64,000 bases of DNA from Bacteroidota bacterium (lineage in GTDB: Bacteria; Bacteroidota; Bacteroidia; Bacteroidales; UBA12481), in assembly GCA_018669475.1 (NCBI GenBank), contig JABHCC010000124.1, forward strand, positions 1-64,000, given 5' to 3'. A model generated the notes under the pieces. It did no database searches. It saw only the letters and a list, made by a program, of their open reading frames with translations, and was not told the DNA's origin. This document shows positions 1-64,000 of the stretch, piece by piece. The stretch's first letter is position 1. Each line of letters begins with the position of its first letter. The position numbers and the translations under genes are program-made.

Positions 1-283
1 CGGCACCAACCTCCTTAGCCATTTTATGCATGGTGTTGGTGCAGATGATAATAAAATCAGCTCCGCCTTTTTCGAGTCTTTGTCCGGTTTCAACCATGAT
101 GCGTGATAGTTCTTCCCAATCATTATCATGTTGTAACTGTGCAATGGGGCCGAAGTCCACCGAATACATCAGGCATTGAGCCGAATGTAATCCGCCCAGT
201 TTTTGTTTAATCTGTTCATTCAGAATACGATAATACTCTAGCGATGATTCCCAGCTCATCCCTCCGATCATTCCTATAGTTTT
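1..283 (-). pseudogene. Aspartate/glutamate racemase, 5' part, start codon lost (copy 1)
   Basis: This is a second copy of the N-terminal ~94 codons of the racemase gene at 11872-12576. Positions 1-283 match 12291-12573 with only two differences (139 and 212); one changes Glu to Gln and the other is silent. Similarity stops abruptly at 284, inside codon 2, so the ATG of the intact copy is replaced by CGA. Translation could only begin at an internal ATG (codon 6). The 3' part, including the second catalytic cysteine, lies outside the window, so the rest may or may not be intact. The sharp break points to recombination rather than gradual decay. Confidence 0.85.
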
Positions 284-284
284 T

Positions 285-479
285 CGTGGATATGTGAAAG
301 GATCACATACTGCTAAAGATGGTTTGCAAATATATCAAAATGGTAATTTATTGGGAGATATAGAAGTACCTGATGGATTTAGGGTTATTTCTTATCAGAA
401 ACCATATTATTATTCAAATAGTTTTATCAATGAAGAAACAGGTGGAATCTGGTCATACAAATTTAAGTTAGAGCTTTAA
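285..479 (+). pseudogene. C-terminal fragment of a 6-bladed beta-propeller protein
   Basis: An open frame runs from the racemase junction (F-R-G-Y-V-K...) to a TAA at 477-479, about 64 codons. Its pattern (a YQNGNLLGDIEVPDGFRV stretch, then a final beta-rich W-S-Y-K-F) looks like the last blade of the 6-bladed propeller lipoproteins common in Bacteroidota. No start, signal peptide or other blades remain; the upstream part was replaced by the racemase segment. The in-frame ATG at 294 is not a credible start. The family call is inference from a short stretch; the truncation is seen directly. Confidence 0.5.
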
Positions 480-520
480 CAATCTTTCCAACTCACTCTG
501 GAAATCAAAACCTAAACTAG

Positions 521-957
521 ATGACAAATAGAATATTGCCCATTTTGTTGATTTCAACTATTGTGATTAGTTTCGTAATTGGTTGTCATAATCAATCGCA
601 AATTAAGCAAGAATTATTGGTTAATGATAGCCTTACAAAAGTAGAATTCCAAACCTCTAAAATTGATTTTGGAAATGAAATATTGACACAATCCTTATTG
701 GAAAATACTTCTATACAAATGTTGGCAAGCATGATTTATTAATCAAGGATATTCTTCCAGATTGTATTTGTATGGATTATGTTATTACTGATAGTATTCT
801 AAAACCAAATGAGACAGGATGTATAAGTTTGCTGTTTAATACTGAGGGAAAAGTCGGAGAACAAAACCTATTGGCAACTGTGGAGGCTAATACAATCGAT
901 CGATTTTATCTTTTAAGACTCAATGCTGTAGTCAAACAAAGGGAGTTGTTTATCTAA
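521..957 (+). pseudogene. DUF1573-type lipoprotein, frameshifted
   Basis: The gene starts at 521 with a lipoprotein signal (lipobox VIGC near residue 22). It continues into a DUF1573-like beta-sandwich pattern: VEFQTSKIDFG, then L-E-N-T-S. The first frame stops at 740-742. The family pattern resumes in another frame from about 720: N-V-G-K-H-D-L-L-I-K-D-I-L-P-D-C-I-C, then PNETG and FNTEGKVG, ending at 957. One indel near 710-722 therefore splits one ~145-residue gene. DUF1573 proteins are periplasmic, of unknown role, and often sit beside propeller and redoxin lipoproteins. The 3' end touches the AAA_14 relic, so its tail may also be altered. Confidence 0.7.
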
Positions 958-1152
958 GAACCCCTGTGGATCTTCCAGTGCGAATGTTCTGTTTTGAGGA
1001 TTCTCGAGGGATACATAATCTTTATCAGGAAATAAGGCTTTTACTAGTGTGGTTTTCCAGATTGACGAGGGCCTGTAAGCAAACAGCTTTAAATGAATTA
1101 GCCAGTTTCAGAAGTCTGTTTTCAATTTCTCGACTTATCATACAGTATATAG
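948..1152 (-). pseudogene. Relic of AAA_14/DUF4143 ATPase, N-terminal part only
   Basis: This stretch is closely similar to the 5' end of the intact ATPase gene (about 9890-10085), covering its first ~65 codons including the Walker A region. At least two single-base deletions break it: one just before the GPRQSG motif and one inside Walker A. Read in frame it reaches TAG soon after. Nothing of the remaining ~320 codons is present. It is in the same orientation as the intact copy, so it belongs to the same duplication-and-decay history as the racemase fragment at position 1. Confidence 0.8.
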
Positions 1153-1228
1153 GCTGTTAAAATCCACTAAGGTTTTTTGGTAATTATTATTCAAGGAAAT
1201 GCAAAAATGAAGTTACACATGCATGAAA

Positions 1229-1879
1229 TCAGTCAATTAGTCTTGTGAGCTGTTTGGCAATTTGCCTGCTTTTTTTGCTCATTTCATTATCCTGAGGACT
1301 GAAGTTCATAAATAGCTCTTTTGCCTCTTGATATTCTTCATTGGCTATTTTACATAGTCCCAGATACCATAAACCAGATGTTTTGTATGATCCACCTTGA
1401 GAGATGACAGTTTTTAATGCATTTTCTGCCTCTTTGTATTCCTGAAGTTCAATGTGAATTAGGCTTCTTAGAAGATGATAATCAGGATTATCTGGGAATT
1501 CCTGACAAAGCTGGGTTATTGAAGGCAAGGCATGATCAGAATCTCCATTTTGATAGAGTTGGATTGTCACTAAATAAGGATAAACAACAGAGGAATCTGC
1601 CCGGTATTCAGTTTGATAAATGTAGGTCTCATAATACTTGTCAAACAAGTCCATCCCAGATAAAGCATTACGCCCATTAAGATTTAACAGAATGATTCCT
1701 ATTAAACTGGCAGCAATAGCAATGCCTGATACAAAGTATATTCTCCTGCTACGGTATCTTTTGTGTGCTCTTTTAGCCATGATTTGATATCTATAGGCAC
1801 TACTATTCTGACGTTCATCATATGAGATCTGATCAAGCAAATGCTCAAGATTTTTTATTCTCCGATCGTCGTTTTCCAT
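1229..1879 (-). CDS. Membrane-anchored TPR protein, possible anti-sigma partner
   Basis: A 216-residue protein with a basic cytoplasmic N-terminus (1-46), one transmembrane helix (about 47-66) and a periplasmic part holding two or three TPR-like helical hairpins (about 95-205). Its start overlaps the end of the sigma-factor gene by 35 bases, which suggests translational coupling. Single-pass proteins co-encoded with ECF sigma factors in Bacteroidota often hold the sigma factor at the membrane. No recognisable FecR or zinc anti-sigma domain is visible, so that role is inferred from context. The periplasmic TPRs could contact the TPR-CHAT protein encoded divergently. It could instead be only a scaffold. 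Confidence 0.7.
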   Translation of the reverse strand: MENDDRRIKNLEHLLDQISYDERQNSSAYRYQIMAKRAHKRYRSRRIYFVSGIAIAASLIGIILLNLNGRNALSGMDLFDKYYETYIYQTEYRADSSVVYPYLVTIQLYQNGDSDHALPSITQLCQEFPDNPDYHLLRSLIHIELQEYKEAENALKTVISQGGSYKTSGLWYLGLCKIANEEYQEAKELFMNFSPQDNEMSKKSRQIAKQLTRLID

Positions 1880-2369
1880 TCTTTTTCCAATTATTTCTTA
1901 GGAATTCTTTTAAGGTGGTATGATTGGGTGAATTATCAATAATCTCCAGAAGTTTACTCCGATTTTGAGAGATTACCGAATAGAATACATTCATGGATTT
2001 GTAATTGAATTGTTCACAAATATCTTTCAATTTCTTGTCATGAAATAATACTTGTTCCATCACATCTCTTTGTTTTGGAGGAAGTTGTTTGATCAGTTGC
2101 TTTAATGATTCTTTACAGGTGTCATAGTCCGACGTTTTAGATATTTGCTCATCATTTTCTTGCGCTTTCATCTTCCGGGCATAATTTAGTAAATTTCCCC
2201 TCCCAATTACTTTGTAGCGTACAAGCCGTTTTATGACATTTTTCGCAAATCCAATCAGATAAGCAACCGGCTCAGCAATAGGCAATAGACCGGGTTTGCG
2301 AAGAAACTCGTCTAAAGTATCCTGAAAGACATCCTCCTGATTTTCTTTTGTAAAAAGCCTTTGCCTCAT
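1845..2369 (-). CDS. ECF-type RNA polymerase sigma factor, N-terminus shifted out of frame
   Basis: The 174-residue frame holds sigma region 2 (E-D-V-F-Q-D-T-L, then core-binding YLIGFAKNVI) and region 4 (Q-L-P-P-K-Q-R-D-V followed by a helix-turn-helix), the ECF layout. Region 2 is incomplete at the 2369 start: the same frame is open upstream to the G8 tract (…L-N-A-F-I-R-S-E-L). The missing start lies in another frame at 2485. One extra base in the G tract (G9) would join them into a ~213-residue sigma factor of normal length. As given, the product would lack sigma region 1.2/2.1 contacts. It is co-transcribed with the TM-TPR gene, and its likely target is the divergent CHAT gene. Confidence 0.75.
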   Translation of the reverse strand: MRQRLFTKENQEDVFQDTLDEFLRKPGLLPIAEPVAYLIGFAKNVIKRLVRYKVIGRGNLLNYARKMKAQENDEQISKTSDYDTCKESLKQLIKQLPPKQRDVMEQVLFHDKKLKDICEQFNYKSMNVFYSVISQNRSKLLEIIDNSPNHTTLKEFLRNNWKKNGKRRSENKKS

Positions 2370-2485
2370 TAATTCACTTCTAATGAATGCATTGAGGGGG
2401 GGGAGACCAGGTTTAAGGCCTCTTTATTGCCCTCCCTGATCTGCTCCAAGGTGTTTTTTAGTTTCGGTTTGTTCTTTGATTTCAT
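2370..2485 (-). other. Displaced 5' end of the ECF sigma gene, with G8 slippage tract
   Basis: On the minus strand an ATG at 2485 opens M-K-S-K-N-K-P-K-L-K-N-T-L-E-Q-I-R-E-G-N, then K-E-A-L-N-L-V. I-R-x-G-N-x-x-A-L is the typical start of ECF sigma factors. The frame runs into eight G on the plus strand (2396-2403, C8 in the gene) and stops soon after at TAA. The downstream sigma frame is offset so that adding one base restores a continuous protein. This is either a real slippage/phase-variable tract, an inactivating mutation, or a homopolymer undercall. Confidence 0.75.
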
Positions 2486-2528
2486 TTGTCTCGATAGACC
2501 TACCAAAGCTAGTAAACAGATTATGGAT

Positions 2529-2568
2529 ATCCAACCCCAACATAGTAAATCTTATGTTGGGGTTGGAT
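2529..2568 (-). terminator. 16-bp perfect hairpin between peptide and sigma genes
   Basis: Arms 2529-2544 and 2553-2568 are perfectly complementary over 16 bp around an 8-nt loop (GTAAATCT). The hairpin sits just after the stop codon of the small proline-rich peptide and before the sigma ATG at 2485. No U-tract follows on either strand, so it is not a classic intrinsic terminator. It could attenuate or protect the transcript at the peptide/sigma boundary. The structure is seen; the role is inferred. Confidence 0.6.
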
Positions 2569-2582
2569 GTGGATTAGCAGAA

Positions 2583-2740
2583 TCATCCTCCACCAGAACC
2601 TGGATCAGGATCCGGAGGTGGAGGAGGTGGTGGGTCAATGGGGTCTCCATCACCATTTCCGCCATAAACGAATCCCATTTCTTTCATTGTCAGGGCCCTG
2701 ATCTCCCTTTTTTTTTCTCAGGATTGTTGGTTTTGTCCAT
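2583..2740 (-). CDS. Small proline-rich peptide, frame broken at an A9 tract
   Basis: The minus strand encodes 34 residues from ATG 2687 to TGA 2583-2585: M-K-E-M-G-F-V-Y-G-G-N-G-D-G-D, then P-I-D, seven prolines and D-P-D-P-G-S-G-G-G. Just upstream, ATG 2740 opens M-D-K-T-N-N-P-E-K-K-K and runs into nine A (T9 at 2708-2716). One added base would fuse the two into a ~52-residue protein with K-R-E-I-R-A-L-T-M as the join. It precedes the sigma gene on the same strand. I know no named family. A polar, Gly/Pro-rich tail on a charged head could suit a secreted or protease-cleaved peptide; that is speculation. Confidence 0.5.
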
Positions 2741-2850
2741 TGCATAGAAATTTTGGTTTAACATGGAACTGTCATATGATTACCACAGCAGAATGGAAAA
2801 CCTTAATGGTTGAATGGAGTTTTTTTATTGAAAATGACAATATATTCGTT

Positions 2851-2876
2851 GCAACCTCCGTGGTTTTTTCGTAGTA
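2851..2876 (+). promoter_or_regulatory. Candidate ECF-type promoter of the CHAT gene
   Basis: GCAACC at 2851-2856 (an AAC-type -35) is followed 13 bases later by CGTAGTA at 2870-2876 (a CGT-type -10). The spacing resembles ECF sigma promoters, and the predicted start of transcription falls about 20 bases before the CHAT start codon at 2904. A T6 run lies in the spacer. The motif was found by eye in a divergent spacer beside an ECF gene; no second copy was noticed in the window. Confidence 0.4.
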
Positions 2877-2903
2877 TTAGGAAAGTAAGCCTGCCGGACC
2901 AAC

Positions 2904-5318
2904 ATGATACGATTACTCAGCATATTCACTCTATTATGCCTTTCAATGAGCGTAATAGCACAAGAAAGGTCATTGAATGATTTATACACTAAGACTTTGC
3001 AAGTATCAAAACTGATCAATCATGCCGATTATGTTCAGGCATTGGATCGTGCTGATAAGATACTCGGACAATATTCGGATTTTAGTCCAAATTCAGTTTA
3101 TTTCACCTATCTCCACATGTATAAAGCTTCTGCTTACATGGCCCTGGGTGATTTGATGCTATCAAGCCATTGTTATTCACTAGCTCTGGAATATGCCAGA
3201 AAGAGTGAAAATCATGAAATACAATTTGCAATACGAAATAATCTTGCTGTTCTGGATTTGGAAAGGCAAAACTATCAAGAATGCTTTGATCAATGTCTGG
3301 TTTTGTGGTTTGATGAGGGTTTTCAACCGGAACTTGATCAACAGGCTGCGGTACTGAATAACCTTGCTATTTGCGCAGTGCGGTTAAATAACAAAACTGC
3401 TGCTGATAGCTTGTTTCCTCAATTATTTGCCATATCAGAGACTGAATTGCCATTTGTAAAATTTGATCCGGTTCTGCCGTATCGGAATTACGGCCAGTTC
3501 CTGAGGCAGTTAGGGAGAGACAAAGAGGCTGTTAAGTATTTTAGTATAGCCCTTAACCGGTTTATGGATTCACTGGGTTTGCATCATTTCCAGACCGGGC
3601 AATCTTACCTGTATCTGGGTGAATGCTATCAGGCTATCGGGAATCTGGATTCTGCCAGAATTTGTTTCGATCACGCTGTGAATATCTTGGATCCTGACAG
3701 CCTGTTTGTCGGAACTGCTACATATGAATTGATCAGGATAAAGGCATATCGGACCAGAGCCAGTTTTTGGGTTTCTATTTCCAGGGTAGAGAGGGCTCTG
3801 GCTGACATTGAGAAAGCAATTGAAAGGATTGAATTTATTATGCGCTATTATACATCAACTGAATCGGGTTTTGCTGTAGCCATGGTCGTCAGACCAGTGT
3901 ACAATCTGGCTATTGAGTTGGCTTTGACATTATTTCAGCGGAATAATGAAAACAAGTATTTTTTCAAAGCCCTGATGTACTCAGATCAGGCAAAAAGGAT
4001 GTCACTTCAAACGAATTACCAGAACCTGTACGAGGTGGAATTGTCACCTCAGTTAGAGAAGGCTTATCGTTCATTTTATGCCACCAGACTTGCATTATCA
4101 AAAAAGCATGAATCACCATCTGATCTTGCCGGTCTTGTTCAGCAGCACAGCGAAAACAGGATATACATGGATTCCATATTAGGTTTTTCTGATCTTATGG
4201 CCTCTGCCCGCCAAGAGAACAACCAGATAAACCAAAAAGATTTTGTCAATCCTTTGTTAAGCTTTTACGATCTGGATACCACTTTTCGTGTTCTGTTTTT
4301 AAATGGAAGAAAAACGGACTATTACGAAATAACAAAAACCACAAAGCTGAAAGAGACAATTCATTCATTTAAAAGCCTGATCTCGAAGACACGAACCGGT
4401 AATTATGGTCAGGCCGAATTGCAGGAGTATGTAGAGTATGCCGCTTATCTGTATGAAGTTCTGATTAGATCGACAGATTGGACTGAGAATGGCCCCCTAT
4501 ACATTCAGGCAGACGGCGAATTAAATGGTTTGCCATTTGGGGCTTTTGTGGATTTGAAAGGTTCAGATAGCCAAAGAGGTCTGATACATACTTTCAAAGA
4601 CCTGCCATATCTGATCCGGAAAAATCCGGTATTCTACGTCAGTTCAGTTTCTAAAAGTACGACTCCACATACGAATCTTGAAAATGGATTAAGTCTAATA
4701 ATGGCTTCCGGTGATTCTTCACTGTCAGCATCGGAATCAGAGATTAATGCTCTTCAGTCTCATTTCAAAGACAAATTCCTCTATGGTTTAAAACAAAGGA
4801 GCAAAATTCTTCATTTTATTGTACATGCAGATGTTGACTTAAGCAATCCCTACAACTCCGTATTGAGCAATGGATACTCCTGGTTGGATATTCTGGGCAT
4901 GGATAACCGTGGTAAGCAGGTGTACCTGAATGCTTGTCAGACCGGTGTAGGGCGATATAATTCCGGAGAGGGATTTATGAGTTTAGGTCTGGCATTCTTG
5001 TTATCGGGGGCTCAACAGGTTGTTGAAACCTATTGGATGGCTCCGGAAAGGCAAAGCGCAGATATTGCCATCGGGTTTTATCAAAGCAAAGGCTTTAAGA
5101 ATCCGGCAAAAGCACTGCAATCTTCAAAACTTCAGTACCTGGATGATGCCGAACCTGGTCTGGATCATCCTCATTACTGGGCTGGGGCAATGATTCAGGG
5201 GCGTATCGGGTTTGAATCTTCTCAAGGAGATTTGATATTCCTGCTCCTCGGGATTTTCCTGATTGGCATTCTTTTATACCTTCTTTATCGATTTCGCACG
5301 GTAAAAAACCTTACCTGA
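2904..5318 (+). CDS. Secreted TPR-CHAT protein (putative caspase-like protease)
   Basis: 804 residues: Sec signal peptide (1-19, ending VIAQ), a long TPR/helical region (about 30-400), a CHAT domain (about 490-755) and a C-terminal membrane helix (about 775-797) with a basic tail. CHAT is a caspase-HetF-like peptidase fold. The catalytic pair appears intact: H641 in L-H-F-I-V-H-A-D and C678 in Y-L-N-A-C-Q-T-G. The domain would be periplasmic and tethered to the inner membrane. It is divergent from the small-peptide/ECF sigma/TM-TPR operon and is preceded by an ECF-like promoter. Substrate unknown; the co-encoded small peptide or TM-TPR protein are candidates by neighbourhood only. Confidence 0.85.
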   Translation: MIRLLSIFTLLCLSMSVIAQERSLNDLYTKTLQVSKLINHADYVQALDRADKILGQYSDFSPNSVYFTYLHMYKASAYMALGDLMLSSHCYSLALEYARKSENHEIQFAIRNNLAVLDLERQNYQECFDQCLVLWFDEGFQPELDQQAAVLNNLAICAVRLNNKTAADSLFPQLFAISETELPFVKFDPVLPYRNYGQFLRQLGRDKEAVKYFSIALNRFMDSLGLHHFQTGQSYLYLGECYQAIGNLDSARICFDHAVNILDPDSLFVGTATYELIRIKAYRTRASFWVSISRVERALADIEKAIERIEFIMRYYTSTESGFAVAMVVRPVYNLAIELALTLFQRNNENKYFFKALMYSDQAKRMSLQTNYQNLYEVELSPQLEKAYRSFYATRLALSKKHESPSDLAGLVQQHSENRIYMDSILGFSDLMASARQENNQINQKDFVNPLLSFYDLDTTFRVLFLNGRKTDYYEITKTTKLKETIHSFKSLISKTRTGNYGQAELQEYVEYAAYLYEVLIRSTDWTENGPLYIQADGELNGLPFGAFVDLKGSDSQRGLIHTFKDLPYLIRKNPVFYVSSVSKSTTPHTNLENGLSLIMASGDSSLSASESEINALQSHFKDKFLYGLKQRSKILHFIVHADVDLSNPYNSVLSNGYSWLDILGMDNRGKQVYLNACQTGVGRYNSGEGFMSLGLAFLLSGAQQVVETYWMAPERQSADIAIGFYQSKGFKNPAKALQSSKLQYLDDAEPGLDHPHYWAGAMIQGRIGFESSQGDLIFLLLGIFLIGILLYLLYRFRTVKNLT

Positions 5319-5481
5319 TATTCAGTTGCTTAGCTCGTATTTTGTTTTTTGTTGAAAAAAGTCAGCAAAATCCATTAAGGTTTTGGAGATATCTCCGGTA
5401 TATAGACAGATTGTTTATAAAAGTTACAATGGAGGAAAAGAAACTCTGGTATTGTCAATATCCACTAACCAAGTTCAAAAT

Positions 5482-6669
5482 ATGAATGTTTCAATAATTA
5501 CATGGAGGATTTACTTGGGAATTCTAATAGTTGTTATTCTCAGTTCAGCATGTATCAAGAACGAACAATTTACTAATACTAATGAAATAGTAATTCCTGA
5601 TAATCAGGATGAAATTAAGAGTTATTTGTCTGAATATGCTGACACAGTTTGGTACGTGTATTTGGAGGATTGTGATTCATCATATATTGGTCAGGTTTCT
5701 GAAATGAAATTATCTAGAAATTACATCATAATATATGACAAGTATATCAATCAATTAAGTCTTTTTACCTCCACCGGGGCATTTCTTAGAAAGATTGGGA
5801 AACAAGGCGGAGGACCTGGAGAGTATGGCAATGTATTTAGCTTTGACATTACTAAAGATGAATCCTTAATATACGTTTACGCACCTGGAGACAACATATT
5901 GGTATATGGTATTAATGGAATCTTCAAGGAAAGCATTTATGTTGGTATTAAATTTAGGTACTTGAACTTGATTGGCAATAAGGTGGCCATTCAGGTTTCA
6001 TACCCAATTTCACATATATATGATGGATACTCCAATTATATTTTGGATCAGAGCGGGCAAGTTGTAAAACGACTTTGGAAGAAGAACCCGATTAATAAAA
6101 ATGGTGAACCACGAATATCAGGCTTTTCTGAAAACTATTTATATCAAGACACGATTTGTTATTGGGAATACTTCAATGATACGATTTATGGGTTATCCAA
6201 AGACTATTCTCTGATTCCTAGATGGGCAATTAATTTGGGACCAAGAAAGCTGGGAAATTCTGCTTTTCAAAACATGTCAACTCTGGGTGAGAAAACGACT
6301 GAAGCTGTTCGGCTAATGACATCCTTTGCAGAGACAACAGATTTCTTTTTTTTAGAACTTGTTGACAGAAGAAAACTATGCCGATACATTTATCTAAAAA
6401 ATAAACAAAGCATATTAAAGGTAGGATCGGGAAGAATTGATAGTCGAATTCCTGAATTAATCAATGACCTTGATAATGGCCCAAATTTTTGGTCAACTAG
6501 AAGTGTGAACTCTTCAGTGTTGGTAAAGGTTGTCGAACCTTCTGAGATGATAACATTACTGTCAAATACTACTGGAGTAAAGAACAATAGCCAGCTACAA
6601 GGATATAGAGAATTGTTGACAATTGAAAGTAACCCAACCTTAATGTTTATCAAGATGAAATCTAAATGA
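5482..6669 (+). CDS. 6-bladed beta-propeller lipoprotein
   Basis: About 395 residues from ATG 5482, chosen because it gives a clean lipoprotein signal (I-L-I-V-V-I-L-S-S-A-C); a longer TTG-start frame from 5383 adds no signal peptide. The body shows repeated beta strands with the family hallmark G-K-Q-G-G-G-P-G-E-Y followed by an aromatic/aspartate blade (about residues 105-120). These propellers are surface or periplasmic lipoproteins of unknown ligand. The stop overlaps the next start (ATGA at 6666), so it is co-translated with the thioredoxin-like lipoprotein. Confidence 0.8.
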   Translation: MNVSIITWRIYLGILIVVILSSACIKNEQFTNTNEIVIPDNQDEIKSYLSEYADTVWYVYLEDCDSSYIGQVSEMKLSRNYIIIYDKYINQLSLFTSTGAFLRKIGKQGGGPGEYGNVFSFDITKDESLIYVYAPGDNILVYGINGIFKESIYVGIKFRYLNLIGNKVAIQVSYPISHIYDGYSNYILDQSGQVVKRLWKKNPINKNGEPRISGFSENYLYQDTICYWEYFNDTIYGLSKDYSLIPRWAINLGPRKLGNSAFQNMSTLGEKTTEAVRLMTSFAETTDFFFLELVDRRKLCRYIYLKNKQSILKVGSGRIDSRIPELINDLDNGPNFWSTRSVNSSVLVKVVEPSEMITLLSNTTGVKNNSQLQGYRELLTIESNPTLMFIKMKSK

Positions 6670-7265
6670 GAAAAGCCATTATTATATTATTAGCCTTATG
6701 GTTTCAATTTGGTTGCGCTAATCAAAAACTTAAGGAAGAAAATATCATGCAAGAAGGTTCAAGTATTCAAAATGAATTAGAGCTGACACTTTTATCCTAT
6801 TTTGAGTTTGAAAGGATTCAAATCAATGATTTCTATCTTTTTGATAAAAATAATGATTCAAGTCTTTTTTCAAGGTTCGTTAAGGATTCAACAGTATTAT
6901 GCTTATACCTCCCTATTAACTCTTGTTTGGAATGCGTAAACAAACAACTACTTGAATTATCAAAATCTGAGCATCAAAAAACAACAGAAAGAACAATTAT
7001 TATTTCGGTAACTCCAAATTATCGGGCCATTTATACGCTGCTAAGAAAATACAAACTTAAGATTCCTGTATTTAATTGTTGGAATGAGAATATTATTAGT
7101 GCAAATAGAAAATACCCTGGACCATTCTTTTTCCTTCTCAATAACCACTTGACTCCATGGATGTTTTACCTTCCTCCGGGAAATAGTGCCAATCTAACAC
7201 CTAAATATCTCAATTCGGTTCGTCAACGATTTAATGAAAATAGTCATGAGAGTTATTTGCCTTAA
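6666..7265 (+). CDS. Thioredoxin-like lipoprotein
   Basis: 199 residues with a lipoprotein signal (W-F-Q-F-G-C, Cys 17). A redoxin-like fold is suggested by a hydrophobic strand ending in S-C-L-E-C (a CxxC placed as in thioredoxins, about residues 84-90) and by G-P-F-F-F-L-L near residue 148, where the cis-proline strand normally sits. It overlaps the preceding propeller gene by four bases. Similar propeller/redoxin pairs are common in Bacteroidota gut and marine genomes. Whether it acts in disulfide exchange or only keeps the fold is unclear. Confidence 0.6.
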   Translation: MRKAIIILLALWFQFGCANQKLKEENIMQEGSSIQNELELTLLSYFEFERIQINDFYLFDKNNDSSLFSRFVKDSTVLCLYLPINSCLECVNKQLLELSKSEHQKTTERTIIISVTPNYRAIYTLLRKYKLKIPVFNCWNENIISANRKYPGPFFFLLNNHLTPWMFYLPPGNSANLTPKYLNSVRQRFNENSHESYLP

Positions 7266-7417
7266 AGTATACATTGTTAATAACATAGGAATATGACATC
7301 CTTTTATTCTCAAATCATTGAGTATTAGTCTAAATAATTATCGTAATTTAACGACTTGATATCAGCCAGTTCTAGTCACAATCTTAAGTCCCCACAGTAT
7401 TTAATTGCAGAATTATT

Positions 7418-8833
7418 ATGCATCTAAAATATCGACTTTATAGATTAATGACTCTGGTGCTTATAGTTAATCTAGTATTTATTTTTCAAGTCCAAAGTCA
7501 GGAGCATCAAACATATTTTTTAACTGGTCATGTAACTAATACTTTTAGTGGGGAAGGAGTACCCTTAACTCACGTTATTATTATTGGGTTTAACATAACT
7601 ACAATTACTAATGAGGAAGGATGGTTTCGTCTTTCTATGCCCCCCGGAGATTACACATTGCAAATGTCTCATCTGGCTTACGAGCCTTTTGAAGTTTGCC
7701 TCACAATTTCTTCTGATACCACCAGTACATTCCATTTACAAAAAAAGGTGGTGTCAATGGAAGTGGTGAGTATTTTTGCTGAAAGAATAAGGAATCTTAC
7801 CCCTGAGACTTATTCTCATGTTTCAGATTATGAGGTAGTGGGAGATGAACTCTTCTTGATTGGGCATCCAAGTAAAAGATCTCAGAGTTATTTGTATTCG
7901 GCTCATCTGAATGGCAAAATCTATGATACTTTGCGCATAGATAAATCAGGTGAAGTTGAGAAGGATTATCTGGGAAACATATGGTATTTGGATAAAAATG
8001 ACGCTAGAAAAGTTGTGACTCTGGATCAGAAGCTTATTGTCAAGAATCCAATATCAGGTAGCGCTTACGAAGACTCAATTGATCATCCTATACTTCAATG
8101 GAACAATAAAACATACTTTCAGGACTATTTTGTTGGTGAGAAAGGGCTCAAAACATATTTCAGAGTTCCTCAGGTTGACAGCTTATATATAATAAGCACA
8201 ATAAGGGATTCAATGTTGATGTATTTACTATCAAGGAGGAAAGATGACAATCGTGCCAGACAGATTTCTGATGCATATTTCAATCAAGTCTGGGGGGCAG
8301 CAATGAGTGCAAATAAAGGAGGGCGAGGATCATATGCACCGGTCAAGCCACAGAGTGATTATGTGACAGCCTCTTTCACAGAACCATTGATTTATGGAAC
8401 CGGTGGAACAGGTAAAGTGAATTTTACAATCCCACTAATTAAAAATATTACAGCACCAATATTCCGTTTAGCCAATGTGCTTGTTCAGATAGATTATTAT
8501 AACTCTTCGATTTATTTCTTTAACGAAGCCGGGATGAAAATTCATCAAGTGCCTATTGAATTCCATCTAATTCGACAAGCAGGTGGAGTACTCAGACAGA
8601 TTTTCTTTCCAATTATCGATTATTTAAACCAGAGTGTATATGTATGGGTACAAAGAACAGATCATATCGAAGTGTACCAGCTTAGTGTTGAGACAGGCCA
8701 GCTAATCAAGAGAATCAATCTTGAGTCATTTCAGAATGTTCATAATCTGAAAATTGAAAATGGATCACTGTTCTTCTTATACAATGAGTTGCATTATCCA
8801 TATGCAACAAGATTGTATCGCTTGGATTTGTGA
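7418..8833 (+). CDS. Carboxypeptidase-regulatory-like domain + 6-bladed propeller protein
   Basis: 471 residues. A signal peptide (to about residue 28, V-Q-S-Q-E) is followed by a CarboxypepD_reg-like beta-sandwich (about 32-110: LTGHVTN, then T-N-E-E-G-W-F-R-L and P-P-G-D-Y-T-L), the N-terminal plug-like domain of many outer-membrane proteins. The rest (about 125-471) is a propeller with regular beta strands and no enzyme motif. It stands 150 bases after the redoxin gene, same strand, possibly the third member of that operon. It is probably exported to the periplasm or surface. Confidence 0.7.
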   Translation: MHLKYRLYRLMTLVLIVNLVFIFQVQSQEHQTYFLTGHVTNTFSGEGVPLTHVIIIGFNITTITNEEGWFRLSMPPGDYTLQMSHLAYEPFEVCLTISSDTTSTFHLQKKVVSMEVVSIFAERIRNLTPETYSHVSDYEVVGDELFLIGHPSKRSQSYLYSAHLNGKIYDTLRIDKSGEVEKDYLGNIWYLDKNDARKVVTLDQKLIVKNPISGSAYEDSIDHPILQWNNKTYFQDYFVGEKGLKTYFRVPQVDSLYIISTIRDSMLMYLLSRRKDDNRARQISDAYFNQVWGAAMSANKGGRGSYAPVKPQSDYVTASFTEPLIYGTGGTGKVNFTIPLIKNITAPIFRLANVLVQIDYYNSSIYFFNEAGMKIHQVPIEFHLIRQAGGVLRQIFFPIIDYLNQSVYVWVQRTDHIEVYQLSVETGQLIKRINLESFQNVHNLKIENGSLFFLYNELHYPYATRLYRLDL

Positions 8834-8930
8834 TCTGATAACATACTTTTGAAACTGTCATATTAATTCAGGAGGTAAAACTGGGTCCTGCTTTAGCGTA
8901 ATCTGTTTACGTGAAGACTTGAAAGGCTTT

Positions 8931-10082
8931 CTATGGCTTATTAAATTTCCTCCAGTTTAACACTTGAATTCCATTGCTCCTGTTTTGGGTTTCATCACCT
9001 GCATACAGAACTGTCCCTTTATTAATTTTGGAAAGTTTTGACCAGTAAATTAGATTTTTAAAGTAGTCTGAATTAATGGTTTGAGATGATTTGATTTCAA
9101 TTGGTGAAAGAGAATCTGCTTTTTCAAGAATAAGATCAACTTCATGTCCGGTTTTATCCCGCCAGTAAAAGAAGTTGCCTGAATGTGAGCTAAAAGATAA
9201 TTTTTTAATCTCTTCAGAAACCACCATTGTCTCGAAAATACTTCCTTTTAATGGGTGATATTTTAATTGACTGATATTCTTAATCCCTAATAATGAACAT
9301 ACAATACCCGGGTCATAAAAGAAGAGCTTAGGCCTCTTAACAATAGTTTTGTTGAAGTTTTTATGATGAGGCTTGAGTAGGAATATGATATAACTGGCCT
9401 CAAGAACAGAGATCCATGATTGAACCGTTTTGACATCAACCCCACAAACATTAGAAATTGCAGTCAGGTTTAATTCCTGAGCTGTGCGTCCGGCCAGAAT
9501 ATGCATAAAACGTTCAAACTGAATCAAGTCAGTAATGTTTTTTATCTGTCTTACATCTCTTTCTATGTAAGTGCGGATATAACTGGGATACCATTCAGCC
9601 GGTTCAAGTTGTTGATCAAAAACCGGTGGATAAAACCCGGATAGAATCAATTCGTCATCTGATTGATTGTGCTTTTGCTCGCTTAATTCCGAGTAGGTGA
9701 AAGGTAGCAGATTTATATGAGTCACTCTCCCCGCCAATGTTTGGGAAATATTTTGTTGTAATAGCAGATTGTTTGATCCTGTGAGAATAAACAGTCCTTT
9801 TGCAGTTGAATTATCAAGAATCTCCTGCAAATAAGAGAACAATTCCGGAACGCGTTGAACCTCATCCAGAATGGCACCATTGGGTAAGTCAGCTAAGAAG
9901 CCCTGCGGATCTTCCAGAGCGAATAATCTGTTCTGAGGATTCTCAAGTGATATATAATCCTTATCAGGAAATAAGGCTTTTACTATTGTGGTTTTGCCAG
10001 ATTGGCGAGGACCAGTAAGCACCACAGCCTTAAATGAATTAGCTAGTTTTAGAAGCCTGTTTTCTATTCCTCTATTAATCAC
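8931..10082 (-). CDS. AAA_14 / DUF4143 family ATPase
   Basis: 383 residues. N-terminal AAA domain with Walker A G-P-R-Q-S-G-K-T-T (about 24-32), Walker B A-I-L-D-E-V-Q (about 70-76) and the L-T-G-S-N sensor. The C-terminal DUF4143 domain has a PD-(D/E)xK-like pattern, H-E-V-D-L-I-L-E … P-I-E-I-K-S-S (about 308-330). Function is unknown; these ATPases are accessory, patchily distributed genes spread by transfer. It is opposite in strand to its neighbours and has a decayed partial copy at 948-1152, supporting a mobile or duplicated history. Confidence 0.85.
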   Translation of the reverse strand: MINRGIENRLLKLANSFKAVVLTGPRQSGKTTIVKALFPDKDYISLENPQNRLFALEDPQGFLADLPNGAILDEVQRVPELFSYLQEILDNSTAKGLFILTGSNNLLLQQNISQTLAGRVTHINLLPFTYSELSEQKHNQSDDELILSGFYPPVFDQQLEPAEWYPSYIRTYIERDVRQIKNITDLIQFERFMHILAGRTAQELNLTAISNVCGVDVKTVQSWISVLEASYIIFLLKPHHKNFNKTIVKRPKLFFYDPGIVCSLLGIKNISQLKYHPLKGSIFETMVVSEEIKKLSFSSHSGNFFYWRDKTGHEVDLILEKADSLSPIEIKSSQTINSDYFKNLIYWSKLSKINKGTVLYAGDETQNRSNGIQVLNWRKFNKP

Positions 10083-10301
10083 AGAGCAAATATATGGAAA
10101 AATATGGAATTAAACTCCATAAAATTCCATCAATGAGTGCTATTGCGCAAGAGAAGTTTTATGATGTCAGGGATGAAGCGGATCACTATCTACAACAATG
10201 TAGTTTATTCCCATTTAATGAAAAATCAAAGGTTTTCGTATGGATGAAATGCATGAATATTCGTATCTTAGAAATCAACAAAGAACACATGAGGACCTGA
10301 C

Positions 10302-11630
10302 ATGCAAAGATTAATAATAGCTCTGGTATATTTCGTATTAGTGTCTTCTTATTCATTAGGACAAGATTCATCTACATCAGATGACCTGGAGATCATCTAT
10401 AGCGAGACATTTGATTGGGAAAATCCTGATGATCCAAGAGGTTGGACTATGCCGGATGGGTATTACATGGAAGATCCCAATGACACTGGGTTTAACTGGC
10501 ATTGGTGGCCCAATGATAGTTTAGTTGCTGATTTGACTTTTGAACCCCCATTTCGATCTACTTCTGCCTCTGATGGGCAATTGTGCTTATTCGCCAATCT
10601 TTACAATAATTATGTTGACGCACCAGCCAGGACGTCAATTAATAATTCCATAGTATTTCCTTTAATTGACTGTAGTGAACATGCTTCTGTAATTGTTCGT
10701 TTTCAAACTTCATTTCAAAATTATGGATGGGAAAACTTCGATCTTTGGTCTAACCTTGTTGAGGTTTCCAACAATTATGGTGTTCATTGGGCTTCATTCA
10801 ATGCAGGATTTGGATGTGGACATAAGGATCGTCCTAATGATGAACCAGGTGATAGTGCAATTATTGACCATTTTATCGGATCGAAATTTCCTATATACGG
10901 GGATTGTGAGCTTGTTGGTGTTTCTGCTTACATCATGGGTGGCTTGGCAGATGGACTAATTGATTTTCGGTATGTTGTTTTTCAGGAGGTCACAGATGAA
11001 AATGGAGAAATTATAGATCGTGATTTGTTCCTAAGCACAGAATATGTTGATCTCGACTCATCTATGTTTAATCAGTGGGTGTATTTGCCTATAGATAAAG
11101 ATGGTGAATCAGAATTTGTATCTGCTGAAACCGTTCTCTATGCCGGCATTCAATATAGTGATTTTCATCCTGATCAAATGACAAGACGGAATCAGGGCCT
11201 TTCTATTGGTGCCGATAATTCCAGCCCTAACCATGATCCCAGGGCAGTTGGCTTATACCGCACATCAGTTTGGGATGGCTCACAATATATTACGGAAAGG
11301 AATTTAATGGTCAGGTTATTGATTAATGACCATTCGGATTTATCCGGCAGGAATAATGTGTTAACTACTCCATTGTCTCTCAATCAAAACTACCCAAATC
11401 CATTTGCCGAGGAGACAAATATCACATATATCTTAACCAGGTCAGCCCCAATAGATATCGTTATAAGAGACATAACTGGCAGACCAGTAAAGGTGATTAA
11501 TGAAGGTTTGAGGCCCATAGGAGAACATTCTTTCACATTGAAAGCGATGGAATTAGGAGCGGGTTTGTATACCTACACGATTATCGCCGGGAACATTCGC
11601 GAGACTAAGCAGATGATAATCAGCAGATAG
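10302..11630 (+). CDS. T9SS-secreted protein of unknown function
   Basis: 442 residues with a signal peptide (cleaved near S-L-G-Q). The body (about 25-345) is a beta-rich extracellular domain, starting with an aromatic segment containing W-T-M-P-D-G and H-W-W-P. It ends in a type-A T9SS sorting domain: L-N-Q-N-Y-P-N-P-F (about 364) through G-L-Y-T-Y-T-I near the end. It is therefore probably carried across the outer membrane and attached to or released from the surface. No catalytic motif was recognised. It starts two bases after a 68-codon open frame (10094-10300) that is not a convincing gene. Confidence 0.8.
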   Translation: MQRLIIALVYFVLVSSYSLGQDSSTSDDLEIIYSETFDWENPDDPRGWTMPDGYYMEDPNDTGFNWHWWPNDSLVADLTFEPPFRSTSASDGQLCLFANLYNNYVDAPARTSINNSIVFPLIDCSEHASVIVRFQTSFQNYGWENFDLWSNLVEVSNNYGVHWASFNAGFGCGHKDRPNDEPGDSAIIDHFIGSKFPIYGDCELVGVSAYIMGGLADGLIDFRYVVFQEVTDENGEIIDRDLFLSTEYVDLDSSMFNQWVYLPIDKDGESEFVSAETVLYAGIQYSDFHPDQMTRRNQGLSIGADNSSPNHDPRAVGLYRTSVWDGSQYITERNLMVRLLINDHSDLSGRNNVLTTPLSLNQNYPNPFAEETNITYILTRSAPIDIVIRDITGRPVKVINEGLRPIGEHSFTLKAMELGAGLYTYTIIAGNIRETKQMIISR

Positions 11631-11871
11631 GGCTGTCTTATTTCTGGTTCCGGCGTATCGAAACAAGTAATATATTGTAGTTTCTGTTCAAATTCATCTT
11701 CCCCAAACTTTTTTATTGAATTACGCGAGCGCATTAGCTTACGCCTAGCTCGTGAAAAACTCGGTTCCCTGCTGCTCAGAGCTGGGGATCTTTAGTTTTT
11801 TTTTGCAAGTGAAGGCCATGTTTTGACCAGGGAACCTACCTCTTCAATCATGACTGACATTTGTTCTTGTG
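11631..11871. other. Intergenic stretch with possible coding remnants
   Basis: Between the convergent T9SS and racemase genes. The minus strand has two short frames with protein-like composition (around 11640-11710, containing F-G-E-D-E-F-E-Q-K-L; and 11790-11870, containing E-E-V-G-S-L-V-K-T-W). Neither has a start, and I recognise neither. A T8 run at 11792-11800 has no convincing stem. They may be debris of a deleted gene. Confidence 0.3.
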
Positions 11872-12576
11872 TCAGAAGGAAATATTCCCGATTGCAAACT
11901 CAACTGCGGCCTCTGCATGTAGCTGAGTCGTATCCAGTATAGGTACAGAAACATCTTTCTGCTTCACCAAAAGTGGAATCTCAGTGCATCCCAGAATAAT
12001 CCCTTCTGCTCCCTGATCGATAAGCTTTTCAATAATCCTCAGGTACTCTGTTTTGCTATCTTTCAGGATAGTACCAAGGCATAGTTCCTTGTATATAATT
12101 CTGTGAATTGTATCCATATCGGTATCATCCGGAGTCAGGACTTTCAAACCATGTTTTTCTGCTAGTCGACCCTTGTAAAAATCCTGTTCCATAGTGAACC
12201 GGGTTCCCAACAAAGCAACTGTATTTAGTCCTTGCCTTTTTATTTCTTCAGCAGTAGTGTCAGCAATGTGGATAAGTGGAATAGATATCCCGGCACCAAC
12301 CTCCTTAGCCATTTTATGCATGGTGTTGGTGCAGATGATAATAAAATCAGCTCCGCCTTTTTCGAGTCTTTGTCCGGTTTCAACCATGATGCGTGATAGT
12401 TCTTCCCAATCATTATCATGTTGTAACTCTGCAATGGGGCCGAAGTCCACCGAATACATCAGGCATTGAGCCGAATGTAATCCGCCCAGTTTTTGTTTAA
12501 TTTGTTCATTCAGAATACGATAATACTCTAGCGATGATTCCCAGCTCATCCCTCCGATCATTCCTATAGTTTTCAT
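11872..12576 (-). CDS. Aspartate/glutamate racemase family protein (intact copy)
   Basis: 234 residues, a normal length for the family. The Asp/Glu racemase motifs are visible: N-terminal M-I-G-G-M-S-W-E-S, the first catalytic cysteine in I-I-I-C-T-N-T-M-H (about 82), and the second in L-G-C-T-E-I-P (about 193). These cofactor-free enzymes interconvert L- and D-amino acids through two cysteines; C-T-N-T-M-H is typical of the YgeA/RacX-like broad-specificity branch. It begins 10 bases after the stop of the upstream propeller gene, so it is probably its operon partner. Its first 94 codons are duplicated at positions 1-283. Confidence 0.88.
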   Translation of the reverse strand: MKTIGMIGGMSWESSLEYYRILNEQIKQKLGGLHSAQCLMYSVDFGPIAELQHDNDWEELSRIMVETGQRLEKGGADFIIICTNTMHKMAKEVGAGISIPLIHIADTTAEEIKRQGLNTVALLGTRFTMEQDFYKGRLAEKHGLKVLTPDDTDMDTIHRIIYKELCLGTILKDSKTEYLRIIEKLIDQGAEGIILGCTEIPLLVKQKDVSVPILDTTQLHAEAAVEFAIGNISF

Positions 12577-12585
12577 ATTTTGGAT

Positions 12586-14457
12586 TTAATTTTTAAAACT
12601 ATGGAATATTTTCCAGCACATCACACGGTTGTCATACAGACTCGGAATAATTAGCAGGTTTTTTTCTTCAATCCATTTGAAATCGGCGAGCTGAATCCCG
12701 GCAGTTGAAGTATTCAATATTTCTGTTGTCTCTCCGGATGGAGCCCTTTTGAAGAGATGGCCGTTCCAATCGCTGTAAAGAATATTTCCACTTTTTGTCA
12801 CCTGAATACCATCCATAACAGCTCCCGGAAAAAGGGTATCAAGAGTTTTCGATGCCTGGGTTTTAATATTGATTTCAAGAAGAGCCGGATAACCTGAGCA
12901 GCCAACAAGGAGAATATCACCATTCAGATATAGGCCATTGGGTTGAATGAGCACTCCGCCCTGCATCCAGATACCGGCTTCCCCTTCTTCAATTTTATAA
13001 ATAGCATTTTGTCCACCGTCACTGACATAAAGCACCGATCCGTCATCAGTTCCTGTAATGTCATTCGGAAATACAGGCCCAGGCAGAATAATTCTTTTCT
13101 CAATCTCTCCGGATGTAATATCAATTACTGCAACTGCCCTCCGCTCAACCACGTAGAGTTTGTCGCCCGCCAGTTTTAATCCGGTAGGAGCATACAATCC
13201 TTTTACCCAGTCTTTTTCAATTATTTCACCTCCAAGAGATATTTTGGAGATTGATTCGGTTGGTCTTTTAAGATTATTGGATACATAAATTACCTCCCGG
13301 ATGGGATCATATTCGGCTGATTCAGGGTAATCGAGCTGATATGGCAATTCCCAGAGTTTTGTCATATTCTCAGAATGCTCAATGGCTTCAGCATCACGAA
13401 GCATGAAACCCCAGCCACCCATATTTTCACCAATGAGCAGACAAAGTTCGTTGTCTCCTTTACGGAGTTTAAGATGTAATTCATCGTTGTATCCGACTAG
13501 TCCGGCAAAGCTTGGATCACGGCTTCTGAAAGTGCTCACTCCGGTGAATACAGCTTCACCATTAAGGAAAACAGAAACAAGATCGCTGTATCCTAAACCG
13601 AAGCGGTGCAATCCTGCTTGTTCAGCAGTAATTGTGGTTTTCGCTATCACCCATCCGGGCTGAGTAGGATTTCTCACTAGCTCACGACTAAGATTAACCA
13701 GGCCTCCCGGATCGGATTGTACAGACTTCCAGGTAAGGTCATCAAGCTGAGATCCTGATGGCAATGAATATGGGTCGACCAAATTACTGCTCATTGGAGA
13801 ACTGATGCTCCAGTCGGATATCACTCCTGGTACTTTTGGTTTGGGGTGAGCGGGGGCCACATCCGGGAGGTGATCAGAATATTTGAAATTGGCGAAATAG
13901 GCAGTGCCATTTGCCGGACCGTAAACGCCTATCGAACCGGCTTTCATTGGCAACTCGAGCTGATGAATAAACAAAGAAGGTTCCTCTTCGGCACCTACGA
14001 ACACCTGGGCAGTTTGCCCTGAGACTTCTAACCTGACATGCACCCATTTGTTTGAAGGCATAAGGATTTCCTTTGTATATCCCTCGCCATGATAGAGCTG
14101 CCAGCAACTGACATTATGGAAAACGGGAGTGTATTGCAGTGCATCATGATTAAGCCCATCCAGTTTATGCGGACGAATGTAAAACAACTCATAATCACCA
14201 GAGTCCTGCATGCGAAAAATTAGTCCGGGGAAGGATCGTTGTCCTGTCACATAAAGGTCAAGCTCAATTGTGCCATTTGTAAAGCTGAGGTCTTTGAGGG
14301 TGGCGGAACCCATGAAAGCATCTTTGCCCTCAAATTCAAGTGAGCGACCAGCGAAGATATTCCATTTTTCCTGATTAAAGGGAATAGTTTCCTGGCCCAG
14401 AGACAGGCCTCCTGTAAAAATAAGGCAAGCAATTGCAAAAGCTAGTTTTGTCTTCAT
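12586..14457 (-). CDS. Secreted LamG/DUF1080-like + SMP-30/NHL-like propeller protein
   Basis: About 623 residues from ATG 14457, which starts a clean signal peptide (A-F-A-I-A-C-L-I-F-T-G-G-L-S-L-G-Q); the longer frame to 14610 would run through the upstream terminator. Residues about 20-200 form a concanavalin-like jelly roll. After a middle beta domain, about 400-620 is an SMP-30/NHL-like propeller (G-L-Y-A-P-T-G-L, P-N-D-I-T-G, Q-P-N-G-L-Y). Such proteins bind or act on sugars or lactones, but no complete metal site was confirmed. Co-oriented with the racemase gene. Confidence 0.7.
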   Translation of the reverse strand: MKTKLAFAIACLIFTGGLSLGQETIPFNQEKWNIFAGRSLEFEGKDAFMGSATLKDLSFTNGTIELDLYVTGQRSFPGLIFRMQDSGDYELFYIRPHKLDGLNHDALQYTPVFHNVSCWQLYHGEGYTKEILMPSNKWVHVRLEVSGQTAQVFVGAEEEPSLFIHQLELPMKAGSIGVYGPANGTAYFANFKYSDHLPDVAPAHPKPKVPGVISDWSISSPMSSNLVDPYSLPSGSQLDDLTWKSVQSDPGGLVNLSRELVRNPTQPGWVIAKTTITAEQAGLHRFGLGYSDLVSVFLNGEAVFTGVSTFRSRDPSFAGLVGYNDELHLKLRKGDNELCLLIGENMGGWGFMLRDAEAIEHSENMTKLWELPYQLDYPESAEYDPIREVIYVSNNLKRPTESISKISLGGEIIEKDWVKGLYAPTGLKLAGDKLYVVERRAVAVIDITSGEIEKRIILPGPVFPNDITGTDDGSVLYVSDGGQNAIYKIEEGEAGIWMQGGVLIQPNGLYLNGDILLVGCSGYPALLEINIKTQASKTLDTLFPGAVMDGIQVTKSGNILYSDWNGHLFKRAPSGETTEILNTSTAGIQLADFKWIEEKNLLIIPSLYDNRVMCWKIFHSFKN

Positions 14458-14566
14458 CTCATTGTGATCTTGGTTTAACCTAGTGCAAAATAAGAGAAAG
14501 CGACTTCTTATCATAAAAAGATCGACAAGAAGCCAATTATCGAGGATTAGTGGACAATAATAAAGA

Positions 14567-14594
14567 AAGGAGACCCAATTTCTCGGGTCTCCTT
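14567..14594 (-). terminator. Rho-independent terminator after the LRR T9SS gene
   Basis: Arms AAGGAGACCC (14567-14576) and GGGTCTCCTT (14585-14594) form a perfect 10-bp stem with an 8-nt loop. On the minus strand a U-rich stretch follows. It lies 26 bases after the stop of the gene ending at 14620. Confidence 0.85.
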
Positions 14595-14619
14595 GAGCTA
14601 CAACGTTCATTGGAGAGAT

Positions 14620-17310
14620 TTAATGAACGATAATTTTACCAGTGGCATATTCTGCTCCAATAATTTGGATCAGGTAGATGCCTGGTGGGAGTTGATCACT
14701 TGTGATTGTGATCTGATTTGTGGTGATATTATCTTTAGTAAGCCATGTTTTTCCGCTTAGATCCATGATTGTAAGCTTACAATGGTTTTCATCAGGATTA
14801 TCAAACTGTATAGTGGCCTGACTGGTCATCGGATTTGGGTAAATCAGAAGTTCGCTGAAGTTTTCTGATTCAGAAGGACCAAGAGAAACCTTGTTCGACC
14901 TGGATTCAAGTATAGTTCCTGATTTGGCACCTGGAGCTGGTTTGAACCATGTCGTTATGAATAAATCTCCAGTCGAGGCTGTGGTATAACTTGTTGTATT
15001 TGCTGAAACGTTATCAATTAAGGGTGCGAATACAATACCACCAGCAGCATGTACTTCTACAGAAATTCCATAACTAGCGACCTCCAGTCCCTCGTATGGG
15101 GTCCAAATTAGATTGTTTTCCCCCCATGGATTTGTGTTGATGGTCAGATGGACAGGCCGTTGGTGACTACTCAATTCTGATTCTACTCCTCCATCTGTAA
15201 CAAATGAGATTTTATAGTTGTCAGCATGTTTAATTGGGTCTGAAGCTAAATCTGTATAAATATACCGAGTGGGATCAGGGGCTGGAGCTGAAATATCAAT
15301 TTCACCAATGAATGTATAGATATCAGCCTGGGTGGTTTCACGATAAATCTTAATTTTTGACAATCCAGCTGGATTACCTTCCCAGATAATCCTTGCATAT
15401 TGCTGAGCAACATCGGTCACCCATCCTCCCATTTTCCAGTTATTTACGCTGGCATTCACTGCGAGATGGATGGGCTGAGAAATCAAGGTCAGTGCCGGTA
15501 GCAAGGTGTTTTTGACTTTACATACATAATCACCAGCATCACTTTCTCCTACCGGATCAATAGTCAGGGTAGCACTCGTTTGACCTGAGATAGCTGTACC
15601 ATCGAAATACCACTGGTAGGTATTGGCTGTTCCACCTGTTGTGAGGGTGTAAGTGAATGTGGTACCGGCATATGCGGTGAGGCTTTCTTCAGTACCAATG
15701 ACTGCCTGGGGTGCATATTCGAAGCTTGGTATTGCAAGCGCAGCCAGGGGTTCAAGATCTTCAAAGTCAAGTTTGTTTTTCTGAACTGAGAGTTTCTTAA
15801 GATTGACCAGGGCCGATAAGTCGGGCATGCCTGTAAATTGGTTGTCATCCAATCTGAGTTGAATGAGATTGACCATATTGTTGAACGATGCTGGTACCGC
15901 ACCCTCAAACTGGTTACGCATGAGGTAGAGGTACTTCATTTTTATCATCTGGCCCATTTCAGGGGGAAGGGTGCCTGAGAACTGGTTGGTATTGGCGTAG
16001 AATTCACGCAGGTTCACCAGTCCGCCCATTCCGGCAGGTAATGGACCAGAGAAAGCATTTCCTGACAAGCCTAAACACTTAAGATGAGTCAGATTACTAA
16101 TGTCATCCGGTAGGGAACCTGAGAGATTATTTGGATTAAGCGTAAGTAGTAAGAGGGCATCTAAACCCCAAAAAGAGATTGGGATGGTGCCATCAAGCGC
16201 ATTGGTTTTAAGTTTTAACTGAGTAACCCGATCTCCTGAGACGGTCACACCGAACCAATCATTCAGTTCATCAGATAGCCAGTTGTTGTGATTAGTCCAG
16301 TTTGGTCCATCAGTGCTGTTGTAAAACTCTTCAAGCACAGTTTTGTCAGCACTTGGCTCGTATGTATTGGCCACTTCATAGGTATTGGTGATGGTTCCTT
16401 CTTCAGCAGTGACTGCAATCGTGGCTGTACCGGGGATAGATCCAATCTGTGTTACAACTTTTGCGGCAAAAGGTACTGTTTTGACACCTGCAACAGTTGG
16501 CAGGGCTGAGCCATGGGGCAGTTCCACTGTATAGGCCAGGGTTGCGGCATCAAAAACAGGTACTAATGTTCCCAGTGAGGTGGTCAGATCAGATAAGGTA
16601 GCATCCGAACTATTTACGGCCAGGGTATATATGGTAAAATCACCATTTTGAGCAGTGGATTTCATTTTCATAGTAGCATCAACCAGTGCCACACCCGGTA
16701 CAATCGGGGTGTCGCCTGCATCGAGAAGCTGAAGAGTCCCGACTATTGTACCTCCCGGATTTTTAGGTGCTTCCAGGGCATTCCAGAGTTGCTGAGTAGT
16801 GGACCCCCTTTCAATGACCATCTCATCGACTCCGATTTGGCGGACGATATTTTCAAATCCGGATTTTACTGTTGGGATAGTGTTGTCATCGGCCGGGAGG
16901 GCTACCAGAACCTGAGGTGTATCAATGTCTCCCATAATCAGATCCAGAATGAAATCAACTGTTGTGCTTATCTCATGAATAAAGCCGATGGGTTCGTTGT
17001 AGAACTGAAATTCGATTTCCTCACCTATGGGAACATCACTGTAAATAGTTAAAAATGCCCGGTATACTGAAGGATTATCGGCTATTGGGATTTCCTGCAA
17101 AAGAGCAGTTCCACGACACACATTGTTATAAAAAGCACCAACGATACTAGTTGTGTTCTGAACCTCATTACCATTGATAGTTACTGAGGCGGTTACGGTC
17201 ATTGAATATTGGAAATCCTCTGGTGTGACAGACCAGGCAGGCTGGGCCTGACCGATTGTGCTTCCCAGAGATAATAAAAGACAGAGATTAAATAAAATCC
17301 TGGTTTTCAT
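14620..17310 (-). CDS. T9SS surface protein with leucine-rich repeats and Ig-like domain
   Basis: 896 residues from ATG 17310, which gives a standard signal peptide; the 27-base longer frame adds only a polar leader. Order: W-S-V-T-P/F-Q-Y-S-M domain (about 25-140), beta domains including a cadherin-like segment (to about 310), plant-type leucine-rich repeats (about 320-520; N-S-T-D-G-P-N-W, then L-x-x-N-x-L/F-x-G-x-x-P), an Ig-like domain (about 530-620; Y-Q-W-Y-F-D-G, D-A-G-D-Y-V-C), Fn3-like domains, and a T9SS sorting domain (Y-P-N-P-M … P-P-G-I-Y-L-I). A surface adhesin is likely. It follows the giant protein gene by 36 bases. Confidence 0.85.
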   Translation of the reverse strand: MKTRILFNLCLLLSLGSTIGQAQPAWSVTPEDFQYSMTVTASVTINGNEVQNTTSIVGAFYNNVCRGTALLQEIPIADNPSVYRAFLTIYSDVPIGEEIEFQFYNEPIGFIHEISTTVDFILDLIMGDIDTPQVLVALPADDNTIPTVKSGFENIVRQIGVDEMVIERGSTTQQLWNALEAPKNPGGTIVGTLQLLDAGDTPIVPGVALVDATMKMKSTAQNGDFTIYTLAVNSSDATLSDLTTSLGTLVPVFDAATLAYTVELPHGSALPTVAGVKTVPFAAKVVTQIGSIPGTATIAVTAEEGTITNTYEVANTYEPSADKTVLEEFYNSTDGPNWTNHNNWLSDELNDWFGVTVSGDRVTQLKLKTNALDGTIPISFWGLDALLLLTLNPNNLSGSLPDDISNLTHLKCLGLSGNAFSGPLPAGMGGLVNLREFYANTNQFSGTLPPEMGQMIKMKYLYLMRNQFEGAVPASFNNMVNLIQLRLDDNQFTGMPDLSALVNLKKLSVQKNKLDFEDLEPLAALAIPSFEYAPQAVIGTEESLTAYAGTTFTYTLTTGGTANTYQWYFDGTAISGQTSATLTIDPVGESDAGDYVCKVKNTLLPALTLISQPIHLAVNASVNNWKMGGWVTDVAQQYARIIWEGNPAGLSKIKIYRETTQADIYTFIGEIDISAPAPDPTRYIYTDLASDPIKHADNYKISFVTDGGVESELSSHQRPVHLTINTNPWGENNLIWTPYEGLEVASYGISVEVHAAGGIVFAPLIDNVSANTTSYTTASTGDLFITTWFKPAPGAKSGTILESRSNKVSLGPSESENFSELLIYPNPMTSQATIQFDNPDENHCKLTIMDLSGKTWLTKDNITTNQITITSDQLPPGIYLIQIIGAEYATGKIIVH

Positions 17311-17346
17311 AATATTGTTGTTTTTATTGGTTTTCATTTTGTTGGT

Positions 17347-20300
17347 TTAGTATGGAGAGGTTTTGATAATAAGTTGATTAGCAGTGTTTTTATTAGTGGT
17401 TACGCGCACTGAATAAACACCTTTGGCGACTTTTGTTCCAAAACTGTTTCGACCATTCCAGCTAATCTTCACAGGCCCGGAGGCTATTAACTCATCTTGC
17501 AGTATACAAACTTTCTGTCCGAGAGCATCATATATCTCGACTCGTACCCATGAGCTTTCTTTTAGTTGATACCGGATGTTCAGGCTTTCACCAAATGGGT
17601 TTGGATAGGCCTTAAGTTCAAATACTGAATTCGTCATGAGATCAAGTCCGGAAATACTTCCGCTCAGATGTAAAGGAACGGGAGTGGTGTAGCTTCCATG
17701 AATAAGATCCGGGATATAAGTAATTGATTCAGTGATTCCATATTGTTCTCCTGTGCGAGTGTCAGTGACTGTCATACTCACTACCTCGGGTGATTCATAA
17801 CCATAAACGGTAAGGTAGTAGATCCACAAGTTTTTGTTAGCATCCCATATTGGAGCTCCCATACCACGCAGCTCCTCTCCAGTCCAGGCTTCAATCTCAA
17901 GATAATCTCCAGGTATGGGATCATTTGATATGAGTTCGGCCACTACTGACATGTTGAATGGGAAATCTGCAGGATCAATTTCAGAATCGTTGCCTGATCC
18001 GCTTGATCCCTGTTTGAAAAGTGGACCAAAAATGATGGATTGCGGATAGTAAAAATTACTCGCCTGTGATACTTTCATCATATAACCTTTATTAGGTTGC
18101 ATAGAAGTTAAGCTTCCAATCCAGCCCAAATTGTTATCGTAAATTGAGAAGCCTGTCTGACTTTTAATCAAATCCCCTTGTTGGGCATTATAATACCCAA
18201 GGGCCTGATCTAATGGCATAGGAGTGTTTGGTGTAAAGCCAACCCAGTTCCAATTACTTGTCAGATTGATTGCTGTTGTGGCCGGATCAAGCTTCGAGCC
18301 GCTGTAGATAACACTGTCAGGATTGGTAAGATATATTTTATACATATCATCATATTGCAAGCCTCCATTCAGACTGAGTGAGCCATTCCATCCCGAAGAA
18401 CTTGAATAAGCATCAAACCATCTCTGTCCTTTGACCAGGGATCCTGTTGTGGCTTGAATATCTTTGAGGATAAGATCCAGATCCATAAGGTCTGTGGTTT
18501 CCAGATTGAATGAAACCCAATTCCATCCTTTTCGGATTGGAATGATCTGCTCATATGTGTTCATGGCTTCTATGGGAATCGGTGTGGCGGGCAATCCAAG
18601 AACAGTATTGTGAACGAAATACATATCCGGATTAACATCAGTATGAATAATTCCTTCGCTTGCATTCCAGACACGAAGTTCAATTTCATCACCAACTGAT
18701 ACTGAGCTGAAAATGTCGAGATAAACTTCATACATGTCATATTCAGGAATATACTGTAAGTTTGCAGCTCCCCTGCACTCACCATTTATAAATGCGGCTA
18801 TCCTGTCGTTGATGTCGTTTGATAGAATTCCATCTACACTGAGAATACCAACCACATTCATTGTGAATTCAAAATCCGTAGGAGTGAAATCCCAATCCGG
18901 GCCTTCTTTGTATACCCTTAAATCGATTAGGAGTTTTTCATCGAAATTGAAATTAGTATGGAGGTAGGCATCAAATGAGTAGTGTCCGATCGGAACGGCC
19001 GAGCTAACCACAAATTTGATATCCTGAGTACTCAATGGCTGCAAAGTTCCACTTTGTGGTACAGCTGTTAACCAGTTTGGCAGGTTGTCAATTGAGAAGG
19101 CCTGCTGGTTGCCACCCGAATTAACGATGGTGGCCGTAAACTCAAGTGGATCGTACAGTATCTTTTCAAAATTCAGTCGTTCATCCTCCCATTTAACCTG
19201 ATTCCGGTCAACAAAGGCTGTCCAGGTAACAGGAGACTGCATGCTGTTCTGATATAGATCCTGGACTCCCTTAACGGTGATATCCAAAATAGTATTTTCA
19301 ATAAGCCCGGATGGATCAGTTGGAGTAAGAATAATCTTATCTTCATTATATGACCATGTGAAATTCACAGACTGAACCGGTCGTTTGAGCTTAATATTGG
19401 GTGATTCTGTACTGAAATCCGCTCCTCCGGCAGCAGAGGCAATCTCTGCTGATCCTTTTGATTGGTTATCCAGACTGTTCAGTAATTGCATAACACCCGT
19501 GACTTCCTGATAAGCTTCAAATGGATAGTAGGCCATTAAACCAAATTCATCTCCAGCCAATCGGTGATTCATGTCTCGTTGAATCTGTTCTTGTTTACGG
19601 GCAGTTTTCCAGATTCTTATCTCATCCATTTTTCCTGCAAAGAACATATCCTGATGAGGATCACCGATAAGGTCAAACCATCCGCGACAACCAGCCCATA
19701 CTTTGCTCCCCCCGAACTCACCCCAGCCTGAACTGGACTGAGAATACTGCAGATCGCCATCAACAAATGACATCAGATTTCCAATTCTCGAAACTACAAG
19801 TGCGAAATGATGCCAGTCGTTGTCCCAGACAGATTCATCAGCTACAACAAAAGTAAGCCCCTGATTGTAAGTAATAATCTTACCATCCGTATCTGTCCGA
19901 ATGGCCCATCCCATATCTGATCCGGTAATTTCACCGGTTCCGTTTGATAGCAAACCAATGTTACTTCCTGAATTCCCCTTGAACCAAAATTCAATAGTCA
20001 GGTCATTTTCAGTGGTGCAAGTGAGATTTGATCCAATCGCTTCAAAATAATCATCACTACCATCAAAATTGAATGCTTTTCCAGAGGGATATATTGACCA
20101 ATCTGCATGAATACTGGCATTGCGGTAGTGAACGATGTCTTCAGTTAAATTTCCGAAGGCTTCATCCATACGCCAGTTTCCAACCAATCCCTGCTCAAGA
20201 CCATTGAGCTGGATATTCATATTTTCAACAATTTTGCTTTGAGTACGGTAACTGTTCCATATTCTGAATTCATGCAGGTTCCCTGTGAAAGGAAGAGGAT

Positions 20301-23300
20301 TGCCAAATGAGCATTTTCCCAGCTGGATTTTTCCTGAACCCTGATATGCTGCAGGTATGATTTCGACCTTGAGCAGACTGCCATCGCGGAAAAGCTGTAG
20401 ATCGCCGGTTTCGGAATTGTAGCTAACCGCCCAATGATGCCAACCGAGATCTGTCCAGGCAGCATCAGACTGTATGACATGTCCGGCAAAACTGAAACTG
20501 AGATGATTACTGGCATCAAAGCCCATACTTATTCCTTCAACAAAGGCAGTACCCTGAGATAACATGCATCCTGCTCCGAGAGTCTGACGTTTTGCCCATA
20601 TTTCCAGGGTAAAGGATTTACTCTGAAGATTGATTCCTTCCGGAATATTTACATAGTTATCCGGAGTTCCATCAAAATACAAACTGGTTCCATGACTTAC
20701 TTCAGTTCCATTAAGAACTCCACGGATATCAAAATTTGAGTAGTTTAATAGTCCGCCGTTGATCTTCTCATTGAATTGTATCAGAATCTCATCGTTGGGT
20801 TGTAAAACTCCGTCAGCTGGTTGTGGGGTGCCAAATGGATGTGGATTCACACGGTCAATAATACCTGTCATGACCTCTGAAATCTCCCCGGCCAAAGGAC
20901 AGGTAGTGGTGGCCCTGATCTGATATTCACCATCAACAATCTCGGCGAGATCCCATGCAAAAGTCATGTTGTTGTCAGTTATCAGAATTGCATTTGGATC
21001 TGTTACCCCGCTTAAGTCCTTATAATATGCCGCAAGACTGAACCAGGTTGAAGCATTTTTAGGTTTGTACTGGAGCTCAAATTTTTCAAATTGGTCATTG
21101 TTGATGTTGTAACCACCAACCGAGATTTTGAGAGTGTCATTATTACTGTAATTTGCCACCCATTGATCTGCCGGACTGATAATATTAATATCAGTACATG
21201 AAGGAACGAAACGTGCGGAGAAGGTAACAGTATCAGCTATAGTGTATTCACAGGAGGATTTTAGTAGTAACTTCAAGTTATCATAATCAGCTACTCCAAC
21301 AGCTCCCTTTCTTACCGTTAGTAACTTCGTAATGCTGGCCCCTCCGGGGATAAAGAAAGTGCGGTTTGGTGATTCTCCATCTATTTGGATTACAGCACCA
21401 TCAGGATTCGATCCTTCAACAACATTGGCAGTATACCACATATTGTCATCAGATGCGCTCTCATTGGTGAGGGTCAACAGAAACTCAGCGGCTTCATCCT
21501 CAGGAACTGAATAAATATTAGCAGGTGCAATGTCAATCTTAGGGATCTCGCGTTGCAGAGTTGCTTCACTTATTGAGGTGCCCGCCTGGTAATATTTAGT
21601 CTCAGCCTTGTCTTCAAACGGACATTTACTTTGGCCTCCTTTTGTTTTAAAAACTAAGCCACCTGGAGTTTTCGGACGTTTGACATCCAGACTGAAGAAG
21701 TCTCCCTGATCGGGATCACTTAGTACATAACCGATTGTTGTATTTTGTGATACAGTTGAGCCATTGGATCGACCTTCTGTTTGGTTGAATGCCAGACCCA
21801 AACTGGTTTCGAAACCGGCACCTCCAATATTTAGACCTATTGTTGAAGCAATTGATTCCTCAATGTGAACTTCCCATCCGGTAGTATGAGATTCCTCTCG
21901 TGCAAATGTATGCGATTCCTGGTAGTTGGCTCCGGCATCATAAGACACGTTTTTAATAAGCTCAGCTTCAAGCTTTTCCCTTTCATTTCTCGCCAGGGCT
22001 TCTTTCCAAAGCCTGATTTGTTGGTTGTACCAACGGACAGAATCAATGGTTGGAGAACCGGTGAAGTTATAGCTGGGCCCGGTATAATCTACTGCTTCAG
22101 TCTTAATGAAATCTTCACTTTTTGCTAAATCAGCCCATATTGGATCGTCATTATTGCTTCCGTAATTTACATGAGTACTTGGAATATTTGATGTATAATC
22201 CAGGCTGTTTTCCAGAATCTGGTTTCTCAGCAAAGCTAGGGATGGTATCATCTCACTCTCAATATGATACTGTGAGTAGATGAAGAAAGTGGCAAATCCA
22301 TTCGGATCAGCAAACATTCCGGTTCTCTTAGAAATAGTGTAATTTTGAAAGACATTTCCGGTTGTTTTGACCTCGCTACCAGTGATTGTGTCCGGGAGAA
22401 TCTCAATGTTATCAGTCAGCCCGTAGACAATATTTCTTGACTGACCCATAAAAAGGTCAGCGTCCCGACCGACGTAATTATCATCGTCAGCTGTTGACAT
22501 TGTTTGTTGGAATGAATAGGTGCTCACCAAATCACCACTCTCATTAGTGCTTCTCTGGATATCTAAACCAATAGTCAGGTCAGCTGCGAATTCCATTTCA
22601 ATTAGTGGACCCAGGAGTCCACCACCAATTCCGAATTCTACTCCAAGCATCAATTTATTAGCTACATTATATGTTTCTCCGAAATTTGATTCCCAGGATT
22701 CTACAGTGGTGAAACTGCTGTCCTTTTCAAGGTAGGCGAAAGAGTTAGAGCCAGGAGGATCACGAAGAATAAAATCAACCATTTGAGGTCCAACTGTAGT
22801 AAAATTATTGCCCTTAGGTCGGGAACCCAGCATATAGGCTCTGAAATGTGCACCTCCCGGATTTGGCAGCCAACTTGTAGTAATTGAGCCATTTTCCCCG
22901 GTTTCAACATCCACCTGCATGATTTTAGTGAAGTCATTGACATCTCCATTATACGCTGGATTGGGAAATCCACCCTGGAAAGAATAAGTTAAACTTCCAT
23001 TGGAGCCTGTGAGATTCAATTCCTCCTGTACCTCAATCTTTGAAAGCCCGTTGTTTATTTTTATTATCCCGTCAGTAACTGGTACCAGGTCTTCAACAAA
23101 GGGGGAGGAATCCTTATTCGTATATTTCTCAAAAACAGAGATTTTAGCATTGTAGCGTGTGCCTAAGCTAAATACCGGCCATCCGAATGGATCGTTTTCC
23201 AGATTTATTCTGGTAGTGTCACCTGCTATTGAAACAAAAATGGCTTCATCATCTCCACTGAAATCACTGTCATCAACATTGCTAACGCTTAATTCTGGTC

Positions 23301-26300
23301 CGACCCTGTGAATGTAATCGTTTCTGATATGGTATTGCACGGAGTTAATTGTATCTATTTCAGTGCTGTTTTGAATATAAACAGTGTCGATGGATGTCTG
23401 CCAGGCCGGATTCTGGCTCAGATCAAGTAAGGGCAGATTGCTAAAAACAATACCCGGGTTATTAGCAAGGTTTAATTTACTGATCTGATATTTTAATGGC
23501 GGAAGCTGAACGGTATATTCACCGCTTTCTGCATCCGTAAAAACAGTTTCACTGGTACAGCCACCACCCAGTTGAGACTCAAATTTAATTTCAGCTATAC
23601 CAATATTGTTAGTGGATAAGCCTAAGCCTGGTTTTTTATCACCTTCCCTGGTTCCTCCGACCACTCTGCCGACAACTGTAATTAAGGTGTTGTCAATAAA
23701 TTCGATCGAACCTGCCAAGGTCGACTGAAAATCCCATGGGGTTCCATCCGCAGGGAAAGTGGATGATTCAAAACTGTGACCAGCTTTTTCAATTGAAATA
23801 ATATGACTGCCAATCGGAACCGAGATGGTGAACTGACCATTACTGTCAGTGAACAAAGGACTACCATTCTTAACCATCATTTGTCCGTCGAGGTAGAGGT
23901 AGACTCCTGAAACAAAGCAATTCCGGTCTTTGTATTTAACTGAACCAGTAACAGTAAATGAAGAATTATCTTTGAAGTCCTGGTTGTTATGCACCTCTGC
24001 TCCGGCTCCTACAAATAGAACCCGACTACCGGGATCAAAAGAGTGTTGGCCAAAAAAAGGTGTTAGTGTGAAGTTATTACCAGTAGCACTATAGCGTATA
24101 TTATTGATGATATAATTTCCATTTGAATCAGTGATGCCTTTCAAACTAAGTTGTGCGTCTGTAGGAATTGAGGTGCTCCATGTGCAAGCGTTCAGACTCA
24201 CATGATTTTCATGATAGCTGCTTCCTGTTCGTGAAGCATCGTAAAGAAAATCTCCAAGGTTTTCATCAGCACGCCAGTAGGCCATCAGGCCTTCTTCTGA
24301 ACCATTCAATATGCGATTCCAATTTTGTGAAACCTCCGATTCTGACAGGCTTTTGTCCCAAATCCTGATTTCATCCATGAATCCATTATAAAAGTACCCG
24401 TCGTGTGTAATTGATGATCCAATTGTTAAGTTGTCCTCAATCCCTGGAAGAGTAGAATTAAAAGCTTTTGATAGTTCCAATACCCCATTATAGAATAGTC
24501 GAATGACAGACCCATCGTAGGTGGCTGTAATTTGCTGAAAAACAGATGGCAGGAGCTTGTCGGGAAGCTGTACAGATTCCCAGTTGCCATTGGCTCCTAC
24601 TAGAAACTGGATAGATTTGCTAGGTCCGTGATATGCTAAACGATAGCCAGAGGTAGTGCCGGCTTTATCAACGAAATAGTATGTTTGTGTGTTGCTTGAC
24701 GGTTTAAGCCATAATTCAATGCTTATTCCGGTAGTTGGATTGAGCTCAGTATTCTCCTCAGCTATACCATAGGAATTAGTACCATTAAAATAGACCGAAG
24801 AGCCAGTATTACCAGTTGTTCGTTGAACCAATACTTCTGCACCCTGAACGGCAAGCCCTCCTTCGTAACTAACATTACCACTAATCACACCAGATGCGGT
24901 TCGAAACCCAATATCAGTTACAGTATTTGTGTTCACCTCACCGCCATCGCAATAACCAATACCCTTAATGCTGTATTCATACATGATACCTGCCTCTGTA
25001 GACTCATCGTTCCAGTTTTCCTGATTCTTGTCAAGGGTGGCCACTACAGCCGGAGCATCATTTGATCCCAGTTTTTTTCGATAAATTTTGAAGTGATCAA
25101 GAATATGGGCATCAGATGAAAACCAGCTAAGAGAAACCTTATCGTTAAAGTATCCTTTGCTTGCACTCAATGAACCTCCGGCAAATGATGAGTTTAGATT
25201 GGGTTGAAGAGTAGCTTCTGCCGAGCCTCCTGATGTTTCACCACAGGCGTTTACTGTTAGAATCTCATATTGATATGGTATGCAAAGATTAACGTCCGTA
25301 TCAGTATAGGCGCGAAGACTCTTGTCTATCGGGAAAGTTTGGCTTACCCCATTAGTCAGATTTGTTTTTACAAGAGAAAAACCTGTCTCGGTAGATGGTG
25401 TATGTGTCCAGACAATGTCTATTGTTGAAACAAGCGGTGTAACGATTAATCCTCCCGGTGCAGGTGGTTTAGTTGGAGCTATCCCCGTTTCAAAGCTGGT
25501 CCAGTTGCTATTCTCATCACAGGAGTTCTTTGTTCTCATCCTGTAGTAGTAGGTCAGGCCTTTCGTAAGAGCATCGTCCAGGTAAGACCGGTTTGTACCC
25601 GTTATATTTGTGTTTACTATATCCAGAGTAAAAGTGCTGTTTGTGCTTCTCTGTAATTCAAACTCTGGTGGACTCACACCGGAATATTCCCAGCTTACTG
25701 AAATCCGACTTTCACAGTCATCATCTGTTGCAAGAAGATTGGTGGGCTTTGGGAGAATTGGTAAGCTGTTGCCGGACAAAGTATTGGTGAACAAACCATA
25801 GTTATTGCAATGTGCCCAGACACGTACCTTATAATCGTGACTTTCTCCATCTTGAACATTAGTGTCAGTCCATGAAAGGCCACTACCTGCACCAAATACG
25901 AAAACACCATCTTTCCAAATATCATAATTAACTGCGTTCCCACCCAGATTGCTTGGAGGAGACCAACTTAGGCTTACCTGGTTACACTGATCTGTACTAA
26001 CTGAAAAGCTTTGAGGGGCCATCGGTTTGTATGCTGTTGCCTGGAGTGTTCCGCGTTGCGTATTGCCCTCCATAACTCTGAAATTGATAGGGCGATTATA
26101 TAGAGCTTCCCGAGGACAAATAAATTTTAGTAGCACATAGGGCGTATTCCAATAGTCTGATTGCGAATAATCATAGTACCAGGTACATCCTTCATGTTGG
26201 AGGAAATATACTGTATTTACCCAGTACCAATCAGGATTCTGATATATTTCGAAAACGTTGTGCCATTGAAAGTTCTCGTCTTGATATTGAAGGTACACAT

Positions 26301-26499
26301 GTTCAACAGTAGGAAAATTAAAATAGGCTCCCATCCATTTTCTTACTGTCATTTTGAAGGCTATTTCCCCTTCACAGTTGTTTTCATGGATTAATGACCA
26401 ATCACTATCCGCAAATCCAGTCATCTGGGCTTCAGCGCTTAATGGCTTGCAAAAATAAATCATAGGAATTAGCAGGCAGAAAAGCACATACTTTTTCAT
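17347..26499 (-). CDS. Giant multidomain T9SS surface protein (~3050 residues)
   Basis: ATG 26499 gives the signal peptide (M-K-K-Y-V-L-F-C-L-L). Order: N-terminal beta domain, Fn3 repeats (about 160-520), a Cna-B-like domain, a LamG domain (about 575-780), a Cna-B/CarboxypepD_reg domain (about 860-950), a long central region (about 1000-1750), Ig-like/Fn3 domains, two more LamG domains (about 1935-2110 and 2140-2330), two copies of the D-F-x-F-x-M-x-V domain shared with the next gene (about 2530-2650, 2840-2960), and a T9SS sorting domain (Y-P-N-P-F-G … G-V-Y-S-V-R-V). A cell-surface adhesin or carbohydrate-binding scaffold is likely. No frameshift was seen over 9.1 kb. Confidence 0.85.
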   Translation of the reverse strand: MKKYVLFCLLIPMIYFCKPLSAEAQMTGFADSDWSLIHENNCEGEIAFKMTVRKWMGAYFNFPTVEHVYLQYQDENFQWHNVFEIYQNPDWYWVNTVYFLQHEGCTWYYDYSQSDYWNTPYVLLKFICPREALYNRPINFRVMEGNTQRGTLQATAYKPMAPQSFSVSTDQCNQVSLSWSPPSNLGGNAVNYDIWKDGVFVFGAGSGLSWTDTNVQDGESHDYKVRVWAHCNNYGLFTNTLSGNSLPILPKPTNLLATDDDCESRISVSWEYSGVSPPEFELQRSTNSTFTLDIVNTNITGTNRSYLDDALTKGLTYYYRMRTKNSCDENSNWTSFETGIAPTKPPAPGGLIVTPLVSTIDIVWTHTPSTETGFSLVKTNLTNGVSQTFPIDKSLRAYTDTDVNLCIPYQYEILTVNACGETSGGSAEATLQPNLNSSFAGGSLSASKGYFNDKVSLSWFSSDAHILDHFKIYRKKLGSNDAPAVVATLDKNQENWNDESTEAGIMYEYSIKGIGYCDGGEVNTNTVTDIGFRTASGVISGNVSYEGGLAVQGAEVLVQRTTGNTGSSVYFNGTNSYGIAEENTELNPTTGISIELWLKPSSNTQTYYFVDKAGTTSGYRLAYHGPSKSIQFLVGANGNWESVQLPDKLLPSVFQQITATYDGSVIRLFYNGVLELSKAFNSTLPGIEDNLTIGSSITHDGYFYNGFMDEIRIWDKSLSESEVSQNWNRILNGSEEGLMAYWRADENLGDFLYDASRTGSSYHENHVSLNACTWSTSIPTDAQLSLKGITDSNGNYIINNIRYSATGNNFTLTPFFGQHSFDPGSRVLFVGAGAEVHNNQDFKDNSSFTVTGSVKYKDRNCFVSGVYLYLDGQMMVKNGSPLFTDSNGQFTISVPIGSHIISIEKAGHSFESSTFPADGTPWDFQSTLAGSIEFIDNTLITVVGRVVGGTREGDKKPGLGLSTNNIGIAEIKFESQLGGGCTSETVFTDAESGEYTVQLPPLKYQISKLNLANNPGIVFSNLPLLDLSQNPAWQTSIDTVYIQNSTEIDTINSVQYHIRNDYIHRVGPELSVSNVDDSDFSGDDEAIFVSIAGDTTRINLENDPFGWPVFSLGTRYNAKISVFEKYTNKDSSPFVEDLVPVTDGIIKINNGLSKIEVQEELNLTGSNGSLTYSFQGGFPNPAYNGDVNDFTKIMQVDVETGENGSITTSWLPNPGGAHFRAYMLGSRPKGNNFTTVGPQMVDFILRDPPGSNSFAYLEKDSSFTTVESWESNFGETYNVANKLMLGVEFGIGGGLLGPLIEMEFAADLTIGLDIQRSTNESGDLVSTYSFQQTMSTADDDNYVGRDADLFMGQSRNIVYGLTDNIEILPDTITGSEVKTTGNVFQNYTISKRTGMFADPNGFATFFIYSQYHIESEMIPSLALLRNQILENSLDYTSNIPSTHVNYGSNNDDPIWADLAKSEDFIKTEAVDYTGPSYNFTGSPTIDSVRWYNQQIRLWKEALARNEREKLEAELIKNVSYDAGANYQESHTFAREESHTTGWEVHIEESIASTIGLNIGGAGFETSLGLAFNQTEGRSNGSTVSQNTTIGYVLSDPDQGDFFSLDVKRPKTPGGLVFKTKGGQSKCPFEDKAETKYYQAGTSISEATLQREIPKIDIAPANIYSVPEDEAAEFLLTLTNESASDDNMWYTANVVEGSNPDGAVIQIDGESPNRTFFIPGGASITKLLTVRKGAVGVADYDNLKLLLKSSCEYTIADTVTFSARFVPSCTDINIISPADQWVANYSNNDTLKISVGGYNINNDQFEKFELQYKPKNASTWFSLAAYYKDLSGVTDPNAILITDNNMTFAWDLAEIVDGEYQIRATTTCPLAGEISEVMTGIIDRVNPHPFGTPQPADGVLQPNDEILIQFNEKINGGLLNYSNFDIRGVLNGTEVSHGTSLYFDGTPDNYVNIPEGINLQSKSFTLEIWAKRQTLGAGCMLSQGTAFVEGISMGFDASNHLSFSFAGHVIQSDAAWTDLGWHHWAVSYNSETGDLQLFRDGSLLKVEIIPAAYQGSGKIQLGKCSFGNPLPFTGNLHEFRIWNSYRTQSKIVENMNIQLNGLEQGLVGNWRMDEAFGNLTEDIVHYRNASIHADWSIYPSGKAFNFDGSDDYFEAIGSNLTCTTENDLTIEFWFKGNSGSNIGLLSNGTGEITGSDMGWAIRTDTDGKIITYNQGLTFVVADESVWDNDWHHFALVVSRIGNLMSFVDGDLQYSQSSSGWGEFGGSKVWAGCRGWFDLIGDPHQDMFFAGKMDEIRIWKTARKQEQIQRDMNHRLAGDEFGLMAYYPFEAYQEVTGVMQLLNSLDNQSKGSAEIASAAGGADFSTESPNIKLKRPVQSVNFTWSYNEDKIILTPTDPSGLIENTILDITVKGVQDLYQNSMQSPVTWTAFVDRNQVKWEDERLNFEKILYDPLEFTATIVNSGGNQQAFSIDNLPNWLTAVPQSGTLQPLSTQDIKFVVSSAVPIGHYSFDAYLHTNFNFDEKLLIDLRVYKEGPDWDFTPTDFEFTMNVVGILSVDGILSNDINDRIAAFINGECRGAANLQYIPEYDMYEVYLDIFSSVSVGDEIELRVWNASEGIIHTDVNPDMYFVHNTVLGLPATPIPIEAMNTYEQIIPIRKGWNWVSFNLETTDLMDLDLILKDIQATTGSLVKGQRWFDAYSSSSGWNGSLSLNGGLQYDDMYKIYLTNPDSVIYSGSKLDPATTAINLTSNWNWVGFTPNTPMPLDQALGYYNAQQGDLIKSQTGFSIYDNNLGWIGSLTSMQPNKGYMMKVSQASNFYYPQSIIFGPLFKQGSSGSGNDSEIDPADFPFNMSVVAELISNDPIPGDYLEIEAWTGEELRGMGAPIWDANKNLWIYYLTVYGYESPEVVSMTVTDTRTGEQYGITESITYIPDLIHGSYTTPVPLHLSGSISGLDLMTNSVFELKAYPNPFGESLNIRYQLKESSWVRVEIYDALGQKVCILQDELIASGPVKISWNGRNSFGTKVAKGVYSVRVTTNKNTANQLIIKTSPY

Positions 26500-26655
26500 A
26501 GCTTTAATTTTAGTTGTACAAATAATTATGTATGGCTCGGAGGGGCTATAAATGTACAAAGAGGCTGTTGGTAAAAAATTACCCTGTGTTAAGAAATAAA
26601 CACTTAATGATATTGGTTAGGCAATCAGAATATGGTATATTTGCAAGCTGAAAAT

Positions 26656-27255
26656 CTAGTTCTTCCAGAGTCTGCTTCGGATGCGACTTAGACTCTCAGG
26701 AGTAATCCCCAAATATGAAGCAATATATTTTTGTGGTATCTGCATAATCAGCTCAGGCTGAGTCTTTAACAAGTCGAGATAATTCTGCTCTGCTGATTGA
26801 GTGGCGAATGATATTTCCTTTTCTTCTCGCATGATATATAGCCTCTCAATCATAGATTTTCCAATCCGTTCAGCACCAGGGGCCTTGCGGTATAATTCTT
26901 CCATGCTTTCATAGCTGAAAAAAAACATAGAACCCGGAGTCAGAGCCTCAATAGCCAGTGCTGAGGGAATCCTGTCAATGAATGAGGCGTATGAACAAAA
27001 GAATGAACCGGGAAAATTGAATCTCAGGGTGTATTCCTTATGACCATTCATGCAATAGATACGTGTAAATCCCGACATAATAAAACAAAGCCGATTCTCA
27101 ATTTCCCCAATATTTGTCAGAACTTCATATTTGTTAAGTTCCTTATAATAAAGGTTGTCCCATAAAATTTGGAAATCTAATTCAGAAAAATGGGTTAATT
27201 TTGAAAGAAATCCTTTAATAATCTCTTTGTATTGAGCAGGTTTTTCAGATAGCAT
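26656..27255 (-). CDS. Crp/Fnr family transcriptional regulator
   Basis: 199 residues: an N-terminal cyclic-nucleotide-binding-like beta barrel (about 25-120) and a C-terminal winged helix (about 150-199; Q-K-Y-I-A-S-Y-L-G-I-T-P-E-S-L-S-R-I-R). This is the short Bacteroidota-type Crp/Fnr regulator. The cAMP-contact residues of enterobacterial Crp are not preserved and there is no N-terminal cysteine cluster, so the signal is unknown. It lies upstream of the giant surface protein on the same strand, separated by 157 bases. Confidence 0.8.
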   Translation of the reverse strand: MLSEKPAQYKEIIKGFLSKLTHFSELDFQILWDNLYYKELNKYEVLTNIGEIENRLCFIMSGFTRIYCMNGHKEYTLRFNFPGSFFCSYASFIDRIPSALAIEALTPGSMFFFSYESMEELYRKAPGAERIGKSMIERLYIMREEKEISFATQSAEQNYLDLLKTQPELIMQIPQKYIASYLGITPESLSRIRSRLWKN

Positions 27256-27372
27256 GGTTCTAATAGAAATAGGTTTATGACGAAGACCTATCTAAGAAAC
27301 AAGGAATAAAATATTATTCCAAGAGATGTTAATAATTTACCAATAGTTTAACAGAGATCAGTTATCTGGCTT

Positions 27373-28635
27373 CTAATTCATAATAATCATCATACCCCCA
27401 CCTGAGGAACCAAACCTTGGATTGACCACATTATTGTATATGGAGCCAAAGGTGTAGGAGAGGCCAAAATGTGTGAAGTACTGATACTGTGTTGCTAACT
27501 CTTTTCTTCGCAATAAAATTTCTTCTGTAGAAGCACCAGCCTTAACTAAAGCGAGTTGATCATGGATCAGTGAGGCACCACCACCAAAGTTAAAATTTAG
27601 CCCTTTGGCAATACGAATACTCATGTTGCCCGATAGTGATAAATTATTCTTACTGAAATCATGCAAATAGTTAAACCAATCCATTGTTAGGTTTATCGAC
27701 CCCCATTTTTGAACTACCTGATATGCAGCACTCAGCTTTTGTCCGGCCAGATGCTCCTCCAGCTTATCATAAATGGTGGTATCCATATAAGCCTGATAAA
27801 TATATCCGGCAGAATAAAGTAATCTCAATTGCCGGCGAGTGGATTCAGAATATGGATAAATATCATATTCAATACCCGGCATGAACGTAGCTTTAAAACG
27901 GTAATTATTAAATGATGAACTCTTGATTTCTGCACTTCCCCCGGCCGACCAATGATCGGATATGCTTTTAACAAGCAGTGCGTCAAATGATTTCGAACGG
28001 TTGACACTTTTTATAATCTCATCCTCAATCTCAAAACGATCCAGATTATAGCTGTATTCAGCCTCAAAATCCATCTTCCATTCTGAAGTGATACGACTCG
28101 CAGATGTAGATCCGAAGATCTGGTTCGAATTGTAAGTTTTTTGACCATTTAAAAATCCATTCACACTGGTTCTGAATACCCAGCTGTCCCAGTTATCAGT
28201 TATTACCTCCTCAGAAACAGGCTGATCAAAACTGATATGAATATGTCTGGCCAGGGGTGTAGTGCGTACATAACGCATAAGTCCCTGCTTGAGAGTACTG
28301 GCCTTGAGCTCCCGGGTTTGATTTTCTGTGGCATCAGGCTGACTGACAAACTGAAGTGTATCTTTCATGCCTGCAAATTCATGCTGACCAACGAGATAAT
28401 AAGTATATTCTCTTCCACCTGATCCGGTTCGCTGATCACTGCTGATAATATAAACCTGCGCATCCTTTATATCCCGAACGTAATTAATATATGAAATCTC
28501 CTGCCGGATGAAATCATCAGCCTCCATAAAAACGCGTAATGCATCTCGCCGTAAAGTATCGGCTTCATTAGCTTCCTGTCCGAATGAAAACAGACTCGAA
28601 AAAATGAGTATCAGAGTAAATAAATTCTTCTTCAT
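27373..28635 (-). CDS. Probable outer-membrane protein of unknown family
   Basis: 420 residues with a signal peptide (F-S-S-L-F-S-F-G-Q). After a periplasm-type N-terminal region (about 25-165), the rest alternates amphipathic strands with aromatic girdles (W-K-M-D-F-E-A-E-Y-S-Y, G-S-I-N-L-T-M-D-W-F-N-Y), typical of an outer-membrane barrel. The last 20 residues are glycine- and methionine-rich with no terminal aromatic, which is unusual for a BAM signal. No enzyme motif was recognised. Confidence 0.6.
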   Translation of the reverse strand: MKKNLFTLILIFSSLFSFGQEANEADTLRRDALRVFMEADDFIRQEISYINYVRDIKDAQVYIISSDQRTGSGGREYTYYLVGQHEFAGMKDTLQFVSQPDATENQTRELKASTLKQGLMRYVRTTPLARHIHISFDQPVSEEVITDNWDSWVFRTSVNGFLNGQKTYNSNQIFGSTSASRITSEWKMDFEAEYSYNLDRFEIEDEIIKSVNRSKSFDALLVKSISDHWSAGGSAEIKSSSFNNYRFKATFMPGIEYDIYPYSESTRRQLRLLYSAGYIYQAYMDTTIYDKLEEHLAGQKLSAAYQVVQKWGSINLTMDWFNYLHDFSKNNLSLSGNMSIRIAKGLNFNFGGGASLIHDQLALVKAGASTEEILLRRKELATQYQYFTHFGLSYTFGSIYNNVVNPRFGSSGGGMMIIMN

Positions 28636-28723
28636 GGTATAGGTTTCTTAAGCAAATTATAGCTACTCAATATAAAGTCAATTTGCACATGGATTCTTTA
28701 TTAATTGTTATTTTATGTTACAA

Positions 28724-28756
28724 TTGGTAGCTACGTCATCTCGCTTTGTATCTTTG
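28724..28756 (+). promoter_or_regulatory. Bacteroides-type promoter of the TetM-like gene
   Basis: ATTG ending at 28727 (-33-like) is followed, 21 bases later, by TATCTTTG (28749-28756), which fits the Bacteroidota TAnnTTTG -7 element. The gene starts 19-22 bases downstream, so the untranslated leader would be very short. This rules out a tetM-style leader-peptide attenuator. Confidence 0.55.
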
Positions 28757-28774
28757 TCGATTCAATTCTGAACT

Positions 28775-30742
28775 TTGGTGAAGAGCATAAGAAATATCGG
28801 AATATTAGCCCATGTAGATGCCGGGAAAACCAGTATCACCGAGAACTTTTTGTTTCTTGGCGGTACCATCAGGCAAAAAGGTTCGGTTGACAATGGCTCT
28901 GCAGTGACCGATTCACTTGCCATCGAAAAAGAACGTGGTATCTCTGTGCGGTCTGCGGCAAATTCTTTTGATCTCGATGGGCACAGAGTAAACCTTATCG
29001 ATACACCGGGTCATACCGATTTCTATGGTGAAGTTGACCGTGTAATGGAAGTTCTTGACGGAGCTGTGCTGGTATTATCGGCAGTAGAGGGCTTACAATC
29101 ATCAGTTTATGTTCTCTGGGAACTATTGCAGCATTATAAGATTCCGACTTTGATCTTCATTAACAAAGTCGATCGGGCTGGTTCAGATTATGAACAAGTG
29201 CTTGAAGATATTGAGAATGAGCTTGACATTAAACATTTTCCTCTTAAGCTCCCGGATGGTGAAGGGTCCCATACCTGTACTTTGAAAGATGCCAAAAAGC
29301 ACAATGCGATCAGAGAAAAGGGATTAGAATTCCTAGCCGGATTAGATGAGGAGTTTCTCGAAAAATATCTGGATGGGAAAAGCATTGCTGATGAGGAAAT
29401 TGAAGAATTAATAATAAAGTATACCGGCAGTGCTGATATATTTCCTGTGTTTTGCGGATCAGCAAAATTTGAATTTGGGCTGAAAGAACTCCTTGACGGA
29501 GTAATTAAATTCCTTCCCATTGCCAGTCAGAATGTAAACGGAGAAGTTTCAGGAAGGATATTTAAAATTGAGCACGATGCAAGCCTGGGGCGAATAGCTC
29601 ATGTAAGGATGTTATCAGGACAACTAAAAAACCGAGATACTGTTTACAACCAGCGATTGAAGAAAGATGAAAAGATCGCGCAGATTCGCAGAAATCTGGC
29701 CCATAAACAAAATGATACAGGTGAAATCAATGCAGGGGATATTGGAATTCTAAGTGGTTTAAGCGAAGCGTGGCCAGGTGATATTATAGGGAATCTTAAG
29801 CTGCCGGATGATAAACGTAGCTTTCAGATACCTGTTCTCCTGGTGAAGGTAAAAGCCGCTCGGAAAGAAGACTATCAGAAGCTGGCCGATGCTTTGAGGG
29901 AGCTGAATGCCGAAGATCCTTTATTGGATTTTCAATGGTTTAAAAAAGAACAAGAGTTTCAATTAAAACTTATGGGCAATATTCAAAAAGAAATACTTGC
30001 CGGAATCCTGAAACTCCGATTTAGTCTGGATGCCAAATTTGAAGCTCCAACAGTTATCTATAAAGAAACACCCATTCAAACAGCAACAGGCTATGTGGAG
30101 TATACAATGCCAAAACCCTGCTGGGCTGTTATGCGCTTCAAAGTAGAGCCCCTCCCTTCAGGATCAGGCTTGCAGTATGAATCAAAAGTCAGCGTGGATA
30201 AAATTGCCAGAAAATATCAGAATGAAGTGAGCAACGCAATTCCAAAAGCCCTGGCACAGGGAATTAAGGGTTGGGAAGTAGTTGATCTGAAAGTTACAAT
30301 GATTGATGGCGAAGATCATGAGATTCACTCACGTCCGGGTGATTTTATTCTGGCTACTCCAATGGGCTTACTCCGGGCACTTAAAGAAGCGGGAACAAAT
30401 CTTTTGGAGCCGGTATATGATTTTGTACTGGTTTTCCCTGAGGAATATCTGGGATCCATTACCAGTGACCTCACAAAAATGAGAGGCACTTTCGATACAC
30501 CTGAATTTAAAGGTGGAATGATCAAACTGAGCGGAAGAGTACCGGTAGCCACCTCTCTCGATTATTCCATCAGATTGAATTCAATAACAAGCGGACGAGG
30601 CCAGGTACGCTTTCGCTTTGGAGCTTATCAGTCTTGTACTGACGAACAGGGAAAGACACGCACTTACAAAGGTGTAAATCCCCTTGATGAGAGCTTATGG
30701 ATTCTACACCACAGAGGAGCATATAAGGCCGATGAAAGATAG
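28775..30742 (+). CDS. TetM-like ribosomal-protection GTPase
   Basis: 655 residues by a TTG start; GTG at 28778 is one codon later and may be the true start. Translational GTPase motifs: G1 A-H-V-D-A-G-K-T-S, G3 D-T-P-G-H, G4 N-K-V-D, G5 G-S-A-K. It has EF-G-like domains II to V and a TetM/TetQ-like length. Ribosomal protection proteins bind the ribosome and release tetracycline with GTP hydrolysis. The sequence is divergent from classic tet genes and sits in chromosomal context without mobile elements, so it may be a housekeeping-like paralog. Resistance itself cannot be read from sequence. Confidence 0.75.
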   Translation: MVKSIRNIGILAHVDAGKTSITENFLFLGGTIRQKGSVDNGSAVTDSLAIEKERGISVRSAANSFDLDGHRVNLIDTPGHTDFYGEVDRVMEVLDGAVLVLSAVEGLQSSVYVLWELLQHYKIPTLIFINKVDRAGSDYEQVLEDIENELDIKHFPLKLPDGEGSHTCTLKDAKKHNAIREKGLEFLAGLDEEFLEKYLDGKSIADEEIEELIIKYTGSADIFPVFCGSAKFEFGLKELLDGVIKFLPIASQNVNGEVSGRIFKIEHDASLGRIAHVRMLSGQLKNRDTVYNQRLKKDEKIAQIRRNLAHKQNDTGEINAGDIGILSGLSEAWPGDIIGNLKLPDDKRSFQIPVLLVKVKAARKEDYQKLADALRELNAEDPLLDFQWFKKEQEFQLKLMGNIQKEILAGILKLRFSLDAKFEAPTVIYKETPIQTATGYVEYTMPKPCWAVMRFKVEPLPSGSGLQYESKVSVDKIARKYQNEVSNAIPKALAQGIKGWEVVDLKVTMIDGEDHEIHSRPGDFILATPMGLLRALKEAGTNLLEPVYDFVLVFPEEYLGSITSDLTKMRGTFDTPEFKGGMIKLSGRVPVATSLDYSIRLNSITSGRGQVRFRFGAYQSCTDEQGKTRTYKGVNPLDESLWILHHRGAYKADER

Positions 30743-30761
30743 TATCCAATTGTTTTCATAG

Positions 30762-32102
30762 CTATTCTCCTATCGCAATCAAAAAATGTTGTGTTCTGAA
30801 ATAAATCGCATCCCTATCCATTGCTGGCGTGGCCATACAAATATCCCCCATCGGATTCGTCGAAAGAAGTTCATACTCCTTTCCTGCTTTAATCACATAA
30901 ACGGTACCTTGTTCTGAACTGAAGTAAATCTTACCATCAGAAGCCACCCCAGAGGCTGTAAATGCCTGCATGCCAATAGTTTCCTTATACATCACCTCCC
31001 CGGTCAGAGCGTGAAATACTGTTAATGCTCCATTTCCTCTAAGGTTATACAGATAGTCACCGTAAATGAGAGGAGTTTGCATATAGGCACCCCCCCTTTT
31101 AATCGACCATGGAATAAACTCATTTGAGGTTTCCTCAGCACCCAGCGTGATATCCCCTTTGGCAGTTGGTTTAACTACGTAAATAGGAGAATACCGTCCA
31201 TGGGCATTATTGATAAAAAAGTGATCATGTGCAACAATCGGAGTGGTAGAAGGAGCATCACCACCACCGCTCATCTTCCAGATCTCTTCTCCATTTTCAA
31301 TATTATATCCACCCATATGCTTCCAGCCATTCACTATTACCTGAACCGGATCTCCGTCATCATATACATTCGGTGATCCCCAGCTGGCAATTTCATCCCG
31401 ATTACTTCTCCAAAGTTCATCGCCTGAATGAATATCAAAACAAGCCAAAAAGCTTTGCTCAACAACATCAGCCTGAATTACGACTTTATCTTTGTATATG
31501 ACAGGCGAAGCAGCCATTCCCCATTCAATTTCAGGCATGTTATAAGGACCTGCATTCAGTCTCCCCAGATCCTTTTTCCAAAGCAGTTTTCCATCCAGGT
31601 CCAGGCAATACAAACCTTCTGATCCGAAGAAAACAAGCAAATGTTTCCCGTCAGTAGCAGGAGTTGGATTAGCATGAGATGACTTGGTATGCCTTTTAGT
31701 AATCGGAACGCCTTCATGTGCCAGGTAATTCCAGATAATTTTGCCGGTTTTTTTATCCAGGCAATACACCCTGAACTGATGAACCGATTCATCGGCATCT
31801 TCATCAATGTCACCATATAAACCAATTTTCAGTCCGTCATTCCCTGATGCACTTATTGCTGTAGTAACAAAAATCTTATCTTGCCAGATCACAGGGCAGG
31901 AGTGCCCCAAACCAGGTATCTCAGTTTTCCATTTTACCTTTTCATTCTTTTCCACATCCCATTTCACCGGAATATTGGCATTGTCAACAAAACCGATTCC
32001 TCGTTCGCCCCTGAATTGAGACCAGTTTTGGGAGCAGGCAGAGGGCAAAAGGCACAAGGCCAAAATCAGGACTTTGATGAAGGTTCTGGGGGTATGGTTC
32101 AT
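30762..32102 (-). CDS. BamB/PQQ-like beta-propeller lipoprotein (paralog 1)
   Basis: 446 residues. The lipoprotein signal L-C-L-L-P-S-A-C is encoded by a run of 7-base repeats (32037-32064). After it comes the signature shared by all seven paralogs here: N-W-S-Q-F-R-G, then G-I-G-F. Blades carry PQQ-repeat motifs (L-D-K-K-T-G-K-I-I-W, L-D-L-D-G-K-L-L-W, I-H-S-G-D-E-L-W). The calcium and PQQ residues of true quinoprotein dehydrogenases were not identified, so cofactor binding is open. It is divergent from the closely related paralog 2. The stop is 19 bases from the convergent TetM-like gene. Confidence 0.85.
   Translation of the reverse strand: MNHTPRTFIKVLILALCLLPSACSQNWSQFRGERGIGFVDNANIPVKWDVEKNEKVKWKTEIPGLGHSCPVIWQDKIFVTTAISASGNDGLKIGLYGDIDEDADESVHQFRVYCLDKKTGKIIWNYLAHEGVPITKRHTKSSHANPTPATDGKHLLVFFGSEGLYCLDLDGKLLWKKDLGRLNAGPYNMPEIEWGMAASPVIYKDKVVIQADVVEQSFLACFDIHSGDELWRSNRDEIASWGSPNVYDDGDPVQVIVNGWKHMGGYNIENGEEIWKMSGGGDAPSTTPIVAHDHFFINNAHGRYSPIYVVKPTAKGDITLGAEETSNEFIPWSIKRGGAYMQTPLIYGDYLYNLRGNGALTVFHALTGEVMYKETIGMQAFTASGVASDGKIYFSSEQGTVYVIKAGKEYELLSTNPMGDICMATPAMDRDAIYFRTQHFLIAIGE
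32037..32064 (-). repeat. Heptamer array (TTYTGCC family) forming a signal peptide
   Basis: Four consecutive 7-mers on the plus strand: GGCAGAG, GGCAAAA, GGCACAA, GGCCAAA; read on the minus strand as TTTGGCC-TTGTGCC-TTTTGCC-CTCTGCC. They encode the hydrophobic core and lipobox of paralog 1. Confidence 0.7.
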
Positions 32103-32334
32103 ATTTCTTACTATTTGGGTTTTGGTAAAAGTAAAGAAAGTTGCTGATATGCATCACCGCAGATATACACACTTATGAATTGGAGCGTCGGAATTATCAA
32201 CTCATATAATTTATTGGTTAATACAGGTATTATGTTTAGAATTTCAGATATAATGTTTCTGGAATAATACCTATGTTTAGGGCACTAAATATTTACAGAA
32301 GACCCCGATCAACAATAAACCTCAATCATCAAAT
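32103..32334. other. Divergent intergenic region between paralogs 1 and 2
   Basis: AT-rich 232-base spacer that should hold the promoters of both propeller genes. Several TAnnTTTA-like near matches occur (for example around 32231 and 32272), but no exact TAnnTTTG element or clear operator was found. Confidence 0.4.
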
Positions 32335-33711
32335 ATGCAAATTAAGCACAATTTTGGCCTTCCAACTTCTTGCCACAGCTTTCAAAAAGTAGCTTTCATT
32401 CTATTTTTTGCCTTCTGCCTCTTGCCCTCTGCCTTCTCTCAAAACTGGGATACATACAGAGGTCCAAAATCTTCAGGTGTTTTCGATAATGCTAACCTGC
32501 CGGATGTATGGAGTGGAAAAACAGGAGAAAACATTCAATGGAAAACTCCGATTCCCGGAATCGGATTATCCTCACCTGTGATCTGGGAAGATAAGCTCTT
32601 CGTCACGACTGCCTCAAGCCAGGATGATGAAAGCGGACTAAAACCAGGTTTGTATGGAGATATTACACCTGTTGCTGATTCCTCAATACACGACTGGATT
32701 GTGTATTGTATTGACACAAAATCAGGCGACATTATTTGGGAGCAAATTGCTTGTACAGGTGTACCCAAACAAAAAAGACATCCGATGTCATCACATGCGA
32801 GTGCCTCAATGGCAACAGATGGTGATTATGCAGTGGCCTTTTTTGGATCAGAAGGATTGTACTGCTATGATATGGACGGTGATCTCCAATGGAAAAAAGA
32901 TTTTGGTGTTTTAAGGTCAGTATTTTATATGGTTGAAGAGGCCGAATGGGAGTGGGCCAGCTCTCCCATTATTCATGATGGTGTGGTTCTCTTACAAGTA
33001 GATGTGATGGATCAATCATATGTGGCAGCTCTCGATATCACCAATGGGAATGAACTATGGCGAACTAACAGAGATGAAGATCCAACCTGGTGTACTCCAA
33101 ATGTTTATAAACATGAGGGCAAAACACGGGTGGTACTCAATGGATACAAGCACCGGGGTGCTTACGACCTGAAAACCGGAAAAGAGGTCTGGAAAATGGC
33201 AGGTGGTGGAGATATCCCGATTCCAACACCACAGGTGTATGGGAAAATGATATATTTCAATTCATCACATGGACGAATGAGACCAATATATGCAATAAAA
33301 ACAAGTGCTTCAGGTGATATTAGTCTGGCTGATGGTGAGGATACCAACGAATTTGTTGAGTGGAGCAATAAAAGTGAAGGTGCCTATATGGCCAACATAT
33401 TGATATATAAAGATTTATTATATGTTGGAAAGTGGAATGGCAGTATGGCCTGTTTCGATGCTAAAACAGGTGAACAGTATTACAAAGTAACTTTGGCCAG
33501 AGGAAAAAGCTTCACAGGATCACCAGTAGCTGCCGACGGAAAGATTTATTTTACCAACGATGAAGGAACTGTTTTCCTTCTTGAAGCCGGAAAAAAATTC
33601 AACAAAATCAGCGAACAAAAACTGGGAGCAACCTGCATGGTAACGCCAGCAATAAAAAAGGATCAGATATTCTTCAGAACAACAGAAGGCATAATGGCAG
33701 TTGGGGAGTAA
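32335..33711 (+). CDS. BamB/PQQ-like beta-propeller protein (paralog 2)
   Basis: 458 residues. The signal-peptide core (F-A-F-C-L-L-P-S-A-F-S-Q) is written by TTCTGCC-type heptamers. The shared signature N-W-D-T-Y-R-G-P follows. Strong parallels with paralog 1 run throughout (G-I-G-L-S-S-P-V-I-W against G-L-G-H-S-C-P-V-I-W; W-K-M-A-G-G-G-D against W-K-M-S-G-G-G-D), so the pair arose by duplication and inversion. Unlike paralog 1 it has no lipobox cysteine, so it is probably a soluble periplasmic or secreted protein. No quinone cofactor site was confirmed. Confidence 0.85.
   Translation: MQIKHNFGLPTSCHSFQKVAFILFFAFCLLPSAFSQNWDTYRGPKSSGVFDNANLPDVWSGKTGENIQWKTPIPGIGLSSPVIWEDKLFVTTASSQDDESGLKPGLYGDITPVADSSIHDWIVYCIDTKSGDIIWEQIACTGVPKQKRHPMSSHASASMATDGDYAVAFFGSEGLYCYDMDGDLQWKKDFGVLRSVFYMVEEAEWEWASSPIIHDGVVLLQVDVMDQSYVAALDITNGNELWRTNRDEDPTWCTPNVYKHEGKTRVVLNGYKHRGAYDLKTGKEVWKMAGGGDIPIPTPQVYGKMIYFNSSHGRMRPIYAIKTSASGDISLADGEDTNEFVEWSNKSEGAYMANILIYKDLLYVGKWNGSMACFDAKTGEQYYKVTLARGKSFTGSPVAADGKIYFTNDEGTVFLLEAGKKFNKISEQKLGATCMVTPAIKKDQIFFRTTEGIMAVGE
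32406..32440 (+). repeat. Heptamer array (TTCTGCC)n inside the signal peptide of paralog 2
   Basis: TTTTGCC, TTCTGCC, TCTTGCC, CTCTGCC, TTCTCTC in perfect 7-base register. Because 7 is not a multiple of 3, the array reads through all three codon phases and gives F-C-L-L-P-S-A, an ideal signal-peptide core. Confidence 0.75.
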
Positions 33712-33830
33712 AGGGACCGGGGACGAAGGGGACGAAAGGGACAGGGGACGAAGGGACCAGTTTTGCTGAAAACTGATGACTGAAGGCTGATGACTTCTTC
33801 TGAAGACTGATAACTGATAACTGAAAACTT
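33712..33830. repeat. Two back-to-back degenerate tandem arrays after paralog 2
   Basis: Starting directly after the TAA at 33711, GGGGACGAA-type units fill 33712-33760. From 33766 to 33830 a strict 7-base array follows: CTGAAAA, CTGATGA, CTGAAGG, CTGATGA, a 6-base slip, CTGAAGA, CTGATAA, CTGATAA, CTGAAAA. No gene is seen between 33712 and 33924. Confidence 0.8.
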
Positions 33831-33924
33831 CTTTTTCTTTTTGTTAAAAAAAAGTAAAAAACCACCATTCATACAACATATACAATTATAAGCCTTTATT
33901 TTAAGTACATAAAAATATTACCAT

Positions 33925-35136
33925 ATGACCAAGAGACTATTAATTCTATGTTTTGCTGTGTTCATGATAAGTTCAGCAATCGCTCAGGAAGCCAGCCGTT
34001 GGCGTGGACCTACAGCAGACGGAAAATATCCTGATACAGGTGTAATGAAACAATGGCCGGCAGATGGTCCGGAAATGCTTTGGAGTTTTGAAGATTTGGG
34101 ACAAGGTCACTCAACTCCTGTTGTTTATAATGGAAAAATCTATGTTTCTGGCGCCGTTGAACCAACAGGCTTCATTTATGTTTTTGACATGAATGGTAAG
34201 CTTCTGAAAAAATACGAATATGGTAAAGAGTATTTTGAAAGCTACCCAGGTACACGCTCATCACCTACTTTAGTTGGTGATCTGCTATACATTTATTCAG
34301 GTTACGGTGTGTTGAACTGTTTCAAAGCCGAATCCGGAGAGCTCGTGTGGAAAAAAGATTTGTTCAATGACTTTGGAGGCCAACAGATCCGTTGGGGTGT
34401 CACTGAAACTGCAGTAGTTGACGGAGATCTGATTTATGCCACTCCTGGTGGAAGTGAAAATTTTTTGGTGGCACTTGACAGAAAAACAGGAGATCTGATG
34501 TGGTCATCAAAAGGAGTAGGTGAAAAAACAGCCTATTGTACTCCTTTAATTATTGAATTGCCAGCAAGAAAGCTTATTGTAACACATTCTGAAAGTCATA
34601 TTCTTGGCATTGATGCAAAAGATGGTAAAGTGCTATGGTCATTTGATCAACCAAACCAATATTCTGTGCATCCAAATACCCCCATTTATAATGATGGCGG
34701 AATATTCTATTTCAGCGGATATGGTAAAGGCGGAGGAATGCTGGAGCTGAGTGCTGATGGTTCTTCAGTAAGCCAGAAATGGTTCAGCGAACGATTCGAT
34801 AGCAGAATGGGCGGCGCAGTTTTACATGATGGTCATATTTATACCTCAGGTGACAGAAACAAGTACTGGTATGCAATTGACTGGGAAACAGGGGAAGAAA
34901 AATATGCCGAAAATGCTTTGGCTGTTGGTGTGGTTATTTTTGCTGATGGAATGTTATACTGCTACGGACAAAGGGGGGAATTAGTATTAGCTGAAGCCAC
35001 CCCTGCCGGATTTGAAAAGAAAGGTCAGATAAAAATTGAATTGGGTTCTGATCAGCATTGGGCACATCCTATGATTCAGGATGGTGTGCTGTATCTGAGA
35101 CACGGAAATGCTATGATGGCCTATAAGATTAAATAG
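33925..35136 (+). CDS. BamB/PQQ-like beta-propeller protein (paralog 3)
   Basis: 403 residues with a Sec signal (A-V-F-M-I-S-S-A-I-A-Q), then the signature S-R-W-R-G-P-T-A-D-G-K-Y. Propeller blades show PQQ-type repeats (L-D-R-K-T-G-D-L-M-W, I-D-A-K-D-G-K-V-L-W). It is the first gene of the long co-oriented redox cluster and is followed after 15 bases by paralog 4, to which it is most similar (G-x-G-H-S-T-P, Y-P-D, L-S-Q-W-P/M-K-Q-W-P, and the ending H-W-A-H-P … Y-L-R-H-G). Probably periplasmic. Partner or cofactor is not evident. Confidence 0.85.
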   Translation: MTKRLLILCFAVFMISSAIAQEASRWRGPTADGKYPDTGVMKQWPADGPEMLWSFEDLGQGHSTPVVYNGKIYVSGAVEPTGFIYVFDMNGKLLKKYEYGKEYFESYPGTRSSPTLVGDLLYIYSGYGVLNCFKAESGELVWKKDLFNDFGGQQIRWGVTETAVVDGDLIYATPGGSENFLVALDRKTGDLMWSSKGVGEKTAYCTPLIIELPARKLIVTHSESHILGIDAKDGKVLWSFDQPNQYSVHPNTPIYNDGGIFYFSGYGKGGGMLELSADGSSVSQKWFSERFDSRMGGAVLHDGHIYTSGDRNKYWYAIDWETGEEKYAENALAVGVVIFADGMLYCYGQRGELVLAEATPAGFEKKGQIKIELGSDQHWAHPMIQDGVLYLRHGNAMMAYKIK

Positions 35137-35151
35137 AGAAAATCTTTTTCT

Positions 35152-36417
35152 ATGTTTACAAAGAGATTCAGCAAGGCCAACCTGCTTATGGTTGGTCTTC
35201 TTATATTTTTGGCCAGCTGCGGTCAGGATAATGGGCCGGTACAATGGAGAGGACCAGAGCGAACAGGTTACTACCCGGATAAAGAGCTGCTAAGTCAGTG
35301 GCCCGATTCTGGTCCACCTCTTATTATGAAACTTTCAGGTATTGGGAAAGGACATTCCACTCCTTTATTCTACAAAGATAAAATCTACGTTACTGGCAGG
35401 AAAGATACACTTGAATACCTCTCTGCCTTCAACGAGAAGGCTGAGCTTCAGTGGCAGGTTCCATACGGAAAGGCTTGGTATAAAAGCTTTCCCGACTCCC
35501 GTTGCACTCCGGCAATTGAAAAGAATAAAATCTACCTGATAACTGGTAGCGGCGAAGTAGTGTGCCATGATGCCCGCAATGGTGATCAGATATGGTACGT
35601 AAATGCAGATGATACATACGATGGAAATATTTGGCAATATGGTGTATCAGAATCCCCCCTGCTAACTGATGATGCAGTTATTTATACTACCGGAGGTAAA
35701 GAAAACTCATTGATAGCTCTGGATAAAGAAAACGGCTCTCTGATCTGGAAGGCTCAAAGCATTGGTGGTGCCAGGGGGTATGCCTCCCATATACAGGTGG
35801 AGTATGCCGGTATACCCATTATCATAGCACAAACAGCACGTGATGTGATGGGGGTAGATGCCAGGAATGGAGATCTGCTTTGGCATTATAATCTGATTGA
35901 TTATCACGAGATAGCAATGGGAAAAGGGAACAATATTAACACTCCGGTCTATCAGGATGGTAAATTTTATATCACATCCGGATATAACCATCCGGGAATG
36001 CTTTTTGAGATCGGAGACGATGGTCACTCCGTTAATCTCTTGTGGACAAATAATGAGCTTGATTGTCACTTGGGAGGAGTAATCCTGAAAGATGGATTCC
36101 TTTATCAATCAAACTGGCAAAATAACAGTCAGGGAAGATGGATTTGTGCAGATTGGAGTACAGGCGATATCCAATGGGAGAAAGACTGGTATAACAAAGG
36201 ATCGATTATCAGCGCCGATGGACTGCTCTATCTTTATGAAGAAAAGTGGGGCCATGTAGCTCTGCTTAAGCCAAATTCTAAACATTTCGACCTTATTAGC
36301 GAATTTCAGATCAAAGAAGGCGCCGGACCCCACTGGGCTCATCCTTCAATTTACAATGGTTATTTATATCTTCGGCATGGAGATATAATTGTAGTTTATG
36401 ATGTAAATGATCACTAG
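35152..36417 (+). CDS. BamB/PQQ-like beta-propeller lipoprotein (paralog 4)
   Basis: 421 residues with a lipoprotein signal (L-I-F-L-A-S-C-G, Cys about 23), then V-Q-W-R-G-P-E-R-T-G-Y-Y. It shares with paralog 3 the W-P-D/A-x-G-P, G-K-G-H-S-T-P and C-terminal H-W-A-H-P … Y-L-R-H-G blocks, so the two are a local tandem duplication. PQQ-like repeat I-A-L-D-K-E-N-G-S-L-I-W marks the blades. The stop codon is directly followed by the next start. Confidence 0.85.
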   Translation: MFTKRFSKANLLMVGLLIFLASCGQDNGPVQWRGPERTGYYPDKELLSQWPDSGPPLIMKLSGIGKGHSTPLFYKDKIYVTGRKDTLEYLSAFNEKAELQWQVPYGKAWYKSFPDSRCTPAIEKNKIYLITGSGEVVCHDARNGDQIWYVNADDTYDGNIWQYGVSESPLLTDDAVIYTTGGKENSLIALDKENGSLIWKAQSIGGARGYASHIQVEYAGIPIIIAQTARDVMGVDARNGDLLWHYNLIDYHEIAMGKGNNINTPVYQDGKFYITSGYNHPGMLFEIGDDGHSVNLLWTNNELDCHLGGVILKDGFLYQSNWQNNSQGRWICADWSTGDIQWEKDWYNKGSIISADGLLYLYEEKWGHVALLKPNSKHFDLISEFQIKEGAGPHWAHPSIYNGYLYLRHGDIIVVYDVNDH

Positions 36418-36420
36418 TTG

Positions 36421-37860
36421 ATGAAGAAGTGGAAGACAAATATAATTTATAGCGTATTTATTGTAGCTGCCCTCGGATCCCTGATCTGGTGGCAAAGCTA
36501 TAATCCGGCAGGCTTCGTTACCCTTAGTATTCAAGGTATGGATAACCGAATTACAGGTGATTCGGTTGTTGAGGTGATCAAAATTGGCGAGATGTACACA
36601 AGCTACGAAGCAGTGACGACCTCAGGAAACGAAAACTGGACAAGATTCAGAGGTGAGCAATTAGATAATATTAGCAAAACGAAAATACCCTTAATTGATG
36701 CTTTTAAATCTGAGGAACCACCGATTGTATGGTCAGTGGATCTCGGGGAAGGCCATGCTGGAGCAGTAATTTATGAGGGCAAAGCCTATGTGCTGGATTA
36801 TGATGAAGCCAGAAGAGCTGATCTGCTCCGATGCTACGAATTGTCAAGTGGCAAAGAATTGTGGCAGAGAGGATACCGGATATCAATAAGAAGAAATCAC
36901 GGTATGTCAAGAACTGTTCCTGCACTTAATGAAAAATATATTCTCACCGTGGGCCCGCGCGGACAAGTCATGTGTCTCGACCGCGAGGATGGAAATTATC
37001 GCTGGGGACTGGATATGATCGCCGACTATGAATCAGAACTGCCCTATTGGTATACTGGTCAGTGCCCACTGATGGATGATGATACGGCAATTCTTGTGCC
37101 TGGAGGAAAAGCCCTGATGGTAGCTGTGGATTGCGAAACAGGAGAAATATTGTGGGAAACACCTAATCCTGAAGGATGGAAAATGTCGCATGCCTCTGTT
37201 ATGCCCTGGACATTTGGCGGACAGAAAATGTACGTTTATAGTGGTGTTAATGGAGTTTACGGAATTGCTGCCGACGGTGCTGAACAAGGAAAAGTATTAT
37301 GGAGTACCAGTGAATGGAATCACTCAGTTGTAGCCCCTTCAGCAGTTTGTATGCCCGATGGCAAGGTGTTTCTGGCTGCCGGATATGGTGTTGGCAGCAT
37401 GATGATTGAGGTGAAGGCTCTTAATGGAAAATTCGAGGTAAGCGTTTTGGACGAATATAAAACTATCGAAGGACTGGCATCTGAACAACAAACCCCTCTT
37501 TTCTATGGAGGCAAACTATTCGGAATATTACCAAAAGATGCTGGCCCGATGAGAAATCAATTCGTTTGCGTGAACCCTGACGATCCAAGAAAAATTCTTT
37601 GGTCATCAGGCAAAGAAGCCCGATTTGGATTGGGACCATATATTATCGCCGACAATAAATTATTTATTCTCAGCGATGATGGAGAACTCACAATTGCCAG
37701 ATTGAGTACAACAAGCTGGCAACAATTAGATCAGATGAAGATTCTAGATGGTCATGATGCCTGGGCTCCAATAGCTATTGCCGATGGTTATATGATCATG
37801 AGAGATTCAAAAACAATGGTATGTCTTGATATGAGAAAGTGTGGGAGTAATGAAGAATAA
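36421..37860 (+). CDS. Membrane-anchored BamB/PQQ-like propeller protein (paralog 5)
   Basis: 479 residues from ATG 36421 (a TTG one codon earlier is also possible). An N-terminal membrane helix (about 8-24) without a clear cleavage site suggests an inner-membrane anchor with the propeller outside. About 60 residues of spacer precede the signature N-W-T-R-F-R-G-E. Blades include Y-E-L-S-S-G-K-E-L-W, L-D-R-E-D-G-N-Y-R-W and D-C-E-T-G-E-I-L-W. It overlaps the next gene by 11 bases. Confidence 0.8.
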   Translation: MKKWKTNIIYSVFIVAALGSLIWWQSYNPAGFVTLSIQGMDNRITGDSVVEVIKIGEMYTSYEAVTTSGNENWTRFRGEQLDNISKTKIPLIDAFKSEEPPIVWSVDLGEGHAGAVIYEGKAYVLDYDEARRADLLRCYELSSGKELWQRGYRISIRRNHGMSRTVPALNEKYILTVGPRGQVMCLDREDGNYRWGLDMIADYESELPYWYTGQCPLMDDDTAILVPGGKALMVAVDCETGEILWETPNPEGWKMSHASVMPWTFGGQKMYVYSGVNGVYGIAADGAEQGKVLWSTSEWNHSVVAPSAVCMPDGKVFLAAGYGVGSMMIEVKALNGKFEVSVLDEYKTIEGLASEQQTPLFYGGKLFGILPKDAGPMRNQFVCVNPDDPRKILWSSGKEARFGLGPYIIADNKLFILSDDGELTIARLSTTSWQQLDQMKILDGHDAWAPIAIADGYMIMRDSKTMVCLDMRKCGSNEE

Positions 37861-38806
37861 AGGAATTGGAATATTTGTTGTTGTTATTGTCGTTCTGATT
37901 GTCGTGGTGGTAGTAATTGACGCTCTGAGTAACCGTACAGGTAAAAGAGGTGATAACCCCTATAAACTTGAAATTGACCAGTACTACAAAGTCGATCCTG
38001 CTATGATTCTTTATAAGGAAATCAGGCAAATCAAGCTGGGTGATGTTAAACCCTTAGGATTGGATTATTCAAATGACAGATTGTATGTTTTACTGAACAA
38101 ATCTCTGAAAATTGTATCTCCCCGGGGGGAAGAGCTTTCAAATATAAACCTGCCGGATACAGCCCGATGCATACATGTGAGCGGTGACCTGATGTATTTA
38201 GGATTTACGAATTATGTGGGGCAGTTTCACATAGATGGAAGACAGATAAAACTTTGGGAAACTTTGGGTGAAAAAGCTGTAATTACTTCAATTGCAAGCA
38301 AGGGTGATCAGGTGTTTGTAGCTGATGCCGGAAACCGAAGTGTACTTCGATACGATACACACGGACAATTATTAGGTGAGTTTGGTGGAAAGAGAAATAT
38401 TGATGATTTACATGGATTTGTAATACCTAGTGCTTATTTTGATCTCGATGTTTATGATGATGAACTTTGGGTAGTAAATCCCGGTATGCATGCGCTCGAA
38501 AATTATACCGATGAAGGTGTTCTGCGTGGTTTCTGGGAGAAAACCTCTATGAAAATAGAAGGATTTAGTGGTTGCTGTAATCCTGCTCAGATGACCATTG
38601 CACCCGATGGTACTTTTATTACCTCCGAAAAAGGATTGGTGCGAATCAAAGCATACAAAGCATCGGGTGAATTGATCGGGATTGTGTCTCCTCCCACAAA
38701 TGATTCAGAGGAGACTCATGCCCCCGAAGTAGCTGTTGATGAGTCGGGTGGTGTTTTTGCCTTGGATTTTGACAGAAATATGATCCGGTATTTTGTAAAG
38801 AAATAA
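37850..38806 (+). CDS. Membrane-anchored NHL/6-bladed propeller protein
   Basis: About 318 residues from ATG 37850, which lies inside the end of paralog 5 (a GTG at 37841 is less likely). A strongly hydrophobic helix (F-V-V-V-I-V-V-L-I-V-V-V-V-V-I) anchors it. Then come NHL-like blades: V-F-V-A-D-A-G-N-R-S-V-L-R-Y-D is a textbook NHL repeat, with later blades ending F-A-L-D-F-D-R-N-M-I-R-Y-F. A C-C pair occurs in F-S-G-C-C-N-P-A-Q. It is not one of the seven PQQ-type paralogs. It probably sits on the outer face of the inner membrane beside the ferredoxins encoded next. Confidence 0.75.
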   Translation: MKNKGIGIFVVVIVVLIVVVVVIDALSNRTGKRGDNPYKLEIDQYYKVDPAMILYKEIRQIKLGDVKPLGLDYSNDRLYVLLNKSLKIVSPRGEELSNINLPDTARCIHVSGDLMYLGFTNYVGQFHIDGRQIKLWETLGEKAVITSIASKGDQVFVADAGNRSVLRYDTHGQLLGEFGGKRNIDDLHGFVIPSAYFDLDVYDDELWVVNPGMHALENYTDEGVLRGFWEKTSMKIEGFSGCCNPAQMTIAPDGTFITSEKGLVRIKAYKASGELIGIVSPPTNDSEETHAPEVAVDESGGVFALDFDRNMIRYFVKK

Positions 38807-38808
38807 GG

Positions 38809-39003
38809 ATGGACCGCAAAGAATTTATACTAAAGACAGGCCGTTGGGTAAGCGTAGGAATGCTGGCTCTTCTGCTTGGAATATTTATCAAGCGAAAGGC
38901 CATTAAGCTGGATCCGGATTGTGATCCGAAGTTTTGCCAGGAATGTGGGAAACGAGATCATTGCGATAAGGCTGTAGCAAAACAAGATTTAAGTAATAAG
39001 TAA
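38809..39003 (+). CDS. Small membrane protein with four-cysteine tail
   Basis: 64 residues. The N-terminus (M-D-R-K-E-F-I-L-K-T-G-R-W) resembles a Tat motif with Lys for the second Arg, followed by one membrane helix (about 14-26). The tail carries C-x4-C-x2-C-x5-C (D-C-D-P-K-F-C-Q-E-C-G … H-C), enough to hold an iron-sulfur cluster or a metal. It is packed between the NHL protein and the NapG-like ferredoxin with gaps of 2 and 7 bases, so it is a real gene and probably a small electron-transfer or assembly subunit. No named family recognised. Confidence 0.7.
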   Translation: MDRKEFILKTGRWVSVGMLALLLGIFIKRKAIKLDPDCDPKFCQECGKRDHCDKAVAKQDLSNK

Positions 39004-39010
39004 GGTTATT

Positions 39011-39610
39011 ATGGGTAAGGATGGTCATAGTCGTCGTGATTTTATTCAGACATCAGTTCGAGCCTCTCTCTTTATAGCGATTGGGGGGCTTGGGGCTCTG
39101 GGAGCAAGCAGGGCAACAGCCAGTCATACTGTTTGGCAGATTGATCCATTCAAATGTACGCAATGTGGTCGCTGTGCTACCGAATGTGTGATGGCCGAAT
39201 CGGCCGTGAAATGTATTCATGCTTATGATATTTGTGGCTATTGTGATCTCTGTGGCGGGTATCTGAAACCCGATGCCAATGACAGAGCTACAGGAGGTGA
39301 AAATCAACTCTGTCCGACCGCAGCCATTTCAAGAAATTTTATCGAGGAACCTTATTTTGAGTATGTTATTGATGAAGCACTCTGTATTGGTTGTGCTAAA
39401 TGTGTAAAGGGATGTACAGCTTTTGGAAATGGATCCTTTCACCTGCAAATTCGTCATGATCGCTGTCTGGATTGCAACGAATGTGCAATTGCCAGAGTTT
39501 GTCCTTCAGAGGCCATTAGCCGGATTTCAATAAAGAAGCCCTATCTGATAAAAGGGAAGTTTGAAGTAATACCTTCAGTAGAACCACCAAAAAGTTCAAG
39601 CAAGAAATGA
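39011..39610 (+). CDS. Tat-exported polyferredoxin, NapG/MauM-like
   Basis: 199 residues. Twin-arginine signal H-S-R-R-D-F-I-Q followed by a hydrophobic stretch ending near A-S-R-A-T-A-S. The mature part is cysteine-rich: C-T-Q-C-G-R-C-A-T-E-C, a C-G-Y-C-D-L-C segment, C-I-G-C-A-K-C-V-K-G-C, and C-L-D-C-N-E-C … V-C-P, enough for about four [4Fe-4S] clusters. This is the layout of NapG/MauM, the periplasmic partner of the membrane quinol-oxidising NapH/MauN. The stop overlaps the start of the NapH-like gene. It probably passes electrons between that protein and the periplasmic propellers. Confidence 0.85.
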   Translation: MGKDGHSRRDFIQTSVRASLFIAIGGLGALGASRATASHTVWQIDPFKCTQCGRCATECVMAESAVKCIHAYDICGYCDLCGGYLKPDANDRATGGENQLCPTAAISRNFIEEPYFEYVIDEALCIGCAKCVKGCTAFGNGSFHLQIRHDRCLDCNECAIARVCPSEAISRISIKKPYLIKGKFEVIPSVEPPKSSSKK

Positions 39611-40872
39611 AAATTTTGATGAAAATTGTATTGGTGATTTGTCTGATGTGGATAGTTATGCCTGTTAGTGGCCAATCGCAAGCCCGCTTCCCAAAACCGG
39701 AGTTTGATACCGGATACGTGCAACCCGACCCAAGCACACCAGAACCAAGGGCACTGGCCATGGATTATTTTGATGTGTTTGTTCTGATATTGGTTCTGAG
39801 CCTGGCTACTTATTTTGCTATCAGGAGAAGATCAAGGGGAGGGATATTACTGCTTTCAGTATTTACCCTGATTTATTTTGGCTTCTTTCGAAACGGATGC
39901 ATCTGCTCAATCGGGGCCATACAGAATGTGGCCCTTACCCTCTTTGATCCCAATTATTCAATTTCTCTTGTGGCCCTGTTGTTTTTTATTATTCCTTTGC
40001 TTTTTACCCTCTTCTTTGGACGAACATTTTGTGCCGGAGCATGTCCGCTTGGTGCCATACAGGACCTGCTAATTTTTAAGCCAATATCAATTCCGGTATG
40101 GCTACGCAAAGGACTGGGTCTGATACCATTTCTATATCTCGGTCTGGCGGTTTTATTTGCTGCAACCGGTACTGATTTTATAATTTGTCGGTGGGATCCC
40201 TATGTGGGGATTTTCAGAATGGATGCCCGCTTCATTATGATTGTTCTCGGAGTTGCAATGTTGCTGATTGGTTTGTTTGTGGCTCGACCCTATTGCCGTT
40301 TTCTTTGTCCCTACGGAGTATTGCTGAACTGGACCTCCCGTTTCTCAAAATACCATATGGCTATTACTCCATCCTCTTGTATAAATTGCAAGCTCTGTGA
40401 AACATCATGTCCCTTTGACGCCATTGATATACCACAGGAACAGGCTCCGGCATCAGCCCGCCAGAGTGATTTAAAGAAGTTTTTGGTATACCTTCTGATT
40501 ATTCCACTCCTGATGGGTGCAGGTGCATTCATAGGGTATAAGTCTCATGTTTTCTTGTCAAAAGCACATTCTGATGTATATTTGGCTGAGCTGCTGATAA
40601 AGCATCCGGAGGTGAAAAATGATATAGACAATCTTGATGTTCAGGCTTTCTTATCGGCTGGTGAAACATTGGATACTTTAGTTAAAAAAGCTGGTGTTAT
40701 CAGAGCGAAATTCAAAACAGGGAGTTGGATACTTGGAGCTTTTATGGGCCTCGTAATTGGAGTGAGTTTATTAGCTCAGACTACTCATAGAAAAAATGAT
40801 GATTACCGCCCGGATAAGGGCAATTGCTATAGTTGTGGACGATGTATGGATTACTGTCCGGTAGAGAAATAA
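39607..40872 (+). CDS. Membrane polyferredoxin, NapH/NosR-like
   Basis: 421 residues: a signal-like first helix, then about five further membrane helices. Loop motifs are typical of NapH/NosR: N-G-C-I-C-S-I-G and F-C-A-G-A-C-P-L-G-A-I-Q, then Y-C-R-F-L-C-P-Y-G. A [4Fe-4S] motif C-I-N-C-K-L-C-E-T-S-C-P follows (about 260) and an added C-terminal C-Y-S-C-G-R-C-M-D-Y-C-P motif ends the protein. NapH-type proteins link the quinone pool to periplasmic redox proteins. The extra C-terminal cluster and a long loop with a second helix pair (about 295-400) make it larger than NapH. Confidence 0.85.
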   Translation: MKILMKIVLVICLMWIVMPVSGQSQARFPKPEFDTGYVQPDPSTPEPRALAMDYFDVFVLILVLSLATYFAIRRRSRGGILLLSVFTLIYFGFFRNGCICSIGAIQNVALTLFDPNYSISLVALLFFIIPLLFTLFFGRTFCAGACPLGAIQDLLIFKPISIPVWLRKGLGLIPFLYLGLAVLFAATGTDFIICRWDPYVGIFRMDARFIMIVLGVAMLLIGLFVARPYCRFLCPYGVLLNWTSRFSKYHMAITPSSCINCKLCETSCPFDAIDIPQEQAPASARQSDLKKFLVYLLIIPLLMGAGAFIGYKSHVFLSKAHSDVYLAELLIKHPEVKNDIDNLDVQAFLSAGETLDTLVKKAGVIRAKFKTGSWILGAFMGLVIGVSLLAQTTHRKNDDYRPDKGNCYSCGRCMDYCPVEK

Positions 40873-40874
40873 TT

Positions 40875-42752
40875 ATGGATACAGAACAAAAAATTAAGCT
40901 GGTAAACCGCTTGGTTGCAGGTACTGCAATCTTTGCCACAATGGTGGCTATAATACTCTTGCTCAATTACTACCAAACATCAAAATTAGATCCGGTGGAG
41001 TCTGGTGTTATTGGCGCTCTGGTTGAACGTCTTGATCAGGAGCCCAATAATGAGGCCCTGAAACTCGAGATTCGTCAGCTCGACCTGCTGGCTCGTAAGG
41101 CCTATTTTACATCTGCCTGGCAAGTAAGAACAGGTGGTTTTATCCTACTTTTTGCCGGGATATTGTTAGGCATACTACTTAAAATACTTTACGACCTGAA
41201 AGCCAGTATTAAAGAGCCCGACCCTGAAGAGCTTGATAATCAGGCAGCCAGAAAAAATTCCACCAGATGGATTTGGGCTATAGGTGGTCTGGTTTTTATT
41301 GCCTCACTGATATCAGCCTACATCACACAGGATCACTTAGCTAATTATGATGATTTTAAGCTGGCTCAATTGCAAGCAGTCGAAAGTGAAACGGCAAGCA
41401 ATGAGATTGAAGTGGTTGAGTTAGGAGTAGGGAATGAAGAGCCGGGAATCGGGAATGAGGATGCGGGAGTCGGGAATGAAGAGCCGGGAATCGGGAGTGA
41501 GGAACCGGGAGTCGGGAATCGGGAGTCGGGAATCGGGAGTGAAGAGCGAGACCAAGGACCTGGGACCACAGACCACGGACCAGACCCTAGGGCCCTAGGC
41601 CCAGGGTCCTCGCAGTATCCGTTTTTTCGCGGATTTATGAGTAACGGGGTGTCATTTCATAAAAACATTCCTGTTGAGTGGGATGGTGCTTCAGGTAGTA
41701 ACATTATCTGGAAAGTGGCTATTCCACGACATGGCTATAATTCTCCAATCTACTGGGATAATAAATTGTTTCTCGCCGGAGGAGATGCAGAGGCTCGTGA
41801 AGTGTTTTGCTATGACCGAAACACCGGCGAGATGCTATGGCAGAAATTGGTTACTGATGTTGAAGGATCACCGGCTAAAGCACCAAAAGTTACATCCGAT
41901 ACAGGCCTGTCTGCTCCAACAATGGCCACCGATGGAAAAAAAGTATTTGCCATTTTCGGAACAGGCGATATCATTGCTTTCGACATGAATGGGAATAGGG
42001 TATGGGCCAGGAATTTGGGTGTGCCCGATAATCACTATGGTCACAGTTCATCTCTGATTTGCTGGGATGATAAAGTAATAGTTTTGTATGATACAAACAA
42101 CGGTGGAAAGATCATGGCTGTGAATGTAAACGACGGAAAAACTATGTGGCAACATAAGCGAAATAATCGAATTTCATGGTCTTCTCCTGTTCTGGCAGAA
42201 ATCGATGATAAAATGGTTATCCTAACTACTACCGACCCTCTGATTGCCGCTCATGATCTTAAAACCGGGGAAGAACTATGGCAGGTAGAATGCCTCATGG
42301 GAGAAGTTGGTGCTTCTGCAGCATACGGGTCAGGATTAGTTTTTGGCGCAAATGAATATGCCCGTCTGGTAGCTATAAAGCCTGGAGCGGAACCGGAAAT
42401 TGTTTGGGAAAATGATGAGTACCTCCCGGAGGTGGCCACCCCGGTGGAATCAGATGGACTGTTATTTATTGGTACCAGCTATGGTGTTTTCGCTTGTTAT
42501 AATGCTCTTACCGGAGAGAAGTTCTGGGAATATGAAGCTAATCAGGGCTTTTATGCTTCACCTATAATTGCTGATGGTAAAGTATATGCAATAGATATGG
42601 ATGGATTGATGCACATTTTTGCCCTTGATAAGGAATTGAAGGTGATTGGAGTACCAAAATTGGGGGAGAAGGCAGTGGCCACCCCGGCCTTTGCTGACGG
42701 CAGAATCTATATCAGAGGAAACAATAACCTGTACTGTATCGGTCAAAAGTAA
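40875..42752 (+). CDS. Two-TM protein with heptamer-coded linker and PQQ-like propeller (paralog 6)
   Basis: About 625 residues from ATG 40875; the longer frame to 40833 overlaps the previous gene. Three helices (about 11-30, 82-100, 134-152) anchor it. Residues about 184-246 are a low-complexity linker with 7-residue repeats of the form G-N-E-E-P-G-I, encoded by GGGAATC-type heptamers. The propeller then begins with P-F-F-R-G-F-M-S-N-G and carries PQQ-type blades (Y-D-R-N-T-G-E-M-L-W, D-L-K-T-G-E-E-L-W). The linker has no counterpart in the other paralogs and looks like a later insertion that stayed in frame. Confidence 0.85.
   Translation: MDTEQKIKLVNRLVAGTAIFATMVAIILLLNYYQTSKLDPVESGVIGALVERLDQEPNNEALKLEIRQLDLLARKAYFTSAWQVRTGGFILLFAGILLGILLKILYDLKASIKEPDPEELDNQAARKNSTRWIWAIGGLVFIASLISAYITQDHLANYDDFKLAQLQAVESETASNEIEVVELGVGNEEPGIGNEDAGVGNEEPGIGSEEPGVGNRESGIGSEERDQGPGTTDHGPDPRALGPGSSQYPFFRGFMSNGVSFHKNIPVEWDGASGSNIIWKVAIPRHGYNSPIYWDNKLFLAGGDAEAREVFCYDRNTGEMLWQKLVTDVEGSPAKAPKVTSDTGLSAPTMATDGKKVFAIFGTGDIIAFDMNGNRVWARNLGVPDNHYGHSSSLICWDDKVIVLYDTNNGGKIMAVNVNDGKTMWQHKRNNRISWSSPVLAEIDDKMVILTTTDPLIAAHDLKTGEELWQVECLMGEVGASAAYGSGLVFGANEYARLVAIKPGAEPEIVWENDEYLPEVATPVESDGLLFIGTSYGVFACYNALTGEKFWEYEANQGFYASPIIADGKVYAIDMDGLMHIFALDKELKVIGVPKLGEKAVATPAFADGRIYIRGNNNLYCIGQK
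41424..41611 (+). repeat. Heptamer arrays inside paralog 6
   Basis: 41424-41547 is built of GGGAATC/GGGAGTC/GGGAATG/AAGAGCC 7-mers, seen also as a 21-base superunit repeated about five times. 41556-41611 is a second 7-mer family: GGACCTG, GGACCAC, AGACCAC, GGACCAG, ACCCTAG, GGCCCTA, GGCCCAG, GGTCCTC. Total length keeps the reading frame open. Confidence 0.85.
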
Positions 42753-42759
42753 TACTGGA

Positions 42760-45102
42760 ATGGAGCTGAATCGGAAAGACATTGACCAGATACTGGAGGT
42801 GACTGGCAAGGAGGCCAGCCAGGTAATCCCGGTCCTGCAGGCTGTTCAGAAAGAATATAATTACCTACCTGAAGAAGCTCTGCGATATGTATGTGAAGTA
42901 AGTGAAATTACATCAGAGCAAATCGTTGGGGTAGCCAGTTTTTATTCTCAATTCAGGATGGAGCCAGTTGGTGAACACATCGTAAAGGTGTGCGTTGGTA
43001 CTGCCTGTCACGTTAAAGGTGCCGGACTGATTCACGACGCTTTAGGTCGTGAACTGAAACTTGATGGAGGAAGACATACCGATGAGAAAGGGATGTATAC
43101 CCTGGAGAAAGTAAGCTGTTTAGGTTGTTGCACTATTGCCCCGGTTGTACAGATTGATGAGGTGACATACGGACATGTTTCTCCTGATCAGGTAGGTGGC
43201 TTACTGAAAGATTTTGAACAGAATAAAGAGTCACCAAAAAAAGGATTATTCCGCAGGGCTGATGGACAAGAAATTCTGGGTGAAATAAGGATTGGATTGG
43301 GTTCTTGTTGTGTGGCGAGCGGGAGTGATGAAATCCGGCAGGCAGTGGAAAAATCGGTTCAAAGCAAACATCTTCCAGTTAAACTTAAGGATGTAGGATG
43401 CGTGGGCATGTGCCATCAGGTCCCGCTGGTAGAAATTGTACCGGTAGACAAAGAAGCCAGTTTATATGCTAAAGTGAAACCGGGTGATGTAAGTAAAATT
43501 ATTGACCGTCATTTTAAACCAACTGGTTTACTGAACCGAATGAGTGATCGTTTAATGAAAACGGCTGCTTGGTTACAAGATGATAGTTTTCGTGAAGGAA
43601 TTGAAAGATATTCAATTGATTACAGAGATAAGCCAGTTTCAGCTTTCCTCGATAAGCAGGTAACAATTGCTACAGAGTACAGGGGAGTTATCAATCCACT
43701 TGACCTTTCGGAGTATCGCTCAAAGGGCGGCTTTTTAGGATTAAAGAAAGCTTTGGCTAATATGAAACCACAGCAGATTATCGATAAGATTGTCGAAAGT
43801 GGTACACGAGGGAGAGGAGGCGGAGGATTCCCAACAGGCAAGAAATGGCAGATGGTAGCCGATGGAAAGGCTGAAAAAAAATATTTGATTTGCAATGGGG
43901 ATGAAGGAGATCCAGGTGCATTTATGGATCGTATGCTAATGGAGTCATACCCCTACCGGATTCTAGAAGGGATACTGATTGCGGCATATGCAACTGGTAT
44001 CCGGCAGGGATATATATATTTAAGAGCAGAATACCCACTGGCTGTTTCCAGAATGAAACAAGCTGTTGAAATTCTTAAGAATGAAGGGCTGATCGGACAG
44101 AATGTTTTGGATAGCGAATTTAGCTTTGAGCTTGATATATATGAAGGAGCCGGTGCTTTTGTGTGTGGTGAAGAAACGGCCTTGATTGCCTCAATTGAAG
44201 GTAAAAGAGGATTTCCCCGGGTGCGTCCCCCTTATCCGGCAGTTAGTGGATTAAATAAATACCCAACCCTGGTGAATAATGCGGAAACATTTTCTGTTAT
44301 TCCATACATTATAAAATCCGGACCTGAAAAATTCAATAGTATTGGTACCGAGACCAGCAAGGGAACTAAAGTGTTTGCACTTGCCGGAAAAGTTGCCCGG
44401 GGTGGGCTAATTGAGGTTCCTATGGGCATTACAATCAGGGAGATCGTGGAGGAGATTGGTGGCGGTGTGCCTGATGGAAAGAAGTTCAAGGCGGTTCAGA
44501 TCGGTGGCCCCTCAGGTGGATGTATACCCGCAAATTTAGCTGACTCCACAATTGATTTTGAGTCGCTTAAAGAACTTGGGGCCATGATGGGATCAGGTGG
44601 GTTAGTAGTGCTTGATGAGAGTGATTGCATGGTGGATATCGCTCGGTATTTCCTTTCGTTTACACAGAATGAATCGTGTGGAAAATGTACTTTCTGCCGT
44701 GTGGGGACCAAGCGTATGCTGGATATATTGGATCGCTTGTGTACCGGGAAAGCAAAGAAAAATGATTTGGAGGAGCTAAGAAATCTTGCAGACTGGACAA
44801 AAAAGGGAAGTCTTTGTGGCCTTGGTACTTCAGCACCTAATCCCATATTATCAACTTTGAAATATTTCAAAGAGGAATATGAAGCCCATCTCGAAGGACG
44901 TTGTCCGACAGGTAAATGTGCGGATTTGATAGAGTATAAGATCAATGACGATTGTATTGGATGTACACTTTGTGCTCAAAAATGTCCTGTGGATGCAATA
45001 CCTTTCAAGCCACATGAAAAACATGTTATTGACACTGAATTATGTATTAAATGCGATACTTGCAGATTGGTGTGTCCGGAGGAGGCGGTTATTAAAGAAT
45101 GA
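42760..45102 (+). CDS. Fused NuoE-NuoF-ferredoxin protein (NADH-oxidising flavo-iron-sulfur subunit)
   Basis: 780 residues from ATG 42760. Order: NuoE-like [2Fe-2S] thioredoxin fold (about 1-150; C-V-G-T-A-C-H and C-L-G-C-C), a second 2Fe-2S fold (about 165-250; G-S-C-C-V-A-S, C-V-G-M-C), NuoF with FMN/NADH motifs (G-R-G-G-G-G-F-P-T-G-K-K-W, G-D-E-G-D-P-G-A-F) and the N3-type cluster (E-S-C-G-K-C-T-F-C-R), and two C-terminal [4Fe-4S] motifs (C-I-G-C-T-L-C-A-Q-K-C-P; C-I-K-C-D-T-C-R-L-V-C-P). This resembles HydB/HndC subunits of bifurcating complexes, but no hydrogenase or complex I gene is nearby. It likely feeds NADH electrons to the next gene's product or the membrane ferredoxins. Confidence 0.88.
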   Translation: MELNRKDIDQILEVTGKEASQVIPVLQAVQKEYNYLPEEALRYVCEVSEITSEQIVGVASFYSQFRMEPVGEHIVKVCVGTACHVKGAGLIHDALGRELKLDGGRHTDEKGMYTLEKVSCLGCCTIAPVVQIDEVTYGHVSPDQVGGLLKDFEQNKESPKKGLFRRADGQEILGEIRIGLGSCCVASGSDEIRQAVEKSVQSKHLPVKLKDVGCVGMCHQVPLVEIVPVDKEASLYAKVKPGDVSKIIDRHFKPTGLLNRMSDRLMKTAAWLQDDSFREGIERYSIDYRDKPVSAFLDKQVTIATEYRGVINPLDLSEYRSKGGFLGLKKALANMKPQQIIDKIVESGTRGRGGGGFPTGKKWQMVADGKAEKKYLICNGDEGDPGAFMDRMLMESYPYRILEGILIAAYATGIRQGYIYLRAEYPLAVSRMKQAVEILKNEGLIGQNVLDSEFSFELDIYEGAGAFVCGEETALIASIEGKRGFPRVRPPYPAVSGLNKYPTLVNNAETFSVIPYIIKSGPEKFNSIGTETSKGTKVFALAGKVARGGLIEVPMGITIREIVEEIGGGVPDGKKFKAVQIGGPSGGCIPANLADSTIDFESLKELGAMMGSGGLVVLDESDCMVDIARYFLSFTQNESCGKCTFCRVGTKRMLDILDRLCTGKAKKNDLEELRNLADWTKKGSLCGLGTSAPNPILSTLKYFKEEYEAHLEGRCPTGKCADLIEYKINDDCIGCTLCAQKCPVDAIPFKPHEKHVIDTELCIKCDTCRLVCPEEAVIKE

Positions 45103-46661
45103 AGAAAACGATTGAAATAACAATTGATCAGGTCAAAGTTCACGTGGATGAAGGGTCAACTGTTCTACAGGCTGCTCGTCAGTTGGGAATTGAAATTCCA
45201 ACCATGTGTTTTCACGAGGGCCTGGAGGGGCACACTTCATGCATGCTGTGTATGGTGAAAAATGATGATTCGGGACAGTTATTCGCATCATGTTCTATGC
45301 CGGCAGCCACCGGTATGAATATCATTACCCGTGACGAAGAAATTATTGAAGCACGACGTACTGCACTTGAATTGTTACTGAGCGATCATACTGGTGATTG
45401 CGAAGCACCCTGCCAACCTTCTTGTCCGGCACACATGGATATCCCTCAAATGAACCGTTTGCTGGCTGCAGGTAAATTTGACGAAGCCAAAGAGGTTGTA
45501 ATGCGGGATATTCCTTTGCCATCAGTTTTGGGCAGGATTTGTTCGGCACCGTGTGAAAAGGCTTGTAAAAGAAATGCCGTGGATGATACGGTTTCTATTT
45601 GCTTGTTGAAGAGATATGCGGGGGATGAGGGAGCGGGAGTCGGGAGTCGGGAATCGGGACAGGCGGGAATCGGGAATGATTTTGTTGTTGCGATTGTTGG
45701 TGCTGGGCCTGCTGGGCTTTCGGCGGCTTATTATTTGTGCGATTGGGGTTATCGGGTGAGGGTTTATGATAAAGCTGCTATGGCCGGGGGTGAATTACGA
45801 AATCCTGAGTTATTTGATCGTCTGCCTGCTGAGGTATTGAACAAGGAAATAAAATTGATTGAAGATAAGGGTGTTGATTTTTTGTTTGATCAAGAAATCA
45901 GTAAGGATCATATTCAGAGTTTTTCAGAAAAGTACGATGCAGTGATTGTGGCCACCGGAACAGCAACAGAGCCTGATGATAAAAATCCGGAAGAAAATAA
46001 GCCACCCCTGCCGGATGCAGCCAATATTTTCCTGGTTGGGAGCCCGTATCGACAGACAAACATGGCTGTAAGAGCTGTGGGTAAAGGTAAAGATGCCGCC
46101 TTCAGGGTTGATCAGTTTCTTAATGATGAAGAAATTATCGGTGAGCCAAGAAAATTTAACTCTCGGTTTGGGAAACTAACTGCACCTGAGTTTGATGAAT
46201 ATTTGAAAGAATCGAATAGTGACAAACGCATTGAACCGGATGATCCGGTAAACAAAGGTTTCACCAAGGAAGAGGTGATGAAAGAGGCGGCGCGATGCTT
46301 ACATTGCGATTGCCGTAAACTGGATAATTGCAAGCTCAGGGATTATTCTGAGGAGTACAAGGCCAATCAGCGTCGCTATAAATCAGATGAAAGACAGCTG
46401 GTAACAAAGCAGATTCACCATAATGTGGTTATTTATGAGCCCGCCAAGTGCATAAAATGTGGCATTTGCGTAAGAATAACCAGAAAGTATCAGGAGAAAT
46501 ACGGGTTCACATATATTGGCCGGGGTTTTGATGTTCAGGTACAGGTACCATTTAGGGAAAACCTGGCCGAAGGCCTGAAAGAAACGGCCCACCAGGTAGC
46601 AGAGGCCTGCCCAACAGGGGCAATATCGCCTCATCTGCCCAGGCCCCAGATAAAAATATGA
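45099..46661 (+). CDS. NuoG-type 2Fe-2S + GltD-like flavoprotein lacking the NAD(P)H subdomain
   Basis: 520 residues. N-terminal [2Fe-2S] domain (C-F-H-E-G … S-C-M-L-C … S-C, about 37-66), GltD-type cysteine domain (C-E-A-P-C-Q-P-S-C, G-R-I-C-S-A-P-C-E-K-A-C, about 103-160), FAD site V-A-I-V-G-A-G-P-A-G-L-S-A-A-Y-Y (about 198-213) and A-G-G-E-L-R. After I-V-A-T-G-T the usual second Rossmann domain for NAD(P)H is missing; the sequence goes almost directly to the closing FAD helix (M-A-V-R-A-V-G-K-G-K-D-A-A). A NuoG-like cluster segment (C-I-K-C-G-I-C) ends it. It overlaps both neighbours by four bases. The NADH entry point is probably the preceding protein. Confidence 0.8.
   Translation: MKKTIEITIDQVKVHVDEGSTVLQAARQLGIEIPTMCFHEGLEGHTSCMLCMVKNDDSGQLFASCSMPAATGMNIITRDEEIIEARRTALELLLSDHTGDCEAPCQPSCPAHMDIPQMNRLLAAGKFDEAKEVVMRDIPLPSVLGRICSAPCEKACKRNAVDDTVSICLLKRYAGDEGAGVGSRESGQAGIGNDFVVAIVGAGPAGLSAAYYLCDWGYRVRVYDKAAMAGGELRNPELFDRLPAEVLNKEIKLIEDKGVDFLFDQEISKDHIQSFSEKYDAVIVATGTATEPDDKNPEENKPPLPDAANIFLVGSPYRQTNMAVRAVGKGKDAAFRVDQFLNDEEIIGEPRKFNSRFGKLTAPEFDEYLKESNSDKRIEPDDPVNKGFTKEEVMKEAARCLHCDCRKLDNCKLRDYSEEYKANQRRYKSDERQLVTKQIHHNVVIYEPAKCIKCGICVRITRKYQEKYGFTYIGRGFDVQVQVPFRENLAEGLKETAHQVAEACPTGAISPHLPRPQIKI
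45624..45678 (+). repeat. Heptamer array inside the GltD-like gene
   Basis: GATGAGG, GAGCGGG, AGTCGGG, AGTCGGG, AATCGGG, a 9-base slip, AATCGGG: the same family as in paralog 6. It codes a Gly/Ser/Glu linker (G-A-G-V-G-S-R-E-S-G) exactly between the cysteine domain and the FAD domain. Confidence 0.8.
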
Positions 46662-47767
46662 ATATGAGAAAAACTATAGTACTAAGCATCATCCTCATCC
46701 TGACCATCCCTGTGATGAGCCAGGCACAGTGGAACATCTTCAGAGGAGATCAACAGCTGCTCGGAGTGAGCAATACAAAAATACCCGATGCACCAAAGCT
46801 TCTGTGGAGCACTAAACCAGGTGATGGGATTCTGGCATCGCCGGTAGTAAGTGATGGTATCATCGTGGTAGGATCAGAAAATGGATTCATATATGCCCTG
46901 AATAGCTCAGGTGAGAAAATATGGGAGTTTGAGACTGATAATGCTATCGAAGCATCAGCCCTAATACTGGACGGAACAGTTTTTATTGGAAGTCTTTCTG
47001 GTACTCTGTATGCCTTAGACCTGAAATCCGGCAGGAAAAAATGGGAGTATTTAACAGAAAATCAGATCATGGGTTCACCTAACTACTGGACTGAAGGAGG
47101 GAAAACAAGCTTGGTAGTTGGTAGCTATGATTACTACCTGCACTGCATTGATGCTGAAACAGGCAAAGGATTGTGGAAATATGAATCAGATAATTTCATT
47201 AACGGAGCGGCGGGATGCTTTGATGGTAAGGCCATCTTCGGAGGATGTGATGGATTTTTGCATATTGTAAATATTGCAAGCGGAAATTCTCTGGCCAAGG
47301 TTGAAGTAGCCAGCTATGTAGCAAACTCCGTGGCTGTAATTGATAATAAAGCTTTTGTGGGAGATTATGACGGACGATTCTCGTGTGTGGATTTGGTGGG
47401 GCAAAAAGTGATCTGGAAATTCGAGGAAAAAGATGCTAACTTGCCCTTTATCGGATCACCCTCAATAAAAGATGGCCTGGTGGTGATTGGAAACAGAGAT
47501 AAAAATGTCTACTGTTTTGACCAAGAAAACGGAAATCTTTTATGGAAAACCAATTCAGGCAGTCGGGTTGATGCATCACCTGTTATCGTGGGCAAGAAAG
47601 TTGTTATTGCAAATATGCGAGGTGATTTGCAAATCCTCAACCTTAAGGATGGCAAGATTATTTGGAATTATGAGATTGGAACCGGACTGGTGGGAAATCC
47701 AGCCGTGACAGATAAGAAAATATGGGTTGCAGCCAGTGATGGCTTTATTTATTGTTTTGGAAAATGA
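46658..47767 (+). CDS. BamB/PQQ-like beta-propeller protein (paralog 7)
   Basis: 369 residues, the shortest paralog, with a Sec signal (I-P-V-M-S-Q-A-Q) and the signature Q-W-N-I-F-R-G-D. It is the most regular BamB-like member: repeated A-L-D-L-K-S-G-R-K-K-W, I-D-A-E-T-G-K-G-L-W, F-D-Q-E-N-G-N-L-L-W, L-N-L-K-D-G-K-I-I-W blades fill the protein. It overlaps the flavoprotein gene at its start and the glycosyltransferase at its end (ATGA), firmly inside the operon. A structural or docking role is as likely as a cofactor-binding one. Confidence 0.85.
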   Translation: MNMRKTIVLSIILILTIPVMSQAQWNIFRGDQQLLGVSNTKIPDAPKLLWSTKPGDGILASPVVSDGIIVVGSENGFIYALNSSGEKIWEFETDNAIEASALILDGTVFIGSLSGTLYALDLKSGRKKWEYLTENQIMGSPNYWTEGGKTSLVVGSYDYYLHCIDAETGKGLWKYESDNFINGAAGCFDGKAIFGGCDGFLHIVNIASGNSLAKVEVASYVANSVAVIDNKAFVGDYDGRFSCVDLVGQKVIWKFEEKDANLPFIGSPSIKDGLVVIGNRDKNVYCFDQENGNLLWKTNSGSRVDASPVIVGKKVVIANMRGDLQILNLKDGKIIWNYEIGTGLVGNPAVTDKKIWVAASDGFIYCFGK

Positions 47768-49053
47768 GAATATTACAAGTTATACCAGGCTCCGGCGGAA
47801 GTTTTTATTGTGGAAACTGTTTACGCGACAGCAAATATGTAGAGGCTTTGAAGAAGCTTGATCATGAAGTGGTGAAAATTCCTATGTATTTGCCTCTCTT
47901 CGATGATGAAAGGGATCTTGATAGTGAAGTGCCGGTTTTTTATGGGGCAATAAGTATTTATCTGAAGCAGATGTCGCCCATATTCAGAAAAGCACCTAAG
48001 TGGTTCGATCGTTTTCTGAATTCAAAACCGATGCTCAAATTTGCAGCCCACATGGCCGGATCAACCCGGGCAACAGGTCTGGAGGATATGACAATATCAA
48101 TGTTGAAAGGAGAGGAAGGCAAACAGCATGAGGAACTTGACCGAATGGTGAACTGGATTGCAGAGCATTGTAATCCTGATGTGATACATTTATCGAACGG
48201 ACTCCTGAATGGTATTGCTCCCAGACTAAAAGAGGTTTTAAACGTGCCTGTAATTTGTTCTCTTCAGGATGAAGATGTTTGGATCGACCCGATGGAGGAG
48301 AAATATCAAAAGCAGAGTTGGGATCTGATGAAGAAAAACTCAGAATTTATTGATGCCTATATTGGTGTGAGTGATTATTATAAAGAGCTTATGCTGGATA
48401 AGATGAATCTGCCTCCTGAAAAGGTACATAGCTTGCACATTGGAGTTGATGTAGATGATTATGAGTTTCATCCGGAGGTAAAAAAGCCTCGTAATATTGG
48501 CTACATATCACGTATGTGCCATGGAAACGGAGTGGATATTGTGGTTGATGCCTTTGTTGAGCTCAAGAAAATGGCCGGCTTTGAAGATGTGAAACTTTTC
48601 CTAACCGGAGGGAGCACTGGCGATGATAAAGAGATTCTGAAAAGTATTAAGAAAACTATCGCCTCATCAGGCCTTAATGATCAGGTGATTTTCGAGGATG
48701 ATTTTGAAAACGAGGATCGGATACGTTTCTTTAACTCTGTATCATTTATTTCTGTTCCGGTTCGAAATGGCGAAGCATTTGGTCTGTACCTGATTGAATC
48801 TATGGCATCAGGGGTACCTGTTGTTCAGCCAGCAAAGGGAGCATTCCCGGAGATTATTGAACTGGCAAAGGGGGGGATAACCTATGAGCCGAATACACCA
48901 GAAAACCTGGCCAAAACATGGGCTGAACTGCTTAATAATCCGGAGGAGATACAGAAAATGGGAGAAAATGGCCGGGCCGGAGTGTCTGCCCATTTTAATA
49001 TTTATGACCAGGGCAATCGCTTAATTGAGATCTATAAAAAGCTGATAAATTAA
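47764..49053 (+). CDS. GT4-type glycosyltransferase
   Basis: 429 residues from ATG 47764, overlapping the previous stop by four bases; a TTG at 47752 is less likely. GT-B fold: N-terminal Gly-rich loop (V-I-P-G-S-G-G-S-F-Y-C-G-N) and C-terminal donor site with the E-x7-E pattern (E-A-F-G-L-Y-L-I-E-S-M-A-S-G-V-P-V). It probably transfers a nucleotide-activated sugar in the cytoplasm. Its place between redox genes and an ABC transporter suggests a shared transcript, not necessarily a shared pathway. Confidence 0.8.
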   Translation: MRILQVIPGSGGSFYCGNCLRDSKYVEALKKLDHEVVKIPMYLPLFDDERDLDSEVPVFYGAISIYLKQMSPIFRKAPKWFDRFLNSKPMLKFAAHMAGSTRATGLEDMTISMLKGEEGKQHEELDRMVNWIAEHCNPDVIHLSNGLLNGIAPRLKEVLNVPVICSLQDEDVWIDPMEEKYQKQSWDLMKKNSEFIDAYIGVSDYYKELMLDKMNLPPEKVHSLHIGVDVDDYEFHPEVKKPRNIGYISRMCHGNGVDIVVDAFVELKKMAGFEDVKLFLTGGSTGDDKEILKSIKKTIASSGLNDQVIFEDDFENEDRIRFFNSVSFISVPVRNGEAFGLYLIESMASGVPVVQPAKGAFPEIIELAKGGITYEPNTPENLAKTWAELLNNPEEIQKMGENGRAGVSAHFNIYDQGNRLIEIYKKLIN

Positions 49054-49064
49054 AATCCAGATTT

Positions 49065-49745
49065 ATGTTACTTCAGTTAGAGGATATTGAAAAAAGTTTC
49101 TATCTAAGAGATGGACGATTAGCTCGTAATGTACTGAAAAACTTAAATTTACGGGTTAATAGCGGGGAGAGTGCTGCTATTATCGGTCCTTCAGGATCGG
49201 GTAAAACCACTCTCTTGAATCTGATCGCTTTGATTGATACACCCGATAAGGGAAATGTATTATTCTCAGATGAAAACCTGAAGGGATTGTCAGGGAGAAA
49301 GTTGGATGAATACCGCAATCAAAGCATTGGAATTGTATTTCAACTGCATCATCTTCTGCCTCAACTGAGTTTGCTGGAGAATGTGCTGCTGCCTACTCTT
49401 GGCTCAGGAGTACAAAAGGCTGATAGCCAGAAACGCGCTAAAGAATTATTGGAAAGAGTAGGAATTTGGGATCAGAGAAACCAAAAACCCGGAGAATTAT
49501 CAGGTGGGGAATGTCAACGGGCAGCCGTGGTAAGAGCCCTGATAAATCAACCCCGACTTCTACTGGCTGATGAACCAACAGGAGCTCTGGATGAAGAGAA
49601 TGCTGATAAACTGGCAAATTTGTTATTGGAAGTCCATAAAGAGCAAGGAACCGCACTGATAATGGTGACACATTCAACTGAATTGGCCTCCCGGATGGAA
49701 CACAAATATATTCTCAGAAACGGACAATTGGTAGAAAACGAGTAG
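49065..49745 (+). CDS. ABC transporter ATPase, LolD/MacB-type
   Basis: 226 residues. Walker A G-P-S-G-S-G-K-T-T (about 42-50), Q-loop in V-F-Q-L-H-H-L-L-P-Q, signature L-S-G-G-E-C-Q-R-A, Walker B L-L-L-A-D-E-P-T-G-A-L-D, and the switch histidine in M-V-T-H-S-T-E. This is the ATPase of a mechanotransmission-type exporter and pairs with the FtsX-like permease four bases downstream. Such pairs extract lipoproteins or drive periplasmic machines and do not move substrates through the inner membrane. Confidence 0.88.
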   Translation: MLLQLEDIEKSFYLRDGRLARNVLKNLNLRVNSGESAAIIGPSGSGKTTLLNLIALIDTPDKGNVLFSDENLKGLSGRKLDEYRNQSIGIVFQLHHLLPQLSLLENVLLPTLGSGVQKADSQKRAKELLERVGIWDQRNQKPGELSGGECQRAAVVRALINQPRLLLADEPTGALDEENADKLANLLLEVHKEQGTALIMVTHSTELASRMEHKYILRNGQLVENE

Positions 49746-49749
49746 AATC

Positions 49750-52700
49750 ATGAGCCGAATCCTACTGATTATTAAGAGCTTTATCTACTATTGGCGAAAA
49801 AACATGGCTGTTGGTATCGGTGTGGCAGTGAGCACAGCTATACTTACAGGGGCTCTGGTGGTAGGTGACAGTATGCAGTACAGCATGCAGAAATTAGTTG
49901 ATCTGCGTCTGGGAGAGGTGACTCATACCCTCAATGCAGGAGATAGATTTTTCACCCCCGAACTTGCAAAAAGACTGCAAAATGATCTCCAGCTTCCTGT
50001 TGCACCAGTACTTATGTTGGAAAGTAGTGCTGTTGTCGATGGCGGACAAAAACGCCTTCCCAAGATTCAGGTTCTGGGAGTGGATGAAAAAACAGATCAG
50101 GCTTTTGGATTGCAGAATTGGTTCTCGCAAGTAGCAGACAATGAGGTGATAATATCAGAAAACCTGGCTCAAAGACTAAACCTTGAAGTCGGAGAATCAG
50201 TGCTTTTCAGAATTCGTAAGGCCAGCCTGATACCTCTTAATGCACCCTTTGTGTCTGATGAGGAGATTAGTATTCCTGTTCGCCTATCGGTCAAAGCAAT
50301 CGCCACTCAGGAGCAAATGTCACGATTTAACCTGCATAACTCTCAAACGGCCCCTTTTAACGCTTTCATATCATCGGCCCGCTTAGATCAGCTGATGAAA
50401 CTAAATGGCCATGTTAATACCATGCTAATAGCCGGGTCAGATATATACACCAAAACTATTGAGCAAAGCCTGCAAAATAACTGGGAACTTGAAGATTTGG
50501 GATTAAAAATTAAAAAAACGCTATCGGGAGATCACTTTGAAATTACTTCAGATCGCGTTTTTATTGATGACATAATAGTTTCTACCATTACTAACACACA
50601 TCCTCAGGTTGAGCCTGTTCTGACTTATTTTGTTAATAAGATAGAGTCGGAAACGGGGTATACTCCATATTCGTTTATTTCTACCCTGCCGGATGGTGAT
50701 TGTGGCCCTCAAGAGGTACTTATTAATCAATGGCTGGCTGATGACCTTAGTGTGCAGACAGGTGATAGTATTAATGTAAGCTATTTTGAAGTAGGTCCAT
50801 TACGTCGCTTAACTGAAGTGGATGTACGTTTTGAAATAAAAGGCATTGAAGCAATGGCAGGGCGTTTTGCCGATGCAGGACTAACACCAGATTTACCAGG
50901 ATTGTCAGATGCAGGCAATTGTCGTGACTGGGATACCGGAGTGCCGATTGAGCTGGAATCTATCAGGGACAAAGACGAAGACTACTGGGATGACTGGCAG
51001 GGAACACCGAAAGCATTCGTTTCTATTACAGCGGCACAAAAACTCTGGACTAATCGTTTTGGTTCACTAACTGCTCTCAGATTTCAAAATACAGGATTTT
51101 CAAAATCTTCTTTTCAGAATTCCTTCAGAAAGGAATTTCAAATTGCCAGCCTGGGGTTTGTGGTAAATGATGTTCGGGAAACTGGTCAGGAGGCTGCACT
51201 GGCCGGTGTAGATTTCGGAGAGTTATTTCTCGGACTTAGCTTTTTTGTACTGGCTGCCGGAGTAATTCTAATTATTCTGCTGTATAATCTTACAATACAA
51301 AGCCGGGTTGAACAAGTAAGAGTCATGCGGGCTATGGGTTTAGGAAAGGGCTTTATCCGGAGGAGCTTAATAGTAGAAAGCGGATTGGTAGCAATAGCAG
51401 GTGCTTTGCTGGGATTGGGTTTGACCTGGGTATATAACAAACTCCTTTTTGCCGGACTAAACAGTATCTGGTACGATATTGTTCGGACTGACGTAATCAG
51501 TCTTCGTCTGGATCCGGGAACCCTGGCTTTTGGTTATGGAATTAGTGTGATTATTGGGATAATATGTTTGTTTTTTGCCATCAACAGATTGCTGAAAAAG
51601 CAAATTGCACAATTGAGAAAGGGAGGATCCGGGATACGAAAAAAATGGTTTGAAAAACTGGAAATTGGACTTTCTATAGTAAGTGGTATTTCTGCCATAC
51701 TATTGGTAATCATCCAGATTACTCAAAACAATGCCTATAATCCTACAAGCTTTTTTATTGCCGGTGGTTTGCTGCTGCTCTCATTCAGTCTTGCAAGTGA
51801 CCTTTTATTTTATAGACTGGATAAATCAGTATCATCAGGAATTAGTTCCTGGAGATTAAGCTTAAAAAATACAATCAGAAACCGAGGCAGGAGTTTTTCT
51901 ATTATTATGATATTGGCCCTCGGAACTTTCCTTATTGTTACGGTTGGGGCGAACCGTAACAATTCTCTGGGTTCAGAGTCTGACCAATCAAGTGGAACTG
52001 GTGGTTTTCTCTTTTTTGCAGAAACTACTGTACCGGTTCTGCAAGATTTAAATAGTCAGGAGGCACGAAGAAGCTTTTCTCTTAATCAGGCTGCGAAATT
52101 TGTGCAATTCAGAATTGCTGATGGTGATGATGCATCCTGTCTTAACCTCAATGCCATCTCACATCCACGATTGATGGGTGTCAATCCTGAGAACTTATCC
52201 GGCAGGTTCAGCTTTGCAGCAAAAACTTCTTTACTAAATGAGGCGGATACCTGGGCATCTTTAGATCAGGATCTGGGTGATAATATTATAGCCGGAATAG
52301 CAGATCAAACCATCATTCAGTGGAGCCTGATGAAATCGGTTGGTGATACCCTCTGGTATACCAATCAGGCCGGTGAAGAATATGGGATTATCCTGATTGG
52401 AGGATTGGTGAGTTCAGTATTTCAGGGAAACCTTATTATCTCTGAGAATAATTTCATAAAACACTATCCAAGTTCAAGTGGGTCGTATAACTTTCTGGTT
52501 GAAGGAGACCCGGCCATCCGGGAGGAAATTGAGGGAGAACTGAACTCAGGCCTGAGAGATTACGGACTTGATTTGCAGTATACTCCTGAACGTCTGGCAG
52601 AGTTCAGCTCAGTGACCAATACATATTTGTCAATATTCCTGCTTCTTGGAGCACTTGGTTTATTAATCGGCACAATTGGCCTGGGAATTGTTTTAGCAAG

Positions 52701-53007
52701 GAGTATTCAGGAAAGACAACAGGAGATTGCCTTGCAGAGGGCTATAGGAATAAGAAAGGTGACTATAACAGGACAGATTATTATTGAGTTTGGAGTATTG
52801 CTCATTCTCGGTATTGTAGTAGGAGCAATAAGTGCACTTATTGCAGTTTTTCCTGGATTAGTGAGCCCTGGTGCTGAAGTTAACGCCGGATCATTAGTCC
52901 TGCTTATCGCTGCAATAATAGCAAATGGATTGATCTGGATATTAGTTTTTACCGGAGTATCTTTGAGAAAAGATAATTTGGCCTTTGTATTGAAGAATGA
53001 AGGGTGA
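49750..53007 (+). CDS. Large FtsX-like ABC permease
   Basis: 1085 residues, about twice the size of LolE. One N-terminal helix (about 20-40), a large periplasmic domain (about 45-480), a first FtsX helix set (about 490-620; core V-R-V-M-R-A-M-G-L-G-K), helices near 650-690, a second periplasmic domain (about 715-950), and a C-terminal FtsX core (about 955-1070; L-Q-R-A-I-G-I-R-K). The duplicated MacB/FtsX layout suits a one-subunit transporter pairing with the upstream ATPase. Given the five or more lipoproteins encoded around it, lipoprotein handling is an attractive but unproven substrate. Confidence 0.85.
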   Translation: MSRILLIIKSFIYYWRKNMAVGIGVAVSTAILTGALVVGDSMQYSMQKLVDLRLGEVTHTLNAGDRFFTPELAKRLQNDLQLPVAPVLMLESSAVVDGGQKRLPKIQVLGVDEKTDQAFGLQNWFSQVADNEVIISENLAQRLNLEVGESVLFRIRKASLIPLNAPFVSDEEISIPVRLSVKAIATQEQMSRFNLHNSQTAPFNAFISSARLDQLMKLNGHVNTMLIAGSDIYTKTIEQSLQNNWELEDLGLKIKKTLSGDHFEITSDRVFIDDIIVSTITNTHPQVEPVLTYFVNKIESETGYTPYSFISTLPDGDCGPQEVLINQWLADDLSVQTGDSINVSYFEVGPLRRLTEVDVRFEIKGIEAMAGRFADAGLTPDLPGLSDAGNCRDWDTGVPIELESIRDKDEDYWDDWQGTPKAFVSITAAQKLWTNRFGSLTALRFQNTGFSKSSFQNSFRKEFQIASLGFVVNDVRETGQEAALAGVDFGELFLGLSFFVLAAGVILIILLYNLTIQSRVEQVRVMRAMGLGKGFIRRSLIVESGLVAIAGALLGLGLTWVYNKLLFAGLNSIWYDIVRTDVISLRLDPGTLAFGYGISVIIGIICLFFAINRLLKKQIAQLRKGGSGIRKKWFEKLEIGLSIVSGISAILLVIIQITQNNAYNPTSFFIAGGLLLLSFSLASDLLFYRLDKSVSSGISSWRLSLKNTIRNRGRSFSIIMILALGTFLIVTVGANRNNSLGSESDQSSGTGGFLFFAETTVPVLQDLNSQEARRSFSLNQAAKFVQFRIADGDDASCLNLNAISHPRLMGVNPENLSGRFSFAAKTSLLNEADTWASLDQDLGDNIIAGIADQTIIQWSLMKSVGDTLWYTNQAGEEYGIILIGGLVSSVFQGNLIISENNFIKHYPSSSGSYNFLVEGDPAIREEIEGELNSGLRDYGLDLQYTPERLAEFSSVTNTYLSIFLLLGALGLLIGTIGLGIVLARSIQERQQEIALQRAIGIRKVTITGQIIIEFGVLLILGIVVGAISALIAVFPGLVSPGAEVNAGSLVLLIAAIIANGLIWILVFTGVSLRKDNLAFVLKNEG

Positions 53008-53059
53008 GGATAAGTAATGAGATATGTTATGGGATTCATTAAAATCTAAATATAAACGG

Positions 53060-54508
53060 ATGAAAATAGTTAGAGCATTATTTCCGGTTTTCTTTGTACT
53101 CATTGCTTGTACCAATAATAAGCCTCTTCCGAATATTGTTCTGGTCATTACTGATGATCAGGGCTATGGAGATTTATCGGTTCATGGAAGTCCTGACGTA
53201 TATACTCCTAATCTGGATAAATTGCATGAGCAGAGTATTCGATTTACTGATTTTCAGGCAAGTCCTACCTGTTCTCCTACCAGATCAGCTTTAGAAACGG
53301 GTCGTTCTCCATTCAAAAATGGAATTACTCATACTATTTATGAGCGGGAGCGCATGACTGTTGATGCATTTACTTTGCCACAGATGCTGCATGAGGCAGG
53401 TTATGTAAGTGGGATTTTTGGAAAATGGCATCTTGGTGATGAGGATCAGCATCAACCTGAGAATAGGGGCTATGATCGTGTTTTTATTCACGGAGCCGGG
53501 GGTATTGGTCAGAAATACCCTTGTTCATGCGCTGATGCTCCGGGGAATACTTATTTTAATCCGGTAATAAAAGATCAGAGCATCTTTGTTAAAACAGAGG
53601 GCTTTTGCACTGATATTTTCTTCAATGAGGCCATGAAATTCATCTGGAAAAACGGAGAAAAGGAGCAAGCTTTCTTTGCACGGATTTCAACCAATGCACC
53701 ACATGCTCCGTTTGTTGCTCCTGATGAGTATACCAAGAAATTTGCAGATCAGGGTTATGGAGGTAGCGCACAGGGCTTTTACGGAATGATTGAGAATATT
53801 GACGATAACATGGGTTTACTCATGGAGAATCTTGAGAAATGGGGTCTGGCTGAAAATACTATTTTGATTTTTATGTCTGACAACGGAAAGGCACTGCACA
53901 GTGATCAGGGTAAAGCATATGGCGCAAATCAACCGGCATATAATGCTGGTCTCAGAGGGTACAAGGGAACTGTTCATGAGGGCGGAACCAAAGTGCCATT
54001 TTTTGTACGCTGGCCTGATAAATGGGATGGTGGAAGAGATATTGAAACTCTTGCCAGTCATTTCGATATTTATCCAACACTGGCCGATATTATTGGTATT
54101 GATTTACCAGCACCCACACAGGTTGAAGGACGCAGTCTTCTTCCGCTTCTGAATGATGGAGATGCTGAATGGTCTGATCGATACCGTGTTTTTCATCAGG
54201 GAAGGTGGCCAGTAGGCGATGAACCAAATGATTATCAATTCAAGAATTTTGCCATCAGAAATGAGCGATTTCGATTAGTTGGAATTGATCAGCTCTACGA
54301 CATTCAAGCTGATCCGGGAGAGAAAACCAACGTGATAGAACAGCATCCTGAAGTGCTTAAAGCTATGATGGCTTACTATGATCAATGGTGGTCAGAAGCT
54401 CGTCCGCTAATGGTTAACGAGGGTGCCGTTATGAGCAAAATATGGCCTTTTCATGAGAAGTATTATGCTCAGGAGAAGAATGGAGGGATCCCGGATTGGG
54501 TGAAGTGA
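53060..54508 (+). CDS. Sulfatase lipoprotein (formylglycine type)
   Basis: About 482 residues from ATG 53060, which gives a lipoprotein signal (F-V-L-I-A-C); the frame from 53024 has a polar leader. Sulfatase motifs: metal-binding I-T-D-D-Q-G-Y-G-D near the start, the C-S-P-T-R formylglycine site followed by S-A-L-E-T-G-R, G-K-W-H-L-G-D, and S-D-N-G-K. The cysteine must be oxidised by an anaerobic sulfatase-maturating enzyme, which is not in this window. It likely cleaves sulfate esters of polysaccharides at the cell surface or periplasm. It is the last gene of the long cluster. Confidence 0.85.
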   Translation: MKIVRALFPVFFVLIACTNNKPLPNIVLVITDDQGYGDLSVHGSPDVYTPNLDKLHEQSIRFTDFQASPTCSPTRSALETGRSPFKNGITHTIYERERMTVDAFTLPQMLHEAGYVSGIFGKWHLGDEDQHQPENRGYDRVFIHGAGGIGQKYPCSCADAPGNTYFNPVIKDQSIFVKTEGFCTDIFFNEAMKFIWKNGEKEQAFFARISTNAPHAPFVAPDEYTKKFADQGYGGSAQGFYGMIENIDDNMGLLMENLEKWGLAENTILIFMSDNGKALHSDQGKAYGANQPAYNAGLRGYKGTVHEGGTKVPFFVRWPDKWDGGRDIETLASHFDIYPTLADIIGIDLPAPTQVEGRSLLPLLNDGDAEWSDRYRVFHQGRWPVGDEPNDYQFKNFAIRNERFRLVGIDQLYDIQADPGEKTNVIEQHPEVLKAMMAYYDQWWSEARPLMVNEGAVMSKIWPFHEKYYAQEKNGGIPDWVK

Positions 54509-54517
54509 TTGGGGATT

Positions 54518-54544
54518 CGGTTACTCGGTTACTCCGTTACTCGC
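54518..54544. repeat. Octamer array after the sulfatase gene
   Basis: CGGTTACT, CGGTTACT, CCGTTACT, CGC, beginning 10 bases after the sulfatase stop. The unit is 8 rather than 7 bases, but the position just behind a stop codon matches the other arrays. Confidence 0.65.
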
Positions 54545-54681
54545 TACAAGAATCCTTGTTTTTGTATGGGCAATGAAAGGATATGGTTTAACAAACCATC
54601 GAATTATTGAGGCCATTTTTTTTGCTTAAGATCTCTTGCCGAAATTTACAAAACATATTAATACGTTTTCCGTCAGAAAAG

Positions 54682-54730
54682 AGACTCTCTTTCATGGTCT
54701 AGTCTTGATCAGAAAGAGAGTCTGGTTTTT
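54682..54730 (+). terminator. Terminator of the redox/sulfatase operon
   Basis: AGACTCTCTTTC (54682-54693) and GAAAGAGAGTCT (54712-54723) form a perfect 12-bp stem with an 18-nt loop, followed by a GGTTTTTATTTT tract. It is the first clear terminator seen after 33.9 kb on the plus strand. Confidence 0.85.
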
Positions 54731-54776
54731 ATTTTAAATTATTTGTATCTTAGTAAAAGCACCAAAACCTTTAATA

Positions 54777-56411
54777 ATGAGAAGTATAATAAAGCTATTT
54801 ATAGTAATTGGATTGATGTCTGCATGTGGAGAATATGGTGATTTGGTAGATCCCACTGAACCACCTTTACATGAGGATGGTGATGGTGTTGTTGGCACCC
54901 TTGGAGGAACTGTGATTGTGGGAGATCAAAGCTCTGCAATATATGGGGCTGCAGCTGTGATACCTGAAGGAGCTCTCACTGCCCCAATTGATGTACAGAT
55001 TTCTGAAGCCCCAAATATTACAGTTGAAGATTATCCCGATGCACAATTTGTGGAGTTTAGCCCTGAAGATGCCGATTTTAATCAACAGGTTATTCTGACT
55101 CTTCCGATTAGCAGTAGCATGTTAAAATCCGGTATTGGTTTGAAAATCATAATGTATGACGCTCACCACAACCACTATTCAGAAATTGCAATTGCAGATT
55201 TAGACGAAGAATATGGTTTGGTATTTTTCTATAGTGGAAATTTTGGTTTTTTCGCCATCATTAGTGGAGACTCAGACAATGGCTATTTCACAGATCCGAG
55301 AGACAATAATCGGTATAAATGGGTCAGCATAGGTCAGCAAAAATGGATGGCTGAAAATCTTAGATACCAGATGGATGGATCTGGATGTTTTACTGATTAT
55401 TGTAGCACTTATGGTTTGCTTTATACTTATTATGCAGCAATGGAAGCTTGTCCATCGGGCTGGCATTTACCCTCAGATGACGAAACCATAATAATGGAAG
55501 CTTATCTGGGAATGCCAGAATGGGAATTGAATGCTTATCAATTAAGAGAAGGTGGCCAGGTTGGACATAAAATGAAGTCTACATATGACTGGTATAATGG
55601 CGGAAATGGGAATAATGCCAGTGGTTTGAATATGCTACCATCCGGGATATATTATAATAACCCTGATATAACCGGATTCATGTATTTTGGAAAGAATGGC
55701 TATTTCTGGAATTCAACAATGTATGGTCATGATGAAGCTTGGACCCGAGGTGTTTATCATGGTACGGTGGGAGTAAACCGTGAACATAAAACATTGAATG
55801 AAGGGTTTCCTGTTCGATGTATAAAAGATGACGAAGGTGGGCCTGCGGAGGGAACCTTTACTGACCATCGTGATGTACAATCTTATCGTTGGAAAAGGAT
55901 TGGAAACCAGGTATGGATGATCAATAATCTTAATTGGAATTCAAGTGGGGGTTCATGGTGTTATAGTAATGATCCTGACAAGTGCGATACCTTTGGTCGC
56001 TTATATAATTGGACCACTGCACTAACAGCTTGCCCAAGTGGATGGCACCTGCCTTCTGATGCCGAATTTAAAGAAGTGGAATCTTATCTGGGTATGTCAA
56101 ATGCTGATGTTAACAGTGAAGCAACTATGAGAGCATCTGGTGAGGTAGGTACCAAAATGAAGTATCAGGCATGGTGGGCAAATAATGGAAGTGGGACAAA
56201 TTCAAGTGGTTTTACAGTTCTGCCTACGGGAATGTATGATGCTGATCATCAGAAGTTCGAATATTTATATTCGAACGGTTATTTCTGGACTCGTGATGAA
56301 TATAATACCAACCAAGCATGGGCCAGAGGGTTTTATTCTTCATCAGTTGGAGTCAATCGCGATGATTTTGAAAAAACAGCAGGCTTTTCAATTCGTTGTA
56401 TTCGAGATTAA
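54777..56411 (+). CDS. FISUMP lipoprotein with two tandem FISUMP domains
   Basis: 544 residues. Lipoprotein signal ending L-M-S-A-C-G. Residues about 38-165 form a ZU5-like beta domain (G-G-T-V … A-A-A-V-I-P-E-G-A-L). Then come two Fibrobacter-succinogenes-major-paralog (FISUMP) domains (about 172-352 and 364-544), each with K-W-M/V-W-M … N-L, A-C-P-S-G-W-H-L-P-S-D, G-x-K-M-K and a final R-C-I-K/R-D. FISUMP domains are common on the surface of Bacteroidota and Fibrobacteres; their role is unknown. It stands alone behind the operon terminator. Confidence 0.85.
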   Translation: MRSIIKLFIVIGLMSACGEYGDLVDPTEPPLHEDGDGVVGTLGGTVIVGDQSSAIYGAAAVIPEGALTAPIDVQISEAPNITVEDYPDAQFVEFSPEDADFNQQVILTLPISSSMLKSGIGLKIIMYDAHHNHYSEIAIADLDEEYGLVFFYSGNFGFFAIISGDSDNGYFTDPRDNNRYKWVSIGQQKWMAENLRYQMDGSGCFTDYCSTYGLLYTYYAAMEACPSGWHLPSDDETIIMEAYLGMPEWELNAYQLREGGQVGHKMKSTYDWYNGGNGNNASGLNMLPSGIYYNNPDITGFMYFGKNGYFWNSTMYGHDEAWTRGVYHGTVGVNREHKTLNEGFPVRCIKDDEGGPAEGTFTDHRDVQSYRWKRIGNQVWMINNLNWNSSGGSWCYSNDPDKCDTFGRLYNWTTALTACPSGWHLPSDAEFKEVESYLGMSNADVNSEATMRASGEVGTKMKYQAWWANNGSGTNSSGFTVLPTGMYDADHQKFEYLYSNGYFWTRDEYNTNQAWARGFYSSSVGVNRDDFEKTAGFSIRCIRD

Positions 56412-56934
56412 TTAGTGGCCTACATAGCAACAATCCAAGCAGCCATATAACTGTAAAAATAGTCCAACAATGAAAATCAAGATGGTAAACATAGTTTTTG
56501 TGCCATCATTGCCTTATCCCTCGAACTCTTTATTCTCCCAAGCAAATACTAACAAGACAACACCAAATTCTCATTTGTGTATGATTTGTTTGATTTCTCA
56601 ATTACTTTCATCTCTTCTTACATACAAAATTGTCGGAAGGAGCTCGCATAACAAAAAATCATCTTCGTCGTGTGTGTAAATAAATGGGAAGAGCTTTGAT
56701 ATTTAAGATAATCCGATAGTCGTCCGAATTCCAATAGATCATTTTCTTAATTGATAGAGAAACTTTACCTGCCGAATACCAAAATCCGAAACTTAAATAC
56801 CTGATGTTTTTGCTACAAAGTCATTAACTGATTTCATATGCCATGAGCACAGAATAAAGTCTCTTGCAGAACATTGTTCGGAGTAAGCTGATAGATTTTC
56901 ATAGCTCTCTTTATTATTCTGATAAGCAGGGATC
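56412..56934. other. Long intergenic region without a recognisable gene
   Basis: About 520 bases between convergent genes. The only open frames are short and have no protein-like pattern or coding-type composition. No RNA gene, clear hairpin or mobile-element end was found. It ends in the heptamer array at 56935. Confidence 0.5.
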
Positions 56935-56972
56935 AAACCCGGACCCCGGACCCCGGACTTCGGACCCTGAAC
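56935..56972. repeat. Heptamer array (CCGGACC)n behind the second sulfatase
   Basis: CCGGACC, CCGGACC, CCGGACT, TCGGACC, CTGAACC-type units run up to the stop codon (TAG at 56973-56975, minus strand) of the sulfatase gene. The GGACC core is shared with the second array inside paralog 6. Confidence 0.8.
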
Positions 56973-58469
56973 CTACTTCCTCTCCCACCTCCACTCATCT
57001 CCGGTTTTTATCAACCAGGGCAAAAGTTCTTTTTTGTATAGTTTTTCAACCAGTTCAGGTTTCTCTTTTGCAAGGTTATTCATTTGATATGGATCTGCTT
57101 TTCTATCCCACAGATAGATATCTGTTGGCCCATTGGCTTTTCTGTCAATCATGAGAGTGTATTGCTCAGTTCGGATACCACGCTCATCGAAGGAGAGTTT
57201 TTGTTTAAGACTGCCAAATTCCGGATTGAGGAGATTATTATGTCTGACAATGAAGTACAATTGTGAAGTGGGCAACTCAGCATCACCACCTGTGAAATAA
57301 TTAGCGAAACTGCTTCCTTCAACAGCATCAGGTATTTCTTTCGAGAAGCCCATTAAATCGAGGAGGCTGGGGTATAGATCGGGTACGGAGAGTAGGAGTT
57401 TGCTGTCGTGACGTGGCTTAATTTTGTCTGGCCAGCGTATGATAAATGGAATGTTGAAGGATTCTTCATACGGGTTTGTCTTGGAAATTTTTCCGTGCTT
57501 ACCAAGATTATCTCCATGATCAGAGGTGAAAACCACAATTGTGTTTTTCTCATATCCAAAATCTTTTAAGCCCTGGAGAATCCGGCCGAATTGTTCATCA
57601 ACCCCCGTGACCATGGCCAGTTGATTTTTAATATGTTTTCTGTAATATTTCCCCCAACGATCGGAGGTATCAGGAACACTGGGTGAATTAATCAGTTCCT
57701 GGATTTGCTCATCCATGTCATCATACATCCGCACGTACTTATCCGGCAGTTGATTATAAGGCATATGAGGAGGGTTCATTGAAACAACCAGGGCAAAGGG
57801 CTTATCATTATCCCGATATTCCCCATTTTCGTTGGCCAGGTAATTCAGAGCCATATCAGCTTCATGTTCAGGACCCCATTGATCGACGTAATGAAATTCT
57901 TCACGCTTTGCATCTGTTGACCAATAAAGCGGCTTCATATGGTAATCATAAGTGTCGTATGAATACCAAAAGTCAAAGCCATGACGGCGCTCAGGGGGGC
58001 ACCATTCATTCCATTTGGTTTCACCCCGGTTATTGGCACAATCAATATAAGGTTCATGAGGATAATCCAAATGCCATTTTCCAATATAACCAAGGCTATA
58101 TCCATTTTCTTTGAGAATATCAGACCAGCAGACTTCATCCTTTCTCAGCTGAATATCAAGTGGAGCTAATTTACTGGTTGTGTTTGAAACCACTCCATTT
58201 GAAATTGGGTATCTGCCCGACATCATCATGGCACGGTAAGGACTGCATACCGGAGCATTGGAAACTGCATTAGTTAATACCAGACCTTCGCTGGCAAAGC
58301 GATCGAGATGGGGTGTCATAACGGGTTCTTTTTCCATAAACCCAAGGGTGCTGGCACGCATCTGGTCGGGAAAAACAAAAAGAAGATTCGGGGGTGTTGA
58401 TTTATTGGTGCAGCTGCCCAGGAGCAAAATGCCCACAATCACCATGAAATAGTTGTTCTTTAAATGCAT
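56973..58469 (-). CDS. Sulfatase lipoprotein (formylglycine type), second
   Basis: 498 residues with a lipoprotein signal (G-I-L-L-L-G-S-C). Sulfatase motifs: F-V-F-P-D-Q-M-R-A near the start, C-S-P-Y-R-A-M-M-M-S-G-R as the formylglycine site, G-K-W-H-L-D, and S-D-H-G-D-N-L-G-K-H-G. It differs clearly from the sulfatase at 53060 (another subfamily), so the two probably act on different sulfate positions. It is transcribed alone on the minus strand. The maturase is not in the window. Confidence 0.85.
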   Translation of the reverse strand: MHLKNNYFMVIVGILLLGSCTNKSTPPNLLFVFPDQMRASTLGFMEKEPVMTPHLDRFASEGLVLTNAVSNAPVCSPYRAMMMSGRYPISNGVVSNTTSKLAPLDIQLRKDEVCWSDILKENGYSLGYIGKWHLDYPHEPYIDCANNRGETKWNEWCPPERRHGFDFWYSYDTYDYHMKPLYWSTDAKREEFHYVDQWGPEHEADMALNYLANENGEYRDNDKPFALVVSMNPPHMPYNQLPDKYVRMYDDMDEQIQELINSPSVPDTSDRWGKYYRKHIKNQLAMVTGVDEQFGRILQGLKDFGYEKNTIVVFTSDHGDNLGKHGKISKTNPYEESFNIPFIIRWPDKIKPRHDSKLLLSVPDLYPSLLDLMGFSKEIPDAVEGSSFANYFTGGDAELPTSQLYFIVRHNNLLNPEFGSLKQKLSFDERGIRTEQYTLMIDRKANGPTDIYLWDRKADPYQMNNLAKEKPELVEKLYKKELLPWLIKTGDEWRWERK

Positions 58470-58813
58470 TTATTAATCCTTTTTTGTTTTGCGAGCTCCA
58501 TCCAGCAAATGAAATAAATATAAACGGATGAAAAGTAAAAGTGCTCACAATGGTTTAATCAATGGAATCTACGGAATAAAGATAGTACAAAGTAAGTAAT
58601 GTGACCTAACAGATTTGGTAGCTGACAACTGAACTTTTTTCAGTGAAGGCTTACTGGAATTCTCTTACTGAAAGATTGCCATATTGATTTAGCATGCAAT
58701 ATATGTCAATTGCACTTGTATTAATGATTGTGCTTGTCGGAATATTAACGATTTAAAACTGAAAAATCATTGCCAAGATTAAAATGCTACTTATAGCTCA
58801 GGTAAACAGTGAC
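58470..58813. other. Intergenic region between sulfatase and FNR-like gene
   Basis: 344 AT-rich bases between two minus-strand genes. It must hold the sulfatase promoter; a TATCTTTA-like element on the minus strand near 58585 is a weak candidate. No gene, array or clear operator was seen. Confidence 0.4.
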
Positions 58814-59503
58814 TTAAGATATGAGAGCCTTCAGTCCGCCATGAATCTGCATTCCTGATTTACTGTATGATATGAGTCCGGCTCGTTCCCAATCCTTTAA
58901 AACTCTGACAACATTATCACGGGCAACATTAGTCATTAATGAGATAATTTTAGGATCAAAAATTTTGTAATCAATAGGATCAGATATCTCAAGTAATTGT
59001 TCAAGAGCGATGACGATTTTCTGTTGTAAAGTTTTGTGTGACAGGTTGTTTAATCGAGAATATAATAGTTTAGTCTCTTCAGATATTTGTTTCATATAGC
59101 TGGCCGATAAAACCTGACTTTTATAAAATACATTCAGGAATTTTTCATTCTCAAGAAAGCAGACTTTCACTTCATTTAAAGCTACAGCCGTGTAGTGATG
59201 CCGTTTGTCCTCGAACAAACCCAGGCTCCCTACAAGAGCATAAGGTTTACAAATTTTAATAATCTGTTGCTTTTTATTCTCATTCTCAATGATTAAGGCA
59301 ACATAGCCCTGAGTGAGGGAAAGTAAATGACTCATGGGGCTTCCCTGTTTACATAGTAGTTCTCCTTTGCTGAAACTAATCTCATATCGATTGGTATTGA
59401 GCTCGTTAAGTTCTGTTATGTGTAATTGATTGAAAATGGGTGAGCGTTTGGTGCATAAGTCACAACCCGGACCTTTCTCGCAATTAAATGGTGGAGAACT
59501 CAT
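58814..59503 (-). CDS. FNR-like regulator with N-terminal cysteine cluster
   Basis: 229 residues. The N-terminus has C-x5-C-x2-C (N-C-E-K-G-P-G-C-D-L-C-T, residues 8-17) with a further cysteine near 51 (L-L-C-K-Q-G). This set resembles the oxygen-sensing [4Fe-4S] ligands of FNR, though the spacing is reversed. A cNMP-type barrel (about 40-130) and a C-terminal winged helix (about 175-229; M-T-N-V-A-R-D-N-V-V-R-V-L-K-D-W) follow. It is divergent from the eight-heme cytochrome gene, 189 bases between starts, so oxygen- or redox-dependent control of that gene is likely. Confidence 0.8.
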   Translation of the reverse strand: MSSPPFNCEKGPGCDLCTKRSPIFNQLHITELNELNTNRYEISFSKGELLCKQGSPMSHLLSLTQGYVALIIENENKKQQIIKICKPYALVGSLGLFEDKRHHYTAVALNEVKVCFLENEKFLNVFYKSQVLSASYMKQISEETKLLYSRLNNLSHKTLQQKIVIALEQLLEISDPIDYKIFDPKIISLMTNVARDNVVRVLKDWERAGLISYSKSGMQIHGGLKALIS

Positions 59504-59691
59504 AATGATGTCAATTGAATTAATCGAAATATTATCGATACATATCGGATATGATTTGATATTATACCGTCGTCAAACATAGTTATTTCTTTTCAAATCT
59601 GTTTTAAATGAGTTCTGCTTGTTCAAATGGACTTAATAGTATCATTATTTTGTCGATGAATTATTTGAAAATAATCATAAATAAAATAATT

Positions 59692-60843
59692 ATGAAAAAG
59701 ACGATCACAACAATTTTTAGTCTCGCTTTAGTTTTCCTTTTTATCGGCATGGCTTCATGTAAGAAAAATGATCCAGAGCCGACAGGAAATCCAACATTTG
59801 CCGGATCAGCTGCCTGTGCAGAATGTCATCAGGAAATATATGACATTTTTATTGAGAGCGGACACCCTTATAAACTGAATAAGGTTGAAGGTTCACAACC
59901 TGTTATCCCATTTACAACTGCTGCGGGTCTTCAGATTCCTACTCCGGCAGGTTATAATTGGGCTGACCTTACTTATATTATTGGAGGATACGGATGGAAA
60001 GTCAGGTTCCTTGATAGTGAAGGTTATATTATCACCGCCAATGGTGATACTCAGTATAATCTGGAAGATGGTTCACAAGTGGCGTATCATGCGACTGATC
60101 CTATTGGTACCAAGAAATATGACTGTGGAAGATGCCATACAACAAATTGGGTAAGTGTAGAAGATGGTGGTTCACCTCAGGATGGATTAGCAGGGATGGA
60201 CGGACAGTTTGATGCAGGTGGAGTTCATTGTGAGCAGTGTCATGGCAATGGTAGTGATCATATAATTACAGAATCGGAAGATTATATCACTGTAGATCGT
60301 ACTTCTGAACTTTGTGGACAGTGCCATTATAGAAATGCTGATCATAGTATTGCAGCTTCAGGTGGATTTATCAAGCACCATGAGCAGTATGATGAGTATC
60401 TGACCAGTAAGCATAATGAAACAATGACGTGTGGTGCTTGTCATGATCCTCATGCTTCTGTAGTTCATGATAGTGAAGCTAAAGGAATGGGGGTTACAAA
60501 AGAATGTTCAGAATGCCACAGTACTGATGCGGAGTACAGCTATGATAATGTGCATATGAATGCTACCTGTTTAGATTGCCATATGCCTGAGGCTTCGAAG
60601 TCAGCTATCGCAAAAGGTCCTTATCAGGGTGATGTAAAGACTCACATTTTCTCTATCAATACTGATGCAAACGGAGAATTCTGGAGTAGTGAAGGCGCTA
60701 TTGCTAATGCCAATGGTGAAGGTGTTACTCTTGAAATGATTTGTTACAAGTGCCATAAGGATGGTAATGGTGAAGGTGGAAGTAATTCACAAAAAACTAT
60801 GGAGCAGCTTGCCGCGAAAGCAGCAACTTTCCATCAGAAATAG
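59692..60843 (+). CDS. Eight-heme cytochrome c lipoprotein
   Basis: About 383 residues from ATG 59692, which gives a lipoprotein signal (I-G-M-A-S-C-K-K); the frame from 59608 has no signal. Eight CxxCH motifs: C-A-E-C-H, C-G-R-C-H, C-E-Q-C-H, C-G-Q-C-H, C-G-A-C-H, C-S-E-C-H, C-L-D-C-H and C-Y-K-C-H. The first (S-A-A-C-A-E-C-H-Q-E-I-Y) matches cytochrome c554-like domains. It is a lipid-anchored periplasmic or surface electron carrier, possibly a reductase. The FNR-like gene on the other side suggests use under low oxygen. No membrane partner is adjacent. Confidence 0.85.
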   Translation: MKKTITTIFSLALVFLFIGMASCKKNDPEPTGNPTFAGSAACAECHQEIYDIFIESGHPYKLNKVEGSQPVIPFTTAAGLQIPTPAGYNWADLTYIIGGYGWKVRFLDSEGYIITANGDTQYNLEDGSQVAYHATDPIGTKKYDCGRCHTTNWVSVEDGGSPQDGLAGMDGQFDAGGVHCEQCHGNGSDHIITESEDYITVDRTSELCGQCHYRNADHSIAASGGFIKHHEQYDEYLTSKHNETMTCGACHDPHASVVHDSEAKGMGVTKECSECHSTDAEYSYDNVHMNATCLDCHMPEASKSAIAKGPYQGDVKTHIFSINTDANGEFWSSEGAIANANGEGVTLEMICYKCHKDGNGEGGSNSQKTMEQLAAKAATFHQK

Positions 60844-60871
60844 TCAGTAATCTTTAGGTTGATTAGACAGG

Positions 60872-60902
60872 CCTGGTGTTGGAAACAACACCAGGTTTTT
60901 TT
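60872..60902. terminator. Terminator after the eight-heme cytochrome gene
   Basis: CCTGGTGTTG (60872-60881), loop GAAA, CAACACCAGG (60886-60895), then T7 (60896-60902). A perfect 10-bp stem with a U-tract on the plus strand. It ends at the stop of the convergent carboxypeptidase gene and may serve both. Confidence 0.92.
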
Positions 60903-62643
60903 ATTTCTTCAGTATTTTGTCAGCATAAACTCCATGTGGCCCTGACAGAGTTATAAAATAAAGTCCGGAAGCGAGTAATTCGCCAGATTCATTTTGTCCG
61001 TCCCATACAATATCTATTGATCCTTCATGTAAACTATCATCAATCAGGCTGCCCACATTCTGCCCAAGTGTGTTATATACCGATAATCTGTAATGCCCAG
61101 ACTGAGGAATGTTTACAGTAATCCGGGTGAAGTCATGAAATGGGTTCGGATAATAGCTGATTAACTTAGGGAGATTAGGGTTGGTCTGGTCAAACAGCTC
61201 TGAATAGCTTGATTGGGGATCGAGCTTGATGTCAAGTTCCTGCAGCATTCCAGGAACGATTTCCACATTTGGGACGGTTTTTGTTTTATAACCGGGCATA
61301 ATAACTTCAACAGTATAGGTTCCACGTTCAAGAAGTCTATAGTATCTGCCACTGGTAGGATCGCTGGTTCTTGGTGCACTGGCTCCATTGTCTATTTCTA
61401 TAATGTTAACGACAGCCTCCAGTGCTTCTCCGGTATGTGCATCAGTAATCAAACCTTTCAAACCCGGGCCCTGAACTCTTCCCATCAGGTATAAGGCAGC
61501 ATCAAGATTATCCCAGGCTATCTGATCGCCAGTATTACGGTCAGGAATAAATACATCACCGGTCTCCACTAAAACTTCCAGAACCCCGCCAACACCGACC
61601 ATCCAACATGGACTTTGTCCTACCTGACAGCCCGATCTGACGGGTTGATATGAGTTCATCCCATCAAGAGCAGGAATTGAATATGCCATGTTCTGGGCAA
61701 TTTTTTGCAATAATTCAGCATCTCCTGGCCTGGGGGATTCATTCCAGGGGTAAAGTATAATCTCACCATAGGAATGATATGTTATTGATGCTACGAATTT
61801 TTGAGCTAAAGTAAGGTCTCTTTTTGCTCGGGTTTCAGATTCTGAGAAACCGGTAGTGCCCCGATAGGTCCAGGAGCCAATATTTTCACTCCCTCCTAAA
61901 TTGAAATTAAAATTGTAATTTCGGTTCAAATCAACACCATCCACGCTGGGCTGGAAAACGGTATTCCCATTATTTTCTCTCATATTCTTGCGCCACCATG
62001 GATTGCCTAAATTATTATTATACAAATATTGCCAGCCTTCAACATTGAGAATAGGAACAATGAAGATTTCAGTATTATCCACCCATTCAGTCACCTGGTA
62101 ATTGCTCCCGTAATTATTGAGTAAATACTCAAGAATAACCATTGAGCAAAGCATGCCAACAGGTTCACGTGCATGATGCATTCCATCATATAATATCGAT
62201 GGCTCATCCTCTTCCTGTCCCGGATTATCTGATATTTTTATTAATGGAATAGGTAGGTGCAGTCGCTGACTGTAACCCAGAACTGATAAGCGCATGATGT
62301 CGGGATGCTGGTTAGCCAGAGCTCTCAGTTGAACATATACCTCCTCATAGCTCGGATATTCAATGACTTCAGGATTAGAATTGAATCCGGGAACAATCTC
62401 TGTTCTGTATCCCATTTCAGCAAGACTGATTAATTCTTCAGGACCGGCAACAACTTCAGCATAGTTATTAATCTTTTGAGTTGCCAGATCAAAAGACAAG
62501 GATTTAAAATGAGAGATTTCCTTCTCTCCTTCAAGATAGACTTTAACTAAAAATTTCTGAGGGATTTCAACCTGGGCAAAAAGCCTGGGGCTTGAAAGTG
62601 CGATGGACAAGGCAAAAAAAAGGACAAGATGAGATAGTTTCAT
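60901..62643 (-). CDS. M14 zinc carboxypeptidase with T9SS sorting domain
   Basis: 580 residues with a signal peptide (A-L-S-S-P-R-L-F-A-Q). The M14 peptidase (about 105-395) shows the zinc pair H-x2-E in G-M-H-H-A-R-E-P, substrate-binding D-L-N-R-N-Y-N, the third zinc ligand in I-T-Y-H-S-Y-G, and the catalytic Glu in L-V-E-T-G-D. A CarboxypepD_reg-like domain (about 400-480) and a T9SS domain (Y-Y-P-N-P-F-H … G-L-Y-F-I-T-L) follow. It removes C-terminal residues from peptides outside the cell. All active-site residues appear intact. Confidence 0.9.
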   Translation of the reverse strand: MKLSHLVLFFALSIALSSPRLFAQVEIPQKFLVKVYLEGEKEISHFKSLSFDLATQKINNYAEVVAGPEELISLAEMGYRTEIVPGFNSNPEVIEYPSYEEVYVQLRALANQHPDIMRLSVLGYSQRLHLPIPLIKISDNPGQEEDEPSILYDGMHHAREPVGMLCSMVILEYLLNNYGSNYQVTEWVDNTEIFIVPILNVEGWQYLYNNNLGNPWWRKNMRENNGNTVFQPSVDGVDLNRNYNFNFNLGGSENIGSWTYRGTTGFSESETRAKRDLTLAQKFVASITYHSYGEIILYPWNESPRPGDAELLQKIAQNMAYSIPALDGMNSYQPVRSGCQVGQSPCWMVGVGGVLEVLVETGDVFIPDRNTGDQIAWDNLDAALYLMGRVQGPGLKGLITDAHTGEALEAVVNIIEIDNGASAPRTSDPTSGRYYRLLERGTYTVEVIMPGYKTKTVPNVEIVPGMLQELDIKLDPQSSYSELFDQTNPNLPKLISYYPNPFHDFTRITVNIPQSGHYRLSVYNTLGQNVGSLIDDSLHEGSIDIVWDGQNESGELLASGLYFITLSGPHGVYADKILKK

Positions 62644-62696
62644 GGCTCAGGATTTGAAAACAATATAAGAATCCTGATCTGGCTTTCCAAGCGTGA

Positions 62697-63425
62697 TTAG
62701 CCTAACTTCTTGTTATCCAGGAGTGCAAAAAAGGCTTTGCGGTATGATTCTGAAATGGGAATATAAGTGTCTCCGATCCTGATACGATTTCGTGAAATAC
62801 TGTCAATCTTATCAATGGCTACCAACCAGGACTTGTGAACCCTGAAGAATTGTTCATCCGGGAGGATATCCTGCAGACGTGAAAACTTCTGAAGAGTCAT
62901 AATCCGACTCTTAGGCGTATTTATCCGGAGGTAATCTCCCTGACCTTCAACGAAAAGAATATCGTGGAAGAATACTTTTTGCAGACGGTTTTCTGTCTTA
63001 ACAAATAAAAAATCGTTGGGATTTGTTTTAATAATAAGCTCCCTTGGTTCCTCCCTTTTTTCACTTTGATTCATTTTGGTGTAAACCTTTTCAACCGCTT
63101 TGATAAATCGCTCCAGGGAGAAGGGCTTAAGGAGATAATCAACGGCATCCAGCTCATAACCCTCAAGAGCGTATGAATCGTAGGCTGTCGTAAAAATTAT
63201 GTGAGGACGTTCTTTAAGCACATGGAGAAACTGTATACCAGTCAAGGCCTCCATTTGAATGTCAAGAAATATCAGGTCAACTTGATTCTTTTTTAAGAAT
63301 TCAATCGAATCCAGGGCATTATCAAAGCTTTTTACCAGCTCCAAATAGCTAACCTTGGAGATGTAGTCAGTAATAATCTCTAAAGCCAAAGGTTCATCAT
63401 CAATTGCCAGACACTTGATTTTCAC
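62697..63425 (-). CDS. LytTR-family response regulator
   Basis: 242 residues. Receiver domain (about 3-120) with acidic pocket D-D-E near residue 10, phosphorylated Asp in L-I-F-L-D-I-Q-M (about 56), and Lys in Y-L-L-K-P-F-S (about 105). The C-terminal LytTR DNA-binding domain (about 140-240) has the typical F-F-R-V-H-K-S-W-L-V and I-P-I-S-E-S-Y-R. It overlaps the histidine kinase gene by four bases, the usual LytS/LytR arrangement in Bacteroidota. Targets cannot be read from this window. Confidence 0.9.
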   Translation of the reverse strand: MKIKCLAIDDEPLALEIITDYISKVSYLELVKSFDNALDSIEFLKKNQVDLIFLDIQMEALTGIQFLHVLKERPHIIFTTAYDSYALEGYELDAVDYLLKPFSLERFIKAVEKVYTKMNQSEKREEPRELIIKTNPNDFLFVKTENRLQKVFFHDILFVEGQGDYLRINTPKSRIMTLQKFSRLQDILPDEQFFRVHKSWLVAIDKIDSISRNRIRIGDTYIPISESYRKAFFALLDNKKLG

Positions 63426-64000
63426 TTTATTATTGCATTAAAGGTTTTTTTCAGAGTGAGGGAAACTTTATATTGGTTTTTAATATTGGTAATCTCCAGA
63501 TCATGGCTGTCAGGGTATAGCAGCTCAAGACGACGTGATACATTCTGAAGCCCAATACCCTCTTTTTGCTTTTTAGCTGGTAAATTATCCAATGTGTAAT
63601 TAATAACCGTAAAATCCAGTTCGTCAATACCTACTCGCAGGCGTATTATAATTCCAGGGTTGTCAACCTTTCTTTTTCCATGTTTGAAAGCATTTTCAAC
63701 GAATGAAAGGAGCAAGAGGGGAGGTACAAAGATTCCCTTAATATCTCCTTTTGTTTTATACGAAATGAAACTGGGATCTTTCACCCTGAGTTTTTCTAAT
63801 TCAAGGTAGTTTTCCAGATGAACAAGCTCTTTCTCTAATGGTACAAGATCTGTTTTGGTTTCATAGAGCATATAACGCATGATCTCTGATAGTTTAAGCA
63901 ATGCCTCGGGTGCGTCATCCGATTTTTTATATACCAGAGAATAAATGTTGTTCAGGGTGTTAAAGAAGAAGTGAGGGTTGATCTGGGCTTTCAGAAGTGC
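63422..64000 (-). CDS. LytS-type sensor histidine kinase, C-terminal part (cut by window end)
   Basis: The frame is open from the window edge to 63422, 192 codons. It contains the His_kinase H-box L-K-A-Q-I-N-P-H-F-F-F-N-T-L-N-N and an HATPase_c domain (S-F-V-E-N-A-F-K-H-G, G-I-G-L-Q-N-V-S-R-R-L). A start at 63901 would drop the catalytic histidine, so the gene clearly continues past 64000, where its membrane sensor part must lie. Confidence 0.9.
   Translation of the reverse strand, partial: ALLKAQINPHFFFNTLNNIYSLVYKKSDDAPEALLKLSEIMRYMLYETKTDLVPLEKELVHLENYLELEKLRVKDPSFISYKTKGDIKGIFVPPLLLLSFVENAFKHGKRKVDNPGIIIRLRVGIDELDFTVINYTLDNLPAKKQKEGIGLQNVSRRLELLYPDSHDLEITNIKNQYKVSLTLKKTFNAIIK

Follow-up and report, generated by a model that had tools for sequence, protein, structure and literature searches.

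CHAT genes are common in Bacteroidota, being present in 71 of 148 sampled genomes, and we know of no role for them. In the stretch of DNA analysed here (the window; 64,000 nucleotides), which comes from an uncultured member of the Bacteroidales, one such gene on the plus strand faces three minus-strand genes, encoding a Pro-rich peptide, an ECF-type sigma factor, and a membrane protein with TPRs (TM-TPR). Do these four elements form one system, and what might that system do? The features of the locus are listed in Table 1.

Table 1. Features of the CHAT locus and of the putative cargo operon behind it; positions refer to the window.
Feature	Position	Strand	Details and basis
Degenerate promoter-like copy	1164..1176	+	CCACTAAGGTTTT; no clear -10
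Single-pass TM-TPR protein, 216 aa, probable anti-sigma	1229..1879	-	~45-aa cytoplasmic N-terminus, TM ~46-66, periplasmic TPR domain 96-215 (predicted); Pfam TPR matches, AF2 model
ECF-type sigma	1845..2485	-	Out of frame at C8 tract; 0-frame ATG 2485, second part 1845-2369
Poly-C tract within sigma gene (eight C; G8 on +)	2396..2403	-	Candidate contingency tract
Peptide gene	2583..2740	-	0-frame ATG 2740, 7 codons, Lys codons, then -1 frame KKREIRALTMKEMGFVYGGNGDGDPIDPPPPPPPDPDPGSGGG
A9 run (T9 on +)	2708..2716	-	Presumed -1 slip site of peptide gene
ECF-type promoter ahead of peptide-sigma-TM-TPR operon	2779..2809	-	CCATTAAGGTTTTCCATTCTGCTGTGGTAAT
TPR-CHAT cysteine protease, 804 aa	2904..5318	+	Signal peptide, TPR helices ~24-430, CHAT ~512-766, C-terminal TM ~774-800; profile search, alignment, structure model
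Second promoter copy, ahead of operon behind CHAT	5372..5402	+	CCATTAAGGTTTTGGAGATATCTCCGGTATA
6-bladed beta-propeller lipoprotein (DUF5128), opening the putative cargo operon	5482..6669	+	PF17170, 3.3e-26
Thioredoxin-like lipoprotein with lipobox and CLEC motif, cargo operon	6666..7265	+	Sequence inspection
CarboxypepD_reg-like secreted protein, possibly in cargo operon too	7418..8833	+	PF13715, 1.7e-12

Linkage was assessed at 20 CHAT loci of the class, all outside the window's family, and in 20 control regions drawn from these genomes. The sigma/TM-TPR pair adjoined CHAT in 12 of the 20 loci and in none of the 20 control regions (Fisher, ~5e-5). The same linkage was seen at loci from Cytophagales/Cyclobacteriaceae and Algoriphagus, a culturable carrier in which sigma, TM-TPR, and CHAT form one contiguous cluster (L186); in the congener G001, about 4.4 kb and five genes separate the sigma pair from CHAT. 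Within the family, the tree of CHAT agrees in topology with that of TM-TPR, paralogs from one genome included, and the two proteins are co-inherited (Mantel r = 0.60, p = 2e-4; paralog-swap test p = 0.015). Sigma, TM-TPR, and CHAT are a genuine unit that is conserved class-wide and linked far beyond chance, and a small peptide is associated with it. Literature searches retrieved no paper describing a sigma/TM-TPR/CHAT/peptide module. The sequence-only reading had asked whether all four elements co-occur; sigma, TM-TPR, and CHAT do. The peptide is an optional member, since no GG peptide could be recognised next to CHAT at most of the class-level loci that carry the sigma/TM-TPR pair. Neither of the two findings that would have spoken against the earlier reading, a lack of linkage and a lack of an active site in CHAT, was made.

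The CHAT domain was recognised in a profile search well above the cutoff (PF12770, E = 2.1e-23; 83.7 bits versus 24 bits), and His641 and Cys678 were invariant in alignments of 12 and of 15 members. In the structure model, each of these residues directly follows a strand (635-639 and 672-676, respectively). A sequence search against solved structures mostly brought up TPR proteins, which drowned out other matches; the fold search was informative. The best Foldseek matches of the model were chains of Csx29 (E = 1.1e-15), and the fold is Craspase-like; the NCBIfam model for Csx29 (NF041237) was matched far below its cutoff (31.1 versus 300 bits). With a signal peptide, a C-terminal TM helix, and the intact catalytic pair in the geometry of an active site, the protein fits its earlier description as a secreted, membrane-tethered CHAT protease.

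The predicted topology places the CHAT domain and the TPRs outside the cytoplasmic membrane and the short N-terminus of TM-TPR in the cytoplasm, as the earlier reading would lead one to expect. TM-TPR has one TM helix starting near residue 46 and matched the TPR profiles PF07719 and PF14559; its AF2 model (pLDDT 83) shows a long N-terminal helix (residues 3-70) with TPR helices after it. Profile searches gave no match to any curated anti-sigma family. The gene shares 35 bp with the sigma gene, and its position, this overlap, the topology, and the co-inheritance with CHAT make TM-TPR a probable anti-sigma factor. A duplicated, eroded region directly adjoins the TM-TPR gene.

The sigma gene of this assembly is not fully translatable as assembled. 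When the two frames were joined, the product matched TIGR02985 (E = 2.6e-10), TIGR02937 (E = 2.8e-9; 36.8 bits, slightly below the cutoff of 42.9), and PF08281 (24.5 versus 25.7 bits). The joined product is thus a probable ECF sigma factor that scores slightly under cutoff; the open reading frame on which the earlier assignment was based (1845-2369) is only a fragment of a gene that starts at 2485. The frames part, as the earlier reading had overlooked, at the poly-C tract, the sole C/G run of at least eight in the window; 28 tracts of C8 or longer were counted by hand across the whole genome. At one and the same sigma codon, the tract is C8 here, C10 in the congener L040, and C9 in L043, where the homologue is intact and in frame. 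This variation between species is the pattern of a contingency locus, and the tract could be a candidate for switching. In this genus, CHAT sometimes carries a poly-C tract as well, in its signal peptide.

The promoter pattern TTAAGG-N16-GGTAWT, which the sequence-only reading had missed, has exactly two matches in the 5.56-Mb genome, both at this locus. One predicted site precedes the sigma factor's own operon, in which the peptide gene comes first, and the other precedes the operon that begins with the propeller lipoprotein; the genome-wide pattern search found none in front of CHAT. Paired sites are also present in L040 and L045, and L044 and L048 have looser pairs; the -10 is specific to each locus. 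Specificity is confined to the exact sites and the full promoter pattern, as the 13-mer CCATTAAGGTTTT was not enriched genome-wide when one mismatch was allowed. Judging by the two copies, the sigma factor probably controls its own gene, that of the peptide, and secreted cargo; the proposal that it drives the CHAT gene found no support. In the cargo operon, the thioredoxin-like lipoprotein had no significant Pfam match; G001 has a similar gene directly after its propeller gene, with the same promoter upstream.

The peptide consists of a double-glycine leader and a Pro/Asp/Gly tail, and it is out of frame with its single upstream ATG. Among 11 homologous peptide genes, nine have the peptide in the -1 frame downstream of a run of A7-A9, one has it in +1, and one is in frame and broken. 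The nine come from five genomes of different studies, and their ATG lies at a near-constant eight codons ahead of a Lys pair. The motif LTxxEM is conserved at the protein level within a stretch without a start codon, and substitutions by codon position (7/2/15) are in excess at the third. A conserved slippery run with a shared -1 phase is the pattern expected of a programmed -1 frameshift, and slippage at the run is presumed. Downstream of the A-run, the predicted RNA fold was no better than that of shuffles in four of five sequences, and no stimulatory fold was conserved.

Twelve peptides share the leader, which is of the LSxxELxxxxGG type: E12, M13, and G19 are invariant, L8, V16, and D20 nearly so, and GG is replaced by AG in two peptides. 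The residue before GG is Arg in the conserved stretch EMxxVRGGDG and Tyr in the window's peptide. The proline-rich peptide of the sequence-only reading is thus real and conserved; its leader and its -1 frame had been overlooked. The window's peptide matched no Pfam or NCBIfam family, and the best scores against TIGR04149 and PF14406, from a paralog peptide, were 14.0 and 16.2 bits with cutoffs of 25. As homologues gave only such sub-threshold matches to GG-leader RiPP families, a known-family label was dropped. C39-ABC and HlyD genes adjoin peptides with this leader in paralog loci. In 393 genomes of the order, clear matches to the peptide were confined to the window's family and a few others. 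In other classes, the neighbours of CHAT include divergent G/P/D-rich peptides (7/21 versus 1/92 genes, p = 2e-5); the same criterion found none beside CHAT in the 20 class-level loci.

We consider it fairly probable that the locus encodes a regulated-proteolysis module of the membrane, in which CHAT cuts the TM-TPR anti-sigma factor and frees sigma, with the peptide as ligand or substrate. The cytoplasmic N-terminus of TM-TPR would hold the ECF sigma factor, and its TPR domain would lie in the periplasm. TPR-CHAT would act as a cysteine protease in the same membrane, facing the same compartment, and a signal on its TPRs would lead to cleavage of TM-TPR and release of sigma. Free sigma would transcribe its own operon (peptide, sigma, and TM-TPR), which amounts to feedback, and the operon of secreted and lipid-anchored proteins, though not the CHAT gene; loss of TM-TPR or activation of CHAT should then raise transcription from the TTAAGGTTTT promoter. 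Synthesis of the peptide would require a -1 slip at the A-run, its export would go through a double-glycine (C39) exporter, and it would most likely be a ligand, or a substrate, of CHAT. The poly-C tract in sigma, and sometimes in CHAT, could flip the gene on or off. Because the peptide appears to be made only by a frame slip and the three genes keep company class-wide, the locus looks like an unstudied peptide-linked signalling switch. In a bolder form, which we think unlikely, it would be a pheromone circuit: the exported, frameshifted GG peptide activates CHAT, CHAT cuts the TPR anti-sigma factor, sigma makes more peptide and cargo, and the poly-C tracts pick the participating cells.

The peptide itself, and not TM-TPR, could be the main substrate of CHAT, a bacteriocin- or effector-like product that is matured or destroyed while sigma/TM-TPR regulates its production only. 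G/P/D-rich peptides beside CHAT genes for which no sigma/TM-TPR pair was found (L137, L144, L150, and L151) point in this direction, as do the EMxxVRGGDG stretch, a natural cleavage site, and the C39 exporters adjoining some peptides. However, such a peptide is missing from many CHAT loci that do carry the pair, CHAT and TM-TPR are tightly co-inherited, and the window has Tyr in place of the Arg before GG; we regard this explanation as improbable. Class loci without a peptide would also suit a sensor of envelope stress or secretion quality, in which the peptide is a bystander that shares the regulator, and the putative sigma-driven cargo of lipoproteins, propellers, and small secreted proteins is consistent with such a role. 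We are rather doubtful of it, since the peptide heads the sigma operon behind a sigma-type promoter and similar peptides occur beside CHAT in other classes.

Gene decay or assembly error, without further meaning, could explain why the sigma and peptide genes are out of frame, given that homopolymers are error-prone, that the named carriers are metagenome bins, and that eroded sequence lies right beside TM-TPR. Speaking against both causes are the shared -1 relation across studies with its near-constant ATG-to-Lys-pair distance, the protein-level conservation of LTxxEM, the third-position excess, and a poly-C tract of three lengths at one sigma codon, and we hold this to be quite improbable. 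A Craspase-like immunity module, to which the Csx29 fold and the sub-cutoff NF041237 match might point, is very improbable indeed: Csx29 acts on cytoplasmic RNA-guided complexes, whereas the CHAT protein here has a signal peptide and a membrane anchor. PADLOC gave no match, and a defence-system label was dropped.

Under the preferred reading, regulated proteolysis of TM-TPR, a widespread CHAT/anti-sigma-candidate/sigma unit would give many Bacteroidota CHAT genes a role and would suggest an origin for the sigma branch of Craspase. We know of no established peptide signalling system in Bacteroidota, and none turned up in the literature searches; given a feedback peptide that combines a conserved frameshift with candidate switching tracts, such signalling would become directly testable. 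The peptides resemble the double-glycine RiPP precursors of Bacteroidota (TIGR04149, PF14406) in the L(S/T)xxE(M/L)xxVxGG leader and in the C39 exporter of paralog loci; they differ in their scores below the family cutoffs, the -1 frame, and the poly-Pro/Asp tail, and no modifying enzyme was recognised near the peptide gene.

RseA/DegS-type and other membrane anti-sigma systems likewise have an autoregulated promoter and a single-pass protein whose gene lies with that of its ECF sigma factor and overlaps it; the TPR sensor domain and the dedicated CHAT protease set this locus apart. We know of no CHAT domain in DdvA, a transmembrane anti-sigma factor. Its solved structures (PDB 8rot, 8rw5) were matched in the fold search by the TPR part of the CHAT model, and not by TM-TPR. 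In Craspase (Cas7-11/Csx29/Csx30/CASP-sigma), Csx29 cuts Csx30, an inhibitor of an ECF-like sigma factor (PMC10028731). Common to that system and this locus is a TPR-CHAT cysteine protease with an ECF-like sigma factor and a candidate inhibitor of sigma as neighbours, and Csx29 is the closest solved structure to the CHAT protein. The differences are the signal peptide and TM anchor of CHAT, a membrane TPR protein as the inhibitor candidate, the GG peptide, and the RNA-guided part, of which nothing was seen here; neither Cas7-11 nor Csx30 was recognised among the open reading frames around the loci read. The ECF54 group has CHAT genes in its context, and its control is described as proteolytic, with no anti-sigma factor involved (review PMC8999054); it resembles the present unit in the ECF sigma adjoining CHAT, and differs from it in that the unit described here has a constant TM-TPR partner.

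The module, comprising the genes for an ECF-type sigma, a TM-TPR protein (the candidate anti-sigma), a CHAT protease and a Pro-rich peptide, is real and conserved; a description of it was not found in the literature, as far as this was accessible. Within the family, sigma and TM-TPR genes adjoin most CHAT loci of the window's type, in varying orientations. As an independent test, we sampled three sets of 20: CHAT loci from different families within the class, CHAT loci from other classes, and control regions taken from the genomes of the first set. An adjacent sigma/TM-TPR pair was present at 12 of the 20 same-class loci, at 2 of the 20 other-class loci, and in none of the 20 control regions. 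Because the models came from the window's order, the class-level result is out of sample; the conserved linkage across genomes anticipated in the sequence-only reading was borne out. The CHAT and TM-TPR trees have identical branching within the family, several paralogous modules of one genome included; judging from the sequences, sigma, TM-TPR, and CHAT are inherited as a unit.

In other classes, 7 of 21 CHAT genes have a divergent small G/P/D-rich peptide beside them, compared to 1 of 92 other genes in the same loci, and this single control case is a gene antisense to a peptide beside CHAT. The tie between peptide and CHAT is therefore independent of the sigma pair. No G/P/D-rich peptide was found in the class-level CHAT loci, and thus neither the peptide-CHAT nor the sigma pair-CHAT partnership is universal.

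The N-terminal signal sequence and C-terminal membrane helix of CHAT lead us to expect a protein that should face the periplasm. In a fold search with its AF2 model (pLDDT 83), the best match was Csx29, the protease that cuts Csx30, followed by separase. In the model, His641 follows a strand at 635-639 and Cys678 a strand at 672-676, the usual caspase-clan arrangement. In Craspase, cleavage of Csx30 by Csx29 relieves the inhibition of CASP-sigma (PMC10028731). By analogy with this cleavage, and given the Csx29 match, the simplest reading is that CHAT would cleave TM-TPR, for which basic residues before the TM helix predict an N-in topology. The proposed mechanism, in which TM-TPR would release sigma, is plausible, with a strong precedent in Craspase.

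Features of the module and of related loci
Feature	Location	Strand	Remarks
TM-TPR	1229-1879	-	single TM helix near residue 46, TPR domain after it
Promoter-pattern site 1	2779-2806	-	exact match
CHAT	2904-5318	+	PF12770, 83.7 bits
Promoter-pattern site 2	5375-5402	+	exact match
C8 tract	L039 9079-9086	-	signal-peptide end of CHAT paralog in window genome; in frame
C8 tract	L042 8479-8486	-	signal-peptide end of CHAT paralog in congener; out of frame
Cys-rich small secreted protein	L039 2931-3242		heads lipoprotein operon adjoining CHAT
Cys-rich small secreted protein	L040 8594-8887		heads lipoprotein operon adjoining CHAT; behind promoter
Cys-rich small secreted protein	L045 5435-5683		heads lipoprotein operon adjoining CHAT; behind promoter

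The TM-TPR and sigma genes overlap by 35 bp, and the sigma start codon is the ATG at 2485, not inside 1845-2369. The window holds a single C/G run of at least eight, inside sigma; ahead of this C8 tract, sigma has the sequence MKSKNKPKLKNTLEQIREGNKEALNLVSPP, and past it sigma goes on in a different frame as LNAFIRSELMRQRLFTK. At the same place, a homologue (locus L043) has a C9 tract with sigma in frame across it, and the congener, Bacteroidales bacterium SW_4_38, has C10, likewise out of frame. In the out-of-frame CHAT paralog of the congener (L042), the other frame holds a signal-like stretch. By hand count, the congener has 14 tracts of C8 or longer over 2.6 Mb; its three CHAT-module contigs (~42 kb) carry five of these. 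In sequence, the poly-C tracts resemble contingency loci.

The peptide gene is the first in the sigma operon and is divergent from CHAT. Its product follows the pattern KK..(L)(T/S)xxEMxxV(R/Y)(G/A)GDG...PPPPPPPDPDP(G/N)(S/H)GG, the first part of which is a double-glycine leader. In the poly-Pro group, no in-frame ATG, GTG, or TTG was found upstream of the leader motif; an ATG instead lies ahead of the Lys pair, usually by eight codons, and its frame enters an A7-A9 run, past which the peptide reads on in the -1 frame. The phase is -1 in 9 of 11 peptide genes (the window and loci L257, L253, L252, L082, L083, L256, L263, and L266) and +1 in one (L264); the eleventh (L261) is in frame, but interrupted directly after the motif. 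By our own arithmetic, which assumes equal phases and independent genes, the chance of at least 9 of 11 in one given phase is ~0.0014, a figure that ignores kinship and is truly weaker, the genes being related. The expected joined product is visible in the in-frame copy (MENCIEILKKTMVPWELSISEMLNVR). Between window and congener, the -1 frame carries 7, 2, and 15 substitutions at codon positions 1, 2, and 3. The shift at the A run is taken as a conserved frameshift, which would be ribosomal or transcriptional; because the A7 runs are short, ribosomal slippage is favored. A search for a stimulatory fold found none.

Loci with paralogous other CHATs share this leader, followed there by a DIIL tail; several of the genes lie beside a C39-peptidase ABC exporter and HlyD. 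At three such loci with all of these elements (L037, L058, and L059), the TM-TPR is longer, with an anti-sigma-like N-terminus.

The motif TTAAGGTTTT (TTAAGG, 16 bases, then GGTAAT or CATAAT) precedes the peptide operon and, in several loci, recurs ahead of another operon; these second operons encode thioredoxin-like lipoproteins, 6-bladed propeller lipoproteins, and small secreted proteins. Exact sites number two in the window genome (both in the module region), five in the congener, and five in genome G004, against three, zero, and zero for reversed-pattern controls. The -10 covaries at sites of one locus: GGTATA/GGTAAT in window and congener, CATAAT at both sites in G004 C133. No site was found ahead of CHAT in the window, and the earlier proposal that sigma drives the CHAT gene is not supported. 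Two G004 sites, C41:22940 (L270) and C60:13228 (L276), have no CHAT gene within the 3 kb read; the former lies ahead of genes for small secreted proteins and lipoproteins. Those Cys-rich small secreted proteins that were scanned had no Pfam matches above the cutoff.

The window is the beginning of contig C58 of a 5.56-Mb genome, whose relatives are named as metagenome bins of Bacteroidales or Bacteroidota. Positions 1-283 and 12291-12573 form a 99% identical direct repeat. An aspartate/glutamate racemase-like gene is whole at 11872-12576, and a second copy is partial at the contig start; since the contig starts inside this copy, the module is an island between two racemase copies. A second repeat (~85%) joins 954-1151 and 9893-10092: a DUF4143-like AAA ATPase gene occupies 8931-10082, and its eroded remnant lies just downstream of TM-TPR (954-1151). 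A DUF1573-like lipoprotein reading frame at 521-957 is apparently frameshift-broken too.
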